Of a stretch of 64,000 bases of DNA, positions 1 through 64,000 are shown piece after piece. The translations under genes were made by a program, and so were the position numbers. The DNA is from Thermosphaera aggregans DSM 11486 (lineage in GTDB: Archaea > Thermoproteota > Thermoprotei_A > Sulfolobales > Desulfurococcaceae): contig NC_014160.1 of the NCBI RefSeq assembly GCF_000092185.1, forward strand, positions 434,001-498,000. The letters are read 5' to 3'. Positions within the stretch are counted from its first letter, which is position 1. Every line of letters starts with the position of its first letter. The notes beneath the pieces were generated by a model. It worked only from the letters and a program-made list of their open reading frames with translations. It ran no database searches and was not told the DNA's origin.

Positions 1-748
1 TGGTTAAAACAACCCTGCCATCCTGATAGAAATCGAGTAGGTGAATAAATGACAGAACCTCCTCTGAGGCGGATGAGAATTCCATGTTTTCGAATACTTC
101 TTTCAGTTTAGAGCGGACTTTTACGTCGTGAAAGTGGAGCAGTGATTGAGCCATCGCACTGATTGAAAACGCCTCGTTGACGTGTAAGTTGCTTAAGAGT
201 TCAATCGTGAACTGAGTCGTCTTAGAAGCGTGGAGAACCGCCTTCGGGTCACCGAGCGTGAAAATTTTCTTCCCGTAGTCTCTCAGCAACTCTCTGTTGA
301 AACTTTTGACCAGGGTATAGTAGTTCTCAAGCATTAACGCTTGCCCTCTGTTTTCAATAGCACCAGGCACTACCGTTCTCACATGCTTTACCGCGTCGTA
401 AATATCATAACCTTTGAATATTAAGTACGCAGCAGTAACAAGCCCGCTCCGGCCTATGCCTCCCATGCAGTGGACAAGCACTCTGTGGGATCTCTCCAGG
501 TTTTCATCAATGAATATGCTTGTTTTCAAAAGGTCGAAGAGTTCTAAAGGATGAAAGTCGAGCGTGGGGACATGGAGGACTTGGAATCCATGGCTCTCTA
601 ATATCTCGATATATTTCTCATTAAGCGGTTGTTCATGCGGCATTGTAAGAACAATAATGGCGTCGAAAAGTCTTCTGAGATCGGCTAGTTCACCTAGGCT
701 TGGAAAAGGTGCTTGGGCAAGCTTACCCTCAATAATCCATTTATACAT
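1..748 (-). CDS. Dual-specificity / tyrosine protein phosphatase-like protein (C-terminus cut by window edge)
   Basis: The reading frame opens at an ATG at 748 and stays open to the window edge, so about 249 residues are visible and the C-terminus is missing. The cysteine phosphatase signature HCxxGxxRS is present, with the catalytic Cys near residue 94 and the phosphate-binding Arg near 100. An upstream TLDFHP segment (Asp about 64) can supply the general acid. The phosphatase core fills the first 150 residues or so, and the rest is a helical extension I do not recognise. The gene starts 10 nt after the thiL stop, so the two are probably co-transcribed. Substrate (protein or other phosphoester) is not deducible. 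Confidence 0.85.
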   Translation of the reverse strand, partial: MYKWIIEGKLAQAPFPSLGELADLRRLFDAIIVLTMPHEQPLNEKYIEILESHGFQVLHVPTLDFHPLELFDLLKTSIFIDENLERSHRVLVHCMGGIGRSGLVTAAYLIFKGYDIYDAVKHVRTVVPGAIENRGQALMLENYYTLVKSFNRELLRDYGKKIFTLGDPKAVLHASKTTQFTIELLSNLHVNEAFSISAMAQSLLHFHDVKVRSKLKEVFENMEFSSASEEVLSFIHLLDFYQDGRVVLT

Positions 749-757
749 TTCAACACC

Positions 758-1741
758 TTAGCCCCATCCTTTAAATTGATCCCATGACGCGAATTCTAAA
801 GGCTTATCGCCATAAAATACTCCCGGTTCTCCGTCTACAACTCTTCCAACCACTCTGAATGGTATGTTATAATACTCTAAGTCCTTTACGACATTATTCA
901 ACCCTTCAGGCCTGATTCCGAGGACAACTCCATATTCTTCTCCACCGCTCATTGCGGTTTTAACCACGCATTCCATACTACCTTGGCACTCATCAATTAA
1001 GCTTGGCTCGTATAATGGTGGCTGGGTAAGCAGGATCCTCGCATCACTTTCTATTGAAAGAGTTTGCAAAGTATAGCCTAATCCGTCGCTAACGTCCATT
1101 GAAGCTGTAATCCAGCGATAGTTTGATGAGATAACCACGCTTAATTCTTTGATTGCAACCGGCCTCTTAGTTCTCTCTACAACCCAATGCCGCCTTCCAG
1201 CTTCTTCAATACCTTTTATTGCTGCAAACCCCATTGCGCCGTAAATCCCCGTCACTACTATATAGTCATTTACCCTCAGCCCCTTTCGTGTGGGAGGTTT
1301 TTTAGCAGGTGTGAAACCGATGGCGGTTACGGCTATCCAAGGCTCGCTTGAACTGTTGGTGTCTCCACCGACTAACCGAATCGCGTAATAGTCTATAGCA
1401 TCCTTTACCCCCTCTGCTAGTTTCCTTAACTCTTCCAAGGGGTAACCGGGAGGCAGTCCAAGGGCTATGAGAACAGCATCTGGGAAGCCTCCTTTAGCTA
1501 TTACATCGCTGACAGACCCTGTTATAGCACACCATCCTATATCGCTTGAATCCCGCCAGGGCAACCTGAGTCTATCTATGCCGTAGCCATCAACATTGAC
1601 GATCAGCCGTGGGGCTTTCGGGAGCAAATCCTTCGCATCGTCAGGGTATGATAGTACTTCGCCTGTGGAGACACGCGTCCCCACGGTTTTAACGATTTCT
1701 TCGATAACGTTTCTTTCACCGAGCTCCGCAAGTATTGTCAT
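758..1741 (-). CDS. thiL: Thiamine-monophosphate kinase (ThiL)
   Basis: This 327-residue protein belongs to the AIR synthase/ThiL fold, which phosphorylates thiamine monophosphate to thiamine diphosphate with ATP. Family landmarks are visible: an SVSDVIAKGG segment at 76-85, the GGDTN motif at 125-129 and MDVSDG at 215-220, all part of the Mg-ATP and substrate site. Length is normal for the family. The N-terminus is somewhat shorter around the usual DD motif, which appears as PDDA near residue 33. It is divergent from the flippase gene at 1831 and is followed closely by the phosphatase gene. AIR synthase relatives such as PurM and HypE share the fold, but the motif spacing favours ThiL. Confidence 0.88.
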   Translation of the reverse strand: MTILAELGERNVIEEIVKTVGTRVSTGEVLSYPDDAKDLLPKAPRLIVNVDGYGIDRLRLPWRDSSDIGWCAITGSVSDVIAKGGFPDAVLIALGLPPGYPLEELRKLAEGVKDAIDYYAIRLVGGDTNSSSEPWIAVTAIGFTPAKKPPTRKGLRVNDYIVVTGIYGAMGFAAIKGIEEAGRRHWVVERTKRPVAIKELSVVISSNYRWITASMDVSDGLGYTLQTLSIESDARILLTQPPLYEPSLIDECQGSMECVVKTAMSGGEEYGVVLGIRPEGLNNVVKDLEYYNIPFRVVGRVVDGEPGVFYGDKPLEFASWDQFKGWG

Positions 1742-1830
1742 CTACGGATCTAGCCCTCTTATTTTAATACTTGAAGCTGTCATTATTAATCTATCAGTTT
1801 AACCCACCCCCTGTTCGCAGGGTTTGAGTG

Positions 1831-3456
1831 ATGAATGATGAACAGCTAGGGAATGTGTCTTTTCAAGCAGTGATATACGGTTTCACAACCCTGTTTCAAA
1901 TCATAATTCAAGTTTTCACAATGATGTATATTTCAAGAATCCTGGGACCCGAGCTTTATGGATTATACAACCTTTCCCTGGTTCCATTAACCTTTCTCTT
2001 AATGTTTTCCGATCTTGGCTTCAACGCCGCATTATTCAGGTACTCTTCAATAAGTCATTCGAAGAGAAATTATTGCATCATTAGGAAAGCCTTCTTTTTC
2101 AACCTTAAAATGCTTTTCGCAATCAACCTTGGATTGTCCCTGCCTCTCTTAATTTTTCCGAGCGAGCTAAGTGTTGCTTTAACCCAGAGAGGTGAAATAT
2201 CTCGGCTTGTAATGCTCACTGGTGTAACACCTCTCGCCCACGCATTATTTGGAATGTCAATCTCGATTCTTGCTGCCGTGGAGGATGCTGAGAAAAGGGC
2301 TTTTCTCCAAGTATTACAGGGTTTAGTGAGAATTGTAGCGGCTATTATACTGTTCTCCTCGGGCTACTTAGTAGAGGGGGCTGTGGCCTCGTACATTATA
2401 AGCTATATCGTCGTAGCGCTTCTCGGATTGTTTTTTGTTAAACCATTTATTTCAGGAAGAGATAAGTGTTCCCTCGAGACAAACGATTATGTGAAATTCG
2501 CAGTCAGCATGTTCATTCCAGGGCTTCTAACTGGGATTTTAAGCCGACTAGTATCTATTAAATTAGCATACGCAACGGCTCCTTTAGGTGAACTGGGTAA
2601 TTACGTTTTCGGAAACTTCAATGCTGCATCAGCCTTTTTGGGGGCTGTTTTATCAATATATGGCTCGCTCGCAACTCCGCTTCTACCATACTTATCCTAT
2701 CAATTGAGTAATGGAAACAACGCGGTGAGATCAGCGGAGAGATTAACGAACATATTTAATGCTACATTAATACCGTTGTCCGTGTTTGCACTGTTTTTCT
2801 CGGATAAGGTGATCACCATTGTCTACGGAGTCAGGTACGGTCTGGCTCCGGGTTACTTCACCTTAATGGGGATATCTCTCTTAACATTCCACATAGGGGT
2901 TGTCTACTCTACCTTATTCCAGGTAATGAATGATAAGAAAATAATAATGTTGAACGGCCTGGCAACTTTTATCTTCGGGGTTATCTTCCTCGAAATATTA
3001 TCATCCATGTTCGGAGCGTTAGGCATTGCGTTAACCGTTGGATTATACAATGTTTTCTCGCACATCTTCTACTTTGTTTATGGGAAAACTAAGTATAAGA
3101 CTAATATTGAAGCGTTGAAGGCGTTGAAAACCCTGTTTTCCACCATTATCTCGTGTCTAGTTTCATACGTTACAGTTTCAATGATAACGGGATTCATCTT
3201 AACGTTCACCATGCTTGATCCAACAGGGTTGTTTCTATTGAGAACGCTTTCATTATTGCTCGCGTTCACTATCACTCTCCAAATATACGCGTTCCTCATG
3301 GCTGTGCTAGGGGGGCTCGACGAGGTAGATATAGCTTTTATTGAGAAAATGTTTTCGAGAATAAAGTTCATAGGATGGTTTGTCGAGTATCTTGCAAGAG
3401 TTTACAAGAAAATCTACTATGCTTCCCGAGGCAAGGCTAGAAGAGAAACACTTTGA
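1831..3456 (+). CDS. Oligosaccharide flippase / polysaccharide export family protein
   Basis: This is a polytopic membrane protein of about 541 residues with roughly 12-14 hydrophobic segments. It begins with the family-typical stretch YISRILGPELYGLYNL followed by a DLGFNAA loop, as in Wzx/RfbX and archaeal AglR-type members of the MOP superfamily. Such proteins flip lipid-linked oligosaccharides across the cytoplasmic membrane for glycan or S-layer glycosylation. No glycosyltransferase gene is adjacent; the nearest is at 7370. A GTG codon directly precedes the ATG chosen here. The 3' end overlaps the convergent moeA gene by 20 nt. The exact substrate is unknown. Confidence 0.85.
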   Translation: MNDEQLGNVSFQAVIYGFTTLFQIIIQVFTMMYISRILGPELYGLYNLSLVPLTFLLMFSDLGFNAALFRYSSISHSKRNYCIIRKAFFFNLKMLFAINLGLSLPLLIFPSELSVALTQRGEISRLVMLTGVTPLAHALFGMSISILAAVEDAEKRAFLQVLQGLVRIVAAIILFSSGYLVEGAVASYIISYIVVALLGLFFVKPFISGRDKCSLETNDYVKFAVSMFIPGLLTGILSRLVSIKLAYATAPLGELGNYVFGNFNAASAFLGAVLSIYGSLATPLLPYLSYQLSNGNNAVRSAERLTNIFNATLIPLSVFALFFSDKVITIVYGVRYGLAPGYFTLMGISLLTFHIGVVYSTLFQVMNDKKIIMLNGLATFIFGVIFLEILSSMFGALGIALTVGLYNVFSHIFYFVYGKTKYKTNIEALKALKTLFSTIISCLVSYVTVSMITGFILTFTMLDPTGLFLLRTLSLLLAFTITLQIYAFLMAVLGGLDEVDIAFIEKMFSRIKFIGWFVEYLARVYKKIYYASRGKARRETL

Positions 3457-4669
3457 TAATCTCTCCTTTCTCGTAACCCTCAATATTTGAAGGTATTTCC
3501 ACATAACCTTGCGAGAAGACGAGCGAGGATAATACTCCACTACCTCTTAACATGTAGGGTTCGGCTATTAACTCGTTTTCAACGGTTTTCAACTGGACTC
3601 TCACGTATGTTTGATAGCCTACTTGGTTTGGAAGCCTTCTCGACAGTTTCGCGAAAGCCATCCGCCTGTTATAGTTCACAAGGTTAAAAGCCTTTGCAAC
3701 CGCTCTACGAAATATGACCTCGTAACCAGTCCATGCTGCAACGGGATATCCCGAAAGATGTAGGATTGGCTTACCGTTCAGCAAGGAACTGCTCGTCGGT
3801 CTTCCCGGCCTCATTTTCACCCCTCTGAACACCACCTCACCCTTCTTCTCAGCGGCATCTATCACGACATCGCTCCCGCTAACACCTGTCCCGCCCAGAG
3901 TGATAACTATATCGTTCTCAAGTACAGCCTCCTCTAGGGCTTCTGATAAAACTTCCTCATCATCCGGTAATATTCCATAGTAGTTCACCCTGTAGAATCC
4001 GTCTTGAACCAGTAATTGGGAGATTAGAGTGCCTGTTGAATCATAGTATTCGCCCTGCTTTCTGGCTATTCCTGGGCTTACGATTTCATTCCCCGTGGAT
4101 ATTATACCCACTCTCAGTTTTTCATAGACTTTAACTGTTCTCAAACCATTGCTAGCGATTATGGCAATGTGAAAAGGGTTGAGCACCGTTCCCTTCGGGA
4201 CCAATACAGAGTCTTTTGCGTAATCCTCTCCTTTCCTCGAGATGTTTCCGCCAACAGGAACTGGTTTTAAAACTAAAATCCTATCCTTATCTCTCACAAC
4301 ATCTTCTTTCATAACCACTGCGTTAGCTCCGCAGGGAATTGGGTTGCCTGTGAATACTTCAAACGCCTCCCCTTTTCCAATACATGAATTATCGTGCCTC
4401 TCTTCAACAAGCCTTAATTCAACGGGATTGTATTGAGTAGCGTAATAAGTGTCCTCGGCCACAACCGCGTAACCGTCCACAGCACTTCTATCCTGATCTG
4501 GAAAATCGAAATCAGCCTTCACATCAGAAGCCGCAATCCTTCCCAACGCTTCATCTATTCTCACAGACTCGGCTTGCAAATTTACCTTTGAAAGGATCCT
4601 TGTAAAAACCTCTATTGCTTCGTCCACTTCTATTAAATCGTATAATGTTTTCATCGGGTCAAAACCCAT
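3437..4669 (-). CDS. moeA: Molybdopterin molybdenumtransferase (MoeA)
   Basis: The 410-residue protein has the full MoeA layout. It carries an N-terminal segment with DRSAVDGYAV near residue 62, the MoeA linker with the GNxIPCGANAVV motif, and the MogA-like domain with LGGTGVSGSDV. MoeA inserts molybdenum or tungsten into adenylylated molybdopterin. Archaea of this type usually need tungsten or molybdenum pterin for aldehyde oxidoreductases. The C-terminal MoeA domain IV is present, so the length is normal. Only about 60 nt separate it from the divergent elp3 gene. A MobA-like nucleotidyltransferase at 38411 could serve the same cofactor pathway, but it is not linked. Confidence 0.93.
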   Translation of the reverse strand: MGFDPMKTLYDLIEVDEAIEVFTRILSKVNLQAESVRIDEALGRIAASDVKADFDFPDQDRSAVDGYAVVAEDTYYATQYNPVELRLVEERHDNSCIGKGEAFEVFTGNPIPCGANAVVMKEDVVRDKDRILVLKPVPVGGNISRKGEDYAKDSVLVPKGTVLNPFHIAIIASNGLRTVKVYEKLRVGIISTGNEIVSPGIARKQGEYYDSTGTLISQLLVQDGFYRVNYYGILPDDEEVLSEALEEAVLENDIVITLGGTGVSGSDVVIDAAEKKGEVVFRGVKMRPGRPTSSSLLNGKPILHLSGYPVAAWTGYEVIFRRAVAKAFNLVNYNRRMAFAKLSRRLPNQVGYQTYVRVQLKTVENELIAEPYMLRGSGVLSSLVFSQGYVEIPSNIEGYEKGEIIKVFLF

Positions 4670-4737
4670 GTTTAGATAAATAAGAATAGAATTATTAAAA
4701 TAGTGAGAAAAACCCCATTTGGAAACGGGATTTGAAG

Positions 4738-6177
4738 ATGAATGTTGAAATACTGGGGAAAGTGAGGAAGCCTTCGAGAATGCTCAGCGGTATAACCGTG
4801 GTAGCCGTCATGACCCATCCTCTTCCATGCCCAGGAAGATGCTATTATTGCCCAGGTGGAATAGAATACAACGCTCCTAAAAGCTACTTTGGCAACGAGC
4901 CGGCTGTTAGAAGAGCTCGCAGAAACAGGTTCCACCCGTTCTACCAGGTCTTCGAGAGGCTGAAGCAGTATGAAGCAATGGGTCATAGACCCAGTAAAAT
5001 AGAAGTTATTGTTATGGGAGGAACTTTCCTCGCGCTTCCCGACAGTTACAAGAGATGGTTTATTGCAAGCATATATGAGGCTTTTAACAGGTATCCCCTT
5101 AGGTATCCGCCGTGGGAGATTGATTTAGAGAACTCAATGCTCAGAAACGAGACCGCACCATTAAGGGTTATAGGCTTGACTATTGAGACGAGGCCGGATT
5201 ATGGGAAAGAGAAACATGCTGACGAGTTATTATCGTATGGGGCTACCAAGGTGGAGTTGGGTGTTCAAAGCATACACGATGATGTTCTTCAGAGAGTAAA
5301 CCGAGGTCATGGAGTTAGAGATAGTATAGAATCCACAAGGATTTTGAGGGATGCAGGTTTCAAAATATGCTATCATGTAATGCTTGGGCTTCCTGGGAGT
5401 GATTTCGACAGGGATTTAGAGATGATTAAAACCTTGTTTGAAAACCCTGACTTCCGTCCTGACATGCTTAAAATATATCCCACCGAAGTAATAGAGGGTA
5501 CAAAACTCTACGAATGGTGGAAGCAGGGCCTCTATAAACCCTACCACGACGACGAAGTCGTTGAGCTTATCAGTGAAGCGTATAAATATATCCCCGAGTA
5601 CGTCAGGGTGATGAGGATTAGAAGAGATATTCCCGCCGACGAGATAGCGGATGGAACGAGAATGGCCAATCTTAGGGAATTAGTTGAGAAAAGAGCAATG
5701 GAGAAAGGCGTTTTGATCAGAGAAATAAGGTTCCGGGAGGCGGGGCTCCAATCCTACAAGCACGGGTTATTCCCAGATGCTTCCAGGACTAGGATTAAAA
5801 GGCTCACTTACGAGGCAGGGGGTGGCGTCGAGGAATTCTTAAGCGTTGAAGATTTCGAGTCGAATATAATTATTGGTTTTTTAAGAATGAGGATACCAAG
5901 CGAGAAAGCCCATAGATGGGAAGTTGACTCGAAGACTGCCATTATAAGAGAGCTTCATGTATATGGCCCGGAAACTCCTGTTGGGGACAAGGGTTACTGG
6001 TGGCAACACGTAGGGTGGGGTAGGAAGCTTATGAGTGAGGCTGAGAGGATAGCTTCAGAAGAGTATGGGGTTAGGAAGGTCTTAGTCATTAGCGGAGTAG
6101 GCGCTAGAGAATACTATAGGAAGCTGGGCTATTTCAGACCGCCGAGTAGCCCCTACATGTGGAAAATTCTATTTTGA
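4738..6177 (+). CDS. elp3: Elp3-like tRNA uridine-34 modification enzyme (radical SAM plus GNAT)
   Basis: Elp3 uses a radical SAM centre and an acetyl-CoA-binding GNAT domain to place the carboxymethyl group on wobble U34 of tRNA. The 4Fe-4S cysteines lie in a Cx3Cx2C pattern (CPGRCYYCPGG) about 30 residues from the N-terminus. Downstream are the GGTFLALP and TIETRPD segments, and the C-terminus has a GNAT core (VGWGRKLM...AERIA). The ATG at 4738 is chosen; a TTG two codons upstream is possible. The helical N-terminal extension known from euryarchaeal Elp3 is absent, and the 60 nt gap to moeA leaves no room for it. Confidence 0.93.
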   Translation: MNVEILGKVRKPSRMLSGITVVAVMTHPLPCPGRCYYCPGGIEYNAPKSYFGNEPAVRRARRNRFHPFYQVFERLKQYEAMGHRPSKIEVIVMGGTFLALPDSYKRWFIASIYEAFNRYPLRYPPWEIDLENSMLRNETAPLRVIGLTIETRPDYGKEKHADELLSYGATKVELGVQSIHDDVLQRVNRGHGVRDSIESTRILRDAGFKICYHVMLGLPGSDFDRDLEMIKTLFENPDFRPDMLKIYPTEVIEGTKLYEWWKQGLYKPYHDDEVVELISEAYKYIPEYVRVMRIRRDIPADEIADGTRMANLRELVEKRAMEKGVLIREIRFREAGLQSYKHGLFPDASRTRIKRLTYEAGGGVEEFLSVEDFESNIIIGFLRMRIPSEKAHRWEVDSKTAIIRELHVYGPETPVGDKGYWWQHVGWGRKLMSEAERIASEEYGVRKVLVISGVGAREYYRKLGYFRPPSSPYMWKILF

Positions 6178-6179
6178 TT

Positions 6180-7337
6180 CTACAGTGCGTCCAGAATAAT
6201 GTCTTTGATAACGTCCTCGTTTACAATCAGAGGCGTTGACTTATATCTTTCCTTGATCATTTTCATGGTGTAACTGACAATACTGGGTATGTCGTCGGGT
6301 CCGAAGCCGTAATCGCTCAGCTTCCTTTCTAAGCCGAGCTTTCTTTGAAACTCCTTGACCGCAGTATATGCTTTCTCAGCATCTTCGGCCACTGGTCTTA
6401 TAGAAGGGTCTAGGTGTTTGAGTATTACGGCGGAGTCCTCGGGCACAGCTTTGTGAACGTGATATATGATTCTAGGGCCAAGAATCGCGAGACCCTCCCC
6501 GTGGGGGAGATTAGGGTTTAACCCGGAGAATGCGTGTTCCAGTGCGTGGTTTAGATGTGTTAGCGCTATGTCAATGCTTATCCCAGCAATCATGGAAGCG
6601 TATAACAATCTAGACCTGTGTTCAATGGATTTCAAGTTTTCAACGGTCTCGGGCAAGTTGTTCGCGATGATCTCAGCGGCCTCGCTTGATAGTGTTTGCA
6701 CGAACATGTTCGTGTAGGACGAGGTTGCAGATTCGTAGGCGTGGTAGAAAGCGTCGAGAGATGTGAATAATGTTTGATCTCTTGAAAGCGTCAGCGTGAA
6801 CCTTGGATCATCTATCGATACCTCGGGGTATCTAGCGGTGAAGCCTCTCTTTTCCCCCGTCTCTTCAAAAGTAAGTACCGCGTAGCGGTCTATTTCGCTA
6901 CCCGTCCCATGCGTCAGATTAACCGCTGCTAGTGGAATAGCCTTCTCGGCCCTGACGCCTTTCACAAGGTCTGAAGGGGAGAGATTACTGTTTATCAGAA
7001 GGGAGACGGTTTTCCCAACATCTATGACGCTACCTCCGCCTATTGCTATGATAGAGTCAACCCTCTCCTTCCTGAAAAGTTCCGCGCACGATACAGCTTG
7101 GGATGCAGAGGGGTTAGGGGTTACATCATTGAAGGGAACGTAAACAATGTTATGGGTTGTTAATATTTCAAGCACTTCTTGAAGAGCTCCCGAAGTTTTC
7201 GCCGCACTCCTGCTCATCACTAGCCCTATTATTTGCTTACCTCGAACCCAAGCCTCCAGGTCTGCTATGGATTTTTCTCCAAAGAATAGGGTCGCGTCAG
7301 CGTATCTGAGTTTAAACTTTTTCAGAGGCGTAACCAT
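6180..7337 (-). CDS. Iron-containing (family III) alcohol dehydrogenase
   Basis: This 385-residue protein is of the Fe-ADH/glycerol dehydrogenase-like superfamily. The GGGSVIDVGK motif near residue 100 binds NAD(P), and THGTGSE follows. The C-terminal half carries the metal ligands: an Asp followed by the pattern HxxxHA-H and HGEG, seen in HLNHALEHAFSG and NLPHGEGLAI. It would oxidise alcohols or reduce aldehydes in the cytoplasm; the physiological substrate is not evident. It is convergent with elp3, with only 2 nt between the stop codons, and is followed on its other side by the glycosyltransferase gene. Confidence 0.92.
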   Translation of the reverse strand: MVTPLKKFKLRYADATLFFGEKSIADLEAWVRGKQIIGLVMSRSAAKTSGALQEVLEILTTHNIVYVPFNDVTPNPSASQAVSCAELFRKERVDSIIAIGGGSVIDVGKTVSLLINSNLSPSDLVKGVRAEKAIPLAAVNLTHGTGSEIDRYAVLTFEETGEKRGFTARYPEVSIDDPRFTLTLSRDQTLFTSLDAFYHAYESATSSYTNMFVQTLSSEAAEIIANNLPETVENLKSIEHRSRLLYASMIAGISIDIALTHLNHALEHAFSGLNPNLPHGEGLAILGPRIIYHVHKAVPEDSAVILKHLDPSIRPVAEDAEKAYTAVKEFQRKLGLERKLSDYGFGPDDIPSIVSYTMKMIKERYKSTPLIVNEDVIKDIILDAL

Positions 7338-7369
7338 TTTAGAACCCTCCTTAAGTCAATAATGTCTTA

Positions 7370-8479
7370 CTAGTTTTTATCAATAACTATGAAATCGTTC
7401 ACGCTAATTAACCCGTAAACTCTCGAAGAAGCTTCTATGAAGCCGAAAAACGGGATGAGAAGGAGCATGTATGGTTTTCTAGACCTGTAAACTCCATAAG
7501 CGTAGGAGCCCAGGTAGTACAGGCTTCCAGGTATCAACATCCATATTAGGCCCACGTACGCTAGTAATGGTCCAATTAGGAGGGTTGAAGCAAAGTTGAA
7601 GCTCCATATTACGCTGCGGAATCCCACTATCAGTTTCATAGGGAGCGGGCTGTATTTTATATCCGATAACATTCCTTTGAACCATCTGCCACGCTGTTTC
7701 ACTAGATCTCTCAAGCTGTTCGGGCTCTTAATTGACACCCTGGTCTCGGATTGCCATGTTTTATAACCTCTTTTAATTAGTTCTGTAGCGAATCTGAAAT
7801 CCTCTGTTATGGACTTGAACGCGAATCCTATTTCCTTGAGGACTTTTCCCTTAACTATCAATAACTCTCCGTGGAGTCCTAGCAGGGGGCGTGAAACCAG
7901 CCCGGTGAAAAACCTGTATAGTGTTAAATCATCAACATACCTTATCCAGTCCATAACGTAGGCTATTTTGCTCCTCCCCGGCCTAGGCAATAATATGCCG
8001 TTGCCCGCTACAAAACCCTTTTCCTCATAATAGGGTATCTCGTAAAGGAAGGTATCGTCGAGGATTAAATTGTCGTCATCAATGAACACGTACCATTTCC
8101 CATCATCCACGTGGTTTTCGATAAAGTAGTTTAAGGCACGCCCCTTCCCCACAAGGTCTCTCCGGTAGGAGGATGGGACGATTATGAGGTTTAGGGATTT
8201 GATTGATTTTAAAGTATTGGTTAAAGGCGCACCTTCATCTATAACTACTGTGAGTTTCCCAAACTTCTTCAAATGGTATCTCACTACTTCGAGGAGGCTG
8301 TTTTTAACTCTTTCATCAGCTTTCGAGACTACTACTATCTCGTAATTGGCCGACTTTAGCAAGCTTTTCCGCGGCTTGTATATGAAGTATGCGACACCCC
8401 CTGCCACCGCTATGGAGACGTAGACTAGCCATAAACCCGCTACTACCTTGACAACACTGTCCAGTGGTTCAGACCACAC
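7370..8479 (-). CDS. Membrane-anchored family 2 glycosyltransferase
   Basis: The GTG-started protein of 369 residues has one N-terminal membrane helix (about residues 12-33), a GT-A catalytic domain and two or three C-terminal helices. The nucleotide-sugar and metal site is visible as FIDDDN. Further on are a GxxLxxRPG region and the acceptor-side motif ending in QRGRWFKG, similar to the Q/RxxRW of processive GT2 enzymes. It probably transfers sugars to a lipid or surface polymer on the cytoplasmic face of the membrane. It shares orientation with the dehydrogenase downstream, but the products give no obvious link. Confidence 0.88.
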   Translation of the reverse strand: MWSEPLDSVVKVVAGLWLVYVSIAVAGGVAYFIYKPRKSLLKSANYEIVVVSKADERVKNSLLEVVRYHLKKFGKLTVVIDEGAPLTNTLKSIKSLNLIIVPSSYRRDLVGKGRALNYFIENHVDDGKWYVFIDDDNLILDDTFLYEIPYYEEKGFVAGNGILLPRPGRSKIAYVMDWIRYVDDLTLYRFFTGLVSRPLLGLHGELLIVKGKVLKEIGFAFKSITEDFRFATELIKRGYKTWQSETRVSIKSPNSLRDLVKQRGRWFKGMLSDIKYSPLPMKLIVGFRSVIWSFNFASTLLIGPLLAYVGLIWMLIPGSLYYLGSYAYGVYRSRKPYMLLLIPFFGFIEASSRVYGLISVNDFIVIDKN

Positions 8480-8588
8480 TTTAACGTCATCTCTGCATCA
8501 CAGGTTTTCAGAGTAATCACTAAGCTAATTATAATAATGACGAATTAGTTTAAAACCATGACTAGTGTTGAGAAGGGCGAGAGACGCG

Positions 8589-9251
8589 TCAGCCCCTAAT
8601 CCAGGCCAGGAGGCTTCTAGAACTGTCTACAACTATCCCTGTTTCAAGGAGTTTCTCCGAGAAAATCCTTATTCCTTCGTTTTTAACAGGGTGTTTAACG
8701 ATTTGCGACACAACCCTGCCACTTCTTCTCGTAACTCTCACAATAATTTTAACGACATGGTGGTGCATGCTCCCTCCCTCGGGCATGAAGTAGCCGTATT
8801 TTGAAACAGTGTTGAAAATTACTACCTGGTTGAACGCGGATATTTTCGATAAAAGCCCCGTTACCCTGGTCGCCTCATAGTATTTCGAAGGATCTTTGGG
8901 CAGGTAGTTGTAAGGGAATGCTAAAACTACCACAGAGTCTTTTTCAGCGGCAAGATCCTCTAGGATTTTCACAGTATCGTTTAACCTAAAGGATCTGGAA
9001 ACCATTATATTATCCATCCTGCACTCGAACGTTCTACACAGCCTCACGAGGAGGGGAGTGTTAAGCCCGCCAAACTCCACGTTGTGAACCAGGTAGACCC
9101 TGTTCGAAGAGCTTCGCGAGGTAACAGTGTAGTGGATCAGTGAGAAAAGGACTGAAGGGTCACCGTAAAACTCGATACTCCAGTGTTTCTCAACAGGGCT
9201 TATCAACTCATCCAAGGGCTTGAAGCCTGTTACTCTCATCTCATCATCCAA
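8589..9251 (-). CDS. RecA/RadA-like ATPase relative lacking a Walker A motif
   Basis: The 220-residue protein starts at TTG 9251 (or ATG 9239). Its beginning reads like a RadA core: FKPLDELISP then SIEFYGDP, matching the LDELLGGG...EFYGEPGSGKT entry of RadA/RadB. The P-loop itself is replaced by SVLFSLIHYT, so no GxxxxGKT is present. A Walker-B-like hydrophobic strand (DSVVVLAFPYNYLP) and a later NTVSKYG strand fit the rest of a RecA core. It should therefore not hydrolyse ATP. It is divergent from a small gene and polB2. By analogy it may be an ImuA/SulA-like accessory factor for a damage polymerase, which is inference. Confidence 0.7.
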   Translation of the reverse strand: MDDEMRVTGFKPLDELISPVEKHWSIEFYGDPSVLFSLIHYTVTSRSSSNRVYLVHNVEFGGLNTPLLVRLCRTFECRMDNIMVSRSFRLNDTVKILEDLAAEKDSVVVLAFPYNYLPKDPSKYYEATRVTGLLSKISAFNQVVIFNTVSKYGYFMPEGGSMHHHVVKIIVRVTRRSGRVVSQIVKHPVKNEGIRIFSEKLLETGIVVDSSRSLLAWIRG

Positions 9252-9361
9252 TAAGTATTTGATGCGTAAACGCGGGGAGGGGTTGCCGAAACTATTTCAG
9301 CGGTTTTCCGCGGGCCCAGCTGTTTAAACATTCAACCAAGGGATTTCTAAAAAGGGGTTTA

Positions 9362-9589
9362 ATGGGCCGTAGCACTCCATCGCTCTGGATCAGTGTGAGC
9401 GAGTATGTTGAGAGGCTGAGAAAGATTTCCGAAATGCTTCCAAAGGATGAAAGGGGGAAGATTCTATGCTTCCTCGAAGATTTAGAGTCGACAATCTCAT
9501 TCTGCATGCACACAGGTGTTGTGGACCCGCTCGAAGTCTTATTCATTCACTTAATAAGAAAGATGGATAAGGAGTGCAGGGGCCACTAG
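9362..9589 (+). CDS. Small protein upstream of polB2, unknown function
   Basis: This is a 75-residue, mostly helical protein with an acidic middle (EMLPKDERGKILCFLEDLEST). I do not recognise a family. It lies 61 nt upstream of polB2 in the same orientation and divergent from the P-loop-less RecA relative, which suggests a shared module. There is no clear Shine-Dalgarno before the ATG. A TTTAAACA element at about 9322-9329 sits roughly 33-40 nt upstream, so a very short leader is likely. The 110 nt divergent region contains one copy of GAAACT at 9288, which is the complement of the ANTTTC damage-response hexamer described in Sulfolobales. A single copy could be chance. Confidence 0.6.
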   Translation: MGRSTPSLWISVSEYVERLRKISEMLPKDERGKILCFLEDLESTISFCMHTGVVDPLEVLFIHLIRKMDKECRGH

Positions 9590-9650
9590 GGTTCGAAAAC
9601 TTTCGCCTAACTCCCCGATAGAAGCCAGGATTTGAATTCAGGGGTGCTTA

Positions 9651-11561
9651 TTGCGTGAAAAGTGGCTCCTTGACGCGTCGATAAGGGATGATAAGGTTGT
9701 CCTATCCTTATACGATGAGGAAAACCATGCTGTGAAGGAGCATGAGACTGAGTTGGTCTTTCATGGGTACATCATCTCTGAAAACCCGATTTCGCTAGCA
9801 GAGGAGATCGGGGGTTTAGACGGGGTTGTTTCCTCGCGGGTTGAGAAGTTCAGGATTCCTCCTTACTACGTTGACACGGTCGACGTCGTGGTGTTCAAGA
9901 CCAAGAGCTACAGGTTGTTGAGAAAACTATTGAACCAGGGTATTGGGAAAGGTTTGAAACCTGTAAACAACCATCCTCACCCGCTGGTTGAGGCTTTATA
10001 CAGGGCTGGAATACGCCCCCTCACAAGAGTTAATGTTGATGAGAAAAATACTCCTGCTACAGTGGAATGGCGTCCTGCCGATAAGGATCCTGCAGTGGAC
10101 TACGTAGTGTTGCGCGTTGAGCACGGGTATTTCGTAGCGGAGACGCCGGGCGGTGAGAACCGTTTCTGGGAATTAAGAGATGTTGCAGAATTCATTGTTT
10201 CAAACAAGTTCCTCCTAGCGTTCACTGATGAGTTAACCTATTTGCGGCTTCTCGAAGCAGAACCCAGCCTGGCTCGTAAAGTGTATAGGTGGGTTACCGG
10301 AGGGGGCTTCCATCCATCGGAATACTTCGAATGGAGCAGGCTGAGCTATACGCCGTTAAGCATGATGGGCAACGTTAGCATAGGCAAGATCCTCACCACA
10401 CTGGAGGCATTGCTTGCGAGGGATAGGAAGCTTCTAGTTGATAAAACCTATGGGAGGAGAGAGCCTTGGAGAACCGTGAGGGAGCTATTGGTTTATGACA
10501 GGGGAGGAGTAGTATATCAGCCTAGTCCGGGGCTTTACTGGGGGGTCTGCCAAGTAGATTTCAAAAGCCTATACCCGAGCATAATAGTCAAACATAATGT
10601 TTCAGGCGAGACCGTAGACAAGCCTTCCTGCTTAAACAGAACAAGCTTCCACTGGTCCCCCCACACGGTGTGCATGGATGAGGAGGGGGTGGTACCTGGG
10701 AGCATTCGGAGGCTGATAGAGTTGAAAGAGCTTTACGATGAACTGGGGAAAAAGACTGGCGAGGAGCTTTACGAATATAGGAAGAGCGCTGTTAAGTGGA
10801 TACTTGTCGCCAGCTTCGGGTATTTAGGATACAGGAACAGCTTGTTCGGCTCGGTAATGGCGCATGAACTTGTCACAAGCACCAGCAGGGAGTTGATGAG
10901 GCGTGCTAGGCTGGTCGTGGAGGAAAAAGGGTACAGAGTTATCCATGCAATAGTCGACAGCGTGTTCATCCAAGGAGTTGCCTCCCCCGAGGAGTGCGTG
11001 AGGGTTAAGGAATTGATTGAGGAAGCAACGGGTTTCAAAGCCAAGGTTGAGGCCCACTACACATGGCTTTACATACCGCGGGACGTGAAGGGTTTGAAAG
11101 GCGTTGCCAACAGGTATTATGGATTATTGTCCAGCGGAGAGTTGAAAGCTAAGGGTATAATGATGGTTAGAGGGGACACGCCAATCCTGGTTAAGAAAGC
11201 CCAGTATGAAGCCTTACTGGAATTGTCAAAGGCGGTGAGACCGGCTGAAATGGCTTCACGGCTTGCAAGAGCACACGCGATAATCGACTCCTATGTTGAA
11301 AAGCTTAGAAAAGGCGTTTTCAACGTTCTCGACCTAGTAATATTGCGCAATGCTAGAGAAGGCTATGTGAAACCGCCAGCCTATGTTTTCGAGGGAGAAC
11401 CCCCATACAGGCTGGCATACGTGTCGGGAAAACTGCGTTACCTGGAAAAGGTGGAATCATTAATGATTGATGTAAACAAGTATATTGAACTATTGGAGAA
11501 AGCCAGGAGAGAGCTTCCCAGTAAAAAAGATGTTGAAGCACTCATGGCCGGCGGCGAGTGA
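9651..11561 (+). CDS. polB2: Family B DNA polymerase, PolB2 (inactivated-type) clade
   Basis: The 636-residue protein is shorter than active archaeal PolB because the exonuclease region is reduced, and I see no DxE exonuclease motif. Motif A is intact (DFKSLYPSII, Asp 303). Motif B reads KWILVASFGYLGY (around 382-394), with Ala where active enzymes have Asn. Motif C, normally YxDTDS, reads HAIVDSVF (432-439), so the first metal-binding Asp is lost and only Asp 436 remains. This is the hallmark of the archaeal PolB2/Dpo2 family, implicated in DNA-damage tolerance in Sulfolobales. A TTG start at 9651 is used, with GGGGTG 5 nt upstream. Confidence 0.9.
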   Translation: MREKWLLDASIRDDKVVLSLYDEENHAVKEHETELVFHGYIISENPISLAEEIGGLDGVVSSRVEKFRIPPYYVDTVDVVVFKTKSYRLLRKLLNQGIGKGLKPVNNHPHPLVEALYRAGIRPLTRVNVDEKNTPATVEWRPADKDPAVDYVVLRVEHGYFVAETPGGENRFWELRDVAEFIVSNKFLLAFTDELTYLRLLEAEPSLARKVYRWVTGGGFHPSEYFEWSRLSYTPLSMMGNVSIGKILTTLEALLARDRKLLVDKTYGRREPWRTVRELLVYDRGGVVYQPSPGLYWGVCQVDFKSLYPSIIVKHNVSGETVDKPSCLNRTSFHWSPHTVCMDEEGVVPGSIRRLIELKELYDELGKKTGEELYEYRKSAVKWILVASFGYLGYRNSLFGSVMAHELVTSTSRELMRRARLVVEEKGYRVIHAIVDSVFIQGVASPEECVRVKELIEEATGFKAKVEAHYTWLYIPRDVKGLKGVANRYYGLLSSGELKAKGIMMVRGDTPILVKKAQYEALLELSKAVRPAEMASRLARAHAIIDSYVEKLRKGVFNVLDLVILRNAREGYVKPPAYVFEGEPPYRLAYVSGKLRYLEKVESLMIDVNKYIELLEKARRELPSKKDVEALMAGGE

Positions 11562-11564
11562 AAC

Positions 11565-11624
11565 CTACTGCTTCTTCTCCTCCTCTTTCTTCTTCTCTCC
11601 AGAAGCCTTCTTCTTACAAGGCAT
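11565..11624 (-). CDS. 19-residue Lys/Glu-rich microprotein
   Basis: A 19-codon reading frame starts at ATG 11624 and ends in TAG at 11565. The product begins MPCKKKASGE and continues as a run of Lys and Glu ending in Gln. Upstream on the same strand are TAAGGTAGGT, a plausible Shine-Dalgarno, and a TATA box TTTAAATATT about 38 nt before the ATG. This is correct spacing for a short leader. It lies convergent to polB2, only 3 nt past its stop. A second frame of identical length and similar composition occurs at 59257-59316. The function is unknown; it may bind nucleic acid or ribosomes. Confidence 0.5.
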   Translation of the reverse strand: MPCKKKASGEKKKEEEKKQ

Positions 11625-11656
11625 GCTCTTACCTACCTTATAATTATTGGGCAAAC

Positions 11657-11666
11657 AATATTTAAA
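11657..11666 (-). promoter_or_regulatory. TATA box for the 19-residue microgene
   Basis: On the minus strand this reads TTTAAATATT. Its centre is about 38 nt before the ATG at 11624, predicting a transcript that starts near 11636 with a leader of about 12 nt containing GGTAGG. Confidence 0.5.
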
Positions 11667-11704
11667 CAGGATGGTTTGGAAAACAAAAAAACCTGTGAAT
11701 TAAA

Positions 11705-12412
11705 CTACTCCTCTACTCCCTCAGGCTTCTCAATATGCTTTAGCAAAGCCTTTTCCCTGATCATGTTGACTACCTTCAAGGCTTCAGAGTACTCTGCATG
11801 CACCCCTCTCTTCGTGGTAGCGGATAGTTCATCCTGAAGGGCCTGCTCAACTGTTTTCCCATTCAAGGATATTTTGGTCTTCTCGTAGATCAATGGGTTG
11901 GGTTGGAGGACAGCGGCTTTTTTCAACACGATAGTGTTCTCATCCACGCCTAGGATTAAGGCGGCGCCAACCTCCTCGCGGTCAAGTTTAACAATGTAGA
12001 CATCATCACCGTCAATCGTTGTAGCAATCTTTTCAACGACGTAATTGATTGGTTTAGCAACTATTTCAGGTATCATATTAATTAAGTGTTCAACGTGTTT
12101 TCTAACCTCTTCCTTGGGAACTTGCTTGTATACTTCTATATCTAAACTCTCCCATTTCCACAAAATCCTGCGGCCTTCTTCGTCAACGTCGAATTCTATC
12201 CTGAGCCTGATGACATCCGTCTTATCAATTTTCAAATCCACAGTGAATAAGTGGTAGAGTGCTCTATTCAGTTTCCCTATTTCATCCTTGATTATCTTAT
12301 CCCATTCCTTATCTTTTTTCACTAGTGATTGAAGTAAGGCGTACAGTGCTCTACGCGTTTTAGTAGCGTATACTGCGGCTGGGATTAAACCAGTGTTTAT
12401 TTTATTGGGCAA
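11705..12412 (-). CDS. Conserved crenarchaeal protein, DUF2258-like
   Basis: The 235-residue soluble protein begins with a segment of the form STGLIPAAVYATKTRRALYALL. This resembles, from memory, the Thermoproteota family DUF2258, though I cannot confirm the family number here. The middle contains alternating strands and helices (IRLRIEFDVDEEGRRILWKWESLDIEVY), and the end is a charged helical tail. No catalytic motif is evident. It stands alone between the microgene and the OsmC gene, and each neighbour has its own promoter-like region. The function is unknown; the family is probably informational or structural because of its narrow conservation. Confidence 0.75.
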   Translation of the reverse strand: MPNKINTGLIPAAVYATKTRRALYALLQSLVKKDKEWDKIIKDEIGKLNRALYHLFTVDLKIDKTDVIRLRIEFDVDEEGRRILWKWESLDIEVYKQVPKEEVRKHVEHLINMIPEIVAKPINYVVEKIATTIDGDDVYIVKLDREEVGAALILGVDENTIVLKKAAVLQPNPLIYEKTKISLNGKTVEQALQDELSATTKRGVHAEYSEALKVVNMIREKALLKHIEKPEGVEE

Positions 12413-12456
12413 AACGCCCCCACTTAAATATTTTTTACATGCTCATATAAACTTTA

Positions 12457-12891
12457 TCAACTAGGCTTCACGATCACTTCTTCAAATATCTTTTCACAGG
12501 CTTTCACAAGGGTGTTGTAAATTGGGCATGTTGTCTTGACTTGGTTGATGATTGCTAGTGCTGTCTCTTCTTCAATCCCTGAAATATGGTACTTTATTCT
12601 GAGGCTCTTAACTCCCTCGCCAATTCCAAATTCGCCTTCAACACTTATTTCAACAATAGGCATTTTCTTGGACAACATTTTCGCGAACATGCCGAACATG
12701 AATGCTTCACAAGAAGCAAGTGAAGCTAGCATGTACTCTAATGGGGTGAAATCGTTCCCTACCCCTCCAAACTCGGGAAGTTCGCTTGCTTCCCTGACAA
12801 TGCTTCTAGCTTTTAAGACCACATTTGGATTTGAGGCAGTATATTTAGCTGTTACTTCAACCTTAGGAATTTCCATCTTCTCCAATCTCAT
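12457..12891 (-). CDS. OsmC/Ohr family protein
   Basis: This 144-residue protein matches the OsmC family of thiol-dependent peroxide reductases. Visible are the N-terminal strands, the central helix with the redox Cys in LASCEAFMFGMFAK, and the C-terminal TTCPIYNTL segment carrying the second conserved Cys. A Glu/Arg partner pair is expected but cannot be placed with certainty. Two starts are possible: ATG 12891 and ATG 12876, the latter preceded by GGAG. It is divergent from a TusA-like gene, and the pairing of OsmC with a TusA/SirA-like protein is common in prokaryotes and hints at sulfur or thiol metabolism. Confidence 0.87.
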   Translation of the reverse strand: MRLEKMEIPKVEVTAKYTASNPNVVLKARSIVREASELPEFGGVGNDFTPLEYMLASLASCEAFMFGMFAKMLSKKMPIVEISVEGEFGIGEGVKSLRIKYHISGIEEETALAIINQVKTTCPIYNTLVKACEKIFEEVIVKPS

Positions 12892-12984
12892 CCCAGAGCC
12901 TGGATATCAATAACAAAGTTATTAAACCTATTCTTCCTTAAATTAAAAATGAGGTATTTGCGTTATGTAAATCTGGGTGTTAAG

Positions 12985-13203
12985 ATGGAAGTTGATTTAA
13001 CAAAATCTGCTAGTTGTAGCGACAACCCAGTCACCCGGATCTTAAACTTGTTAAATGAAGGGATTAAGGAATTTATAGTAATTGTGCGCAAAGACACCGT
13101 GCCTTTCGACTTTGCGAGACTGGTAGCAATGAAGAAGGGCTATGAGGTCGAGAAGTTAGAAGAAGCCGAAATAATAGTTAAACTGAGATTTAAGAAAAAA
13201 TAA
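12985..13203 (+). CDS. Small TusA/SirA-like protein (tentative)
   Basis: The 72-residue protein starts at ATG 12985, preceded by GGGTG, and a TATA-like TTAAATTAAAA lies about 40 nt upstream. An upstream in-frame ATG at 12949 falls too close to that TATA box. The pattern of an initial VDLTKSASCSDNP, then a helix with NLLNEGIKEFIVIV, then a helix and a final strand resembles the TusA two-layer fold, with Cys 10 where TusA has its catalytic Cys. The usual CPxP motif is degenerate (CSDNP). It is adjacent to OsmC and 11 nt upstream of an MDP-1-type phosphatase. Family assignment is tentative. Confidence 0.6.
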   Translation: MEVDLTKSASCSDNPVTRILNLLNEGIKEFIVIVRKDTVPFDFARLVAMKKGYEVEKLEEAEIIVKLRFKKK

Positions 13204-13214
13204 GTGAGAAAGCG

Positions 13215-13733
13215 TTGAGAGTTTCTAAACTCTGCAAGGTCTTGTTCATCGATCTTGATGGTACTTTGTGGGATCACAAAGATGTCTCGCAAATGAAGCC
13301 TCCTTTTAAGAAAATAGGGGAGGGAATGATCATTGATTCTATAGGTACAACTCTTAAAATTAATGAAACCCTGCTTGAAATTTTGAAAACGATCAAAGAC
13401 GAAGGAGTCCTTCTTTCCACGCTAAGCTGGAATAATCCCGATATAGCTTTACAAGCATTGGAAGAGCTGGGGCTGAGAAACTTCTTTCACTACCACGCTA
13501 TAGAGTACCATCCAAGAAAGGACTTAATGGCTGAGAAAGCCTTAACATTCTTCAAAGAAAGATATAACTGCGAAGAATTCGAGATAGCCTACATAGACGA
13601 CCGAGATATTCATTTAAACGATTTGAGGAAGAAATATCCTGAAACATGCTTTATCATGGCGTGGAGGGATTTCTCAAGCATTAGCGAAGGGGTTGAGAAA
13701 GTTAAAAAATGCTTCACGAAAGCCTTTCCTTAG
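13215..13733 (+). CDS. Magnesium-dependent phosphatase-1-type HAD phosphatase
   Basis: The 172-residue HAD-superfamily protein carries motif I as FIDLDGTLWDH, the DxDxTLW form typical of MDP-1. Motif II is in LSTLSWNN, a Lys-containing segment follows (HPRKD), and motif IV is IDDRDIHLND. The MDP-1 family dephosphorylates phosphotyrosine or small sugar phosphates in vitro; the archaeal substrate is unknown. A TTG start at 13215 follows the upstream small gene by 11 nt, so the two are probably co-transcribed. The last 4 nt overlap the convergent tldE gene. Confidence 0.85.
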   Translation: MRVSKLCKVLFIDLDGTLWDHKDVSQMKPPFKKIGEGMIIDSIGTTLKINETLLEILKTIKDEGVLLSTLSWNNPDIALQALEELGLRNFFHYHAIEYHPRKDLMAEKALTFFKERYNCEEFEIAYIDDRDIHLNDLRKKYPETCFIMAWRDFSSISEGVEKVKKCFTKAFP

Positions 13734-15061
13734 ATTTCTGGACGCGTAACCATTATTTCCCTGGCTACAAGGTATGGTATTCTGGAGGGGGTTCTAACCT
13801 CCCACCACATCACATCATATCTCTCTCTAGTACACCCCGCGGTGTTTGTTAATAGTATTGGGAAAGATGTTGAAAGTCTTACCCTGCCGACCTGCCCAAC
13901 TACTTCCCCGTTCTCAACATACAAGGTTGCATCTCTAGACACGGTTGAAAATACACCTTCGGCATAGTTCTGATACCTAGTGTACCAGTTATTGGAGAAG
14001 AACACTCCCTTATCCACATCCTTGAACAAGTCTTTCTCGCTGAGCTCTCCGGGAGAGAGTTCAAGATTCCATGAGCGTGGAAACATCCATCCAGCATTAC
14101 CGGTGGATTTCACACCCATTTTACTAGCTGTTGAAACATTATGGAGCAGGTTTACCAACCTTCCGTTTTCAATTATTGGCTTGTCGAAGGTCTCAACTCC
14201 CTCATCATCGAAGGATGCGAAGCCAGGAAGGGTTGTGTCTCTGGGCTTGTCGAGAAGCGTTAAAGCTTCAGCGGCAACCTTGTCGCCAGGCTTGTATTTC
14301 AAGAACATTGAGAATCCCATTAAGACTGCCATAGCAGAAGCCATGAAAGTAAGGTAATTAATTAGGTTTCCAACCACTAATGGGGAGAGAATCACTGTGT
14401 ATTTGCCAGGAGTGAACTCTACTTTCTTATTGGAAACTGTCGCTAAATACCCTGCTCGATCCCCTACTTCCACGAGTTTTGATTCATCTAGCCTAGTACC
14501 TCCATAAGCCCAGTGACCGCTGAACTCTCCTTTAAACGATCTTAAGTAAGCCTCAACAATTGTTTTCGATTCTGATGCCTCGAACCCTCTACTATTGAGG
14601 ACGCTCCTGGTCTCATGTCCTAGTGTTAATGTCCCGGCAACACGGTCTACATTATATTTCAAGGCTGCTTCAATCATTTTGTAAACAAGCTTCCCAGGCT
14701 CGTTCCTAGCAGATAGCACGTTCGGGTCGACGCCGCCTTCCACAGGTCTCACGATACTTGGCTCCGGTAAAGGAGCGTATATTTCGGCCTCCTCAATCTT
14801 TTTAGCTATACTGGGGAGTTGTTCAACATCTTTTAATAATGTTTCAGGGTCTTTTGTCGAAAACTCTAGTAAGAATAATCGCCTATCCTTTGCTAGCCTT
14901 AGTGAGATATCGGTAATTTTCCAACTTTGAACCACGGAGGGCTCGGTATTCCAGAGCTTCACCATTACATTATCTCGCGTGACAATGCTAACTGCTACTT
15001 CATCAAACTTGTTCTTCAAGTTTTCAATAATCTTACGTCCAAGCTCGAGATCCACACTCAT
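13730..15061 (-). CDS. tldE: TldE/PmbA-family protein, partner of TldD
   Basis: This 443-residue protein belongs to the modulator of gyrase family (TldE/PmbA). It lacks the HExxxH zinc motif of TldD, as expected for the structural partner. Typical C-terminal segments are visible: a STGNAGWMFPR loop and a final strand containing VGRVRLSTSFPILLTNT. The start ATG overlaps the tldD stop by 1 nt, so translational coupling is likely. TldD and TldE form a heterodimeric metalloprotease that degrades unfolded peptides; in bacteria it also matures microcin B17. The archaeal physiological substrate is not known. Confidence 0.88.
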   Translation of the reverse strand: MSVDLELGRKIIENLKNKFDEVAVSIVTRDNVMVKLWNTEPSVVQSWKITDISLRLAKDRRLFLLEFSTKDPETLLKDVEQLPSIAKKIEEAEIYAPLPEPSIVRPVEGGVDPNVLSARNEPGKLVYKMIEAALKYNVDRVAGTLTLGHETRSVLNSRGFEASESKTIVEAYLRSFKGEFSGHWAYGGTRLDESKLVEVGDRAGYLATVSNKKVEFTPGKYTVILSPLVVGNLINYLTFMASAMAVLMGFSMFLKYKPGDKVAAEALTLLDKPRDTTLPGFASFDDEGVETFDKPIIENGRLVNLLHNVSTASKMGVKSTGNAGWMFPRSWNLELSPGELSEKDLFKDVDKGVFFSNNWYTRYQNYAEGVFSTVSRDATLYVENGEVVGQVGRVRLSTSFPILLTNTAGCTRERYDVMWWEVRTPSRIPYLVAREIMVTRPEI

Positions 15062-16500
15062 TAAGCCCTCACCCCCAGCGGTATCTTTTTCAATCTAACA
15101 TTGGGGCCACCAAACCATACGGGAACACCTTGCGAGGGCTCTCCCTTCCCACACGTCCCCGGGTAGAACGCAAGGTTTTTATCAACCCCTACTATGCTAC
15201 TATAGAATCCTTGGGTGGTAATCTCCAGGATAGGGTCTCTTACAGGCTCTGCGAGCTCGCCGTTTCTTATCATATATGCTTCTAATCCTACATACCTCTG
15301 ATTCCATCTAACATCGTCAATATTCCACTCCATGTAAGACTTGAGATAAACCCCGAGCTCGATGTCTTCTATAAGTTCTTCGAAATCCATGTCTCCTGGT
15401 TTAAAGTACGTGTTGCTCATTCTTATAATGGGTTCGGACGCGTAATCCATGGCTCGAGCAGCTCCATTACTACTGGTTCCGAACAAGAAGGCTGTGTGCC
15501 TATTGTGCAATGGCTCGTGAATCAACCCCTCTTTATACAAGTATCTCGGTTTAGCTGGAACCCCTTCATCATCGTAAAGATAGAAGCCGTTGCTCCCCGG
15601 GATGGTTGGATCTTCTATCACCGTTGCATATTCATTGCCAATCCTGAACGAGCCTATCATGGAGGGTTTCACGTATGATTCTCCTGCCTGTGCTGCTTCA
15701 CGTCCCAGGATCCTATCAGCCTCCATCGGGTGTCCAGCAGACTCGTGAACAAGAAGACCAACTATCTCCGAACCAACCACTACATCTACCTTTTCTTTGG
15801 GGGGTTGAACGCCATTGATCAGCACGTTTTCCAGCCTCTTCATTTCGTCTACGATGGTTTCAACCGGTTTCCACTCATCAATTAGTTCTAAACCTCCTGA
15901 CGCAGCAAAGCTAACCATTCTTTGAAGTGTCCCTTTTTCAGGGCTGAATAACACATTATTTGAGTCGACATATATTCTCGGGATTACCGAGTAAACGTAT
16001 GCGCCCTCGCTTGTTATTACTAGTTTCTCCTGGGTATGAGTTTCAACGCTGAACGTTGTAACCGGGATTTTAGCCTTAGTCAACTCCCTTGTAAGAGTTT
16101 TGTATAGAGATGAGCCCATTTCCACTATGTCTTCCACTACCAAGTCTTCAAGCTTGCGTTTAACCATTACCTGGTACGATGCTTTACCAACCCTCTCAGC
16201 GGAGAACTTGATAGGGTTCTTTCTGAGACTGCTGAGTGATTTCGCTCGCGCAACAGCCTTCTCAGCGGCTTCTAATATGCTTTCTCGATTAACATTATTG
16301 GTTGATGAGAAGCCGAGAGACCCGTTGACGAGAACTCTTATGCCGACGCCGCTCTTCCTACTAGATCCTGCGCCAAGGATTTTTCCGTTGCGGAGGCTGA
16401 TCGAGAATCCATAGTCCTTTTGAAACCTTGTTTCTACGTATTCAGCACCTAATTCTGAGGCGTGTTTGATTGCCGAATATAGGAGGGATTCGTCAATCAT
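15061..16500 (-). CDS. tldD: TldD-family zinc metalloprotease subunit
   Basis: I start this gene at ATG 16500 (MIDESLLYSA), because the 11 codons upstream to 16533 look non-coding and overlap an AT-rich promoter-like region. The product is about 479 residues. The zinc site is clear: LLVHESAGHPMEADR gives HExxxH, and a conserved Cys lies in the C-terminal CGKGEPSQG segment that supplies the third ligand. Family segments such as GSFRIGNEYATVIEDPTIPGS are present. It lies directly upstream of tldE with a 1 nt overlap, forming the usual two-gene operon of a TldD/TldE protease. Confidence 0.92.
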   Translation of the reverse strand: MIDESLLYSAIKHASELGAEYVETRFQKDYGFSISLRNGKILGAGSSRKSGVGIRVLVNGSLGFSSTNNVNRESILEAAEKAVARAKSLSSLRKNPIKFSAERVGKASYQVMVKRKLEDLVVEDIVEMGSSLYKTLTRELTKAKIPVTTFSVETHTQEKLVITSEGAYVYSVIPRIYVDSNNVLFSPEKGTLQRMVSFAASGGLELIDEWKPVETIVDEMKRLENVLINGVQPPKEKVDVVVGSEIVGLLVHESAGHPMEADRILGREAAQAGESYVKPSMIGSFRIGNEYATVIEDPTIPGSNGFYLYDDEGVPAKPRYLYKEGLIHEPLHNRHTAFLFGTSSNGAARAMDYASEPIIRMSNTYFKPGDMDFEELIEDIELGVYLKSYMEWNIDDVRWNQRYVGLEAYMIRNGELAEPVRDPILEITTQGFYSSIVGVDKNLAFYPGTCGKGEPSQGVPVWFGGPNVRLKKIPLGVRA

Positions 16501-16616
16501 TATAATTCTCCAGTCATTACGTATTATGTGCATAATATATAAATGTTTTTCTATAGAGACATGTTATTCTGGATTAGCCTGAGATGTAAAAGCGCTCTTA
16601 TTAAAAATTTAAGTCT

Positions 16617-17174
16617 TTATACTCCGAATAGAAGCTTCAAGGCTAGGCTCAGTCCGGCAGAGACAATTATTGAGACGACAGGGTGTTGCTTCAGCACGTA
16701 TAGGATTATGAACGCTACTATGAATATGGCGAGTGATACATAATTTATTATCCCTGTGTTCTTTTCGAGCAAAACCGTTCTGCTCACATTTATCAACGCG
16801 TAAAGAATCAGAGCCACAACGGCAGCGTTGATCCCTCTGAACGCGGTTTTAACTAAAGGATGTTCCATATAAGGATACAGCGACATCACTATACCCATAA
16901 TAACTAAGTATGGAACCGTGATCACGCCAAGAGTCGCTATTATTGAGCCCGGAATACCACCTAATTTGTAACCCACCCAAGTCGCGGAGTTTATAGCTAT
17001 CGGCCCCGGCGTACTCTCGGCAACCCCTAGAATCTCCACGAATTCTTGATCACTGATCCAGCCTTTCAGCTCCACCAGCTCTTTATAGAAGAGTGAAATT
17101 CCACCGTACCCACCGCCAAACATTATTGCCCCTATTTTTAGGAACTCTATAAAAAGCTCTAGGAGCGTAACCAT
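16617..17174 (-). CDS. Short-chain chromate-transporter family protein (single CHR domain)
   Basis: The 185-residue membrane protein has one CHR domain with five or six hydrophobic helices. Its N-terminal half contains FLKIGAIMFGGGYGGISLF and the downstream EILGVAESTPGPIAINSATWVGY, both characteristic of the CHR family. Long members have two such domains; short members usually occur as gene pairs. No second CHR gene is adjacent, because the neighbours are a HAD hydrolase and tldD. The transported anion in archaea is uncertain; chromate or sulfate export is the family precedent. Confidence 0.88.
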   Translation of the reverse strand: MVTLLELFIEFLKIGAIMFGGGYGGISLFYKELVELKGWISDQEFVEILGVAESTPGPIAINSATWVGYKLGGIPGSIIATLGVITVPYLVIMGIVMSLYPYMEHPLVKTAFRGINAAVVALILYALINVSRTVLLEKNTGIINYVSLAIFIVAFIILYVLKQHPVVSIIVSAGLSLALKLLFGV

Positions 17175-17240
17175 TGCTCGTTACCACCGATTAAGTGAAA
17201 TGGGGTTGAAAATATTTAAACAATACTTCTCTGTGTTTTG

Positions 17241-17792
17241 CTACAGGAGCTCCCTGACAAGAGACGGTAGCAATTTATGCGAGGTTACTCTGCGAAACTT
17301 TAAACCTAGCTCCTGCGCCGCTTTCTCATCATAAACAGTGTCGCCAAGAAAACCCATGCATTCTGCATTGAGAAGCTCTAAGGCTTTTTCAAGTTGGCGC
17401 TTTCTATCCAATCCTTCCTCTCGCGTGATTAAAAGGTCAACACACTGCTTCAAGCCGATTTTCTCCAGCAATTTGACCGCCGTCTTCCTTGATCGATTCG
17501 TAACTATTGCTATCGCGAGACCTTGTTGGTGGAGATTGCAAATGGTTTTAACATTTTCAATATAATCACTTGTTTCCAGCTTATCTATTGAAACAAGTTC
17601 TTCACTCTCAATAAGCTCCCATGCTTGATTTTTCAATTCCTTCGGCAAGTTTAATTTTTCAAGCGAAAGGCCTAAGGGTCTCAGCTCATCGTTAACCCCT
17701 AACAGCCTTCTCACTCTCTCCCTTAGAGATTCAAAGTCGACTAGGAAAGGTATTATGGTTCCATCAATATCGAATATTAGTGCTTTTCTCAT
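17241..17792 (-). CDS. HAD-superfamily hydrolase, phosphoglycolate phosphatase-like
   Basis: The 183-residue protein has motif I as IFDIDGTIIPF near the N-terminus, a helical cap region of about 60 residues, motif II in IAIVTNRSRKTA, and motif IV in GFLGDTVYDEKAA. This fits subclass I HAD phosphatases such as phosphoglycolate phosphatase or PpaX-like enzymes. The substrate cannot be read from sequence. It starts 10 nt after the stop of the asparaginase-like gene, so the two are probably co-transcribed. Confidence 0.85.
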   Translation of the reverse strand: MRKALIFDIDGTIIPFLVDFESLRERVRRLLGVNDELRPLGLSLEKLNLPKELKNQAWELIESEELVSIDKLETSDYIENVKTICNLHQQGLAIAIVTNRSRKTAVKLLEKIGLKQCVDLLITREEGLDRKRQLEKALELLNAECMGFLGDTVYDEKAAQELGLKFRRVTSHKLLPSLVRELL

Positions 17793-17802
17793 ACAGTAAC
17801 CC

Positions 17803-18786
17803 TTAAAACTGTTTCAAGGAATACTGCGGGGGTTTATCGTTCACGACAACTTCGCCTTTTTCATTAACGTAGCCGATCAGCATTGCCTCTGTGTTATAAG
17901 CATATGCTATTCTCCCTTTATTATCCACTAGGATGAAGCCCATGGTGTCGTTTCCCACAGCCTCTGTTGCTTCTTTTATAACGCTGTATGCTGTTTTCCA
18001 CGCATCATCGAAACGTGAATACTCGATGTCAGCCTTCAAACAAGGCATTGTCCTAATAATGTATTCACCAATACCTGTCGCGCTACAAGCTATGTTATTT
18101 GAAGCATAGAAGCCCGCACCGGGGATTGGTGAGTCTCCAACTCTCCCCGGCAATTTCAACGAGACTCCTCCAGTGCTTGTCGCGGCAGCTAAGACTTGGT
18201 TATCATCGATCGCTACCGCTCCCACGGTGTCTCCGGGTTCGGCGATTTTTTTCAGAGCATGTTTAATATTGCTATTTTTAGCCAGGTATTCAACGAGTTT
18301 TCCACCGTACTCGGTTTTCACATCTAGTGAGAAAAGTTTTTTCAACGAATCGATATATCTCTCGTATACGTGTAAGGGTGGGGGAGGTAGCAAGGGCAGG
18401 TTTCGGATTAAACCGTAATTATCGGCCTCTTCACCTACTATTAAAACGTGCGGGGTTTCCTCTGCAATAATCTTCGCAAGCTTTATCGGGTTTCTAATTT
18501 TTCTAACCCCGGCAACAGCTCCCAACAACCCGTTTGAACTCATTAATCCGGCATCGAGGCTCCTACCCCCGTGGAGGTCGAGTACAGAGCCAACGCCGGC
18601 ATTTAAATACCCGGAATCCTCCATGCAGGCGACGGAGGAGATCACTGCTTCCACACTGTTGTTAGTAGTATTCAATACTTTCCATCCCTCGAGCGTGCAA
18701 TTTCTAATCGCCTCAATAGCCTTCTCTTTAACCTTTGTTTCCTTCCAGGAACCAGCTCCTCCGTGGAGAATCAGGGCTTTAACCAT
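17803..18786 (-). CDS. Plant-type L-asparaginase / isoaspartyl peptidase
   Basis: This is a 327-residue Ntn hydrolase of the asparaginase 2 family, which cleaves itself in front of a Thr nucleophile. The cleavage site is visible as PGDTVGAVAID with Thr 187, giving alpha and beta subunits of about 186 and 141 residues. N-terminal HGGAGSW and the LNAGVGSVLD segment match the family, as does the GGVSLKLPGRVGDSPIPGAG substrate-binding loop. It would hydrolyse isoaspartyl dipeptides and asparagine, which is useful for repairing heat-damaged peptides. It is divergent from the SpoIIM-like gene. Confidence 0.92.
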   Translation of the reverse strand: MVKALILHGGAGSWKETKVKEKAIEAIRNCTLEGWKVLNTTNNSVEAVISSVACMEDSGYLNAGVGSVLDLHGGRSLDAGLMSSNGLLGAVAGVRKIRNPIKLAKIIAEETPHVLIVGEEADNYGLIRNLPLLPPPPLHVYERYIDSLKKLFSLDVKTEYGGKLVEYLAKNSNIKHALKKIAEPGDTVGAVAIDDNQVLAAATSTGGVSLKLPGRVGDSPIPGAGFYASNNIACSATGIGEYIIRTMPCLKADIEYSRFDDAWKTAYSVIKEATEAVGNDTMGFILVDNKGRIAYAYNTEAMLIGYVNEKGEVVVNDKPPQYSLKQF

Positions 18787-18838
18787 TAAATCACCAAGTT
18801 TTAATAATATATTGTTTTACTTTAAAATAGGTGGGAAA

Positions 18839-20158
18839 GTGTCGAGTGAGGCACAACCCCAGGTAACTGATGATTTAGAGTCTCTTGTTAAGTCCTTCAA
18901 GTTTGATAGGGTCTCTCCATTCATCCACGTACTGCCCGGGTTGTTCTTTACAGGTCTTGTTTTATCTGCTCTCCCCATGATGATGGAAGCACTATCCTTT
19001 AATCTATCTTTATTCATATCTTCTATGGTTTCATCATTCCTCTTAGCAACGATGCTTTCCTCTAGTGTTAGTACGTATATTCTTCTCGATAAAGTAATAA
19101 GTCATCTTTACGCAAGCGGTGTGACCACATACTATTTCTTGAAAGGAGGATCCTTCAACGCCTCTTTACACTACCTTAGGAACAGGCTCTTAAAAGCTAG
19201 GATTCCCTCGCCAGCTACAGGGTTGATACTCTCGGTGGTGACAGCTGGGCTCTCATACCCTATAATTATAAGCCTGGTCGAGAAAACGGTGAGAGACCAC
19301 ATGATTGAGGAGGAAGAGGTTCTGTTAGGTAAAAAGATCACGCCATATTTTTACACGGAACGTATTATTGTGGAAATAGCGCTCGTCTTCTTAACTCTAG
19401 GCGCCTATTTAATCTATCAATCTTTCAGAGTGGTGAAAACTTACAATACCCATATAGAAAAAATTCACTCAACGCATCCCAATCCCCCTCCCAAAATAGA
19501 ATATGACGTAACAGTTTACGAGCCTGCAAGACCCCTAATGTTTTTCATAGGAATCCTCCTAATTTCCACCTCTCTACACGCAGTGGTGGGGTATTTGGGG
19601 CTTCCCTCGATCTTTTTAATGAATTTTGGGGTAGGTCTCGCGTGGGGTTTTACCAATCAAAGGCTTAGAGAGGTCGGCACCTCGAGAATGCTCCTTATAA
19701 ATGCGGGGTTAATCTATCTAATGATAATGTTCTCGATGATAATAGGTATAGCTGGTTATAGGACTTATTCTGTAATCTTTGAAAGAAACTTACAAGAGAT
19801 TTCAACGTACAGGGACCTATCTATCATCCACTTAGCTGGCTTAATCTTTCTGAATAACATGGGAATTGCTTTGGCATCAATTACCCCTTACATGGGGACA
19901 ATTCCAATGAGCATTGGTGTTAACAATGCTGGACTATTAATAGGTGCTTTAACCCCGGAAAGACTTTCAATGGGGGATTATACTCCTTTGTTGATATTCA
20001 TATATCCTCACGCAATCCTTGAATTGGTTAGCTACTCGTTTTTTGTAACATTTGCTTTCACCTGGAGAAGAGCGAAATCATGGATACTGATCGTTACAGG
20101 GCTGTTATTATTGGCTATAGCCGCGTTAGTTGAAGCCCTAACTATTAAAATTGTATAA
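18839..20158 (+). CDS. Polytopic membrane protein with C-terminal SpoIIM-like domain
   Basis: I choose the GTG at 18839 because GGTGGG sits a few nt upstream; an open frame extends back to 18623 but only through the asparaginase gene on the other strand. The protein of about 440 residues has eight or more hydrophobic segments. The C-terminal 170 residues follow the SpoIIM (DUF95) pattern: FLNNMGIAL, then a Gly/Pro-rich turn, NNAGLLIGAL, and PHAILELVSY before the last helices. The N-terminal half (SSFLLATMLSSS and a GG-containing loop) is not recognised. Archaeal SpoIIM relatives are uncharacterised, and transport or membrane remodelling are only guesses. Confidence 0.75.
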   Translation: MSSEAQPQVTDDLESLVKSFKFDRVSPFIHVLPGLFFTGLVLSALPMMMEALSFNLSLFISSMVSSFLLATMLSSSVSTYILLDKVISHLYASGVTTYYFLKGGSFNASLHYLRNRLLKARIPSPATGLILSVVTAGLSYPIIISLVEKTVRDHMIEEEEVLLGKKITPYFYTERIIVEIALVFLTLGAYLIYQSFRVVKTYNTHIEKIHSTHPNPPPKIEYDVTVYEPARPLMFFIGILLISTSLHAVVGYLGLPSIFLMNFGVGLAWGFTNQRLREVGTSRMLLINAGLIYLMIMFSMIIGIAGYRTYSVIFERNLQEISTYRDLSIIHLAGLIFLNNMGIALASITPYMGTIPMSIGVNNAGLLIGALTPERLSMGDYTPLLIFIYPHAILELVSYSFFVTFAFTWRRAKSWILIVTGLLLLAIAALVEALTIKIV

Positions 20159-21127
20159 TCAAACGCCTTGTTCTTCTAGAAGCTCGCGCGGAGGATTAAC
20201 CGCTAGAGCTAAAGCCCCGTAAAGGCCTGCATCGTCTCCAAAACCTGTTGGTTTGATAATTGGCATCGAGGTGACGATATCATTCTCCAATCCATTTACA
20301 ATCTTCTCGAAAAGAATGTCCTGATTGTTAAGGAATACCCCGCCCCCTATCAATAGGATTTCTGGGTCATATATATTTATAATTGAGGCAATACCCGCTC
20401 TCGAGGCTTTAACATACAAGTCAACTACTAACACGCCCAAGGGATCCCCTCGCCTATAGTATTCGAAAACATCCTTCGCCGACGCTTCAGGGTGCTTCAA
20501 CAAGAAATCAAACAGGTCTGAACTAATCCCGTGTTTCACAGCAATCCATCTCGCCACCCTCGGTATGTTTATCCCGCCAGCGAACGCCTCCCAGTGCCCT
20601 CTACCGCCACACCCGCATTCCAGTTCGGAGTTGAAGTCAACGATAATGTGACCTACCTCGTGGGCATTGCCTTCTTTACCTATCAATAAGTGCCCATCAA
20701 CTATAACTCCCGCGCCGACTCCCGTACTAAGCGTTAGGTAGACAAGGTTTCTGAAAGGTTTTCCCAATCCATAGTGCTTCTCGCCCCAAGCAGCAGCCAT
20801 GGCGTCGTTTGCCACCACTACCTTTGTATTGAAATATTTCGTTAAAGGCTCCAGTAGTTTTATCTCCTTGAACGGGAGATTTGTCGGGTTTACAGCAACC
20901 CCTCTCTTTATGTCCAACGGGCCTATGGACGCAACTCCCACCGCTACGATATCTTCAATGTATTCCGAAAAACTCTTCCTCGTACTCTCCCATATGAATT
21001 TCGCAATAGCATATTCATCCCCATGTTTAGGAGTTGCCTCCACGATTTTTTTAATGATCGAGTCTTTAGAACAAACCGCTATTCGAGTCTTGGAAGCGCC
21101 GAGGTCTATTGCAATATAATATTTCAT
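20159..21127 (-). CDS. ROK-family ATP-dependent sugar kinase (glucokinase/hexokinase type)
   Basis: The 322-residue protein begins with the phosphate-1 motif IDLGASKTRIAV. It has the ROK signature around VYLTLSTGVGAGVIVDGHLL and a catalytic Asp in NDAMAAAWGE. The zinc-binding motif CxCGxxGCxE appears as CGCGGRGHWE, with His in place of the last Cys. An upstream EVGHIIVD supplies the conserved His. Crenarchaeal members of this family are broad-specificity hexokinases that use ATP. The stop codon lies 1 nt from the convergent SpoIIM-like gene. MetRS lies 17 nt upstream in the same direction. Confidence 0.9.
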   Translation of the reverse strand: MKYYIAIDLGASKTRIAVCSKDSIIKKIVEATPKHGDEYAIAKFIWESTRKSFSEYIEDIVAVGVASIGPLDIKRGVAVNPTNLPFKEIKLLEPLTKYFNTKVVVANDAMAAAWGEKHYGLGKPFRNLVYLTLSTGVGAGVIVDGHLLIGKEGNAHEVGHIIVDFNSELECGCGGRGHWEAFAGGINIPRVARWIAVKHGISSDLFDFLLKHPEASAKDVFEYYRRGDPLGVLVVDLYVKASRAGIASIINIYDPEILLIGGGVFLNNQDILFEKIVNGLENDIVTSMPIIKPTGFGDDAGLYGALALAVNPPRELLEEQGV

Positions 21128-21144
21128 TTCAAGTATCCCTTAAA

Positions 21145-22656
21145 TCACGTATTTCCCTGAGCCGGCACTTTTTTGAAGAGTATGGGGGCGTTTCTAATAT
21201 TGTATCTTTCCAGCATTCCTAACTGAAGCTTTTCAGGATTCTCGATTTTAAAGCCGAACTCGTCTGCCACTTTCGATGCAACGCTGGGTATAACGGGTGC
21301 TAAAGCTATTGTGGAGACTCTAATGAGCTCTAACAATCCGTACAACTCCTTACTTGGATCTTCCTTCTCCCAAGGCCTGGTGTTGTTGACATAAGCGTTT
21401 CCCTCTCTTAAAAGATCCATTATTTCAATTATCGCCCCTGGCACGTCATAGTTTTTCATACGTTCCAAGTAGTTGCCCATTTTGACCATTATTTGCTCGC
21501 TCAGCTTCTTGTCAACTTCCCTCCTATAGATTTTTCCTCTCAGCTTCTTAATCGCAAGAGCTCCCACCCTTCTAATGAGATTTCCATAAGTATCTGCTAA
21601 TTCATCATTGTATATGGCATCCATTAATTCAAAGGAGACCTCACTGTCTTTACTCATGTTGAAAACTCGAGACAAAATGTATCGTACTCCGTCGGGACCA
21701 TTGTACCTGGCAAGCAGGTCATCTATCGATATAACGTTGCCAGCACTTTTACCAATTTTTAAACCTTTATTTATTAGGAATGCGTGAACAATGACTTTTT
21801 TCGGCGGGGGGATGTCTAATCCTTTTAGAATTGAGAACCAGATGGCTGTGTGGAACCATAAGATATCTTTTCCAACTACATGGTGAACGTTTGCCCAGTA
21901 TTTTTCAAATCTCTCAAGGTCCGTGGCATATCCTGCTCCAGTTATGTAGTTCAGCAAGGCGTCAAACCACACGTATATCACGTAATTAGGGTCGAACGGT
22001 ACTTTAACACCCCATGAGACCCTCTCAACAGGCCTTGCAATAGATAGGTCTCTCAGCCCTTCTTTCTCTATCCTGGAGATAACTTCGAGGGAGTATTCTT
22101 CTGGGTATACGATTTTATTGTTTCTCAAAACCTCGAGCAAGTAATCTTTAAACTCGCTGAGTTTGAAATAGTATGTTTCCTCCTCCAAATATTCTAAGGG
22201 TTTATTATGGATGGGGCAGTAAGGCTTACCTTCTACTTCAACATATTCTCCGGGTAAGTAGTATTTCTCGCAATCCACGCAGTATAGGCCGCCATACTTG
22301 TCCTTGTAAACGTAGCCTTTCCTGTATAGTTTTTCGAAACTGCTCATGACAACCTTTTCGTGAACGCTGTCGGTTGTGCGAATGAAATAGTCATAAGATA
22401 TGTTCAGCCTTAACCAGTAATCCCTGTATATCACTGCCATTTCATCGACTACTTCCTTAGGTGTTTTGCCTAATTTCTCAGCGAATCTTTGAATCTTTAG
22501 TCCGTGTTCATCATTCCCTGTGAGGAAGAACACGTCTTTCTCGATAAGCCTGGCAAACCTTGCAAGTACGTCAGCGTAGACTGTTGTGTACGCATGCCCA
22601 ATATGTGGCGGGCCATTAGGGTAGTATATGGGTGTGGTGATGTAAAACGTGTTCAT
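21145..22656 (-). CDS. metG: Methionyl-tRNA synthetase, bacterial-like form
   Basis: The 503-residue class I synthetase has HIGH at residues 18-21 in the context TTPIYYPNGPPHIGHAYTT, a zinc knuckle region (CVDCEKYYLPGEY...CPIHNKPLEY) and a KMSKS-equivalent reading KIGKSAGN. There is no C-terminal Trbp111-like domain. The N-terminal wording and overall length look like bacterial or mitochondrial MetRS, whereas typical archaeal enzymes open with WPYANGxxHLGH and are longer. This suggests gene transfer or a second, paralogous MetRS. It lies upstream of the ROK kinase with a 17 nt gap. Confidence 0.92.
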   Translation of the reverse strand: MNTFYITTPIYYPNGPPHIGHAYTTVYADVLARFARLIEKDVFFLTGNDEHGLKIQRFAEKLGKTPKEVVDEMAVIYRDYWLRLNISYDYFIRTTDSVHEKVVMSSFEKLYRKGYVYKDKYGGLYCVDCEKYYLPGEYVEVEGKPYCPIHNKPLEYLEEETYYFKLSEFKDYLLEVLRNNKIVYPEEYSLEVISRIEKEGLRDLSIARPVERVSWGVKVPFDPNYVIYVWFDALLNYITGAGYATDLERFEKYWANVHHVVGKDILWFHTAIWFSILKGLDIPPPKKVIVHAFLINKGLKIGKSAGNVISIDDLLARYNGPDGVRYILSRVFNMSKDSEVSFELMDAIYNDELADTYGNLIRRVGALAIKKLRGKIYRREVDKKLSEQIMVKMGNYLERMKNYDVPGAIIEIMDLLREGNAYVNNTRPWEKEDPSKELYGLLELIRVSTIALAPVIPSVASKVADEFGFKIENPEKLQLGMLERYNIRNAPILFKKVPAQGNT

Positions 22657-22709
22657 CGATTATCCCTGTTATGTTCATTTTATTCTCGTTGATGATTTTA
22701 AAATCACTA

Positions 22710-24206
22710 CTATCTAATATACTCTTCAATTTTTCCAACATACTTGTTTACCTGTCTTTTAGCGTAGCGTATGAAGAGTTTGAGCAGTATTCTAACCGGG
22801 AGGTTGGCGGGTGATTTCAAGTAGAAATTCTTCATTATATCCTCAGCCCAGTATATGGAGTGATTATATATCTTCAGCAACGCATCCACATGCTCACGTT
22901 TCAAATACTCTCTAATGAACCATTCTCCTTTCTTTAAAGATCCCATTGGCACAAAGAACATTGGTACGATAAGGCTTCTGTAGTCTTTCAACCGTTCAAT
23001 CAACTCAATTGTTTTAACCACATCGTCACCGGTTTCTCCCGGGAATCCTAAAATAACCGTTGCCGCCGGGATAATAAAGTTTTCATGCATTATTCTGAAC
23101 GCGTCCTCCACTATGTCAGGCCAGTTCTCTATCGGGTATGGAAGAGATTTTCCCCGCATTATCTCTTTTGCAAGTCTGACGGAGCCTGTTTCAATACCGA
23201 CTTCAACCCCGATAAACCTTCTGGATTCTGTTAAAAGATATTCATGCATTAGTCTTGAAATCAGCTTGTAATTTTCCTCAGCGTATTTCAACGCCGAAAG
23301 ACTTACATGCGACCATGCAAATGAACCTTTATCTCCGACGAGTTTCACTACTTCCTCGTGTAGCTTCAAGATTGGCTCAGGACGTGGTTTCACACCATCA
23401 GCGTGGTAAAGAAGAACGTCTTCGCTGTGAAGGATAGTTCCCTTTACACCTGCAGATAAATTAACCTGGATTTCCTTCACAATCTTGTCTATTGGTATGA
23501 ATCTGAGAGGTCTTAAAGTGACGCTACAGAATTTACAGCCTCTTGGACAACCCCTCATAATCTCTACGAGACCGTTAACGCTTCCTCCCCTGATAATGGG
23601 GATTTCATCAACTGATGGGACATCTTCGGCTCCCACATAGACGTATTTTGGAAGTGGGTCATTGTTTAACGCTCTCTCGACAAGGTCGATGACCACTTTT
23701 TCACCTTCACCATCTACCACCGTGTCTACGCCCCATTCTATGAGCTTCTTTACCTCATACAGCCATTGCCATGCTGCTGGGCCACCTGCTATGATTTTGA
23801 CGCCTTTTTCCTTTGCCTTGCGGATCTCAGGCTTATTCATTAATTTAATAAAGCTTCTCCGGTTTAACGGTTCTTTTCCAGTTAGACTCCACCATTCACT
23901 GCTCGGAGGACCGTAACCGAAGTAGTCGTGATGGCTCAGCATTAGAACTTTCATCGAATCCAAGTATTTTCCTAAATAATCAGGGTCAATGATTGCCGCG
24001 TTGAAGCCTTTTTCCTGGAGAATCGCTTCTATTTTTCTCATCCCGTAGGGTGCTTCCCTCGGTCTCCCCATACTGTCAACTTTGACCTTGGGAGACGCGA
24101 TAAACTCCCAGAGACGTTCGGGTAGAAATATTGGGGGCGCGGTTGCCACGAAACCTAGGAATTCTTTCCCATGATGATTGCTCATCATTGTTCTATCTGA
24201 TGTCAA
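22710..24206 (-). CDS. Radical SAM protein, B12-binding-domain type
   Basis: The protein of about 498 residues has an N-terminal region resembling a cobalamin-binding Rossmann fold (AILQEKGFNAAIIDPD followed by IAGGPAAWQW). A radical SAM core follows, with cysteines in Cx3Cx2C form (CPRGCKFC). A later GVEVGIETGS and ILGFPGET match the MiaB/Elp3-type HmdB-like superfamily. Possible starts are TTG 24206, ATG 24188 and ATG 24185; none has a convincing ribosome site. It follows the unknown gene at 24214 by 7 nt. The substrate is unknown, and methylation or methylthiolation would be typical for the class. Confidence 0.85.
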   Translation of the reverse strand: MTSDRTMMSNHHGKEFLGFVATAPPIFLPERLWEFIASPKVKVDSMGRPREAPYGMRKIEAILQEKGFNAAIIDPDYLGKYLDSMKVLMLSHHDYFGYGPPSSEWWSLTGKEPLNRRSFIKLMNKPEIRKAKEKGVKIIAGGPAAWQWLYEVKKLIEWGVDTVVDGEGEKVVIDLVERALNNDPLPKYVYVGAEDVPSVDEIPIIRGGSVNGLVEIMRGCPRGCKFCSVTLRPLRFIPIDKIVKEIQVNLSAGVKGTILHSEDVLLYHADGVKPRPEPILKLHEEVVKLVGDKGSFAWSHVSLSALKYAEENYKLISRLMHEYLLTESRRFIGVEVGIETGSVRLAKEIMRGKSLPYPIENWPDIVEDAFRIMHENFIIPAATVILGFPGETGDDVVKTIELIERLKDYRSLIVPMFFVPMGSLKKGEWFIREYLKREHVDALLKIYNHSIYWAEDIMKNFYLKSPANLPVRILLKLFIRYAKRQVNKYVGKIEEYIR

Positions 24207-24213
24207 AACAATC

Positions 24214-24573
24214 TCATAGCTCAGGAATCACCACCTCCGCGGCCTGTATTCCAAGCTCTGAAAGTTGCCTAATCAGCCCTTGTGCCACTTCCCTACGTGT
24301 TTCGGGGAAGACGACGTATATGTGGCTAGGATGGTGGCTTTTAAGAGCCTCTAAACCCTGGCGTACAACGTAGAATGACATAGTCAATAAATGGTTTAAA
24401 CTTATAATTGATTTAACTTTCTCTATGTTTTCTTCAACTTTCCCACTATCCATCCAGACATAGATGGTGAGCCTTTTCTTACGCTCCCTAACGCTAATTT
24501 TCAGCAACTCGTTGTAAAGACGTTGAACATCTGAACCTGGTATGAGAAGCACTGGAACACTTGCATCGAACAT
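24214..24573 (-). CDS. Unknown small alpha/beta protein next to a winged-helix regulator
   Basis: The 119-residue protein starts at ATG 24573, immediately after the winged-helix gene stop (2 nt away), so the two are translated together. The predicted order of strands and helices (VPVLLIPG, LTIYVWMD, MSFYVVRQ, HIYVVFPE, AAEVVI) looks like a small Rossmann-like fold with no metal or nucleotide motif that I can name. Position between a regulator and a radical SAM gene gives no firm role. A ligand-sensing partner of the regulator, comparable to a split sensor/HTH pair, is one idea only. Confidence 0.65.
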   Translation of the reverse strand: MFDASVPVLLIPGSDVQRLYNELLKISVRERKKRLTIYVWMDSGKVEENIEKVKSIISLNHLLTMSFYVVRQGLEALKSHHPSHIYVVFPETRREVAQGLIRQLSELGIQAAEVVIPEL

Positions 24574-24574
24574 T

Positions 24575-24934
24575 TCATTCACCCTCCACGTCCCCGAAGG
24601 CTTCACTGTAGAGTCTTCTAAACTCCGGGTTATCAGTAATATTCGCGAGCTGGTTCAAAGAATCAATTAGAACGTGAATATGTTCTCTCAGCGCTTTCAA
24701 CAAGCCTTGATTATTAACAATGAAATATTTCTTTTTCCTCTCTACGTAGAAATCAACGATATCCCTTGCGTGAAGTAGTTTTAAAGTCTGAGACAAATGG
24801 CTTTTAGCATAACCCGTTTTTCTAGATAACTCTGTAAGGCTAAGAGGCTTTCGACTTGTCAGTAAGACAGCTAGAACTACCCCTGCGACTGGAGGGAATC
24901 CCAGAAGGGTCATTAATTTCGCGAGCGATTTCAT
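24575..24934 (-). CDS. Winged-helix (ArsR/MarR-like) transcriptional regulator
   Basis: This is a 119-residue DNA-binding protein. The N-terminal 75 residues form a winged helix: LTELSRKTGYAKSHLSQTLKLL is the helix-turn-helix, and the wing is VDFYVERKKKYFIVNNQG. The C-terminal helix (LREHIHVLIDSLNQLANI) probably dimerises. It lies downstream of the CARF-like/PIN gene with a 73 nt gap and overlaps functionally with the next gene (2 nt apart). The effector is not visible; there is no Cys pair of the metal-sensing ArsR type. Confidence 0.82.
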   Translation of the reverse strand: MKSLAKLMTLLGFPPVAGVVLAVLLTSRKPLSLTELSRKTGYAKSHLSQTLKLLHARDIVDFYVERKKKYFIVNNQGLLKALREHIHVLIDSLNQLANITDNPEFRRLYSEAFGDVEGE

Positions 24935-25007
24935 AATGATGCCCTAGTGATTGTTATGAACGTTCGGTATTTTAAAAATTTTCCTATTAAAAAAGCTAAT
25001 CTTTTGT

Positions 25008-26645
25008 TTAAGTCAGCATGCGGGTAACTCTCACTACGGGTGCATCGCTTCCTTTCAAACTTTCTAGACTCATCCTCAACTTATCCTGCGTGGAAACCAT
25101 ATCCAGATTTACGAATAAGCTACTAACATAGAGTAGGTTTGCCAAAACGATACTGGCATAGTACCTGGAGAACATTCCGTCAATATTTATTGTCTTGTGC
25201 TGGTGACCAACGTACACGCAGAGAACTTTATCGCTACAGACATTGATTGTTTGCCACGCATTGTAAGCTTTTCTATCAGCGGTCATCAGAATTGCTTTTT
25301 CCTCGAGAATGTTCTGGGCGACAACAGCTATCGATGCTTCACAGGGAGGGCTGACGGCTGGTATTTGAAAACTTCCATAATATTTTTTAACTTCATCAAT
25401 GGCTCTATTGGCGAGTAAAGCCATTATATAAGAATATAAAGACAAGCCCTTTGCCTCTCCAGCAGATTCGGCAACTTTTCCATTGATCTCTGCTTCAGCG
25501 CAAATCGGTATATATGTTCTCAACCCTTCAATCGATGACCATGGATGGCCGTTCTTTATGCTAGCTTTTAAAAGAGTCACGTGGAATCCTTGGTAAAACA
25601 TATTGGTATCTGGGAGGAGGGCTATCGGCTTCTTAACCTGTCTAACCATGTCGATTAGAAAGCTGTGAATTTTCCAGCCCTTATACTCTCTATACTCCCT
25701 GGATTGATCTTCTCTGCGTATTTCAACACGGGAAGGCTTCATTTCTTTGACAACGAGGTCAACAGCCCCAGTGTATCTCTGGATCTGCATCAAAACCCTA
25801 TCCAACAATGTTCTATCAACGTCACTATTCTGTTCATGTATCATGTTCGATATGATTTTCCAGCTGTCAAACATCATGGCCACGGTTTCCTCGGTCGGGC
25901 CTGCCTTAGTATCTATGGTTAAAAGTAGTTTCCTGTCCTCAATACCTGGTGTGGATGCGTAAATGCTTAACTTGTCTCCATCACTAGGTAGATGCCTCTG
26001 TCCTTCATAGAATGATTCAACCAAGCCCTTACTTGTAATACTGTTTAGAAGATTAGATATCTCCATGAACACGTGCTTGCTGCCCTGCCATTTTATTACG
26101 TGAGGTAGGTTAATATTCTGGTTGCTTGGATAAGGGGTTTGGGCCTGTTCGATTTTTCCATGAATGTAGACCTTGTGAACCCACCTGGGGCTAAATGGAT
26201 AAGGGGGTATTCCAGGCAGGGGTAATATGTCAACGTGTGTGAAAACGATATCGATATTTAAACGATTCTTTTCCTCTATTATCCCAGCAGCAAAAGGGCC
26301 TGACATGGCTGATATGTCTACATACAACCTGCTTAGTTTTCCTTCGAGGGATTTAATGAGGCTTCTAGTTAAAAAGAGATTTTCAAAGATATTGTCTCTC
26401 AACAGACTCTTTGACATAAGGTTGTCGAAGTAGATATTAACATCCGTTGGAAAACCATCCATTACATTCCTAATGCTTTCAGCGGTTTCCCTTCGCGTAA
26501 TGATTATAAAATCTTTTACGTCAAGTTCTTCCTTCATCCTGCTTATCACTGTTGGGACGACGAATGGGTGAATGTCAACGGGAAGTAACATGGTTTTATC
26601 TGGGCTGATCTTTCCTCCGAGCAAAATATTAATAAAAGATTCCAA
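25008..26645 (-). CDS. Large protein with N-terminal CARF-like domain and C-terminal PIN nuclease domain
   Basis: I start at TTG 26645, where GAGGTG sits 6 nt upstream and a TATA-like element lies at the right distance; a TTG at 26684 is the longer alternative. In the 545-residue form the first 160 residues look like a CARF sensor: strand TMLLPVDIHP, strand FIIITRRET, and a LYVDISAMSGP segment at the place of the CARF ligand loop. The C-terminal third is PIN-like: PDTNMF (Asp 346), acidic CAEAEING (about 382-389), and MTADRKAY (Asp 457). This would make it a ligand-gated RNase. No CRISPR genes are nearby. The CARF call rests on pattern only. Confidence 0.6.
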   Translation of the reverse strand: MESFINILLGGKISPDKTMLLPVDIHPFVVPTVISRMKEELDVKDFIIITRRETAESIRNVMDGFPTDVNIYFDNLMSKSLLRDNIFENLFLTRSLIKSLEGKLSRLYVDISAMSGPFAAGIIEEKNRLNIDIVFTHVDILPLPGIPPYPFSPRWVHKVYIHGKIEQAQTPYPSNQNINLPHVIKWQGSKHVFMEISNLLNSITSKGLVESFYEGQRHLPSDGDKLSIYASTPGIEDRKLLLTIDTKAGPTEETVAMMFDSWKIISNMIHEQNSDVDRTLLDRVLMQIQRYTGAVDLVVKEMKPSRVEIRREDQSREYREYKGWKIHSFLIDMVRQVKKPIALLPDTNMFYQGFHVTLLKASIKNGHPWSSIEGLRTYIPICAEAEINGKVAESAGEAKGLSLYSYIMALLANRAIDEVKKYYGSFQIPAVSPPCEASIAVVAQNILEEKAILMTADRKAYNAWQTINVCSDKVLCVYVGHQHKTINIDGMFSRYYASIVLANLLYVSSLFVNLDMVSTQDKLRMSLESLKGSDAPVVRVTRMLT

Positions 26646-26714
26646 ATCCACACACCTCGACGATCTACTAAAAATAATTTTCAAGGTTATAATAAAAATA
26701 TGATTTCGCTATGA

Positions 26715-26975
26715 TTATAAAGCAACGCTGTCCTGTTGTGCGCTACCAGTATTAAACAAACCTTCCGCTGCAAGAGAATAAATTTCTTTTATCACAATAT
26801 TTTTCAGCAAGTTGATCATAGAAAGCGTGGCCTCCTTGTCCTCAGGGCTCATATCAGATGACTCAACTTCGGCCTCGTAGACTTTTAAGTCCTCGAGCAT
26901 TGTAATATACTTTAGCATTAAAAGATTCGTTAAATCAGTGGCTCTAGATATTATTCTATCACTCACATCTAGCAT
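26715..26975 (-). CDS. Small helical protein, unknown function
   Basis: This 86-residue (ATG 26975) or 89-residue (GTG 26984) protein is predicted to be almost wholly helical, with an acidic centre (EVESSDMSPEDKEAT). A TATA-like TTTAAAAG at 27010-27017 would start transcription near 26988, so the leader is very short. It lies 69 nt upstream of the CARF-like/PIN gene in the same orientation and divergent from nikR. No family is recognised. It may be a partner or antitoxin-like protein for the PIN protein, but nothing in the sequence proves this. Confidence 0.55.
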   Translation of the reverse strand: MLDVSDRIISRATDLTNLLMLKYITMLEDLKVYEAEVESSDMSPEDKEATLSMINLLKNIVIKEIYSLAAEGLFNTGSAQQDSVAL

Positions 26976-27047
26976 TTGATTCACCAGTAGCTTATCCGAA
27001 GGATACTTCTTTTAAACTAGTATAGTTAGTATTACTAGAGAAATATT

Positions 27048-27115
27048 CGGTCCCCCGGTCCGTGAACCAAACATCCTCCAGGTTCTTTCAGGAGGGCTGC
27101 GGTCATCCCTAATCG
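27048..27115. ncRNA. GC-rich structured element in the nikR divergent region (candidate RNA)
   Basis: This 68 nt stretch is markedly GC-rich inside an AT-rich 190 nt divergent region between two TATA boxes. It contains a CCTCC/GGAGG hairpin with an 11 nt loop and a CGGTCC direct repeat. On the minus strand it has GGGATGA, then 11 nt, then CTGA, then AGGATGT, a degenerate C/D-box layout without a clear final D box. In hyperthermophiles local GC peaks between genes often mark structured RNA. An operator for NikR is the main alternative. Confidence 0.3.
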
Positions 27116-27135
27116 AATAAAATATTTGAGTAGGC

Positions 27136-27143
27136 TTATATAA
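27136..27143 (+). promoter_or_regulatory. TATA box for nikR
   Basis: TTATATAA is centred about 26 nt before the GTG codons at 27164 and 27167. The nikR mRNA is therefore probably leaderless or nearly so, which argues against the GTG at 27155 as start. Confidence 0.6.
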
Positions 27144-27166
27144 CATGCAATCCAGTGGGGAGGGTG

Positions 27167-27571
27167 GTGAAAGGGGTTAAAGTAGGAGTCTACATCCCAG
27201 CTGACATTTACGAGGAGATTTTAGAGTTTTCTTCAAAAGGGGAAAAGACTAGTTTAAGCAGACTTGTCCAAGAGTCCTTGAGAACTTACATATATATGAA
27301 TCAACCTTTAAGGGAGGGAAATGCTGTTGGAACGATTAATGTAGTTTACAACCATGAGAAGAAAAATATTGACAGCCAATTAACAGACCTTCAACACGAG
27401 TTTCTCGAAATAGTTGTTTCAACACTGCACATCCATTTAGATGAGAAGACATGCATGTTGAACATTACTGTTAAAGGTGAGGGAAAACGCATTTCAGAAT
27501 TCATTAATAAGCTGAGAATGCTTAAGGGCGTTCTTCTTGTTAATCCAACCTTGTTTAAAATAAAAGAGTGA
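27167..27571 (+). CDS. nikR: NikR-type nickel-responsive regulator
   Basis: The 134-residue protein has an N-terminal ribbon-helix-helix (VKVGVYIPADIYEEILEFSS...LSRLVQESLRTYI) and a C-terminal ACT-like nickel-sensing domain. The four square-planar nickel ligands of NikR are conserved in the right order: QHEF (His 77), HIH (His 88 and 90) and Cys 96 in EKTCMLN. The start is set by the TATA box at 27136; GTG 27164 is equally possible. It overlaps the downstream unknown gene by 1-4 nt. It probably controls nickel uptake or its own operon; nickel matters for NiFe hydrogenase, whose maturation gene hypD lies at 37291. Confidence 0.9.
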   Translation: MKGVKVGVYIPADIYEEILEFSSKGEKTSLSRLVQESLRTYIYMNQPLREGNAVGTINVVYNHEKKNIDSQLTDLQHEFLEIVVSTLHIHLDEKTCMLNITVKGEGKRISEFINKLRMLKGVLLVNPTLFKIKE

Positions 27572-28359
27572 TGGGTATGACTACAGTCTGCATCCTAGGA
27601 GTAAGCATGGATGATGCTGTAAACATATCACACGGATTAGTGATAAGTGGTGAAAAACCTATCGTATACAACTGCGATTCCCAAGAGAACCTGATATACA
27701 AAATAAAAAGCACGTGGATAATTAAGACTCATGGGAAAGAGTACCGTGTAGGCGATGAAGGCGATATTGTTGTTAACAAACCCTTCAATGGGTTGTTCTA
27801 TACCGGCGTTTCAACCGGAGAGTTAACAGGTTTTCTTACAAGGGAGGCGTTAGATGAAAGGATTTTCATAGGGGTTTTAACAGGTTTCCTTTTGAAAGGT
27901 CTGGAGTTAAACGATGCTCTTCAGAAAATTTCAGAGCTATACGAGTATTGGTCAACGGATCCTTTAGAGGTTGTTTCAAGGAGGATGACAACCTTTAAGT
28001 GTCTCGACAGATTATTCGACGCTATCAATAGATTTTTAACTCACGCATCATTTCAAACAGTTGGGAAGGGGGGAGTTGTCTTCTCATGCATAAATGAAAA
28101 AGGATTATCCTATGAGGTTGAATTATTCTTTTCCCCAAACTATAAGGATATTGTAAGAATGGAGAAGATTCAAAGAATAAGTGTTAAAGATTCACTTACA
28201 GAAGATGAATCGGCTATTGTCTGCTTTGAACACCCTCTATTTGATGATTTAAGAGTTTTTGAACTAGACGGGAAAAAATGGTTTTGCTTAACTGGGAAAG
28301 AGCCTGTTAGAATTACAGTTGAGATAGAGAAAAAATTGAATAGGGTAAGCCTACTTTAA
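27571..28359 (+). CDS. Unknown protein translationally coupled to nikR
   Basis: The 262-residue soluble protein overlaps the nikR stop codon (TGATG; other starts are GTG 27568 and ATG 27577). It opens with a strand-helix unit (VCILGVSMDDAVNISHGLVIS) and a Tyr/Asn-rich strand. A helical middle follows (LTGFLLKGLELNDALQKISELYEYW), and the end is beta-rich with two Cys (VCFEHP, WFCLTG). I recognise no family, signal peptide or membrane segment. Tight coupling to nikR suggests a role in nickel sensing, nickel delivery or the same regulon. The 3' end overlaps the convergent DtxR-type gene by 9 nt. Confidence 0.75.
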   Translation: MGMTTVCILGVSMDDAVNISHGLVISGEKPIVYNCDSQENLIYKIKSTWIIKTHGKEYRVGDEGDIVVNKPFNGLFYTGVSTGELTGFLTREALDERIFIGVLTGFLLKGLELNDALQKISELYEYWSTDPLEVVSRRMTTFKCLDRLFDAINRFLTHASFQTVGKGGVVFSCINEKGLSYEVELFFSPNYKDIVRMEKIQRISVKDSLTEDESAIVCFEHPLFDDLRVFELDGKKWFCLTGKEPVRITVEIEKKLNRVSLL

Positions 28360-28731
28360 TTCTACCATGTTACATTTACTTAGAAACTCCTTTATCCTAG
28401 CAATTGTTTCTGGATGAAGATAATGCTCCATTTTACAAGCATCTCTTATAGCAATCTCCTTAGGAACTCCTAATGCTGTAAGAAATCTATACAGGAGTTG
28501 ATGCTTTGCCTCAAGAGATTTGGCAACCTCTAAACCCTTGCTTGTTAATTGAACTTTCCCGCCTTTCTTGTATTCAAGAAGACCCTTCTCCTCCAGCTTT
28601 CTCAGAAACTCTACCACGCTACTTGGCTTAACGCCAAGTCTTCTTGCAATCTCCCTTATTTTTAAATTGCCACACTCCTGGAGCTCGTAAATTACTTCCA
28701 CATATTCTTCCTCCCTGATTGATGCGGCCAT
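28351..28731 (-). CDS. DtxR/MntR-family metal-dependent repressor
   Basis: The 126-residue protein has the DtxR winged helix (NLKIREIARRLGVKPSSVVEFLRKLEEKGLLEY) and the helical metal-binding and dimerisation domain. Candidate ligands are in KHQLLYRFLTALGV and DACKMEHYLHPE, where Cys, Glu and His match the DtxR/IdeR primary site. There is no C-terminal SH3-like domain, so it is of the short MntR type. It should repress iron or manganese uptake genes when metal is replete. It is convergent with the nikR operon and 19 nt downstream of the disulfide oxidoreductase gene. Confidence 0.88.
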   Translation of the reverse strand: MAASIREEEYVEVIYELQECGNLKIREIARRLGVKPSSVVEFLRKLEEKGLLEYKKGGKVQLTSKGLEVAKSLEAKHQLLYRFLTALGVPKEIAIRDACKMEHYLHPETIARIKEFLSKCNMVELK

Positions 28732-28750
28732 ATTGGCTGTGACACCTTGC

Positions 28751-29470
28751 CTAGCTTCTTCTCAACTTTCTAACAGCTCTGGACAATACCTTGACAGCTT
28801 CCTCAGGAGGTAAGTATCCGGGTATTACTTCAACCGGCTTTGCTCCATATCTGTAGTAGTCTTCAATCCTGTTAATGGCTACGAAGGGAACGTATTGTAC
28901 TCCATAGGAATCTGCTTCGAGAGGATTTTCCATAGCCTCAATTGTCTCGACAATTATGTTGGAGTTCACTATGCCGACTTGGTTCATGAAGTCGACTACG
29001 ATTGAACAGTAGGGGCATTCTGGGGTTACGAAAACTTTGATGTGGAGCGGCATGTCTATCGATTCCACTTCCTCAAGCACGTCCTCTGGGAGCTTCAACG
29101 TTTTTGTGGCAATATATTCGTGGGCGAATATGAATGGCGCGAACTCCTGCCCGCTAGGAAGACCATAGTATCTCACGTTTCTGGACGGTGTGTCATATAT
29201 GAATGAAGGGAGGTATCGAGGTTTTAACTCCATAGCTTCAGCTTTTTTCAGGATGTTAAATCCTAGCTTTCCTTCACTTATCCTGGTCAATTCCCTAGCC
29301 AAGACAACAGCGTCTTCGCACGTGTGACAGTGATCGAGAGGTTTTTCATGTGAATGTGCTCCTTCATGCTTATCCTCGTCAATTATTAAAATATCTTTCA
29401 GATTTCTTGGCCATTTTGAGAATATGTTCTTAAGTTCAGATTCCGTTTCCTGATCGAATAGCCCGCTCAT
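28751..29470 (-). CDS. Protein disulfide oxidoreductase (double thioredoxin/glutaredoxin fold)
   Basis: The protein of about 239 residues has two thioredoxin-fold halves, as in archaeal PDO. The first half carries a CHTC motif near residue 49 and the second a CPYC motif near residue 153 in FVTPECPYC. A cis-Pro segment is visible as YGVQYVPFVAIN. PDO forms and isomerises disulfides, which are abundant in cytoplasmic proteins of hyperthermophilic crenarchaea. ATG 29470 is preferred over GTG 29479 because AGGTG lies 6 nt upstream. An unusual His/Asp/Glu-rich insert (EDKHEGAHSHEKPLDH) just before CHTC could bind metal. Confidence 0.88.
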   Translation of the reverse strand: MSGLFDQETESELKNIFSKWPRNLKDILIIDEDKHEGAHSHEKPLDHCHTCEDAVVLARELTRISEGKLGFNILKKAEAMELKPRYLPSFIYDTPSRNVRYYGLPSGQEFAPFIFAHEYIATKTLKLPEDVLEEVESIDMPLHIKVFVTPECPYCSIVVDFMNQVGIVNSNIIVETIEAMENPLEADSYGVQYVPFVAINRIEDYYRYGAKPVEVIPGYLPPEEAVKVLSRAVRKLRRS

Positions 29471-29597
29471 TGGAAGCACCTGTTAGGTTCATCTAACATC
29501 ATAAATGGATTTCATCCTTTTAAAACCTAATCTAAATTTTGAAAGTCTTTAATGATTAGAGGCACATCTATATAAGCTTTCTACCAGCATTATTAAA

Positions 29598-30341
29598 GTG
29601 GGAAAAGTATTGAGCTCTAAAAGAACATATACGCATATCATCCTGGAGTATTTGAACATGTATCCTGGGTCAGGCATTAAGGACATATCCGACTCAACGG
29701 GTCTATCCCCGCTTATTGTTCGAAAAATATTGTACAAGTTGAAGAATGATAACTATGTTGAAAAATCAGGTAATGGTTATGTATTAACGGAACGTGGGAG
29801 TAGACTACTGGAGTATATTTCTTCCAAAATTCCAGAGCATCGTGAGACTACTGATAAAGCTCAGCAAACCATAACAAAAAGAGAAGAAGCGACGGGAGAT
29901 CATGTGAAAAGTAGAGAAGAACATTCTAACGAAACCTCTCTAAAATTAATGAGCGATGAAATACAACAAAGATTGGATTACATAGAGAAACGGCTCTCTA
30001 GGATTGAAAAAGAGATCGAGGAGTTACGGAGGGCACTTAATTACTTAAGCGAGCCAAAAAGGGAGAGTAAAACGCTTCCCTCTCCTGTTTTATCGTTTAA
30101 TGACGCGCAAACCTTACTCGGAAGCTTATTCGAAAGAATGCTGTATGAGGGCAAAATAGTGAGAATAGGCAAACTCGTCGTTGAGAAATCGTTTTATGAA
30201 CAGTTTAAAAGAAAATTCCCTCTAAAAATCAGCGATGTTGAGAATCTCAGCGATGCGGAGAAAATCTTATTAGAGGAGATGCGTAAGGAGGCTCTCGTAA
30301 TTCTTTACGCTGGAAGGGAGTTAAGACTTGTCGAGTCATGA
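29598..30341 (+). CDS. Winged-helix protein with central coiled coil
   Basis: The GTG-started protein of 247 residues has three parts. Residues 8-75 form a winged helix (GIKDISDSTGLSPLIVRKILYKLKND and the wing up to RGSRLLEY). Then comes a charged, low-complexity linker. Residues about 118-150 form a heptad coiled coil (RLDYIEKRLSRIEKEIEELRRAL). The C-terminal 85 residues are a globular domain I do not recognise, with a repeated VRIGKLVVEKSFYEQF pattern. It overlaps the ParB-like gene by 14 nt in another frame, so the two are probably translated together. A role in DNA organisation or transcription control is inferred. Confidence 0.8.
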   Translation: MGKVLSSKRTYTHIILEYLNMYPGSGIKDISDSTGLSPLIVRKILYKLKNDNYVEKSGNGYVLTERGSRLLEYISSKIPEHRETTDKAQQTITKREEATGDHVKSREEHSNETSLKLMSDEIQQRLDYIEKRLSRIEKEIEELRRALNYLSEPKRESKTLPSPVLSFNDAQTLLGSLFERMLYEGKIVRIGKLVVEKSFYEQFKRKFPLKISDVENLSDAEKILLEEMRKEALVILYAGRELRLVES

Positions 30342-31092
30342 TAGATTAAAGCTCTCCGATAGAAGAGACGTAGATAGGAAGGTCTTACATGTATTCTCAA
30401 TATTGAGAATGAAAGGTATTAACCCTGTCATCATGGGTGAGGGCTTCGTAGATCCATTCGAATTATACACAACTCAGACCCATATCGAAGCTGATAAACT
30501 GGGGCTTGTTCTTCAAAAAACGTTGTTTGAAGCTTACGATGTACCGATTATAGTGTTGGTTGGAAAAAACGCGTACAAGTACATTATAGACGGTCATCAC
30601 AGAGCACTAGTCCATCTCTGGATGAGGAAAAACGTTAGAGCTGTTCTGATCAACGCGCCAGGTTATTCCCCATCGTATTCGATACCTCTATATAAGATTA
30701 AATGCGTAAACCCCGTAAACACGCCCAGCCACCTACTTATTTGGAGGCATATGGTAAATACGATTCATTTCTTGGAAGAACTACATGGGAGAGTGGCCAA
30801 AGTATGGTTTGAAAAAATAAAAGTTGATAAGCTAAAGCCCACTCAGATGCTTCTGGGGGGAAAACCGGGTAAAGAGGTTAAAGTTGAAGAACCCATCCTG
30901 GTATACCTTTCCAACTCATCATATTATGTTGTAGATGGTCATAAAAGAGTCTGTCTTTCAATAATAAATAAGCGGGAGGAAATACCGTCAATTGTTTTCA
31001 CATTAGATGGTCTAGAAATAGGGATTGTCAAACAGGCCCAAGCTATAGGGGCATCTTTCTCTGAAGAATCCTGTAAGAAAATGATGGCCTAA
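30328..31092 (+). CDS. Tandem ParB/Srx-like nuclease-fold protein
   Basis: The protein of about 254 residues contains two copies of a ParB N-terminal-type fold. The first has YIIDGHHRALVHLWMRK near residue 88, and the second has YYVVDGHKRVCLSIINKR near residue 193. DGHxR is the ParB/sulfiredoxin nucleotide-binding motif, used by CTP in ParB, by DNA in nucleases and by ADP in the archaeal free serine kinase SerK. Two copies in one chain and no HTH domain distinguish it from chromosomal ParB. It starts at TTG 30328 inside the winged-helix gene. A SerK-like enzyme or a partition factor are both possible. Confidence 0.8.
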   Translation: MSSHDRLKLSDRRDVDRKVLHVFSILRMKGINPVIMGEGFVDPFELYTTQTHIEADKLGLVLQKTLFEAYDVPIIVLVGKNAYKYIIDGHHRALVHLWMRKNVRAVLINAPGYSPSYSIPLYKIKCVNPVNTPSHLLIWRHMVNTIHFLEELHGRVAKVWFEKIKVDKLKPTQMLLGGKPGKEVKVEEPILVYLSNSSYYVVDGHKRVCLSIINKREEIPSIVFTLDGLEIGIVKQAQAIGASFSEESCKKMMA

Positions 31093-32177
31093 TCCGTAAG
31101 CTCTTCATACTCCTTTGAGAACGCTGGAGCATACTTTTCAGGGTGTTCCACGCCATCGGGACAGCCCTTCCCATGCCTTATGGGCTTGTCAATTCTGCTG
31201 AGAAGAACAATCCTGCTCGGTATGCTTTCGCTCAACAACTTATACCCAGTTTTTTCAGACAGGATTCTCCCCACCCTCCTAATATCCTCGTGACTAGGCA
31301 TGTTAGAATGCTCCAGCCGCCCTCTGCTCCCTCCAAGAAACATGTATGCTTTAACCTCCACATACGTTGGCTGAGCTTTTTCAACGAACTTGGCGAAGCT
31401 TTCTAAAGCCTTCTCATGATCATTATAACCTTTAACTATTGTAAACCTGAATACTGTTGGAGACTTAAATGATCGTATCAGCTCTAACGTTTCCTGGAAC
31501 AGCTCCCAAGCCCTTGGAACAAGAGGCCTATTAAAATACTCGTACATTTCTTTATCCCAAGACTCAATGCTAATATATAGTTGAGAGGGCTCTTTCACCA
31601 AGGATTTTAAGACATCAGGCCTAGTGCCATGGGTTACGAGGAAGGTTGTAAGACCTCTCTTATGATACTCTTCAATCAGCTCAGACAGTCGTGGATAGAG
31701 CAGAGGCTCCCCGGTTAAACTAATAGCGGCATGCTTGGGATTCATAGCCTCATCTACCATTGACTGATCAGCTAAGGGGTTTCCTTTGTACCCAGCCATT
31801 ATTTCACGGTGAACCCTTATGCTTTCTTCAACCAATACTTCCGGATCATCGATAACGGGCGGTCTAGTATCATCCCAGTGCATTCCAACGTCCTCGGGCT
31901 GGATTCTCCAGCAGTGAAGGCACCTATTCCAGCACCAAGCTACGACAGGTGTCATCTGGATACATCTATGGCTTTCAATACCGTACCATAAGCATTTATA
32001 GCAGAATCTTTTCCTGAGTACAGCTTCCTTCGTCCAGTGGCATCTCTTAACCGCACCGATCGTTCCTATTAAGTGATAACCTTGCCTCACAAGTCTGTCG
32101 TAAATAGCCTTGTAAACCAGGCTACTATTCCAAAACTCTTCACGCTTCTTTTTCACTTCATGGTAGTTAATGCTCAT
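31089..32177 (-). CDS. taw1: Taw1/TYW1, 4-demethylwyosine synthase
   Basis: This is a radical SAM enzyme that makes the imidazopurine ring of wyosine at G37 of tRNA-Phe from N1-methylguanosine and pyruvate. The family-specific N-terminus is clear: a GAVKRCHWTKEA block, then a CYKxxxYGIESHRCIQMTP block with the second cluster cysteines. The radical SAM cluster follows as CWNRCLHCWR (Cx3Cx2C). ATG 32177 is chosen as start; six extra codons are open upstream. The length of about 362 residues is normal. Its 3' end overlaps the ParB-like gene by 4 nt. A C/D box sRNA lies in the upstream divergent region. Confidence 0.95.
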   Translation of the reverse strand: MSINYHEVKKKREEFWNSSLVYKAIYDRLVRQGYHLIGTIGAVKRCHWTKEAVLRKRFCYKCLWYGIESHRCIQMTPVVAWCWNRCLHCWRIQPEDVGMHWDDTRPPVIDDPEVLVEESIRVHREIMAGYKGNPLADQSMVDEAMNPKHAAISLTGEPLLYPRLSELIEEYHKRGLTTFLVTHGTRPDVLKSLVKEPSQLYISIESWDKEMYEYFNRPLVPRAWELFQETLELIRSFKSPTVFRFTIVKGYNDHEKALESFAKFVEKAQPTYVEVKAYMFLGGSRGRLEHSNMPSHEDIRRVGRILSEKTGYKLLSESIPSRIVLLSRIDKPIRHGKGCPDGVEHPEKYAPAFSKEYEELTD

Positions 32178-32237
32178 TTCAATCACTCGCTTCACATTGT
32201 TATTAATTTATAATCCTTTATAACGCATTATCATATC

Positions 32238-32294
32238 CTGTATGATGAGCGAACCCGTGTCAGATTCGTGAAGACGGTTGGCGTTGCTGAAAAC
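32238..32294 (+). ncRNA. Box C/D sRNA (2'-O-methylation guide)
   Basis: All four boxes are present with canonical spacing. C box ATGATGA is at 32242-32248, guide GCGAACCCGTGT (12 nt) at 32249-32260, and D' box CAGA at 32261-32264. After a 3 nt spacer, C' box GTGAAGA is at 32268-32274, guide CGGTTGGCGTTG (12 nt) at 32275-32286, and D box CTGA at 32287-32290. TATA-like TTTATAA lies about 25 nt upstream. Each guide would direct methylation opposite its fifth base from the D or D' box, a G in both targets. Targets are not identified here. Confidence 0.85.
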
Positions 32295-32404
32295 CATCTT
32301 AATAATATTGATGTGTTTGTAAAAGTGGCGATGTTGTGAAGCTAGAGGAGAGTTCGAATTTTAAATAAACTTTTACCTCATAGCATTAGTCTGGGTGATT
32401 AACA

Positions 32405-33139
32405 ATGAATCCCCAGAAGCCGAAGATAGTAATAATAAATTCATCCCCTAGAAAGTACGGGTCTTCCAGTCAGTTATCAATTGTTGCAGCTAAAGGCGTT
32501 CTCGACGGTGGCGGCATACCGGAATTTATTCACCTTTACGAGAAAAACATTAAGCCATGTGTGGGTTGCGTTTCAGACGGGAATAGGTATTGCAGGTTTC
32601 CATGCATCATAGGCGATGACGATTTCAACAGTATTGCGAACAAGTTGCTGGAGGCTGATGGATTAATCATCTCAACACCGGTTTACTGGTACGCGCCCAG
32701 CGGTGTTTTGAAAAACTTCATTGACAGGTTGACAAGCATGGAACACATGATTTTCCACAAGGGTAGAAGCTTGCTTGAAGGTAAGGTTGCAGGATTTATT
32801 GCTACAGGACTCGACAGCGGGGTCATGATGGCCATCTCGTACTTAGCTATTACTCTCAACAGCATGGGTGTTCACATCGTGCCGTGGTCCATGGCTTATA
32901 GCCATATCGAGGATGTTACCAAGGACGAGCAGGCAGTCAGAGATGCATATAACGTTGGGCTTATTGTAGCGAAAACAGCGAGAGCGTTAAAGAGTAGTGA
33001 ATACATCGGGTACAATCCTAATGTAAATAATGATGAGTTGGTAAATATTATCAAGGAGTTTGTTAAAACACTTGAAAACGAGAGGGAGAAAAGGCTTCAA
33101 TGGCTTGTTAAGGAATCTTATTGTGCCTCTTGTGATTGA
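32405..33139 (+). CDS. NAD(P)H-dependent FMN reductase / iron-sulfur flavoprotein-like
   Basis: The 244-residue protein has a flavodoxin-like fold. The FMN phosphate loop is INSSPRKYGSSSQL, and the CVGC...CRFPCII cluster of cysteines near residues 52-68 resembles the Cx2Cx2C-type region of archaeal iron-sulfur flavoproteins. The STPVYWYAPSGVLKNFIDR segment forms the isoalloxazine site. It probably transfers electrons in the cytoplasm, for example for oxygen or peroxide detoxification. The tail (ESYCASCD) holds a CxxC pair. It starts 9 nt after a GGGTGA sequence and overlaps the convergent nucleotidyltransferase gene by 22 nt. Confidence 0.88.
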   Translation: MNPQKPKIVIINSSPRKYGSSSQLSIVAAKGVLDGGGIPEFIHLYEKNIKPCVGCVSDGNRYCRFPCIIGDDDFNSIANKLLEADGLIISTPVYWYAPSGVLKNFIDRLTSMEHMIFHKGRSLLEGKVAGFIATGLDSGVMMAISYLAITLNSMGVHIVPWSMAYSHIEDVTKDEQAVRDAYNVGLIVAKTARALKSSEYIGYNPNVNNDELVNIIKEFVKTLENEREKRLQWLVKESYCASCD

Positions 33140-33843
33140 TTACATGCAGTTTTCTTAAGTATCTCTAATATACGGCTGGAACTCCAATCCCCCACTCTCT
33201 CTTCAAGTTTTAAAACAATTACGTTTGATAAACCCCTTTCACTTAACTTCTCTTTAAGCTCTTCGGGAGTAATCCATTGATCCGGTCCGAGAAGAATAAT
33301 GTCGGGTTTAAGCTCCACGACAGGTTTCAAGAAGTCTTCCTCATCACCTAGTACTGCTTCATCAACAAATTTAACAGAATCAAGGATCTCTTTCCTGGCA
33401 GTATCTGGCAGTAACGGCTTTCGGTTTTTAAACCTCTCGAAATTTTTATCACGAGAAACGATCACCGTCACGCTACCCAGCTCCCATGCCTTCTTTAACA
33501 GAAACAAGTGCCCAGGGTGAAGAAACTCGAAACTCCCGGCGACCACAACCCTTTTACGTTTTAAAAGTTCGGAGAGAGCCTTCCATTCGAAGGATAAAAG
33601 CCCTAAGTGCCTCGCAGCATCGAGCAACCCTTCCGCATACGCTATGCAGGAAAGCGCTGTGAATATATCGTTATGAGCAAAATAATACTTAGCATCAGAC
33701 AAGTAAGATTTAACCAATAATACTAATTTCTTCACATTATCATCTCTGATAGTTTCTGCGGATATAGCGTTTAATGCTTGTTCAACGTTAAGGATGTATG
33801 CTTTCACTCTATCCGATGGAAATGGTTCACTCGACAATGCCAC
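33118..33843 (-). CDS. DUF357-nucleotidyltransferase fusion, FAD synthase (RibL)-like
   Basis: The 241-residue protein is a fusion. Residues 1-85 are a DUF357 helical bundle (VKSYLSDAKYYF...ALSCIAYAEGLLDAA). Residues 96-230 are a cytidylyltransferase fold with HPGH at 109-112 in AGSFEFLHPGHLFLLKKA and a C-terminal DWSSSRI motif corresponding to the ISSSxI adenylate loop. The closest enzyme class I can suggest is archaeal FAD synthase RibL or a pantetheine-phosphate adenylyltransferase relative. It is convergent with the flavoprotein gene (22 nt overlap), which may be fortuitous but fits flavin use. Confidence 0.82.
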   Translation of the reverse strand: MALSSEPFPSDRVKAYILNVEQALNAISAETIRDDNVKKLVLLVKSYLSDAKYYFAHNDIFTALSCIAYAEGLLDAARHLGLLSFEWKALSELLKRKRVVVAGSFEFLHPGHLFLLKKAWELGSVTVIVSRDKNFERFKNRKPLLPDTARKEILDSVKFVDEAVLGDEEDFLKPVVELKPDIILLGPDQWITPEELKEKLSERGLSNVIVLKLEERVGDWSSSRILEILKKTACNQSQEAQ

Positions 33844-33946
33844 CAGCCCCTGTATTCTACGACATTAATGGAATAGTCGGAGACTAGTTTAAAAACCCAT
33901 GACGTATTAGAATCCCTTAGAATAGCCTGAGGGAGAATATAAGGAG

Positions 33947-35713
33947 ATGTCAAAGCCTGCGGAATGGAGCGTAGAGGTTTCGAAGCAACTATACGGGTTG
34001 GAACACTCTAACCGTGGCGAGTACCTGACTGTTGATGAAACGGGCTCACTGGTTTTAAAAGTAGGGGAAGAGTCAATAAGAATCATTGACTTGATGAAGA
34101 AGTATGGTTTGGAAACAGCGTATATACGGTTTCTCCCGGCAATAAAAAGTGCGATGAGAAGAGTTTTCGAGACTTATAAAACATTATCCCAAGTTCACGG
34201 ATATACTGGAAAGTTTCAGCCTGTATTTCCAATGAAAGTCAACCCCATTCCAATCGTTATAGATGCCATTTGGAAGTATGGTGAAGAGTTTAACTGGGGG
34301 TTCAACACAGGTTCCATAGGAGAGATAAAACTACTCCACAAGTATTTAAACAAGGGTTCACGACTTTTAATATATGATGGCGTGGTCTCAGACAACGTGT
34401 TAAAACTCCTAATGGATTTTGAGAAAGCAGGGTGGAACGTCATAGTAGACGTTGAAAGCGAGCACGATCTCCAAGTGTTATCAAAATATGCTAACATACA
34501 CGTAGGATTAAGGGTAAAACCGTTTTACAAACCCGGTGGGAAATGGTCACACTCCGCGGGGCTTGAAGGAAAATTCGGGCTAACTATTAACACTTTGTTG
34601 AAGCTGATTAAAGAATATAAATGGTTGAATGAAAGAGCAATTCTAATACATGTCCATGGAGGTTCTCAGATATACGAGCTGAAACATATCGCGGCCATAT
34701 TCGAAGAGGCTAAGACTTTATTGAATGATTTAAGAAACATAGGTTTTGAGAACATTTCAATAATAGATACCGGCGGGGGAATGGCCTACCCGTACCATGA
34801 TAGTAGGAAGGGGACTCCTGAGTCTCCTAACTACACGATAGTCGACTATATTAATTTGTTAATAAAGAAATTCAAGGATGCCCAGCCTCACCCAACGCTG
34901 GTTTTCGAAGGCGGAAGATACATTGTTGCCTCTCACAGAATTGTTGTTGCTAAGGTGGTTGATGTAAGACCATATTCCACTGAATATAAACCCTTTGAAA
35001 ACGGTAATGGAGCAAGAATGGTAGGGATCCCGGACTCCATAGAGGGCATAAAGAAAATTCTCCAGTATACGAGAGATATTCAGTCTAAGATTAAGGGTAA
35101 GACTTTAACACTAACTGAACGCGAGAGAGTTGAAGATATCATTACGCATTTTAGAGAGGAGATTATTGTAAAACTTGTCGAAATAATCAGATCTAATCCA
35201 AGTTCCATAGAGAAAATAATAGACGACCCTTTAATTTACAAAGTATTGACATCTCCTTCTAAAAGATTTATTATCAGTCTCTCATTATTCGCAGACATCC
35301 CAGACGCGGTGCTCGTTAACCAGTATTTCCAAGTAACACCGATTCAAAAACTCGACGAGAGACCGGATGTCCTAGCTGTTTTGGGAGACCTGACATGCGA
35401 CAGCATGGGTGAGTTGAGAGAGTTCATTAGCGATGTCGAGATTGAGACCAGTATCAATAGCTGGTTTAATAGAATGGACTTCAGAATAAACCACTTACCG
35501 AAAAAATATTTGAAGCTAGGCGGCATCCCGCTTCATCTCCCCGGTAAGGATGAAGACTATTATATTGCCTTCTTAGACACTGGTGCTTATCAAGATCCTT
35601 TGGCAATGAAGCATAATCTTATATACGGAGCGCCCGAGATAGTGATAGATCTCGATGATTCTGGAAAACCCGTTATCAAGGTTGTTAAACATGGACGTAA
35701 GAGCTATCTTTAA
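33947..35713 (+). CDS. speA: Biosynthetic arginine decarboxylase, SpeA type (PLP-dependent)
   Basis: The 588-residue protein matches the bacterial and plant SpeA family, which decarboxylates arginine to agmatine for polyamine synthesis. The PLP lysine is Lys 97 in FPMKVNPIP, followed by WGFNTGSIGEIKLL. The substrate side has HVHGGSQIYEL and an IDTGGGMAYPY glycine loop for the cofactor phosphate, and the C-terminal barrel holds LGDLTCDSMGE with the catalytic Cys region. The start ATG has AAGGAG directly upstream. Crenarchaea usually use an AdoMet decarboxylase-like enzyme for this step, so this form suggests transfer from bacteria or an added route. Confidence 0.92.
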   Translation: MSKPAEWSVEVSKQLYGLEHSNRGEYLTVDETGSLVLKVGEESIRIIDLMKKYGLETAYIRFLPAIKSAMRRVFETYKTLSQVHGYTGKFQPVFPMKVNPIPIVIDAIWKYGEEFNWGFNTGSIGEIKLLHKYLNKGSRLLIYDGVVSDNVLKLLMDFEKAGWNVIVDVESEHDLQVLSKYANIHVGLRVKPFYKPGGKWSHSAGLEGKFGLTINTLLKLIKEYKWLNERAILIHVHGGSQIYELKHIAAIFEEAKTLLNDLRNIGFENISIIDTGGGMAYPYHDSRKGTPESPNYTIVDYINLLIKKFKDAQPHPTLVFEGGRYIVASHRIVVAKVVDVRPYSTEYKPFENGNGARMVGIPDSIEGIKKILQYTRDIQSKIKGKTLTLTERERVEDIITHFREEIIVKLVEIIRSNPSSIEKIIDDPLIYKVLTSPSKRFIISLSLFADIPDAVLVNQYFQVTPIQKLDERPDVLAVLGDLTCDSMGELREFISDVEIETSINSWFNRMDFRINHLPKKYLKLGGIPLHLPGKDEDYYIAFLDTGAYQDPLAMKHNLIYGAPEIVIDLDDSGKPVIKVVKHGRKSYL

Positions 35714-35721
35714 ATTTAGTG

Positions 35722-37269
35722 TTATATAGGCTCGGCTAGAACGCTTTTAGAAGAATGTTTTCTAACAATTCCAGAGACTATTGAGAATTTTGGAAGGCTT
35801 GAATTCAATTTAACCGCGATTGGGTAGCTACCTGGGAACCTGGCTAAAGACATTCTTTTCCCAGATTTTTCCACATAAAGATATGGAAGAAGAACTCCTT
35901 CGGGAACAACCTTCTTAAGCATTTCCCTATCAAAAAGCCTCATGACGCGCACCCTGTGTACTCTATACAGCTGTTCATGCTTGGCGAGATTTGCGTAAAC
36001 CTGCCTACTTCTCAGGCATAACGGGGTATTCTCCAATATGCTTACTTTTCTAATATTGAGTCTACGAACGAGCAGTCCTTCTTGCATGATTTTATTAAGA
36101 AACTCTTCATTGATTCTAAACGTCTCCCGTGTCTCCCCTGGCAGGCCGTAGAGCAGGTTTATCCCCGGTAAAAGATGGGGTAGTCCATTCCAGCCTTTGA
36201 CACGTCCAACTCTATTGATCAGTCGCAGTGCCTCCATTACTTCGTCCGGAGCTGCTTTGAGGTTGTTTGATTTTATAACCTTCTCGTCGAACGACTCAAC
36301 TCCGAGAGCCGCGACATCTCCAGGGGTATGGTAGTTCAAGATGATCTTTAGCGCTTTCAACGATTCTTCAGGATGTTTCGCAATAGTCCCCGGGTTTACA
36401 TTATCAATGTGTATTGTTCGCAATCCAGGCGCGGTGTTTCGAATCCCTTTGAAAACCTTCTCTAAGGTTTCTGGACTCGGCTTGGGAAATTCTTCACTTT
36501 CAATCTGGCGTGAACCATAGACCAAGATGTCGGGCTGTTTTCCAATCCTTACATGTCTAACTCCGAGTGAGTATAGTTCGCCAATCTCTCGAATAATCGA
36601 CTCAGGGGTGCGCGTTACGGGTCTGCCGTATCTTGGTTCAATGCAAAAACTGCAGCCACCGGTGATCCATCTGGGACACCCTCTGAATGTTTCGATTTCC
36701 ACAATCAAGTTTCTACCGAAATTTGGATGTTGTCGTACTATCTTGGAACCCTTGAGAAAGGCTTCGTCCGCTGTTGAGTAATCCTCTCTCAATCTACGAG
36801 GATCCGCTTTCTCAAAACCCATTGTCAATAATTCCTTGAAATACAGTTCCACATCGCCTATCACTATCTCTTTGAAATATCTTTTTAAAAGCCGGGTAGA
36901 ATATGCTGAAGCCCCTCCTCCCGTTCCGAAGCCGAATCTAGCTGCTGGACCGGTTAGTACGAGATCCTTATTCCTAAGTCTTATCGCAAGGTATTCAAGT
37001 TCCTTGAAGGACATTGGTTTTCCCCCGATGTAGCGTCCCGGTACTTCCATACCCGCAATAACAACTACTAAGTCGCTCTCCATTGCCTGCTTAAAGAAAC
37101 CACTAGGGTTTCTACGGTATTGATCCACGGTCCAATAGGTTATGCTAGCATCCTTCTTCACCGACCACACAGCGCCAGCGATAAGTCGAGGATAAACGTT
37201 TATGTAGGGTGGAACGCCTAATCCCGCCGGCTCATCAGTGTAACCATCAATAATCAGGATCTTATTCAA
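35722..37269 (-). CDS. Radical SAM protein with Cx7Cx2C cluster motif
   Basis: The 515-residue protein has an N-terminal cobalamin-domain-like region (YWTVDQYRRN...VVVIAGMEVPGRYIGG). The radical SAM core has cysteines at about 198, 206 and 209 in GCPRWITGGCSFC, an unusual Cx7Cx2C spacing. Beyond are ALGVESFDEKVIKSNN and LPGINLLYGLPGET, and a short C-terminal strand-rich tail that may be TRAM-like. It belongs to a family conserved in many archaea with no proven function, possibly tRNA or small-molecule modification. It ends 9 nt from the speA stop in convergent orientation. Confidence 0.85.
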   Translation of the reverse strand: MNKILIIDGYTDEPAGLGVPPYINVYPRLIAGAVWSVKKDASITYWTVDQYRRNPSGFFKQAMESDLVVVIAGMEVPGRYIGGKPMSFKELEYLAIRLRNKDLVLTGPAARFGFGTGGGASAYSTRLLKRYFKEIVIGDVELYFKELLTMGFEKADPRRLREDYSTADEAFLKGSKIVRQHPNFGRNLIVEIETFRGCPRWITGGCSFCIEPRYGRPVTRTPESIIREIGELYSLGVRHVRIGKQPDILVYGSRQIESEEFPKPSPETLEKVFKGIRNTAPGLRTIHIDNVNPGTIAKHPEESLKALKIILNYHTPGDVAALGVESFDEKVIKSNNLKAAPDEVMEALRLINRVGRVKGWNGLPHLLPGINLLYGLPGETRETFRINEEFLNKIMQEGLLVRRLNIRKVSILENTPLCLRSRQVYANLAKHEQLYRVHRVRVMRLFDREMLKKVVPEGVLLPYLYVEKSGKRMSLARFPGSYPIAVKLNSSLPKFSIVSGIVRKHSSKSVLAEPI

Positions 37270-37290
37270 CGGGTCATTCCACCATCCAGT

Positions 37291-38406
37291 TTAAATGTTT
37301 TCGGCCCATATTCTACAGGCTCCCTCACTGCTAACCATGCATGGACCGTAAGGGGATTGAGGCTTGCATGCTTTCATGAATAAGGGGCAGTCAACGGGTT
37401 TTGCAAGTCCAAGGACAACCTTATCACATATGCATCCAGGTAGCTTGTCTTCAACTATTTTTTCCTCCAATCCGAGATGGGTGAGAATGTCTAATCTTTT
37501 GTACGGGTCTCGCAATTTCGCTCCGCTTCCAGGTATTACTCCTATTCCCCTCCAATAACTATCGACATTTTCGTGAACCCTATTCATTATTTCCTTGACA
37601 AAAGTACTTCCCTCTGGTTTAACAACCCTAGAATACTCGTTCACTAAGTTAGGCTTACCCTCGTTTAACATTTTCACGATTAAGAAGATTGAAGTGAGAA
37701 CGTCTATGGGTTCGAACCCTGAAACTACTACGGGGATTCTAAACTCCTCCGGTAAAAACCTCCAGGACTCGGAGCCTATGATCGCTGAAACATGTCCTGG
37801 CGCAATGATGCCATCTATCTCTACCTCTGGGTGATTAATTAACAGATATTTCATAACTGGAGGAGTATATCTGTATGCGATTAGAACGTATAAGTTATCG
37901 GGTACTTTCCTGTAAAATATTGGGATAGCCGTGGCAGGAATTGTGGTTTCAAAGCCGACAGCGAAGAATACGAATTTTTCGGAAGGCTTTTCAGTAGCTA
38001 TTTTAACAGCATCAGTGAAGCTGTAGATGACTTTCACCCTGCCTCCCATACTGGCAGCTTGAAAGAGGCTTCTTGGCTTTTTACCACTAGTGCCTGGCAG
38101 TTTGTACGCATCCCCATAGGTTAAGACCGTGTAGTTGTTGAAGCTTAAATCGATGAGCAAGTCGACATAGTATCCGGGTGTTATGCATACAGGGCATCCC
38201 GGGCCAGGTATTAGCTCGATATTATGGGACATTAAGCTTCTTATGCCGTAATGAGTAATAGTCCATTCATGCGTTCCGCAGAAATTCATTATCCTCACAG
38301 GTCTTCCCAATCTCTTGACAATATTCTCGGACTCTTTGTTAACTTCATTAGCTATTTTCAAACCGTATTCCCTACTTCTAAGAAGATTGACCAGCTCGCT
38401 GGACAT
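37291..38406 (-). CDS. hypD: Hydrogenase maturation protein HypD
   Basis: HypD is the scaffold on which HypC/HypD build the Fe(CN)2CO group of NiFe hydrogenase. The 371-residue protein has the conserved FCGTHEWTITHYGIRSLM (Cys 43) and GPGCPVCITP (Cys 71 and 74) motifs. The C-terminal 4Fe-4S region has CICD, CPLFMKAC and GPCMVSSEGAC. GAGGTGA lies 4 nt before the ATG. No other hyp or hydrogenase gene is adjacent; the neighbours are a radical SAM gene (22 nt) and a MobA-like gene (5 nt upstream), so an operon with the latter is likely. Confidence 0.95.
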   Translation of the reverse strand: MSSELVNLLRSREYGLKIANEVNKESENIVKRLGRPVRIMNFCGTHEWTITHYGIRSLMSHNIELIPGPGCPVCITPGYYVDLLIDLSFNNYTVLTYGDAYKLPGTSGKKPRSLFQAASMGGRVKVIYSFTDAVKIATEKPSEKFVFFAVGFETTIPATAIPIFYRKVPDNLYVLIAYRYTPPVMKYLLINHPEVEIDGIIAPGHVSAIIGSESWRFLPEEFRIPVVVSGFEPIDVLTSIFLIVKMLNEGKPNLVNEYSRVVKPEGSTFVKEIMNRVHENVDSYWRGIGVIPGSGAKLRDPYKRLDILTHLGLEEKIVEDKLPGCICDKVVLGLAKPVDCPLFMKACKPQSPYGPCMVSSEGACRIWAENI

Positions 38407-38410
38407 GACT

Positions 38411-39028
38411 TCACCTCATCAAAGCGTTTTTTACTCTGATATAATCTAGATAACTATCAAAATCCAATATAACGCCCGGATATCTTGTTTCAATTTGTAA
38501 AATACTGTTACTATATTTTTCTAAAACCTTTTTCAATCCTCTCGTCGATTCATCAATACTTGCTAAATCACTGATAAGACTTGAGGAGAATATGATAGGG
38601 TGGCCCCTTCTCCCATTGTAACTGGCCACCGCGATCACAGGTCTATGCCTGTAGAAAACATCCACAACTAGGTCGTAAATAAACGGATGTATCCAGGCCG
38701 CATCTCCCGGGTTAACCATAACCCCATCTATTCTCTCTTTCTTTGAAATCAATGCTTCAACTCCTTTCTTCACGCTACTGCTCATCCCTTCTTGGTAGGA
38801 TGGATTGTAAACAAACACTAATCTCTCATCCCGCACGTATTTAATTACCGCATCTTCAATCTCTTTATTCATATACCCTGTTACAACGATTATTTTACCA
38901 ATTTTCTTCGACTCAGCGATATTGTTGATTGTTTGAGCTATAAGCGGCCTGTCGTGATATTTGAAGAGAAGCTTGTTGCCTTCAAACCTCCTGCTCAATC
39001 CTGCGGCTGTAACAATGCATGGAATCAT
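38411..39028 (-). CDS. MobA/MocA-like nucleotidyltransferase
   Basis: The 205-residue protein is a GT-A-like nucleotidyltransferase. It begins with TAAGLSRRFEGNKLLFKYHDRPLI, where the signature is LxxGxSxRxxxxK. It has the GVMVNPGDAAWI strand with the metal-binding Asp, and a NGRRGHPIIFS motif. This is the pattern of MocA, which cytidylylates molybdopterin, and of MobA, which adds GMP. It is separated from hypD by 4 nt and from the DUF47 gene by 12 nt, all in one direction. Cofactor assignment (molybdenum or tungsten pterin) is inference; a related hydrogenase-cofactor role is also conceivable. Confidence 0.85.
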   Translation of the reverse strand: MIPCIVTAAGLSRRFEGNKLLFKYHDRPLIAQTINNIAESKKIGKIIVVTGYMNKEIEDAVIKYVRDERLVFVYNPSYQEGMSSSVKKGVEALISKKERIDGVMVNPGDAAWIHPFIYDLVVDVFYRHRPVIAVASYNGRRGHPIIFSSSLISDLASIDESTRGLKKVLEKYSNSILQIETRYPGVILDFDSYLDYIRVKNALMR

Positions 39029-39040
39029 TTACTGTCCCGA

Positions 39041-39688
39041 CTACTTCCCTATTATGAAAAGCTTGTAGATATCTCCAACATCCTCGGCTCTATCGGTTAT
39101 TTCCTCGATGTCGTCAATAATGCCCGGTAGGAAAATGCATATCGGGTTTACTCTCTCGGAGCATTCCATGCATAGTTTTTCGAGAAGCTTGAACCTTAAC
39201 TCATCAACCTCCTCTTCCCTCTTCTCAATCATGTTTGAATATTCAAGGGCCTTAGAAGGGTCTTTAATTATATTTTCAACCATGTGAACAATGAAACTGG
39301 ACGCCTCGACGGTATTGCGCATTATTTCCTCTATGGTCTGGTAATAATCGGCAGGTATCTTTATTCCTACATGGTGCAATATTATCAACCTTTTAGCGGC
39401 AGATTTCGCGAACCCTACCACTTTGTCTAGCTCTATGGTGAGCCTCAGAATATCTTCTCTGTCATCGGGGTGAAGGAAGCTACTGTGAAGCTCTCCAATT
39501 ATTTCTCTTTTAATAGCATCTGCCTGTTTTTCAACCATTAATAGTTCGTTAAAACTTGTTTCCGCACGTCTTACATCATTCTTTCTCAAATCGACGAGTA
39601 ATTCGTTTAATAATTCAACACCTTTTAAAACGAGTTGAGAATGGGATTTTACTTTTTCAAACACTTGCTCGATAAACTTACTTATCAA
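39041..39688 (-). CDS. DUF47/PhoU-like protein
   Basis: The 215-residue, all-helical protein matches the DUF47 (TIGR00153) family, related to PhoU. Characteristic patterns are EKQADAIKREIIGELHSSFLHPDDREDILRLTIELDKVVG and the C-terminal EEITDRAEDVGDIYK, with EExxD motifs thought to bind metal clusters. These proteins normally sit beside a PitA-type phosphate transporter and regulate it, but no transporter gene is adjacent here. TTG 39688 is the start. It is first of a probable three-gene unit with the MobA-like gene and hypD. Confidence 0.88.
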   Translation of the reverse strand: MISKFIEQVFEKVKSHSQLVLKGVELLNELLVDLRKNDVRRAETSFNELLMVEKQADAIKREIIGELHSSFLHPDDREDILRLTIELDKVVGFAKSAAKRLIILHHVGIKIPADYYQTIEEIMRNTVEASSFIVHMVENIIKDPSKALEYSNMIEKREEEVDELRFKLLEKLCMECSERVNPICIFLPGIIDDIEEITDRAEDVGDIYKLFIIGK

Positions 39689-39920
39689 GCCCCATACCCC
39701 GTTTCAAATATCAAGTATTTTAACACCATATAATAAGTTTGTGAATACTCTACCACGCCTAACGTGTTTTTAAACCTTTAATGTAGGCTTTTCCAGTGTA
39801 TATTAAAATATTTATCTGAACAATTCTCAACAATTCCCTTTAAAACAATATCTCTGTAATGTTGTAAATCCAAATGATTAAATTTATATTCTTGTTTTAA
39901 TAAATAATAAACGATTAAGG

Positions 39921-40310
39921 ATGATTGATATGAGTGAAATCGATTATTGCAGCATATACGATATTAGATTTCTCGTTAGAAAAAACATATATCTAACCCC
40001 TACGCTGATGCGAAGCCTTGAGGCTGTTATAACCTTGAAAAAGGCGACTGCAGACGATGTTGCAAAATACACTAAGCGGCCTCGAACTATTGAATCCAGG
40101 TACCTGGCTCAGTTGAATAAAATAGGTATTATTGGAAAAGTAAGGGAGGGCAGGAGGATCTACTATTTAGAGGCTGTTTCAGCTTTAAAGGATTATGTTG
40201 AAAAGCTAGGTTATGAACAGCTAAATGTTGAGCAAATAGCCCACCAGATAAGTATTCCAGCTGATATAGCAAGGATCGTGCTAGAGATGATAAAAACCGG
40301 GAGAGCCTAG
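39921..40310 (+). CDS. Small winged-helix DNA-binding protein
   Basis: The protein of about 129 residues has a winged helix in residues 30-80: LEAVITLKKATADDVAKYTKRPRTIESRYLAQLNKIG followed by a wing (GKVREGRRIYYL). A second helical segment near the C-terminus (QIAHQISIPADIARIVLEMI) may be another HTH. ATG 39930 is an alternative start. The 230 nt upstream is very AT-rich and probably holds its promoter. The 3' end overlaps the convergent ribbon-helix-helix gene by 4 nt. Target and ligand are unknown. Confidence 0.8.
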   Translation: MIDMSEIDYCSIYDIRFLVRKNIYLTPTLMRSLEAVITLKKATADDVAKYTKRPRTIESRYLAQLNKIGIIGKVREGRRIYYLEAVSALKDYVEKLGYEQLNVEQIAHQISIPADIARIVLEMIKTGRA

Positions 40311-40606
40311 CTGTTTAAGGATATGAGTGCTGTAAAATCTTTACTACCTATTTTAAGAGTTAAAGCAACTTTATCAATATTATCAGGGTTTTCCTTCAAA
40401 CCCTCGGCGAGCGCCTCCACTAACCTACTTATTAATAGGGTCCTTGAGCCCACGCCCTTTCTTGCAACAAACCTATCGATAACCGCCAAAGCATCTTCGT
40501 CAACTCTTAGGGAAACAATTCTTTTCTTCGATTTAAGGGGGATCTCAATGATAGTGGGTTTTAATGGCTCATATGATGAAGATTTTCTGTAAGCATCAGC
40601 CATCAT
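40307..40606 (-). CDS. Ribbon-helix-helix (CopG-like) protein
   Basis: The 99-residue protein has a basic N-terminal arm, then a ribbon-helix-helix core KRIVSLRVDEDALAVIDRFVARKGVGSRTLLISRLVEALAEGLKE. The C-terminus is a short beta-rich extension (VALTLKIGSKDFTALISL). It is likely a small transcription factor or the antitoxin half of a pair, but no toxin-like gene lies next to it. It is convergent with the winged-helix gene (4 nt overlap), and its upstream side faces the structured RNA region and DUF211. Confidence 0.78.
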   Translation of the reverse strand: MMADAYRKSSSYEPLKPTIIEIPLKSKKRIVSLRVDEDALAVIDRFVARKGVGSRTLLISRLVEALAEGLKENPDNIDKVALTLKIGSKDFTALISLNS

Positions 40607-40790
40607 TGATCATGCCCCACGATTATTATGTGGAAGCGATAGTTAATAAATAACTCGTAGTTTTCCCACTTTTACACCACTGTAGAAAAATTTATAAAGA
40701 ACAGTCAAAAATTTTCATTTAATACAAATTTAATAAATGAAAAACTTAAAACGTCTAGCTTTTTAACTCTTTGAGAATATAGGAATGATT

Positions 40791-40859
40791 AGATGAGTCC
40801 TGCAACGCCCTCGAACCGAGGGAGGGTGAGCAGGACTGACTCCCCTGGGCAAGTCATCT
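40791..40859 (+). ncRNA. Structured RNA candidate with three nested stems upstream of DUF211
   Basis: A GC-rich island in an AT-rich 300 nt intergenic region folds well. The outer stem pairs AGATGA (40791-40796) with TCATCT (40854-40859). Inside it GTCCTGC (40797-40803) pairs with GCAGGAC (40830-40836), and within that CCCTCG (40808-40813) pairs with CGAGGG (40817-40822) around a 3 nt loop. A TTTTTAAC element about 25 nt upstream could be its TATA box, and the TATA box of DUF211 overlaps its 3' end. It may be an independent small RNA (H/ACA-like or unknown) or an unusual operator. There are also C- and D-box-like strings, but their spacing is poor. Confidence 0.45.
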
Positions 40860-40866
40860 TTAAAAA
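40859..40866 (+). promoter_or_regulatory. TATA box for the DUF211-kinase operon
   Basis: TTTAAAAA is centred near 40862, predicting a start near 40888. That leaves a leader of about 15 nt with GAGGGATGG before TTG 40903. The element touches the 3' arm of the structured island, so the fold could compete with promoter opening. Confidence 0.5.
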
Positions 40867-40902
40867 CTACTTTAACACATTAATACCGAGGGATGGCTCG
40901 GA

Positions 40903-41187
40903 TTGTTGCGAAGGCTAATACTGGATGTTTTGTTCCCCGTTCGCGGAGAATCCATAGTGGAATTATCCATGCACCTAAGTAGAGTTGAAGGCGTTGAAGC
41001 GGTAAATATTACCGTTAAAGAAGTAGACGTCGACACTCAGAACATTCTGGTAGTGGTGGAAGGTGAAAACATTAGCTTTGAAGAGTTGAAAGAAGTGCTA
41101 GAAAAGCATGGTGGAGTAATACACAGTGTCGACCAGGTTTCAGCCGGGTCAAGAGTCATAGAACCGCCCCACTATTTAATAGAGTGA
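40903..41187 (+). CDS. DUF211 family protein (MTH889-like)
   Basis: The 94-residue protein matches the archaeal DUF211 family: LRRLILDVLFPVRGESIVELSMHLSRVEGVEAVNITVKEVDVDT, then a ferredoxin-like beta-alpha-beta core and SVDQVSAGSRVIE at the end. MTH889 of this family is a ring-forming, metal-binding protein of unknown role. TTG 40903 is taken as start, with a second TTG next to it. It lies 6 nt upstream of the kinase-like gene, so the two form an operon. The structured element directly ahead of the promoter is unusual. Confidence 0.85.
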   Translation: MLRRLILDVLFPVRGESIVELSMHLSRVEGVEAVNITVKEVDVDTQNILVVVEGENISFEELKEVLEKHGGVIHSVDQVSAGSRVIEPPHYLIE

Positions 41188-41193
41188 GGGGGA

Positions 41194-41928
41194 TTGAATA
41201 GTATTATAGAGTATCTCGATGATTTTTCCAAGCAGACTCAAATATACGAGTTAAATGGTAAAAAGCTTGTGGTGAAGAATTATAGGAAGGAAACAGGTAT
41301 TCTCAAATGGCTAGTAATCAATGCTACGAATCTAACTATAAACATATATCCTTTCGCCTTTCAGCCATTCAAGAGATTGGAAAGAGAATGTTTTTTCTTC
41401 AAGGAAGCGCCTGAAATTTTCAGCAAGCCGAAAATTTACTTGGTTGATTTCGTAAAGTTGAAACTCGTAAGAGAGTATGTTGAAGGAGTCTCTTACAGCA
41501 ACATACTCGATGATGCAGAGTTTCGGAGGCTGGGGAATCGCCTCTGCAGACTTCATTTAGAGGGCTGGGCGCTCGGGGACAGTAAAGTATCTAATTTTGT
41601 CTCGACGGGCGGGGGGATATACATAGTTGACGCTGAAGAAGCTATTCAGACAAGGGATGTTCGCCACTATGCTTGGGATTTAATCGTGCTGGCATCAACC
41701 GTGGTCTTTTTCAATTTTGATAAAATTGTTCAACAGAGAAGTGTATTGGAAGAAGCAGTGAAATCATTCATAAAGGGATATGTTGAGACTGATTACGATG
41801 TTTCAAGACAAGTTGTAAGCGCTTTTGAAAAGCCAAGCTTTAAAGCACTTACTTATTTGCTAATGCCTCACCCGTTCAGCAAGATTTATATTACTACTTG
41901 GAGGGAATATGTGGCGAAAGAATTTTAA
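41194..41928 (+). CDS. Protein-kinase-fold protein (atypical, RIO/Bud32-like)
   Basis: The 244-residue protein has a reduced kinase-like fold. A basic strand GKKLVVKNY contains the candidate ATP-binding Lys near residue 28. A hinge VREYVEGVSY follows, then the catalytic loop LGDSKVSNFV near 127 (the HGDxxxxN analogue, with Leu for His) and IVDAEEA as the DFG analogue. This resembles Bud32, RIO and lipopolysaccharide-kinase-like proteins. It is cotranscribed with DUF211 (6 nt gap). The substrate is unknown, and the catalytic residues are complete enough for activity. Confidence 0.75.
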   Translation: MNSIIEYLDDFSKQTQIYELNGKKLVVKNYRKETGILKWLVINATNLTINIYPFAFQPFKRLERECFFFKEAPEIFSKPKIYLVDFVKLKLVREYVEGVSYSNILDDAEFRRLGNRLCRLHLEGWALGDSKVSNFVSTGGGIYIVDAEEAIQTRDVRHYAWDLIVLASTVVFFNFDKIVQQRSVLEEAVKSFIKGYVETDYDVSRQVVSAFEKPSFKALTYLLMPHPFSKIYITTWREYVAKEF

Positions 41929-41949
41929 CGGAATCTGACCTAGGTAATT

Positions 41950-42008
41950 ACACGATGATGAATTACTCCCGGTTGGAGGGATGACATTAACATACCCGGC
42001 TGAGGTAT
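41950..42008 (+). ncRNA. Probable box C/D sRNA (second candidate)
   Basis: A perfect C box ATGATGA lies at 41955-41961, and a perfect D box CTGA at 42000-42003. Between them GGGATGA (41978-41984) can act as C' with one mismatch, followed by a 15 nt guide CATTAACATACCCGG. The first guide begins ATTACTCCCGG, but the D' box is degenerate (TTGG or TGGA). Overall length suits an archaeal sRNA. It sits in the 86 nt gap between the kinase-like gene and the phosphodiesterase gene and could be processed from a shared transcript. The degenerate D' box lowers confidence. Confidence 0.5.
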
Positions 42009-42014
42009 TAACGG

Positions 42015-42593
42015 TTGACGAGGATTCTAATCCTCGGTGATACCCATATCCCGGACAGGGCGGAGAGGATTCCACAGCCCCTCGTGAAGTTAGTGGAGAG
42101 TGAATTATGGGATTATGTCTTGTTCACAGGCGATTTTACCTCATTAGAGGTGAAGACATGGGTTGAGAGGCTGGGGAAGAAGACTTTTGCTGTTAAAGGA
42201 AATATGGATTATCTGCCCTATCCCACACACCAGAGAATTATTATAAACGACCACGTGTTCGGCGTTTTTCACGGTCATGGAGTCTCCCCTCGAGGAGACG
42301 TTAAGAAATTGGCTGTTATCGCGGAAAGTATTAAAGCTGATGTGCTAGTCACCGGGCACACGCATCTTCCTTTTGTTAAGTCGGACCCGTCGGGGAGGGT
42401 TTTGCTCCTTAACCCAGGGTCAGCAACAGGTGCTTGGAGCGGTGAGCTTGAATCAGGGCCACCAAGTATCATGCTCGTTGAAGCTAAGGATCAATTATTA
42501 GAGATTAAGCTGGTTCAAATTCTGCAAGATAGTCTTCACGAATCGGTGTTCATAGCTAGGAAAAGAGATAAATGGATCATCCATTCCGAATGA
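42015..42593 (+). CDS. MJ0936/YfcE-type metallophosphoesterase
   Basis: The 192-residue calcineurin-like phosphoesterase has all metal motifs: ILGDTHIPD, FTGDFTS, VKGNMDY (the GNxD form), FHGHG and VTGHTHLP. This set matches the MJ0936/YfcE family of small phosphodiesterases, active on bis-p-nitrophenyl phosphate or cyclic phosphodiesters in vitro; the natural substrate is unknown. TTG 42015 is the start, with GAGGT 8 nt upstream. It ends 12 nt from the convergent ABC importer operon. Confidence 0.9.
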   Translation: MTRILILGDTHIPDRAERIPQPLVKLVESELWDYVLFTGDFTSLEVKTWVERLGKKTFAVKGNMDYLPYPTHQRIIINDHVFGVFHGHGVSPRGDVKKLAVIAESIKADVLVTGHTHLPFVKSDPSGRVLLLNPGSATGAWSGELESGPPSIMLVEAKDQLLEIKLVQILQDSLHESVFIARKRDKWIIHSE

Positions 42594-42604
42594 AACGGAC
42601 ACGG

Positions 42605-43687
42605 TCATTCTGGAAATGGAGGTATGACGATAGTGTTCTCAGGGGGTATGTGGATTAGGATCTCCTCTCCAACCTTCACCGGTGCCGTGTTTGGGAAGTA
42701 GGCTAGGAGCGACAACGCGCCGAGTTTAATTCTCGCCTCTATTTTATCCCCTAAGAACATTGCAAAGTCTACTACTCCCTTGATTAAGTTTCTTGAAGAA
42801 GTTGCCGCCGAAGCCGTTCTGATAACCTCTGGCCTGATCACGACAGCTACTTTGTTTGGGAGAGTCTCAAACGGGGTGGTCCCCTCTAATAAGATGTCAA
42901 CACCTTCCAGCCTCACGGTTACTAGGCCATCAGCCTTGGAGACGAGTTCACCATGGTAAATGCTGCTCCGACCCAGGAAGTCCGCTACAAAGATGTTTTT
43001 GGGTTTAAAGTAAAGTTCCTGTGGGGTGCCGACCTGGACGAGCCTGCCCTTGTTCATGATTCCCATCCTATCGCTTATGCTTAGGGCTTCCAGCTGATCG
43101 TGAGTCACATAAATGGTTGTAATCCCTAGTTTCTTCTGTATTTTCTTGATCTCTTCTCTCATCTCAACACGGAGTTTTGCATCAAGATTGCTTAATGGCT
43201 CGTCTAGAAGTAGGACACGGGGTTGAACCACTAGTGCTCTTGCAAGGGCAACCCTCTGCTGTTGCCCCCCGCTGAGTTGAAGCGGATACCTGTCCTCCAG
43301 CCCGGAGAGCTTAACGAGTTCGAGAGCCTCTAAAACCATTCTCTTAATATCCTCGTCCGTTAACCCTAGTTGCTTCTTCCTTATTTTCAAGCCGTGGGCA
43401 ACGTTTTCAAAGACTGTCATATGGGGCCATAAAGCATAGTTTTGAAACACCATTGCAGTGTTCCTCTTGTATGGCTTAAGAAACGTTACGTCCTCGTTGT
43501 CAAAGTAGAGCCTCCCGGAGTCGGGTATTTCGAACCCTGCAATAATTCTCAGAGTTGTCGTTTTACCGCACCCACTAGGCCCTAGGAAGGTGAATAGCTC
43601 GCCTCTATTAATGTCAAGGGACACGTTATCCACGGCTATGACATTTCCGTAGGTTTTAGTAATCCCTTCGAGCCTAATCCGTGTCAA
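42605..43687 (-). CDS. ABC importer ATP-binding subunit (iron/spermidine type)
   Basis: The 360-residue ATPase has Walker A GPSGCGKT at 36-43, a Q-loop (VFQNYALWP), signature LSGGQQQR, Walker B VLLLDEP, the D-loop SNLDA and the switch His in YVTHD. A C-terminal TOBE-like regulatory domain begins near 240. It belongs to the FbpC/PotA branch of importers. It is the last gene of the binding protein-permease-ATPase operon, 12 nt after the permease. A TTG start preceded by a G-rich stretch is used. Confidence 0.93.
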   Translation of the reverse strand: MTRIRLEGITKTYGNVIAVDNVSLDINRGELFTFLGPSGCGKTTTLRIIAGFEIPDSGRLYFDNEDVTFLKPYKRNTAMVFQNYALWPHMTVFENVAHGLKIRKKQLGLTDEDIKRMVLEALELVKLSGLEDRYPLQLSGGQQQRVALARALVVQPRVLLLDEPLSNLDAKLRVEMREEIKKIQKKLGITTIYVTHDQLEALSISDRMGIMNKGRLVQVGTPQELYFKPKNIFVADFLGRSSIYHGELVSKADGLVTVRLEGVDILLEGTTPFETLPNKVAVVIRPEVIRTASAATSSRNLIKGVVDFAMFLGDKIEARIKLGALSLLAYFPNTAPVKVGEEILIHIPPENTIVIPPFPE

Positions 43688-43699
43688 AAACCCCGCCCC

Positions 43700-45973
43700 C
43701 TAAGCACCTATAAATGCGTATCTTTGCTTAAATACGTAGACAACTATTAATACTGCGACAAGCTGGAGCAGGATTAGGATGGTCCCCATTGCAGCCGTTA
43801 CCTGGGGCCCCACCCCTGCTCCACCGCTATAGTATTGTCTCATATAATATGTTAATGGGGCCTGGTTCTCATTCATACCTCCGAAAGTAATGCTTGTGCT
43901 TACCTCCGTGGACATGTAGATGAAGCCTAGAAGTGCGCCGCTCAGCACGTATCCTATGATGAATGGGAATATAACTCCAAACACTACCTTGATTCTTGAA
44001 GCTCCAAGATTCATTGCTGCTTCCTCAAGATTTTCGTGAACCTGTTGGAACCCTGCGAACACAGATCTCACAACATATGGAAGCCTCCTAACGCTGAATG
44101 CTATGATGAATACTATCCATGCTTGGAAGCCCGGGTTAGCAGGGTGGAGAAAACCGAGAAGAGCCGGGTTTAACTCCCCTATGAATGAAAACGTAATGTA
44201 ATATCCCAGTGCTACCACTAGGCCCGGTATCGCGAGAGGTGCCGTCGCGAGTGAGTCGAGAAGGTTGCTAAGCCATTTTATCTTTAAACGGCTTACGCTG
44301 TATCCGACGCTGATAGCTAAGAAGACCGCGATCATTACTGAGACGGACGCGTATAGGAATGTGTTCTTTAAATAGTTTAATATGTTAGGATCTGTCAAAG
44401 CCCTGTTCATGTATACCATTACATCTTCGAGAGACGAAGGTATTTGGAGCACTAGTCCCTGAACCTGCCCAGCCTCTATTCTGGTAAAAGGTTGTAGGAT
44501 GTTAAGGGACATTAAAACCACGCCGATCTGTGGGAGAGCTGTGAAAACCACCAGCGGGAAAATGCCCAGATATACTGCTAGCATGCCTGGAATACCCAGC
44601 TTATGCTCCCTTTTCTGCCATCTACCACCTCTGCTTATCATAGCATATGATCTCATTCCGACATAGTTCCTGATAGCAATGAAACCCATAAGAGAGATGA
44701 ATAATAATATCAACCCTAGCGCCGCCTTCTCGGGAGAAACAACTCCTCTAGCATTTATTATCCCATCATATATCTGGTAACTTATCAAATTCTTAAAGTT
44801 GAAAACTATTGGAGCAGCTAAATCCTCCAGGCTGAATATAAATACGATTATCGACCCAGCCACGATCCCTGGCAACGCTAAAGGCAGTGTGACGTTGAGA
44901 AATAGTTTTAAACCCCTTGCGCCAAGGTTCTCGGCCTGCTCCTCCATGGAGGGGTCAACGTTGAGAAAGCTCGCGTAAGCGTTTAGATACACGATAGGGT
45001 AGAACGTCATTATTTGCGAGATAATAACTCCCGCTAATCCTTCCACTCTTAAAGTGTATCCTGTAAAATATTTGACTAATTGTGAAATAGGGCCTCCTTC
45101 ACCCCATAGCAATCTTATCACGTAAGCGTTGACGAACGGAGTGACGAATAATGGAACCATTGCAAGTATCCTGAGGAACATTTTACCTTTAAAGTCGTAT
45201 CTGGCAAGAGAAAACGCAACAATTACCCCAAGAATTGTGGCCACAAGTGTAACGACAGCTGAAACCAATAAACTATTCAACAGAGATCCGTAGTCAACCC
45301 CCTTTAAAATTATCAGGTTCAAGGGCTCGATTACTCGTACAGGGTTTTTATCAAGAGGGTTTAGGTTAACATATGTTAACGTAGGTGATTGGGGTCTTAG
45401 ATGCCCCCTTAAAATTGTTTCGAAATTACTCCACCATTCACCCCCGACAGGCGGGGTGAAGGCGTAGATAAGCACTGAAAGTATTGGAATGATCAGGAAA
45501 AGGAAAAGATAGGTAAAGCCGAAAACCAGGAAGAACCACATGGTCTTATCTAATTGAGATATCGCAGACTTTATTCTCCGACCCAACCCCCGAGAAACTC
45601 CTCTATGAATCTCCAATGTAGCTTTCCTTCTCTTCAGCCTCTCGTATAAGAACCCACTTAAGGAGAGAGATAGAAATGGAGTCAGAATCAGCCCCAGAGC
45701 TGTAGGGATTCCAGGTATATATAGAACAATGACGAAGAAAACATAAAGGAATGATAATATTGATAAAAAGCTCAGTGACGAACTGAATTTGATCTTTTTG
45801 AAATCAAAACCCATGTATAGGAATAAAGGCCCCATGAGAAAGCCGATAAACCATAACCCAGACTCTAAAATAATTACTTCATTTTGTGAAAGATTTAAAT
45901 CAGAAACGGCTCGATAAGCCAGTGATAGAATAACGCCGAAAACAAACACGTCTAAAAGCTTGACCTCTCTCAT
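43700..45973 (-). CDS. ABC importer fused permease (two transmembrane domains)
   Basis: The 757-residue protein (ATG 45973; TTG 45982 also in frame) contains two MetI-like permease domains in one chain, as in FbpB-type iron transporters. The two EAA loops that bind the ATPase are EEQAENLGARGLKLFLNVTLP near 345 and EEAAMNLGASRIKVVFGVIFP near 650. The N-terminal 110 residues add about four hydrophobic helices and a basic loop not usual for FbpB. About 16 helices are expected in all. It lies between the binding protein gene (33 nt) and the ATPase gene (12 nt). Confidence 0.93.
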   Translation of the reverse strand: MREVKLLDVFVFGVILSLAYRAVSDLNLSQNEVIILESGLWFIGFLMGPLFLYMGFDFKKIKFSSSLSFLSILSFLYVFFVIVLYIPGIPTALGLILTPFLSLSLSGFLYERLKRRKATLEIHRGVSRGLGRRIKSAISQLDKTMWFFLVFGFTYLFLFLIIPILSVLIYAFTPPVGGEWWSNFETILRGHLRPQSPTLTYVNLNPLDKNPVRVIEPLNLIILKGVDYGSLLNSLLVSAVVTLVATILGVIVAFSLARYDFKGKMFLRILAMVPLFVTPFVNAYVIRLLWGEGGPISQLVKYFTGYTLRVEGLAGVIISQIMTFYPIVYLNAYASFLNVDPSMEEQAENLGARGLKLFLNVTLPLALPGIVAGSIIVFIFSLEDLAAPIVFNFKNLISYQIYDGIINARGVVSPEKAALGLILLFISLMGFIAIRNYVGMRSYAMISRGGRWQKREHKLGIPGMLAVYLGIFPLVVFTALPQIGVVLMSLNILQPFTRIEAGQVQGLVLQIPSSLEDVMVYMNRALTDPNILNYLKNTFLYASVSVMIAVFLAISVGYSVSRLKIKWLSNLLDSLATAPLAIPGLVVALGYYITFSFIGELNPALLGFLHPANPGFQAWIVFIIAFSVRRLPYVVRSVFAGFQQVHENLEEAAMNLGASRIKVVFGVIFPFIIGYVLSGALLGFIYMSTEVSTSITFGGMNENQAPLTYYMRQYYSGGAGVGPQVTAAMGTILILLQLVAVLIVVYVFKQRYAFIGA

Positions 45974-46015
45974 TTCTCCCAACCTTATTATTAAGGTATG
46001 ATATGAAAAAATAAT

Positions 46016-47755
46016 TTAAACTTTCCTTCCTCTAAGGAAGAAATAAGCTACAATTACGGCTACTACAGCTACTAAAATGATAACACTAAATGGTACCCCT
46101 CCCCCGGTTTCCTGCTGTGTTGGGGATGTGGTGATAGTAGTTGTCACTGTCGTATCTGTGGGAGCCGTCGGTATGGTAGTTCCTGGTGTGGTCGTAGGTG
46201 TTTCAGTGGGAGAGGTCTCCGTAAAAGGTGTTGTGGTAGGAGTGATTGTGGGGACTGGTGCGCCATTTAATGCCTGCTGGAGCAAATTCAAAGCCTCTCT
46301 ATATCTCTGGCGAGAAAGATCCTCCCATGTCCTTCTTAAAGTACTTAGGATTGATGATTGGTTCATATACGGGTTTATCTTTATGGCGTATTCTAGTGAG
46401 AATGTGACCGTTTCATTAGTTAGTGGGTCGGTGAACACCAGTGGTTTAGATATGTACCACACTAGGTATTCATACCAGTCCTTCGAAATCCTACCTTGCA
46501 AGTAGGCGTTAGCGATCTGGGCCCACGCAGGGGTTAGATCATCATGCGCGTTTACCAAGGTTGCCTTAAAGTAATTTACAACTGCATCAACCCACTGAGT
46601 GGAGAGTGTTTCATTGAAAACTATTCCACCGGCTTGTTGAATGTTTTGCAGGGCTTGATAAAGATCGGGTCTTTGCTGACCACCAGGGGTATCGAAGACT
46701 CTGGGATTTACTGGTAGCCTGTTTATCTCCCTGTCCAGCCATACTTGTTGTCCGCCAAACTCGCTCAGGACCCATGCGATAAATGCTGCGGCGTGAACTG
46801 GATACCTTGAATCCTTAAGTAACGCTATTGGATCGGCATTAACAATGGACTCGTTAGTTGGTATAATATATTCGCAGGCTGGATTAGTATTCATGGCCAT
46901 ATAACCGTAGAAGTCTATAGTGGTTCCTATTCCTATATCGCCTCGTATTACAGCATCTCTCACATCTCCGCTACCTGAGTATATTATTGCATTGGCTGCT
47001 AGGAGCGTTAATATACGCCACCCTTCCTCCCATCCCTTAGCCTGAAGGATTATTTCGAATATTCTGGTATTACTAGTACTCATTGTGGGATCTGCGGTCC
47101 CCACTATGTGGATATCGGGAAGATATCTAGCGTACTGTGGAGATGCCAGGTCCGCCCACTTTTGTGGAACAGGCACGCCGTAACGGTTCAACACATCCTT
47201 GTTAACGGTGAATCCGAAGCTACTTACGCTTGCACCTATCCACACTATGTTGCCACTCTCGTCAACCCGGTAGGTCTCGGCTCCCGCTATCCTATCGGGA
47301 ATCTTCGACAACTCGTAAAGTATGGCGTAGTGGGCTGGATGTATCGAACCATTGAGCTCTTGTATGAAACCCATACTGTAGATGTTATTAAAGAGTGTTG
47401 GTCCTCCTCCCCACGCTATATCGATCGGGGTTCCAAGAGATTTAGCCCTGGTAATGTAGTCAGGCCATGATTCGGCAGCAACATACAAGAACTGAATATC
47501 ATTAATGCCCAACTCTTGGGCTACTGGGCTATTTAAGAATAATTGCTTAGTAAGCGATAAAATTGAAGATTCATGCCTTGTTATTATTCTAAGAACTATT
47601 CCCCTATCGCTTGTAAGACTTTTCAAATAGTTGAGCCAGGGATACGGCTCTCCTTCAGAACCCCACGGCCATTCGCCAACGATAGGTGTCGCCGATGTTA
47701 GAAGCATTAACACTATAAATATCGTACTTATAAACGTAAACGTCTTATTCCACAT
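46016..47755 (-). CDS. ABC importer extracellular binding protein with Thr-rich stalk and C-terminal membrane anchor
   Basis: The 579-residue protein starts with a signal peptide (KTFTFISTIFIVLMLLTSATPIVG) preceded by an AGGTGG ribosome site. The ectodomain of about 450 residues is a family 1 / iron type II periplasmic-binding fold (DIAWGGGPTLFNNI...VSSFGFTVNKDVL...FIAWVLSEFGGQQVW). A Thr/Pro-rich stalk of about 50 residues follows, then one membrane helix and RGRKV. The membrane anchor is C-terminal, as in archaeal solute-binding proteins. Substrate is inferred to be ferric iron or a polyol from the permease type; nothing in the ligand site proves it. Confidence 0.9.
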   Translation of the reverse strand: MWNKTFTFISTIFIVLMLLTSATPIVGEWPWGSEGEPYPWLNYLKSLTSDRGIVLRIITRHESSILSLTKQLFLNSPVAQELGINDIQFLYVAAESWPDYITRAKSLGTPIDIAWGGGPTLFNNIYSMGFIQELNGSIHPAHYAILYELSKIPDRIAGAETYRVDESGNIVWIGASVSSFGFTVNKDVLNRYGVPVPQKWADLASPQYARYLPDIHIVGTADPTMSTSNTRIFEIILQAKGWEEGWRILTLLAANAIIYSGSGDVRDAVIRGDIGIGTTIDFYGYMAMNTNPACEYIIPTNESIVNADPIALLKDSRYPVHAAAFIAWVLSEFGGQQVWLDREINRLPVNPRVFDTPGGQQRPDLYQALQNIQQAGGIVFNETLSTQWVDAVVNYFKATLVNAHDDLTPAWAQIANAYLQGRISKDWYEYLVWYISKPLVFTDPLTNETVTFSLEYAIKINPYMNQSSILSTLRRTWEDLSRQRYREALNLLQQALNGAPVPTITPTTTPFTETSPTETPTTTPGTTIPTAPTDTTVTTTITTSPTQQETGGGVPFSVIILVAVVAVIVAYFFLRGRKV

Positions 47756-47836
47756 GATTCCACCTATACATATTATCTAATATGCTATTATAAATTATTT
47801 CGAGAAAGGGGGTTTATTGGGAAAAAAGATCGAGTT

Positions 47837-49792
47837 CTACTTCTTTCTCATCATCATGAATGCCATTCCAATAATTACGAGCAAAAGTACTCCGGCAACA
47901 ACACCGGTAACGGTATAGTCTGTTACTGTTACTGTGGATACTGATTCTTCAATCTTCGTTGTTGTGGTTGTCTCGGTTTCTGTCTGTGTGACGGTTTGGG
48001 TTTCCGTAACTGTGTCTGTCTTAGTAACTGTCTGCGTCTGAGTCTCAGTTATTGTCGTGGTTAATCCAGCTTCAAATAATCCGAGTAGTTTAACACCGCT
48101 AACCTTTGCAGGAATCTTGTTAGCTGTGTCGTAGCTCGTCAGCATAGCGTATTGCTGTTCAGGAGTTGGGGCTAAGATGTCAACTACTTTGGGCTGGACT
48201 CCGGCTAATATTGCCAGCGGGTCTCCACCACCTAACACCCATTCACCCGGGTCACCGGCCTGTACCGCCCTTATCTTTCCTTCTCCATATCCGTCGTAAC
48301 TGGAGACCGCTACGAAGACAACCCAGTTTCTAATGTTTTCAACATCCTCTAGCAGTGTCTTGGATATTTTAACCTCTATGGTGTTTGGCTCTATGTCGCT
48401 GAGGTAGACGTCGAATAAGTCGTTATTGTTATACTCGTCAGCCAGCCTGTCCATCTTAGCGTTGAAGAGTACTGATACCTCTCCATCCGGATAGGGCGTG
48501 GAACCCCAGCCCGGTATGGCGATCACCGCGTAGTGCCATCCATGCCATATCTGTACTCCAAGACCTATGCTTGAGGTATTGATTGGCAATGCTTCAGAAG
48601 TTGTTGTGATATAGATTTGAACATTCTGGAGGCAGAATCCGTTTGGACCGTTCCACGGGTTCCCGCCCAAGTTTTTCACTGTCGTCCTAAAGTATACGAA
48701 GTTGTCATCAATGTAGACTCCAAACTTTACCAGGTCGTATATGGAGGGCTGGAATACCGGGTTTGTCGGGTAGAGCAGAGTACCAGTACCTTTATCGTCT
48801 CCCTCCGGATCCGAGAACACTGCGATCGTTTCTAGTCTAACAACAGGATCATAGGTTTCAAGTATTCTTACGAACCATTTTATAAGGTTTGTCACAAAAC
48901 GGGGGCCGTCGAGCTGTACCCCGTAGTATGTAGAGGCCCATGCCGGTTCATAGTCTCCGTATAACGACTCTCCAGCTACCACGATTAGGTTGTTCTTTTC
49001 CTGATGGTACTCGGCGGCGTATGCAACGAAGTCCCAGTCTCCTGTGCCATAGATTAATGGGTCATACAGGTATGGGCTCGGGGCTTGGTTGTCACCTGTG
49101 TATGATAGGTGATACCATGCTATCCTTATAAGTCCTGGGAAGGTTTCGTTCACAGGGTTGTGATAGTTGCCCATTTCGTCCTGCCAGATCACTGCGGTCG
49201 GGCCGTGCATAAGTATCGGGTATTGTAACCCTTCGTCTATCATGTTTGTGAACAGCTCAGGTATATTGTCGGGCTCAACGAAAGCTGTCATACGGTAGTA
49301 TGCACCACAGCAAACGGGTGAATCAACGCCCTTGTAGGTATAGTTCCTGCATGGGGTGGGGGAATAGACTGCTCCGTGCTCCAGCCTCAGCTTAGCGCCT
49401 ATGTATTCTAAGAGGTTGTTCACTGCAGCGATACTGTTTATCCCACCGCCGTAGTCGCTGTCGCCTGCCACGTACAGTACTTTATCTCCTTTTGAAAGCC
49501 ACTGCACGAGAGCGTCAAGCTCTTCCGGCGCAAGGCTTGCAGTAGGCTGCCCTATTAGGAGTATGTCGACGTCTGCGAGATTGGATGCTGAGAAGGGTTC
49601 TTGTTGAATGATTTTCCAGTTGACAAACGTTATGTTCCCCATAATATAATCGAGATACTTGTTGCTCTCGCCGTGAGCAAGATCAACTGCGACCGTGACG
49701 GTTTGGCCCGGTTTCACGAGCGCGTTAGTGGTCAAAGGTATTGCAGATACTAATAGGAATGAGATGATTAGGATTGTGAACGCGTTTTTCAT
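47837..49792 (-). CDS. Secreted glucodextranase C-domain-like protein with Thr stalk and membrane anchor
   Basis: The protein of about 651 residues starts at ATG 49792, with GGGTG upstream; an ATG six codons earlier is less likely. A signal peptide is followed by a GATase-like region (VDILLIGQPTASLAPEELDALVQWLSKGDKVLYVAG). Near residues 330-570 is a DOMON-like domain resembling the glucodextranase C-terminal sugar-binding module (DPEGDDKGTGTLLYPTN). A Thr/Glu/Val stalk of repeating TxTxTxT pairs, one helix and MMMRKK end the chain. It may present a carbohydrate-binding surface module. It is in the same orientation as the ABC importer. Confidence 0.85.
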   Translation of the reverse strand: MKNAFTILIISFLLVSAIPLTTNALVKPGQTVTVAVDLAHGESNKYLDYIMGNITFVNWKIIQQEPFSASNLADVDILLIGQPTASLAPEELDALVQWLSKGDKVLYVAGDSDYGGGINSIAAVNNLLEYIGAKLRLEHGAVYSPTPCRNYTYKGVDSPVCCGAYYRMTAFVEPDNIPELFTNMIDEGLQYPILMHGPTAVIWQDEMGNYHNPVNETFPGLIRIAWYHLSYTGDNQAPSPYLYDPLIYGTGDWDFVAYAAEYHQEKNNLIVVAGESLYGDYEPAWASTYYGVQLDGPRFVTNLIKWFVRILETYDPVVRLETIAVFSDPEGDDKGTGTLLYPTNPVFQPSIYDLVKFGVYIDDNFVYFRTTVKNLGGNPWNGPNGFCLQNVQIYITTTSEALPINTSSIGLGVQIWHGWHYAVIAIPGWGSTPYPDGEVSVLFNAKMDRLADEYNNNDLFDVYLSDIEPNTIEVKISKTLLEDVENIRNWVVFVAVSSYDGYGEGKIRAVQAGDPGEWVLGGGDPLAILAGVQPKVVDILAPTPEQQYAMLTSYDTANKIPAKVSGVKLLGLFEAGLTTTITETQTQTVTKTDTVTETQTVTQTETETTTTTKIEESVSTVTVTDYTVTGVVAGVLLLVIIGMAFMMMRKK

Positions 49793-49870
49793 ACGTATTA
49801 CACCCTTCATTAATTGTTAATATCACCATTGGTATATAAACTTGAAATGAAATGGTAGGTAGGGAAAAAA

Positions 49871-52087
49871 TTATTTTCTGAGGAAGAAGACGTAAATCAC
49901 TGCTACTATTACAATCAATACAACTATGATCAATCCAACTAGTGTATAGTCTCTTTCTTGTTGAGACGGTGGTTGTACCTCAGTCGTCGTGAAAGGCGAT
50001 GTAGTGGTGGTTGTTTCTGTTATTGTAGTGCCTGTAGTGGTGGGAGTCCATGTTTCTGTGGTTGTAGTGGTGGTTGTTGTGGTTGAAGGGCTTGTCGTCG
50101 GTTCCGTGGTGTTGGTAGGAGTCTCAGGCTCTACTACTATATCTGAAACGACAATAATAGGGTTAGCAGGGGGCTGAGCACCGTAGGGGATAAACGTTAT
50201 GTTGAAGACCTTGAGACGTGTTCTCCCATAGTAGTCTGTGATAGTTGCATTGAGTAGCACTGACTTTGCAGTGGTTGATACTATTGTAAACTGAAGGGTA
50301 TAGGAGATATTGTTCAATTTCTGAGTGAACGTATTGGGGGTTTGAGTATAAGTTAAGGAGGAAACGTTAGATCCGTCAACCAAGACGAATGAGACGGATT
50401 GAATACCCCATTCGACATCTATTCCTTTGAGATATAGAGTGAAAGTCCTGTTTAAATACGGAGGTTTTGGAGTGTAAGAGCTGACTATAATATCGGGCGG
50501 GTCATTATCCGGTGCGTTATAAAATACTAGTTCAATACTATCCCCATATTTCACTTGTAGTTTAAGGGAAAGGTAGAGCAGGTTATTCCTCCAATACGTG
50601 TTTACTTCTAATCCGGGCGGGTTCTCTGGAGTTACTTTATAGCTAACGCTTGAGCCATTCCATGGTAATACCCAGAAGAGTTCTCCCGAGACATTCAACC
50701 ATTCAAGATTATTGCTGAGCGAAATCGTGTAAGCATTGTTTGACAATGCTAAAGTGACTGGGAAGTAAGTCTTATTGGCCCAGCCCAGGTTGTTTGCTGG
50801 AGGATAGATTCCTATCGGGATACTGTTCAGTGCTAGGGGAGTTGAAGAGTTTTGAAAGCCAATGAATGTTGGAGGCCTTATAGGGAAGGAAATGTCCCCG
50901 GTTTCAAGATTGAATTTGAAAAAGCCTATTGCGTCATAACTGGCAGTTCCGTGAGCGGTTGTAGTGAAAGTCATGAATAAGGTTGTAGTGTTTGTCCTAA
51001 CACTGGTGTATTTCACGTAAAAGTCTCTGTGAACATGTCCTGAGAGAACGAAGGTAACGTTATAGTCTTCGATCAGCTTTAAAACGTATCTAAAAGCTGT
51101 CATGTTATTGCTCCAGTAACTGCTAACCGGGGTCTGAACTCCTTGGGAGTAAGGTTTCAACGTTTCAGTGTCATTATACCAAGTGTATAGCTCGCCCTGA
51201 TAGTAGAACATTGGATGATGGACCAGTATGGCCTTATAAGGTATATAGCTATAATTGGACAGTACTTCTTCAAGGAAGACTATTTGCTCCCAGGTTGGGG
51301 TTCCGCCCTCAGCGCTGAATAATCCAACTACTAGGAGTTTGCTCCCCAGAATTCTATACCAATAGGAAGGGCCAAGATATTTTCTATAATTTGAGTCTGG
51401 CGCATCGTGATTACCGGGAATACCGAGGATAGGATACCTGTACAATAGAGAATATCTATAGGTTTGGGCCGCATAGTATTCCCCGGGAGAAGCTTGATCC
51501 GCTATATCTCCCAGCCAGAAGATGAGATCCGGGTTTAACACGCCGGCTAATGTAAAGGCTGAAACCCTGTTTATGTCCCCTGTGAAAGTATTTGGAGTAC
51601 CTGTTATGAAGTGAAGATCGGTCATTACTGCAATTTTCAGCTCGCTAGGCCACTGCGATACAACCCACACACTTCTTTTAATCTGAAATGTTTTTGTCTC
51701 TGATTCAATGATGAGATCATATAACCCGTCTTCAACTCCTAGTGGTAGTGTAAAATTATACCGGTCTACCCCAGCCCGGTCTACCCCTAGCGAATAGTTG
51801 AGGTATACGAAATTATTGTTCGACAGCTTAGCAGTGACAAGATAAGCTCGCGTTACCGATAAACCCGCATAACTCTGTGTCAATGTAAGTTGCATAACAC
51901 TGCCTGGCTCCACTATTGCAGGCAGTGCTGGACCTATCTCATTGAAAATATTCTCTGTTACGTTGTAAACGATCCCGGGCAATGTCTCCGTGTTCTGCGC
52001 GATTAGTAAACTCATATTGAATATGAGGAAGAAGACTATCATAGCGACGCCTGTGAACAACAATGGCTTCCTATTCATTTCATCCAC
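49871..52087 (-). CDS. Secreted calcineurin-like metallophosphoesterase with Thr stalk and membrane anchor
   Basis: The 738-residue protein has an N-terminal membrane segment or signal (FTGVAMIVFFLIFNMSLLIAQ) and a beta domain. A metallophosphoesterase domain follows near 155-400: MTDLHFI, FWLGDIADQ, GIPGNHDAPD, VHHPMFY and LSGHVHRDF. More beta-rich domains with many N-glycosylation sequons come next, then a Thr-rich stalk (a run of nine Thr within it), one membrane helix and FFLRK. It is probably a cell-surface phosphatase or phosphodiesterase that could scavenge phosphate. It is divergent from hjc. Confidence 0.9.
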   Translation of the reverse strand: MDEMNRKPLLFTGVAMIVFFLIFNMSLLIAQNTETLPGIVYNVTENIFNEIGPALPAIVEPGSVMQLTLTQSYAGLSVTRAYLVTAKLSNNNFVYLNYSLGVDRAGVDRYNFTLPLGVEDGLYDLIIESETKTFQIKRSVWVVSQWPSELKIAVMTDLHFITGTPNTFTGDINRVSAFTLAGVLNPDLIFWLGDIADQASPGEYYAAQTYRYSLLYRYPILGIPGNHDAPDSNYRKYLGPSYWYRILGSKLLVVGLFSAEGGTPTWEQIVFLEEVLSNYSYIPYKAILVHHPMFYYQGELYTWYNDTETLKPYSQGVQTPVSSYWSNNMTAFRYVLKLIEDYNVTFVLSGHVHRDFYVKYTSVRTNTTTLFMTFTTTAHGTASYDAIGFFKFNLETGDISFPIRPPTFIGFQNSSTPLALNSIPIGIYPPANNLGWANKTYFPVTLALSNNAYTISLSNNLEWLNVSGELFWVLPWNGSSVSYKVTPENPPGLEVNTYWRNNLLYLSLKLQVKYGDSIELVFYNAPDNDPPDIIVSSYTPKPPYLNRTFTLYLKGIDVEWGIQSVSFVLVDGSNVSSLTYTQTPNTFTQKLNNISYTLQFTIVSTTAKSVLLNATITDYYGRTRLKVFNITFIPYGAQPPANPIIVVSDIVVEPETPTNTTEPTTSPSTTTTTTTTTETWTPTTTGTTITETTTTTSPFTTTEVQPPSQQERDYTLVGLIIVVLIVIVAVIYVFFLRK

Positions 52088-52112
52088 CAGGTTAATTTAA
52101 CTCTAAAAAGAC

Positions 52113-52120
52113 TTTAAATA
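52113..52120 (+). promoter_or_regulatory. TATA box for hjc
   Basis: TTTAAATA is centred about 25 nt before TTG 52141, which places transcription start at the start codon. The hjc mRNA is therefore probably leaderless, and TTG 52141 is preferred over TTG 52132. Confidence 0.6.
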
Positions 52121-52140
52121 AAATTGGGGGCTTGACTGGT

Positions 52141-52578
52141 TTGAGCAATAGGAGAAGAGGCTTTTCCCATGAAAGAGATCTCGCCCAGAAGCTCTGGAAC
52201 CATGGTTTTGCAGTAATCCGTTCACCAGCAAGCGGTTCTAAGGCAAAAAACATTCTTTACCCTGATATTGTAGCAATTTACCATGGGAGAGTACTAGCCA
52301 TTGAAGCGAAGACTGTCAGGAAGGAGAGAACGATCTACTTGAAGGAACAGCAGGTTGAAAAGCTAATAGAATTCTCGAGGAGGGCTGGAGGCGAGGCGTT
52401 TGTAGCTGTGAAAATTGTGGGAACGGGGGAATGGAGATTTGTCAGCTTGAATAGCTTGCGAGAAACAGGGGGTTTAAAAATCACTAAGGCACACCTCTGT
52501 AACTCTCTCAAACTAGAGGACGTTATTTCGATTGTGAAAGGTGTGAGAAAGCTTGACGAGTTTGAAAAAACAGAATAA
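52141..52578 (+). CDS. hjc: Holliday junction resolvase Hjc
   Basis: The 145-residue protein is an archaeal Holliday junction endonuclease of the restriction-endonuclease fold. The catalytic residues are visible: Glu in GFSHERDLAQKL, Asp in YPDIVAI and the ExK pair in LAIEAKT, with the SPASGSKAK loop that positions DNA. Hjc cuts four-way junctions symmetrically during recombination. Length is normal for crenarchaeal Hjc. The gene is preceded by its own TATA box, and is divergent from the surface phosphoesterase. Confidence 0.92.
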   Translation: MSNRRRGFSHERDLAQKLWNHGFAVIRSPASGSKAKNILYPDIVAIYHGRVLAIEAKTVRKERTIYLKEQQVEKLIEFSRRAGGEAFVAVKIVGTGEWRFVSLNSLRETGGLKITKAHLCNSLKLEDVISIVKGVRKLDEFEKTE

Positions 52579-52605
52579 TTATTTCAATGTAAACTACTCA
52601 TTTCA

Positions 52606-52902
52606 CTATTGGGTGACTCTTTTCACCTTGTACTCTAACGATAACTCCTTATCAAACCTAATGTCAAATGAAACATCGACAGCAATCCTAGAGACTCCTA
52701 AATTTCTCATTCTTTCAACTATTTCGTCAATAAGTGTTGCAACTTCCGCGATGCTTGAAGCCTCGATAGCGGTTCCGAACGGGGTTACCTGGTACTTTAT
52801 GCCTCGATTCTTGATTATCTTAACCGCTTCTCTCACGTAGTCGCCTATGCTTGGACTTCCTGTGCCAATAGGGATAACGCGAATCACGGCCAACACTTTC
52901 AA
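52606..52902 (-). CDS. MTH1187/YqgV-family (DUF77) thiamine-binding-like protein
   Basis: The 98-residue protein matches the DUF77 family: MKVLAVIRVIPIGTGSPSIGDYVREAVKIIKNRG then KYQVTPFGTAIEASSIAEVATLIDEIVERMRNLGVSRIAVDVSFDIR. The fold is ferredoxin-like and forms tetramers; related YkoF and MTH1187 domains bind thiamine or small anions. It is convergent with hjc, 28 nt apart. ThiL at 758 is not linked, so a thiamine role is only a family-level suggestion. Confidence 0.9.
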   Translation of the reverse strand: MKVLAVIRVIPIGTGSPSIGDYVREAVKIIKNRGIKYQVTPFGTAIEASSIAEVATLIDEIVERMRNLGVSRIAVDVSFDIRFDKELSLEYKVKRVTQ

Positions 52903-52940
52903 GACTGAGCCACCTATTCTCAGGATATACTTCTAAAGAC

Positions 52941-53777
52941 TTAAGGATTTTCCCTGGGTAGATTCTTAACCCACTCTACAATGTCTGTGACGATTTTCAC
53001 CGCGCCTGGTTCAAAAAACAAGTTGTGTCCAAGATCGGGGTATATTTTCAACTCTTTAGGGAATGAAGGTATTAATTGGTAGGCTTTTTTGCTCGCCTCC
53101 GGAGGTATGACATTGTCTTTTTCCCCATGAATAAGCAGGACGGGAGTATTAATTTCCCCTGCTATGGTCCAGAACATAGATGATGCTTTAATCATTTCGT
53201 CCACGAGCTTGACTGATATTTCACTCAGACTGTATTCTATATCTTTTGCTCTTTGAAAACCCTCTGGTTTCTGCGGCAATCTCCTTTGTAAGGTGATCTT
53301 AGAATGCGGGGCAAGCCTTGACGCGAGGCTTAGAACAAGTCTTCTAGCCGGGGTTAAGGGGATTTGGAGGGCCGGGGCTAGCGCGATAACTCCCTTGGCG
53401 ATTTCTTTATAAGTTGCAACTGTTAAGAGCGCTATCAGCCCGCCCATACTGTGTCCTAGCAATATTATTTCGTCACCTCCCACGCGCCACTTGGCATAAT
53501 CGGAGAAGGCCTTCATATCCTCTATGAAGTTGTGAAAGCCCTCCACATACCCTCTTTCTCTATCGCTTGCCGTTCTCCCATGTCCCCTTTGATCGTGCAT
53601 GCAGAATCCAAATCCGTGCCTAGCAAATTCTTCAGCAACACTAATGTAGATTCCACTGTGCGCCCCCAATCCGTGTGAACCTATTATCAAAGTGTTAAAA
53701 GCTTTCTCCGGGATTACACACCGATAAAACACTCTTACGCCTGTTTCAAGTAGCGCATACTCTTCCACAGTCTTCAT
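52941..53777 (-). CDS. Alpha/beta hydrolase, monoacylglycerol lipase-like
   Basis: I start at ATG 53777 (MKTVEEYALL); the 44 codons open upstream lie in AT-rich sequence beyond the glutamine synthetase stop and do not resemble the family. The 278-residue protein has the oxyanion loop SHGLGAHSGIY, the DQRGHGRT strand, the nucleophile elbow GHSMGG, a late Asp in HGEKDNVIP and the catalytic His in LGHNLFFEPG. This arrangement matches Hydrolase_4 (monoacylglycerol lipase or lysophospholipase) enzymes. The substrate in an archaeon with ether lipids is unclear. It follows glutamine synthetase by 64 nt. Confidence 0.9.
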   Translation of the reverse strand: MKTVEEYALLETGVRVFYRCVIPEKAFNTLIIGSHGLGAHSGIYISVAEEFARHGFGFCMHDQRGHGRTASDRERGYVEGFHNFIEDMKAFSDYAKWRVGGDEIILLGHSMGGLIALLTVATYKEIAKGVIALAPALQIPLTPARRLVLSLASRLAPHSKITLQRRLPQKPEGFQRAKDIEYSLSEISVKLVDEMIKASSMFWTIAGEINTPVLLIHGEKDNVIPPEASKKAYQLIPSFPKELKIYPDLGHNLFFEPGAVKIVTDIVEWVKNLPRENP

Positions 53778-53841
53778 AACTATCCCTGAAAAATACAGCC
53801 AAGATATATTAACAAAGACATTGATATTAAACATTTTAAAC

Positions 53842-55137
53842 TTAAGAAATGTGTTCGAGAAGCTGGTATTCGAGAACGCTGGGAATGCTTCTCTCAGCGA
53901 CCACTTCACGCATCTTTAACTCCACATACTTTTCTATAAATGACCTAGTGAACACTGGTTTCAAATACTCGTGATCAGATAATAATTCTTCCAGAGCTTC
54001 CTTCAGCGACAATGGTAGTGTTTCAATATTTACAGGTAATTGCTTCTCGTGCAGATTCAACTCAACCCCGTCTCCAGGGTCTATTTTCTTTCTCAGCCCA
54101 TCCAATCCAGCTAGGACAATAGCGGATATTCCGAGATAAGGGTTCATTGAAGCATCAGGATTACGGATCTCAATGCTATCACCATTCCTCGGTACACGCA
54201 CCATAGTAGTTCGGTTTCCATAACCCCAAGCTATGTGAACTGGCGCCTCGAAGCCTGGGGACAGTCTCTTATAGCTGTTTAACGATGGATTTGTAAAGGC
54301 TACTAGGCTTCTAGCATGCTGCAGTATTCCCCCTATGAAATATCTCCCCTCCTGAGACAGGCCTTCATCTTCGAATAAAATATTTCGAGCACCTACCCAC
54401 AAGCTCAAGTGAAGGTGCAGACCGTTTCCGTAGTCATCGGGAAACGGCTTCGGCATAAATACCGCAGTTAATTTCTTCGCCCTCGAGATCTCGCGAATCG
54501 TCTTTATAGATAAGATCACGTTATCGCACGCCTCTAGAAGAGAAGTCGGATGGAATGAGATTTCATATTGGTTTAAAACCCCGTTTTCTCTGTGGATTTT
54601 AAACGGAACTATACCTGCCTGCGTGAGTGTGATAGTAATCTCTCTAAGAACTTCATACACCCTGGAGTTGATCGAGGTAAAATACTTTCCGACTCCTTGC
54701 CTCGTTAAACTCGTATTGTCCAAAGGTTGAGCGTGCAATAACTGTTTCCTTGAGTCGAGGTAGTGTCTTATTTTCTCAAGCATGAAGAACTCTAGTTCAA
54801 ACCCTACAAGCGCTTCTAATCCTTGCTCAGACAGGTATTTCTGGGCTTCCTCAGCCTTAAGCCGTGTATCTAGACAGTGCCTCTCGCCATTGAATTGGTA
54901 GAGTGCGCCGATGGCCAGTAACCCGTTACCATACCTTCTTAAATCAACTAGTTTCCCTGATGCTGGCTTGAGAATCAAGTCCCCGTTTTCAACCCTTGAA
55001 TAGCCGGGGAGGCTGGATCCGTCAACACCTGCCTTGAGTCCGTAAATACTTTCAGGTTTATTGTGGAGAAATATTTCAACCTCTCTATGTACTCCCGTTA
55101 TATCGGGGAATATTATCTTGATCTTTTCTTGCTCCAT
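53842..55137 (-). CDS. glnA: Glutamine synthetase type I
   Basis: The 431-residue protein has a beta-grasp N-terminal domain (DGSSLPGYSRVENGDLILKP), the metal-binding GFELEFFML segment, NGLHLHLSLW (the ammonia and metal site), TTMVRVPRNGDSIEIRNPDASMNPY (the ATP and glutamate Arg site) and ISAIVLAGLDGL. It lacks the adenylylation loop of the beta form, so it is of the short alpha type. The length is slightly below that of many GlnA (about 440-450). Gamma-glutamylation of other amines is possible for divergent members. It is divergent from an Lrp-family regulator, which probably controls it in response to amino acids. Confidence 0.9.
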   Translation of the reverse strand: MEQEKIKIIFPDITGVHREVEIFLHNKPESIYGLKAGVDGSSLPGYSRVENGDLILKPASGKLVDLRRYGNGLLAIGALYQFNGERHCLDTRLKAEEAQKYLSEQGLEALVGFELEFFMLEKIRHYLDSRKQLLHAQPLDNTSLTRQGVGKYFTSINSRVYEVLREITITLTQAGIVPFKIHRENGVLNQYEISFHPTSLLEACDNVILSIKTIREISRAKKLTAVFMPKPFPDDYGNGLHLHLSLWVGARNILFEDEGLSQEGRYFIGGILQHARSLVAFTNPSLNSYKRLSPGFEAPVHIAWGYGNRTTMVRVPRNGDSIEIRNPDASMNPYLGISAIVLAGLDGLRKKIDPGDGVELNLHEKQLPVNIETLPLSLKEALEELLSDHEYLKPVFTRSFIEKYVELKMREVVAERSIPSVLEYQLLEHIS

Positions 55138-55241
55138 GTTTCCACATACAGTGCTTCGACATTTGAAATGGTTTAAAAAATTTTAAAAGAAAAATTATAA
55201 AATTTTCATAATTTAATATCATGAAAATGAGAGGTTTTACA

Positions 55242-55694
55242 ATGATCACAGATGAGTTAGATAAAAGAATATTAGAGTTTTTACGAGAGGATTCAAGAGT
55301 AAGCTTAAAAGTAATAGCTGAAAATACTGGGAAGCCTGTATCCACTATTCATGAACGAATAAAGAAGCTGGTCAAGAATGGGATTCTAAGGAAATTCACT
55401 GTTCTGATAGATTACGGGAAAATGGGTTATGGGATAAAGGTTTTAATACTGATCAACGTGGACGGAAAACACATAATCGATGTTGAAAACTATGTTTCAC
55501 AACATCCTAATGTTCAAGCGGTGTACGATATTACAGGAGAATTTGATGTAGCAGTCTTAGCCGCTTTTAAATCAATGAGCGAGCTAGACAAGTTTGTGAA
55601 GTGGCTTTTGCAAAACCCGTTCATCAGGCAAACCAGGACCAGTATTGTTTTCAGAGTTGTTAAGGAAACGATTCACCTACCTTTAACCGATTAA
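55242..55694 (+). CDS. Lrp/AsnC-family transcriptional regulator
   Basis: The 150-residue protein has an N-terminal HTH (LDKRILEFLREDSRVSLKVIAENTGKPVSTIHERIKKLVKNG) and a C-terminal RAM domain (GIKVLILINVDGKH...VYDITGEFDVAVLAAFKSMSELDKFV). ATG 55242 has GAGAGGT upstream; ATGs at 55221 and 55227 lie too near the TATA-like ATTATAAAA. Divergent placement from glnA, with only about 100 nt AT-rich sequence between, suggests it regulates itself and glnA. Effector is likely an amino acid. Confidence 0.9.
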   Translation: MITDELDKRILEFLREDSRVSLKVIAENTGKPVSTIHERIKKLVKNGILRKFTVLIDYGKMGYGIKVLILINVDGKHIIDVENYVSQHPNVQAVYDITGEFDVAVLAAFKSMSELDKFVKWLLQNPFIRQTRTSIVFRVVKETIHLPLTD

Positions 55695-55718
55695 CTAGTC
55701 AACCTTATCACTCCCGCC

Positions 55719-56636
55719 TCACAACTTAAACTTGTTCTCCAAAATTGTTTGGTAAAGCTTCCTAATCCCTTCCTTTAAACGAATTGGGTTAAACTCTATC
55801 CGTTCTCTAAGCCCTGAAACATCCGCCACGCTGTGTTTAATCTCGCCTGCTCTGTATGTTTCATAAATAATGTTCACAGGACGCTTAACAATTTCCTTGA
55901 CTAAGCTAGCGAGGCCTATTATTCTCGTCCCGATGCCTGTCCCTACATTATATGTAGTACTCTCTAAAATGTCTCGTAATGTAATTTCCTCCATGACTTT
56001 TGCAACGTCTTCCACATGAATGAAATCCCTTGTCTGCAAGCCATCGCCATAGATTTCGAGGTTTTTGCTTTCGACAACATTAGTGAGGAGTTTTGATATA
56101 ACCCCGCGTAGCTAGGGTTTGACCTAGACCATATACGTTGAACAATCTCAAGGATACGTGTTTGAGCCCGTAAATCTTCGAGTAGTAATATTGGACTTGC
56201 TCACCGATAGGCTTGCTTAACCCATAAGGCGATAAAGGTTAACGGGATCGGTTTCACTAATCGGTGATTCAACAGGCTCGCCATATACTGTAGCCGAACT
56301 CAAGCATATAAAACGTATTCCTCTCTTAGCACACTCATAACCTACTCTTACAATATCTATTACTGTTTACATTAAAGTACTCGATAGGGTTTTGAATACT
56401 TTCCTCCACGTTCGCAAATGCGGCTGCATGCAGCACAATATCAAAACCATCGTATTCGTGAAAAGATCTCACATCTCCAACAGTAGTAGGGATATCATTC
56501 TCTTTCAGCCGAGAAATTCCTATTAATTGGCTCCCTCCAGGGAATCTAAAACTGTCATATCAAACTCTCTTCGTCTTAGACAAAGAGCTACACGATGCCT
56601 TATGATTCCTGCACTACCCGTCCCAAGCACTTTCAC
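55719..56636 (-). pseudogene. Broken NDP-sugar (UDP-glucose 4-) epimerase
   Basis: Read across frames on the minus strand, a complete SDR-type epimerase can be pieced together: a GTGSAGIIRH nucleotide loop (from TGxxGFIG), HAAAFANVEES, an LSSATVYGEP strand, then SKPIGEQVQYYYSKIYGLK with the YxxxK pair, LRLFNVYG, and an intact last 107 residues from QTRDFIHVEDVA. At least four single-base indels break it, near 56530, 56365, 56238 and 56110-56120, with in-frame stops after each. The GFIG glycine loop is also damaged. Several independent lesions make sequencing error unlikely. The function, if once present, was UDP-galactose or rhamnose supply. Confidence 0.88.
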
Positions 56637-56823
56637 AACTGACTCCTCTTCAACTACATCGTACTTTTGAGATGTTAGGTTTATTACTATGAAATATTGC
56701 GGGAAAGATTTTAAGAATGTGATGAGCCTAAAGCTTTGCGTTTTAAATTAAATTTTCAACAAAAACCTCTATTAACATTGGTTTTTTAAAGATTGAAAAA
56801 CTTAAGATTAATCGGTTATAACT

Positions 56824-57759
56824 ATGGACTTGAAGGCTTTGAGTTCTGAAATATCTAAAATAGTGGAGCAGGTTAAATCCTCGGTTGTAACAGTCTCAAC
56901 TCTCGTGGAACATCCCCTGAGCATTTTCGGGTATGAACCTGTTAAAGGCTTTGGCTCAGGATTCGTGGTCTCGAAAGGCTATGTTGTAACCAATGCTCAC
57001 GTAATCAAGGGTGCATCTAAGGTTACTGTGAGCTTTGTAGATGGATATGCTAGCAGAGCGGGGATAGTGGCAACCGACCCTACCAGGGATTTAGCCCTTC
57101 TCGAAACAGAAGAATATGGTTCTCCTATGAAACTGGGCGATTCCAGCAAGCTCAAGGTTGGCGAAATAGTGTTAGCAGTTGGGTCACCATTAGGGTTGTT
57201 TCAACACACTGTTACAATGGGTGTTGTAAGCGCTACAGGAAGAACCATTGTGGGGGAAAACATGGTTTTAGAGGATTTAATACAAACAGATGCAGCCATA
57301 AACCCTGGCAACAGCGGAGGCCCCTTAATAAATCTTGAAGGTGAAGCCGTTGGCGTAACAACGGCCATAATACCATTCGCTCAAGGCATAGGTTTCGCCA
57401 TACCTATAAACACCGTGAAGAGATTCCTCGGGATGATTGAAAAATATGGAAAACCGTTAAGAGCTTGGATAGGGGTCTACGTGGCCCCTCTAAACCCCAC
57501 GATAGCATCCGTTTACAACATTCCTGTCAAGCAGGGGCTCCTAGTAGTTAAAAGCATACCAGGCACACCGGCTTATAGGAGAGGGATCAGGGAGGGCGAC
57601 GTGATACTTCAAGCAAACCACATCCCAGTCACAAAGACCAGTGATTTGAAGGAAATAATTGAAGACAGTGTTGAAAAAGGCTTTGTAAATCTTTTGATTC
57701 AACGAGGTTTCAACACGTATTCTCTTGATGTAGAAATAATTATCCAACCTTTAGACTAG
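56824..57759 (+). CDS. HtrA/DegP-family serine protease, apparently cytoplasmic
   Basis: The 311-residue protein has a trypsin-like domain with the catalytic triad visible: His 59 in TNAHVI, Asp 89 in TRDLALLE and Ser 164 in GNSGGPL, with the oxyanion Gly present. One PDZ domain spans about 215-305 (QGLLVVKSIPGTPAYRRGIREGDVIL). There is no signal peptide or membrane segment, because residue 1 leads directly into a helix. It is therefore a cytoplasmic quality-control protease, or is secreted by an unusual route. Its own promoter lies in the 180 nt AT-rich region upstream. Confidence 0.92.
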   Translation: MDLKALSSEISKIVEQVKSSVVTVSTLVEHPLSIFGYEPVKGFGSGFVVSKGYVVTNAHVIKGASKVTVSFVDGYASRAGIVATDPTRDLALLETEEYGSPMKLGDSSKLKVGEIVLAVGSPLGLFQHTVTMGVVSATGRTIVGENMVLEDLIQTDAAINPGNSGGPLINLEGEAVGVTTAIIPFAQGIGFAIPINTVKRFLGMIEKYGKPLRAWIGVYVAPLNPTIASVYNIPVKQGLLVVKSIPGTPAYRRGIREGDVILQANHIPVTKTSDLKEIIEDSVEKGFVNLLIQRGFNTYSLDVEIIIQPLD

Positions 57760-57948
57760 ATAGTTATTTTTGATCGTCATTAAAATCCACCACATCTATG
57801 TAGTTAGTTTAATTTATGCATCTATGTAAAAATATTGTCAATGTTTCACCGGTATAATCCTGTTTTTTTCAACAGATTTGTTAAATAAAATTTTTAACCT
57901 ATATCTATACATACCGTAAAAACGACTATGTGCGATAAGGGTGGGTAT

Positions 57949-59190
57949 ATGAGTAATGAAGTAGTATTCCAGATAAAACTGGGTAAAAGACCAATACTGC
58001 TGCTAATAGCTGCAATTGTAGGTTTAATCGTGGGAGTAATTGTTGGAGAGCCTGTTAAGAACATAGCAATACTGGGAGAAATTTACATTGCCTTGCTAAA
58101 ATTCATTGTAGGCCCCTTAGTATTCCTTAGCATTGCATGGGCTGTTATGAGCATGGGAGACCTAGTTAAACTAGGTAAAATATTCATGGGGTTCCTACCA
58201 TACTGGGTCTTCATGGGATTAGCTTCAGTCGGCACAGCGTTCGCCATAGGCTCTATGTTGAAACCAGGTGCGGGGGTTCAACTACCCGGAGGACAGCAAG
58301 TTACACCTGTATCACTCACATTCGCAGACTATCTGAGAAACATTATTCCATCCAACTTCGTAGAAATGTTTCTAAATCTTAAAATGCTACAGATAATATT
58401 CACAGCCATACTTGTAGGCATAGCGGTTGGATTGATTGGAAGATCTACGCCCCCAGTCAAAGACTTCTTGTCAAAATTGTTCGAGTCACTGCTAGCGGTA
58501 GTTTATAAACTATTAGACTTCATTCTGTGGTATGGACCGATAGGTGTCTTCGCATTAATGGCTAATGTGGCCGCTGTAGTAGGTGTTATCGCTGTGGGGG
58601 CGTTCGCCAAACTCGTATTAGCCTTCTACTTAAGTGGATTAATTATGCTCTTCATAGTTCAACCTTTAATAATGGTGCTTGTTGCTAGGCTAAACCCGCT
58701 TAAGTTCTGGAAGAAATACTTCCCTGCCATGATAACCGCATTCTCCACGGCAAGCAGTAATGCAACGCTCCCTGTAACGATAAACACGGCCATAGAAGCA
58801 GGAGTTTCAAAAGAAGTAGCCACGGTAATATTGCCTGTCGCCGCGACAATTAACATGCAAGGTGCTTGCGCAACTATAACACTCTTCACGCTATTCGCTT
58901 TCCAAGCCTTGGGAATACCGTTAGGGTTTGGAGAAGTATTAACCCTGGTCGTCTTAGGTTTCCTCGGGGCAACAGCCGCTGCCGGAGTCCCCGGTGGAGC
59001 AGCTATTGTAGCAGTAGCCACAGCTGCAGCGCTTGGCATACCTGTTGAAGCCGCTGGCTGGATGGTTGGCGTCCACCCTGCCGTAGACCCGTTTGAAACA
59101 ATGTTAAATGTGATAGGAGACCCGTTAGGCGCCACAATAGTTTCAAAGTATGTAACAAAAGACTTTGACGAGGAGAAATGGAAAAAATAG
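57949..59190 (+). CDS. Dicarboxylate/amino acid:cation symporter-family transporter (GltPh fold)
   Basis: The protein of about 413 residues has the GltPh helix and hairpin order. Key positions differ from aspartate transporters. HP1 reads STASSNATLPVT, with Ala where GltPh has Arg 276. TM7 reads NMQGACAT in place of NMDGT, replacing sodium-site Asp 312 with Gln. TM8 reads HPAVDPFETMLNVIGD, so Arg 397, which binds the side-chain carboxylate, is Glu, while Asp 394, Asn 401 and Asp 405 equivalents remain. ATG 57949 is chosen because GGGTGGGT precedes it. The substrate is therefore probably not glutamate or aspartate. Confidence 0.9.
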   Translation: MSNEVVFQIKLGKRPILLLIAAIVGLIVGVIVGEPVKNIAILGEIYIALLKFIVGPLVFLSIAWAVMSMGDLVKLGKIFMGFLPYWVFMGLASVGTAFAIGSMLKPGAGVQLPGGQQVTPVSLTFADYLRNIIPSNFVEMFLNLKMLQIIFTAILVGIAVGLIGRSTPPVKDFLSKLFESLLAVVYKLLDFILWYGPIGVFALMANVAAVVGVIAVGAFAKLVLAFYLSGLIMLFIVQPLIMVLVARLNPLKFWKKYFPAMITAFSTASSNATLPVTINTAIEAGVSKEVATVILPVAATINMQGACATITLFTLFAFQALGIPLGFGEVLTLVVLGFLGATAAAGVPGGAAIVAVATAAALGIPVEAAGWMVGVHPAVDPFETMLNVIGDPLGATIVSKYVTKDFDEEKWKK

Positions 59191-59210
59191 TTTTCATTAT
59201 TTTATTTTTT
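59191..59210 (+). terminator. T-rich terminator after the symporter
   Basis: The 20 nt after the stop codon are almost all T with a few A and one C, ending in a run of six T. Oligo-T tracts without hairpins are the usual intrinsic terminators of archaea. It also isolates the convergent microgene at 59257. Confidence 0.55.
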
Positions 59211-59256
59211 AACATCTTAACCTTCACATTACTTATAATTTAAGCGCAGTTAAAAT

Positions 59257-59316
59257 TTATTTTTTCTTTTCTTCCTTCTTCTTTTTCTCTTCCTTCTTTG
59301 GTGGTTGCTGGCTCAT
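59257..59316 (-). CDS. Second 19-residue Lys/Glu-rich microprotein
   Basis: A 19-codon frame starts at ATG 59316 and ends in TAA. The product begins MSQQPPKKEE and continues with Lys and Glu only, ending KKK. GGGGTGGTG lies 4-12 nt upstream as Shine-Dalgarno, and TTAAATAA at 59345-59352 is a TATA box about 32 nt before the ATG, so the leader is very short. Length and composition match the microgene at 11565-11624 (19 residues, N-terminal 5-10 mixed, then K/E runs). Neither is an obvious part of a longer protein. Function unknown. Confidence 0.5.
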   Translation of the reverse strand: MSQQPPKKEEKKKKEEKKK

Positions 59317-59344
59317 TCACACCACCCCTTTACGGGGTCACTTA

Positions 59345-59352
59345 TTATTTAA
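59345..59352 (-). promoter_or_regulatory. TATA box for the second microgene
   Basis: On the minus strand this reads TTAAATAA, centred 32 nt before the ATG at 59316. Transcription would begin near 59322, just ahead of or within the ribosome-binding sequence. Confidence 0.45.
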
Positions 59353-59500
59353 GAAGGCCAAACTTAAAAAACTTATGATAGTATTTTTTGCATGCTAAAA
59401 GCCGTCTAAAACTTAATTATGAATTTATTAGTTAAAATTGAAAAGCGAAACCTTTAAATGTGTGCACCTATTCATATATTTTTGTGCACTGGTGGTTAAA

Positions 59501-59860
59501 ATGGCATGCTTTATCGCGCCGTTAACAATGGGCATAGTGGTTAAAATAATTGAAAAAATATTCAAAGCAACCGGAGGAAGATTAAAACTTAACATTCTCT
59601 CCAACATGCTGCTTGGAGGAAGCTTGATTTTAATGGCTGAGCATGCCTGGCACGGTGAAATAACAGTATATCCCCCATTCTTAACAGCAGCATCAAGTCC
59701 TGCAAATATGGCGGTAGCTATCGGCGAAATCTCTACTATTGGATTATTGATGACGTTAGGCGTTACCAGTTTATGGGCTGGAGGATTACTACTGGACATG
59801 AAGAGTTTAGAAATAAGCAGGAAAACAGAATTGAAGACCACTATGTCTCTGTCTCGTTAA
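59501..59860 (+). CDS. Small membrane protein (first gene of ferritin-like operon)
   Basis: The 119-residue protein starts at ATG 59501 with GGTGGT upstream; a longer frame from 59438 includes sequence before a TATA-like TTTAAATG and is rejected. It has three hydrophobic segments: CFIAPLTMGIVVKII, ILSNMLLGGSLILMAEHAW and STIGLLMTLGVTSLWAGGLLL. A conserved-looking AEHAWHGEI motif holds two His that could bind metal or haem. I recognise no named family. It is followed by another small membrane gene and a ferritin-like gene in one direction. Confidence 0.7.
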   Translation: MACFIAPLTMGIVVKIIEKIFKATGGRLKLNILSNMLLGGSLILMAEHAWHGEITVYPPFLTAASSPANMAVAIGEISTIGLLMTLGVTSLWAGGLLLDMKSLEISRKTELKTTMSLSR

Positions 59861-59894
59861 AAGTCTTAATAAGTTTACGACTAGGTGAAAAGGC

Positions 59895-60182
59895 TTGTAT
59901 GTGATAATTTTAGGAATAACCGCCGTTTTCTCCACTATCCTATGGTATAAGTACTTTGAGAACGACGAACTATTATTTAAAAATCTAGCACTTGTATCAT
60001 GGGCTGCGACAATTATGTTTTTCATAGACAAGATATATGCTTCAATACTGGAAGGGGAAGAATTCATAAATATTTCAGAAGAGTCGATCGCATTAGGGTT
60101 TTTACTATTGTTCATTGTTTTAACAATCTGGGTGGCATCTGTCATATGGATGGATCCAAGGAGGGTTTTTAAAAGAAAATAA
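59895..60182 (+). CDS. Small three-helix membrane protein
   Basis: The 95-residue protein begins at TTG 59895, with AGGTG 8 nt upstream, or GTG 59901. It has three hydrophobic segments: VIILGITAVFSTILWY, LALVSWAATIMFFIDKIYA and IALGFLLLFIVLTIWVASVIW, and ends in a basic tail RRVFKRK, so the C-terminus is probably cytoplasmic. No family or catalytic motif is recognised. Position between the first membrane gene (34 nt) and the ferritin-like gene (42 nt) suggests a common complex or regulon. Confidence 0.68.
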   Translation: MYVIILGITAVFSTILWYKYFENDELLFKNLALVSWAATIMFFIDKIYASILEGEEFINISEESIALGFLLLFIVLTIWVASVIWMDPRRVFKRK

Positions 60183-60224
60183 TTTTTCAACATAATTTTT
60201 TAACTTGCTGAATGATTCTATTAA

Positions 60225-60713
60225 ATGGTGAGATATTTGAAGAATGTTAATCTAGCCGGATTATTTAAAGCCATGAGCTTCAAGGAGAAGGAATATTCAG
60301 AAAAACTACTGTCCACGGTTGAAAAATTCAAGCACCCAGTACTCGCAGCCGTCTTCTCTGCAGTTGGATTGGATTCTTTAAAACATTCTAGACTTTACGA
60401 ATCATTGGCAAGACTGGCGGAGTCCGAGTCGCCATTTCTTAGCGAGTCAGAGTTTCGCGAGATTGAGAAATCTATTGAGGAGCATATAAAAGTTGAAGCC
60501 GAAATGGTGCGTTTAACCAAGGAATTGTTGGATAAGGCAAGTGATCCAAGAATGAAACTCATTCTCGAAGCTATATACAAGGATGAATTAATACACCATC
60601 AATTACTAGTTTCTATCAAAGATAAGCTGGCGAAAAAGGAAGCTTTCACAGAGGAAACAATGTGGGATGCTGTTTGGAAGGAAAGTCCATGGCATGGAAC
60701 ACCTGGTGGATGA
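60225..60713 (+). CDS. Ferritin/rubrerythrin-like diiron protein
   Basis: The 162-residue, four-helix protein has a ferritin-like pattern. Helix 1 holds KEKEYSEKL, helix 2 DSLKHSRLYESL, helix 3 EEHIKVEAEMVRL with two Glu, and helix 4 YKDELIHHQLL with a Glu and two His. Together these give an ExxH-type diiron site as in erythrin and rubrerythrin. No rubredoxin domain is attached, though the tail (SPWHGTPGG) is unusual. A role in peroxide reduction or metal handling is likely. It is the last gene of the small membrane-protein operon. Confidence 0.8.
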   Translation: MVRYLKNVNLAGLFKAMSFKEKEYSEKLLSTVEKFKHPVLAAVFSAVGLDSLKHSRLYESLARLAESESPFLSESEFREIEKSIEEHIKVEAEMVRLTKELLDKASDPRMKLILEAIYKDELIHHQLLVSIKDKLAKKEAFTEETMWDAVWKESPWHGTPGG

Positions 60714-61446
60714 TTAGTTTTAAAATTTTTCGAAGTATTGATGAAAACCTGAGAACCTGTAAAATAGACATGTAGCCAGTGGCATTATTGTTTTCACCAG
60801 GTATAGTGGCACACTCAGTTTTCTTTTTAGACACCAGGTGTGGTAGTCACCCGATTCTTTGAGAGGAACAGATTCTAACGGGATGCTTGGTTTAACAAAG
60901 TTTTCTGACTATTACTGCTGTCATATCCAACCCTGTCAGATCCGCTATTCTGCCGTCTACGAAGTATTTTTCCCCAACACAGACCACACTATTGTTCCTT
61001 TCCCCCAAAAAGATTTCAATAAAAAGTTCTCTATTTCAAAAGCATAGTCTTTCCTAATTAAGCACGCAGTTATTGTAGAGAATGCCTTAAAAAGATTGCT
61101 CATTCTTAGCTGATGACACTACACTTAACCACTCCCTACTAGTAATATTGCTAAATGCCTTATCGGTTATAATACAGCCGCCACTGAGACCCCTCATAGG
61201 CTTAACAAAACCCAGGATACAAAGGATTAATAGAGCATTTCTAACTCCACTGAGAGGAGCACAAGAACTCCCGCTATCTCCCGATTTTAATAGTCCAACC
61301 ATTATTCTATTTCAGATAAACCAGGCACTCCAATATCTCCTGTGGAAGCCTTGTCAAAAGCCCATGTTAATCATTAATTGCTATTTGAGCGGTTTGAACG
61401 TAAAAGTTTTTACGATATTGTATAAATACTTTTTTACGGTGTTCTC
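60714..61446 (-). pseudogene. 733 nt without an intact gene; remnants of a decayed minus-strand protein gene
   Basis: No intact gene is visible. On the minus strand protein-like pieces appear in successive frames from 61300 to 60780: SGVRNALLILCILGF and GGCIITDKAFSNITSREWLS, then FKAFSTITACLIRKDYAFEIENFLLKSFW in a second frame, then KYFVDGRIADLTGLDMTAVIVRKL, then VPLKESGDYHTWCLKRKL. Stops and frame changes separate them. Order and hydrophobic patterns suggest one decayed gene, which I cannot name. The upstream 60 nt hold the aldolase promoter. The alternative is plain non-coding DNA. Confidence 0.4.
61421..61428 (+). promoter_or_regulatory. TATA box for the class II aldolase gene
   Basis: TATAAATA is centred about 23-25 nt before TTG 61447, so transcription begins at or near the start codon and the mRNA is probably leaderless. 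Confidence 0.6.
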
Positions 61447-62091
61447 TTGCTGGAGGATTTGAAAAGGAAGATTGTTGAAGTAATGAGATATTTGGATGAC
61501 AAAGGCCTCAACCATGGAAGATCTGGAAATATCAGTGTCAAAATAGGAACGGATCGACTACTCATAACCCCTAGCGGAGTTGTTAAATCCGAAATGACTC
61601 CCGAGGATATTCTGCTAGTTTCACTGGATGGAGAGGTTTTAGAAGGCTTTCGCAACCCCTCTGTGGAAATGCCAATGCATCTCGCAATATATCGTGAGTA
61701 TCCCTATATAGGGGCTATAATCCATGCTCACGCACTGTATACGAGTGTGCTGGCCGTAGCAAGAGAGCCGTTGCCCCCTGTTATCGAGGAAACAGTCTTG
61801 TACACGGGCGGAGAAGTCCGGGTCGCTGATTACGCTCCATTTGGAAGCAAGGAGCTTGCTGAAAACGTGGTGAAAGCGTTGAAAGACAGGAGCGCCGCTA
61901 TACTCGCTAATCACGGAGTAGTAGCGTGTGGGAGAAACCTGGAAGAGGCTGTTGAAGTATTGACGGTAGTGGAGAGAACTGCCCAAGTCTACATTCTCGC
62001 CAGGATTCTCGGAAAATGGACAAGCATCCCTGAGGAATCAATAAGTTTCTACCAAACATTGTTTCAAAAACGAGTAGGCATTAAAAAATAA
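61447..62091 (+). CDS. Class II aldolase / L-fuculose-phosphate aldolase-like
   Basis: The 214-residue protein belongs to the class II aldolase/adducin family. The phosphate-binding GRSGNISVKI and TPSGV loops are present. The catalytic Glu lies in NPSVEMPMHLAIY, the zinc ligands in IIHAHALYT (two His) and the third His in ILANHGVVACG. These enzymes cleave fuculose-1-phosphate, or in archaea also related sugar phosphates, to dihydroxyacetone phosphate and an aldehyde. Start TTG 61447 agrees with the TATA box at 61421. It stands alone between two decayed stretches. Confidence 0.92.
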   Translation: MLEDLKRKIVEVMRYLDDKGLNHGRSGNISVKIGTDRLLITPSGVVKSEMTPEDILLVSLDGEVLEGFRNPSVEMPMHLAIYREYPYIGAIIHAHALYTSVLAVAREPLPPVIEETVLYTGGEVRVADYAPFGSKELAENVVKALKDRSAAILANHGVVACGRNLEEAVEVLTVVERTAQVYILARILGKWTSIPEESISFYQTLFQKRVGIKK

Positions 62092-62689
62092 CTGGCGATG
62101 TCTTCAACATATTTAAATCCCCAAGCCAAAGAACTTTCACCCCCTTTACCGCTACTCTAGCGGCTTACACCCTCCTTAAAATACTCATCCACAATCCCTA
62201 TTTCCACGTGTTTCAAAGGTGTTCAAAAACCGTAGAATACTGTAACCACTGGTTTTAAAGCACTGGTGAGAAGCCAGCTGGGTTCTCCCATTGCTCGAAT
62301 AAAAACCGGATTGGAAAGTTATATAGGGCCCCGTCCTCTTTTGAAACCGGATTACTCCCAGCTCTTAAGCACTGTGCCAACACCTCTCATCTCTTAAGGT
62401 TTGATGCTTTTCGATAACAGTATCTTATTGATTGAAGTAACAACCGCCCTCCAACCTCCTTCAGGGGATTACTCAGATCAACCCGTTTTAGGATACAATA
62501 CTTTTACAGGCTCCATGAACCCCCCAGCTTAATGAAGCTATTTTCAACATCTAATAAGGCAACTTCAGTGAACTCGCCCAAATAATAAGGCCTTAAAAAC
62601 CCATTTACACCTCTCATTGATAAAGTTAGCTCTAGAGGATTAAACGATTTACAGTGAAGAATGTTAAAACTGGTTTCGAAACCATGGGT
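62092..62689 (-). pseudogene. 598 nt without an intact gene; weak minus-strand protein remnants
   Basis: I find no gene, RNA or repeat array here. On the minus strand short protein-like pieces appear in order with stops between them: GFLRPYYLGEFTEVALLDVE and KLGGSWSL near 62620-62520, then a piece with FIRAMGEPSWLLTSALKPVV near 62280, then HVEIGIVDEYFKEGV near 62190. They could be the debris of one gene, but the case is weaker than for the epimerase. ATATTTAAAT near 62109 and AAAGTTATATAG near 62316 are TATA-like. Confidence 0.3.
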
Positions 62690-64000
62690 TTAAACAATCT
62701 TTATCTTTACTGGAATGTTGTACTTCTCTTCCAACTTTCTAAGCCTCTTAACTCTTCTGTTATAATTCTTCAACATAGATCTGCTGATAGCTACAACGAT
62801 TACGTTATCCTCAAAAGATACTTCAGCGTCAGGAAGTATTTTCTTCACGTTTTCAATAATGCTGTCGACAAGGCTAGGCTTGCCTCTAAGTTTTTTCACA
62901 GGCACGACAACTGTCTGCTCGCCAAAAGTATATATCTCATACTCTAGTTCGCCTGTTAAGAAGTCCCTTACCTCGATAACGGGCCTCGACAGTTCGGCCT
63001 CCTTGAGCCCTGTTGGAAGCTTAACCGTCATCTTTACATCGTAAACCTTGTCTACCACGCCATTCCTAATGAAAATTACAGTGTCGATTATCGATGGAAT
63101 CATACCTAGCTCTACTCTTCCTATGAACCGCTGTACCGCGTCAATAGGGCTGGTGGCGTGTACAACGCCTATCATGCCAATGCCCGCTAGCCTTAAGTCT
63201 GCGAAAAGCTTGAAATCCTCGTCATACCTCATTTCATCGAAAACTGTGTAATCCGGCCTGGAAAGTAAAAGAATATCATGTAGCTCGCCCAGGTCTGCAT
63301 AGTTCTTACTGTACTGGGTTATATTGGGGGGAAGAATCATATCCCTTGGTGATTCAATAGTTTTCACTACCTTGCCCTGCCTCATATAGTATTCTGCCAG
63401 GGCTTGCGCGAAAGTTGTTTTACCCATTCCAGGGGCTCCCGCTATCAGTATGCCCTCGGCTCTCTCGCCAAGTCTCCTAACAAGCTCTTCGGGGAGATTA
63501 TACTCCTCCAGCTTCAGCTTCCTAACAGGTTTCACAGCTGTTATCTCCCATCCATCGCTGAGCGGCGGCCTAGTAATGACAATCCTGTACTCTCCTAGCT
63601 GGATGATTGTAGAACCCACTCTGTCTATCTCTATAAATGCGTCACTTCTCCTTCTAGACTCCTCAATGATTTCATTAGCCATCCTTTCAATATCATCTTT
63701 GCTCAAGGGTTTACTGGATAACACTGAATAAGCCCATTCCCCAGGCCTCCCCTTCTTGGCTAATGGCTCAACGCCTTCTTTCAGATGAACACTCATAGTT
63801 TCCTGGTCGAAGAACTTCTCAAACTCTAATCGTGTTTTCTCTTTAGGTGCGACGTAAAGCACTTGCAAACCATATGCCTGGGCTATTCTATACTGTATAG
63901 GGTCACCGGTCACTAGGATGGCTCCTAGGCTTCTCGCGTGTTCACGAATACTGTAGTTTATCTCGCTGATGACTTCCTCCTCCTTTAACCCTGTCCTCGG
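62690..64000 (-). CDS. PIN-ATPase-KH protein (VirB11/PilT-like ATPase), N-terminus cut by window edge
   Basis: The frame runs from the stop at 62690 to the window edge, giving 436 residues of a protein whose N-terminus is missing. The visible start (EINYSIREHARSLGAILVTGDPIQYRIAQA) is the end of a PIN domain. Then comes a PilT/VirB11-like ATPase with Walker A GAPGMGKTTFAQAL, an Asp-box FDEMRYDED and VVHATSPIDAVQRF. The C-terminal 60 residues (DAEVSFEDNVIVVAISRSML) resemble a KH-type RNA-binding domain. This three-part archaeal family is thought to act on RNA, but its substrate is unproven. Confidence 0.9.
   Translation of the reverse strand, partial: PRTGLKEEEVISEINYSIREHARSLGAILVTGDPIQYRIAQAYGLQVLYVAPKEKTRLEFEKFFDQETMSVHLKEGVEPLAKKGRPGEWAYSVLSSKPLSKDDIERMANEIIEESRRRSDAFIEIDRVGSTIIQLGEYRIVITRPPLSDGWEITAVKPVRKLKLEEYNLPEELVRRLGERAEGILIAGAPGMGKTTFAQALAEYYMRQGKVVKTIESPRDMILPPNITQYSKNYADLGELHDILLLSRPDYTVFDEMRYDEDFKLFADLRLAGIGMIGVVHATSPIDAVQRFIGRVELGMIPSIIDTVIFIRNGVVDKVYDVKMTVKLPTGLKEAELSRPVIEVRDFLTGELEYEIYTFGEQTVVVPVKKLRGKPSLVDSIIENVKKILPDAEVSFEDNVIVVAISRSMLKNYNRRVKRLRKLEEKYNIPVKIKIV

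Follow-up and report, generated by a model that had tools for sequence, protein, structure and literature searches.

A CARF-PIN gene of Thermosphaera aggregans and other Desulfurococcaceae, uncoupled from type III CRISPR

The genome of Thermosphaera aggregans encodes a CARF-PIN protein of the CARF_m12 type, and its gene is a core gene of the Desulfurococcaceae that does not travel with a type III CRISPR locus. The fusion itself is not new, as PADLOC already catalogues it as CARF_m12--CARF_PIN; what is new is that this CARF-PIN is uncoupled from type III CRISPR. Computational analysis finds that the protein has two domains with conserved catalytic residues, that the gene descends vertically under purifying selection, and that no Cas10 is recognisable; at a probability of roughly one half, the protein is considered to be a Cas10-independent, ligand-gated nuclease of the CARF-PIN type.

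The gene and its domains

The gene lies at 459.0-460.7 kb of the 1,316,595-base genome and was analysed in a window of 64,000 nucleotides, the whole stretch of DNA to which the coordinates below refer. Its reading frame is a single long minus-strand frame, mechanically listed as 25008-26684; GTG at 26651 is the likely start of a 547 aa protein, and is favoured because the starts of homologues and a preceding GAGGTG motif agree on it. The parts of the gene are as follows.

25008..26651, minus strand: CARF_m12-type CARF-PIN gene, probable GTG start, 547 aa (ORF list, PADLOC match, alignment, model)
26157..26651, minus strand: CARF domain, residues 1-165, Rossmann-like (secondary structure of the model, Foldseek, alignment)
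25632..26156, minus strand: middle region, residues 166-340, mixed alpha/beta in the model, exceeding the length found in CARF_m3-PIN and without family match
25197..25631, minus strand: PIN nuclease domain, residues 341-485 (separate model, Foldseek)
25608..25610, minus strand: D348 (PDTN), predicted to bind metal and invariant in all three CARF-PIN families aligned (m12, m3 and a third one)
25488..25490, minus strand: E388 (CAEAEING), predicted to bind metal and invariant in the same three families
25338..25340, minus strand: predicted acidic residue E438 (PCEAS), invariant in m12 and mostly D in m3
25275..25277, minus strand: D459 (TADRKA), predicted to bind metal and invariant in the same three families

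The preliminary description had proposed a CARF-like sensor fused to a PIN nuclease; the motifs that it cited (IIITRRET, VDISAMSGP, PDTN, CAEAEIN and MTADRKAY) are all found in this minus-strand frame, and the presence of a CARF-PIN gene in T. aggregans is confirmed. No Pfam or NCBIfam model matches the protein. It is matched by PADLOC CARF_m12--CARF_PIN (PDLC01979) over residues 16-555 of 558, with an E-value of 5.4e-192 and 637 bits, and belongs to that same family; the PADLOC text gives neither a function nor a CRISPR context for it. The frame is not a chance ORF, given the homologues in 22 of 60 other sampled genomes, the invariant motif residues and a dN/dS of ~0.05.

An AlphaFold2 model of the full-length protein, made from 15 sequences, has a mean pLDDT of 85.6 and a pTM of 0.89, and displays CARF strands at residues 20-25, 47-52, 72-75, 108-112, 134-141 and 160-164. 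In a Foldseek search with this model the N-terminal part matches the CARF proteins Can2, Card1 and Cam1 and the ring nuclease Sis0455 (probability 1.00), which bears out the CARF fold proposed earlier for this region. The strand-4 motif of CARF_m12 is D112-x-S/T114-x-x-x-G118, with D112 and G118 invariant in an 18-row alignment; the canonical CARF signature after strand 4, [DN]X[ST]XXX[RK], is common but not universal (PMC4012209), and CARF_m12 does not have it in full, as the final K/R is replaced by the invariant Gly. The basic residue is also mostly missing from the RtcR and RV2818 CARF families, for which other ligands were considered possible (PMC4012209); later work identified 5' tRNA fragments with a 2',3'-cyclic phosphate end as a ligand of RtcR (PMC7790460), which, however, is a transcription activator and has no nuclease domain. 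Elsewhere in the CARF part, E41, Y151, P152, P155 and R156 are common to the CARF-PIN families, and R38 is nearly so.

The C-terminal region was modelled separately (residues 324-494; pLDDT 87.5), and its best Foldseek match is the PIN domain of human EST1A (E 6.4e-4); 3ix7, PAE0151, T5 flap endonuclease and SiRe_0806 are also matched, and the PIN assignment made from the acidic motifs thus stands. The acidic residues are predicted to sit at PIN-domain positions along the secondary structure of the model. Residues D348, T349, N350, E386, E388, E438, T457 and D459 are invariant across 18 CARF_m12 members; D348, N350, E388, T457 and D459 are still invariant when m3-type CARF-PIN proteins, 16-20% identical, are added to the alignment, as are D348, T349, N350, E388, T457 and D459 in the alignment with the third CARF-PIN family.

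Structural relatives and known CARF systems

In the PDB the full-length model finds its best fold matches in SiRe_0806 from Sulfolobus islandicus, of which four chains align over the full length with E-values of 1.6e-9 to 1.3e-8; cA4 is bound in three of the four. SiRe_0806 is probably itself a CARF-PIN protein, as both halves of the T. aggregans protein match it. The two have the CARF-then-PIN layout in common (PDB 9JXW, apo, and 9JXX, with cA4; E 1.6e-9, TM 0.58 of target), however the crystal shows a SiRe_0806 that is ~130 aa shorter, and the identity in the structural alignment is only 10%. S. islandicus, the source of SiRe_0806, has type III systems. Sequence searches of the PDB find no solved homologue of the protein, SiRe_0806 included; a broader CARF-PIN profile retrieves weak CARF matches only from the PDB (Can2, E 0.007; Sis0455, E 0.1), and sequence comparison links SiRe_0806 to neither the m3 nor the Sulfolobaceae-type CARF-PIN proteins. 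A search of IMG/VR finds no viral relatives, and viral structures give no significant match to the model.

The CARF_m3--CARF_PIN proteins of Sulfolobales and relatives have a homologous PIN domain and a detectably similar CARF domain; E41, the YPxxPR motif and the catalytic residues are common to m3 and m12, and R38 is nearly so, whereas the identity between the two families is ~16-20% and the middle region of m3 is shorter. CARF_m3--CARF_PIN is found together with type III in six of seven cases, a small sample (p = 0.08), which is more often than m12. Can2/Card1 resembles the T. aggregans protein as a ligand-gated nuclease with a CARF fold; its nuclease domain, however, is a different one, of the PD-(D/E)xK type, and it is tied to type III CRISPR and activated by cA4. 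Further CARF-PIN-like proteins are encoded elsewhere in the order (L180:4756-6054, minus strand; L174; L178), one of them with a canonical DLTGGTK motif, which suggests more than one CARF-PIN lineage in the class.

Distribution, CRISPR context and neighbouring genes

CARF-PIN matches occur in 23 of 61 sampled genomes, all within a single family, taken to be the Desulfurococcaceae from its named loci (Thermosphaera, Staphylothermus, Thermogladius, Desulfurococcales MAGs); of 37 genomes of this family, 23 carry the gene. When 229 genomes of the class are searched with a profile, the same carriers are returned, along with weak matches to other CARF proteins. The CARF-PIN gene tree agrees broadly with that of RpoB, with genera grouped alike, and absences fall mainly in two clades; the gene is therefore considered to be inherited vertically with loss, and it is not essential to the Desulfurococcaceae, as other genera have lost it. 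T. aggregans and strain 3507 (G001) are both without Cas10; comparison of the two gives an omega of 0.045 (NG86) or 0.062 (YN00), a rough estimate since dS is near or above 1; the neighbouring metG gives a comparable 0.030-0.058. Purifying selection on CARF-PIN is thus strong in this Cas10-less pair. Two copies from multi-contig assemblies are irregular, one with an in-frame TAG (L015, from G009) and one with an N gap and repeated sequence (L023, from G016).

The gene had been described as lying away from any CRISPR locus, and this is correct: the nearest locus found is of type I-A, at 760.6-777.8 kb and ~300 kb away, and comprises Cas6, Cas3, Cas8a, Cas5a, Cas7a, Cas1 and two Csa3 proteins that both contain CARF. 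The sole CRISPR array of the genome (~87 repeats, 772.2-777.8 kb) lies beside it. Long frames overlap in the Cas1/Cas4 region of this locus (G000:C1:769223-772111), and the Cas1 match falls within a 599-codon open frame, which is much longer than usual. A check for type III CRISPR elsewhere in the genome, as had been recommended, found no Cas10 by TIGR02577 or PF22335 and no type III RAMP protein; a maximum-sensitivity search of the whole six-frame set with a purpose-built profile (12 Cas10 proteins; positive controls at E 1e-150 or better) also found no Cas10.

Both Cas10 and RAMP proteins are missing from 14 of the 23 carriers, T. aggregans among them. Type III is present in 9 of 23 carriers versus 5 of 14 non-carriers, so that the 37 Desulfurococcaceae genomes show no association between CARF-PIN and type III (Fisher p = 1.0). 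Six near-complete genomes (at most 8 contigs) have CARF-PIN without type III; in the carriers G002 (Thermosphaera), G015, G018 and G023 the type III genes are far from CARF-PIN or on other contigs. A very diverged Cas10 could have escaped detection in the carriers. Neither Cas1 nor any Csa3 above cut-off is seen in carriers such as strain 3507, G011 and G021, the family searches of strain 3507 having covered its whole genome. A seven-repeat CRISPR array of this strain (L228:11515-11902) lies beside a guaA-like gene, with no adjacent cas genes.

Diadenylate cyclase is absent from all 40 Desulfurococcaceae genomes searched. The only SMODS match in T. aggregans was rejected as a second-messenger synthase, since the match when checked is the CCA-adding enzyme; each of the other genomes with a SMODS match has a single one of similar length, which is assumed to be the CCA-adding enzyme too.

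Three small genes lie around CARF-PIN in the window.

26715..26984, minus strand: gene of an 89-aa helical protein, upstream of CARF-PIN and often near it within the family
24575..24934, minus strand: winged-helix gene, 119 aa, downstream of CARF-PIN on the same strand, a neighbour only in Thermosphaera
24214..24606, minus strand: 130-aa ORF adjoining the winged-helix gene, fast-evolving, Thermosphaera only

The order 89-aa gene, CARF-PIN, winged-helix gene, 130-aa gene, radical SAM and metG is kept in three Thermosphaera genomes; in Thermogladius the 89-aa gene, radical SAM and metG are retained and the winged-helix gene is missing, and genera beyond these two have little of the neighbourhood in common. 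The preliminary description had pointed to the winged-helix regulator and small proteins beside CARF-PIN when it raised an independent defence or stress system. As partners in such a system these genes are not supported: the winged-helix and 130-aa genes are beside CARF-PIN only in Thermosphaera, and the winged-helix gene is rejected as a partner on that ground; the 89-aa protein, which has no Pfam or NCBIfam match above cut-off, has family matches in 32 of 40 Desulfurococcaceae genomes, some of them without CARF-PIN, and is rejected as a co-inherited partner. No constant partner gene is seen across the compared neighbourhoods. The 130-aa ORF evolves faster than its neighbours, with 60% identity and an omega of 0.21 between two Thermosphaera strains, and a 123-aa gene of no detectable similarity occupies its place before radical SAM in Thermogladius. 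On the plus strand, at 27568-28359, a 263-aa protein with no family match above cut-off follows a NikR-like regulator; it is also fairly fast-evolving (omega 0.18-0.21).

Possible activation and function

The earlier interpretation stands in its CARF sensor, its PIN nuclease and the absence of type III, while the neighbouring genes fall away as partners; the independent second-messenger defence or stress system that it raised is conceivable. In the scheme proposed here, for which we infer the RNA substrate, dimerisation, gating and physiological role, the CARF domain would bind an oligonucleotide-like ligand, probably as a dimer, and ligand binding would release the C-terminal PIN active site (D348, E388, E438 and D459). 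The metal-dependent PIN nuclease, most likely an RNase and assumed to cleave RNA on the precedent of other PIN domains, would then slow growth through this cleavage. As most carriers, T. aggregans among them, have no recognisable Cas10 to supply the ligand, the likely trigger would be a stress- or infection-derived oligoribonucleotide, which may be a cyclic oligoadenylate made by an unrecognised synthase or else an RNA end, for example on a fragment with a 2',3'-cyclic phosphate. The wider proposal of a CRISPR-independent Desulfurococcaceae pathway, in which a core CARF-PIN nuclease is gated by a ligand from a source other than Cas10 (be it a cyclic oligonucleotide made by such a synthase or the end of a damaged RNA), is put forward as tentative.

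The protein may instead be an ordinary type III effector, with a CARF domain that binds Cas10-made cA4, which carriers without type III would keep as a leftover or ready for a frequent re-acquisition of type III. SiRe_0806 was solved with cA4, PADLOC places CARF_m12--CARF_PIN among CARF proteins, and nine carriers have type III genes, including the four named above; since these nine carriers have type III and the structural relative binds cA4, classic cOA signalling could still operate in them. This explanation is nonetheless somewhat unlikely, as the gene and type III do not co-occur (p = 1.0), the genes are far apart or on separate contigs in those four genomes, purifying selection is strong between two Cas10-less strains, and the K/R of the canonical CARF pocket is an invariant Gly in CARF_m12.

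A constitutive RNA-processing or RNA-decay enzyme, whose CARF-like domain would bind RNA or protein without gating, would agree with the core-gene pattern, slow evolution and vertical descent, and PIN domains commonly act in RNA processing; however, CARF-nuclease fusions are usually regulatory, SiRe_0806 binds cA4 with the same layout, and CARF-PIN is no general housekeeping gene, because two whole clades are without it. Even with RNA fragments as a known CARF ligand in RtcR (PMC7790460), such an enzyme is unlikely. It is highly improbable that CARF-PIN is part of the cell's own type I-A system through a signal in common with the Csa3 regulators: T. aggregans does have type I-A, including two Csa3 proteins with CARF, and is without Cas10, but the locus is ~300 kb from CARF-PIN, and carriers such as strain 3507, G011 and G021 are without Cas1 and without Csa3 above cut-off. 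The Cas1 and Csa3 searches suggest that CARF-PIN is kept in strains that have lost every I-A gene.

The Cas10-independent, ligand-gated nuclease preferred here bears on the usual account of CARF effectors, in which they respond to an alarm signal from Cas10; the maintenance of a CARF nuclease by strong selection in complete genomes without recognisable Cas10 points to another activator or another role of CARF. Thermosphaera makes the question testable, with strains that have and strains that do not have type III and with the gene at the same chromosomal place.
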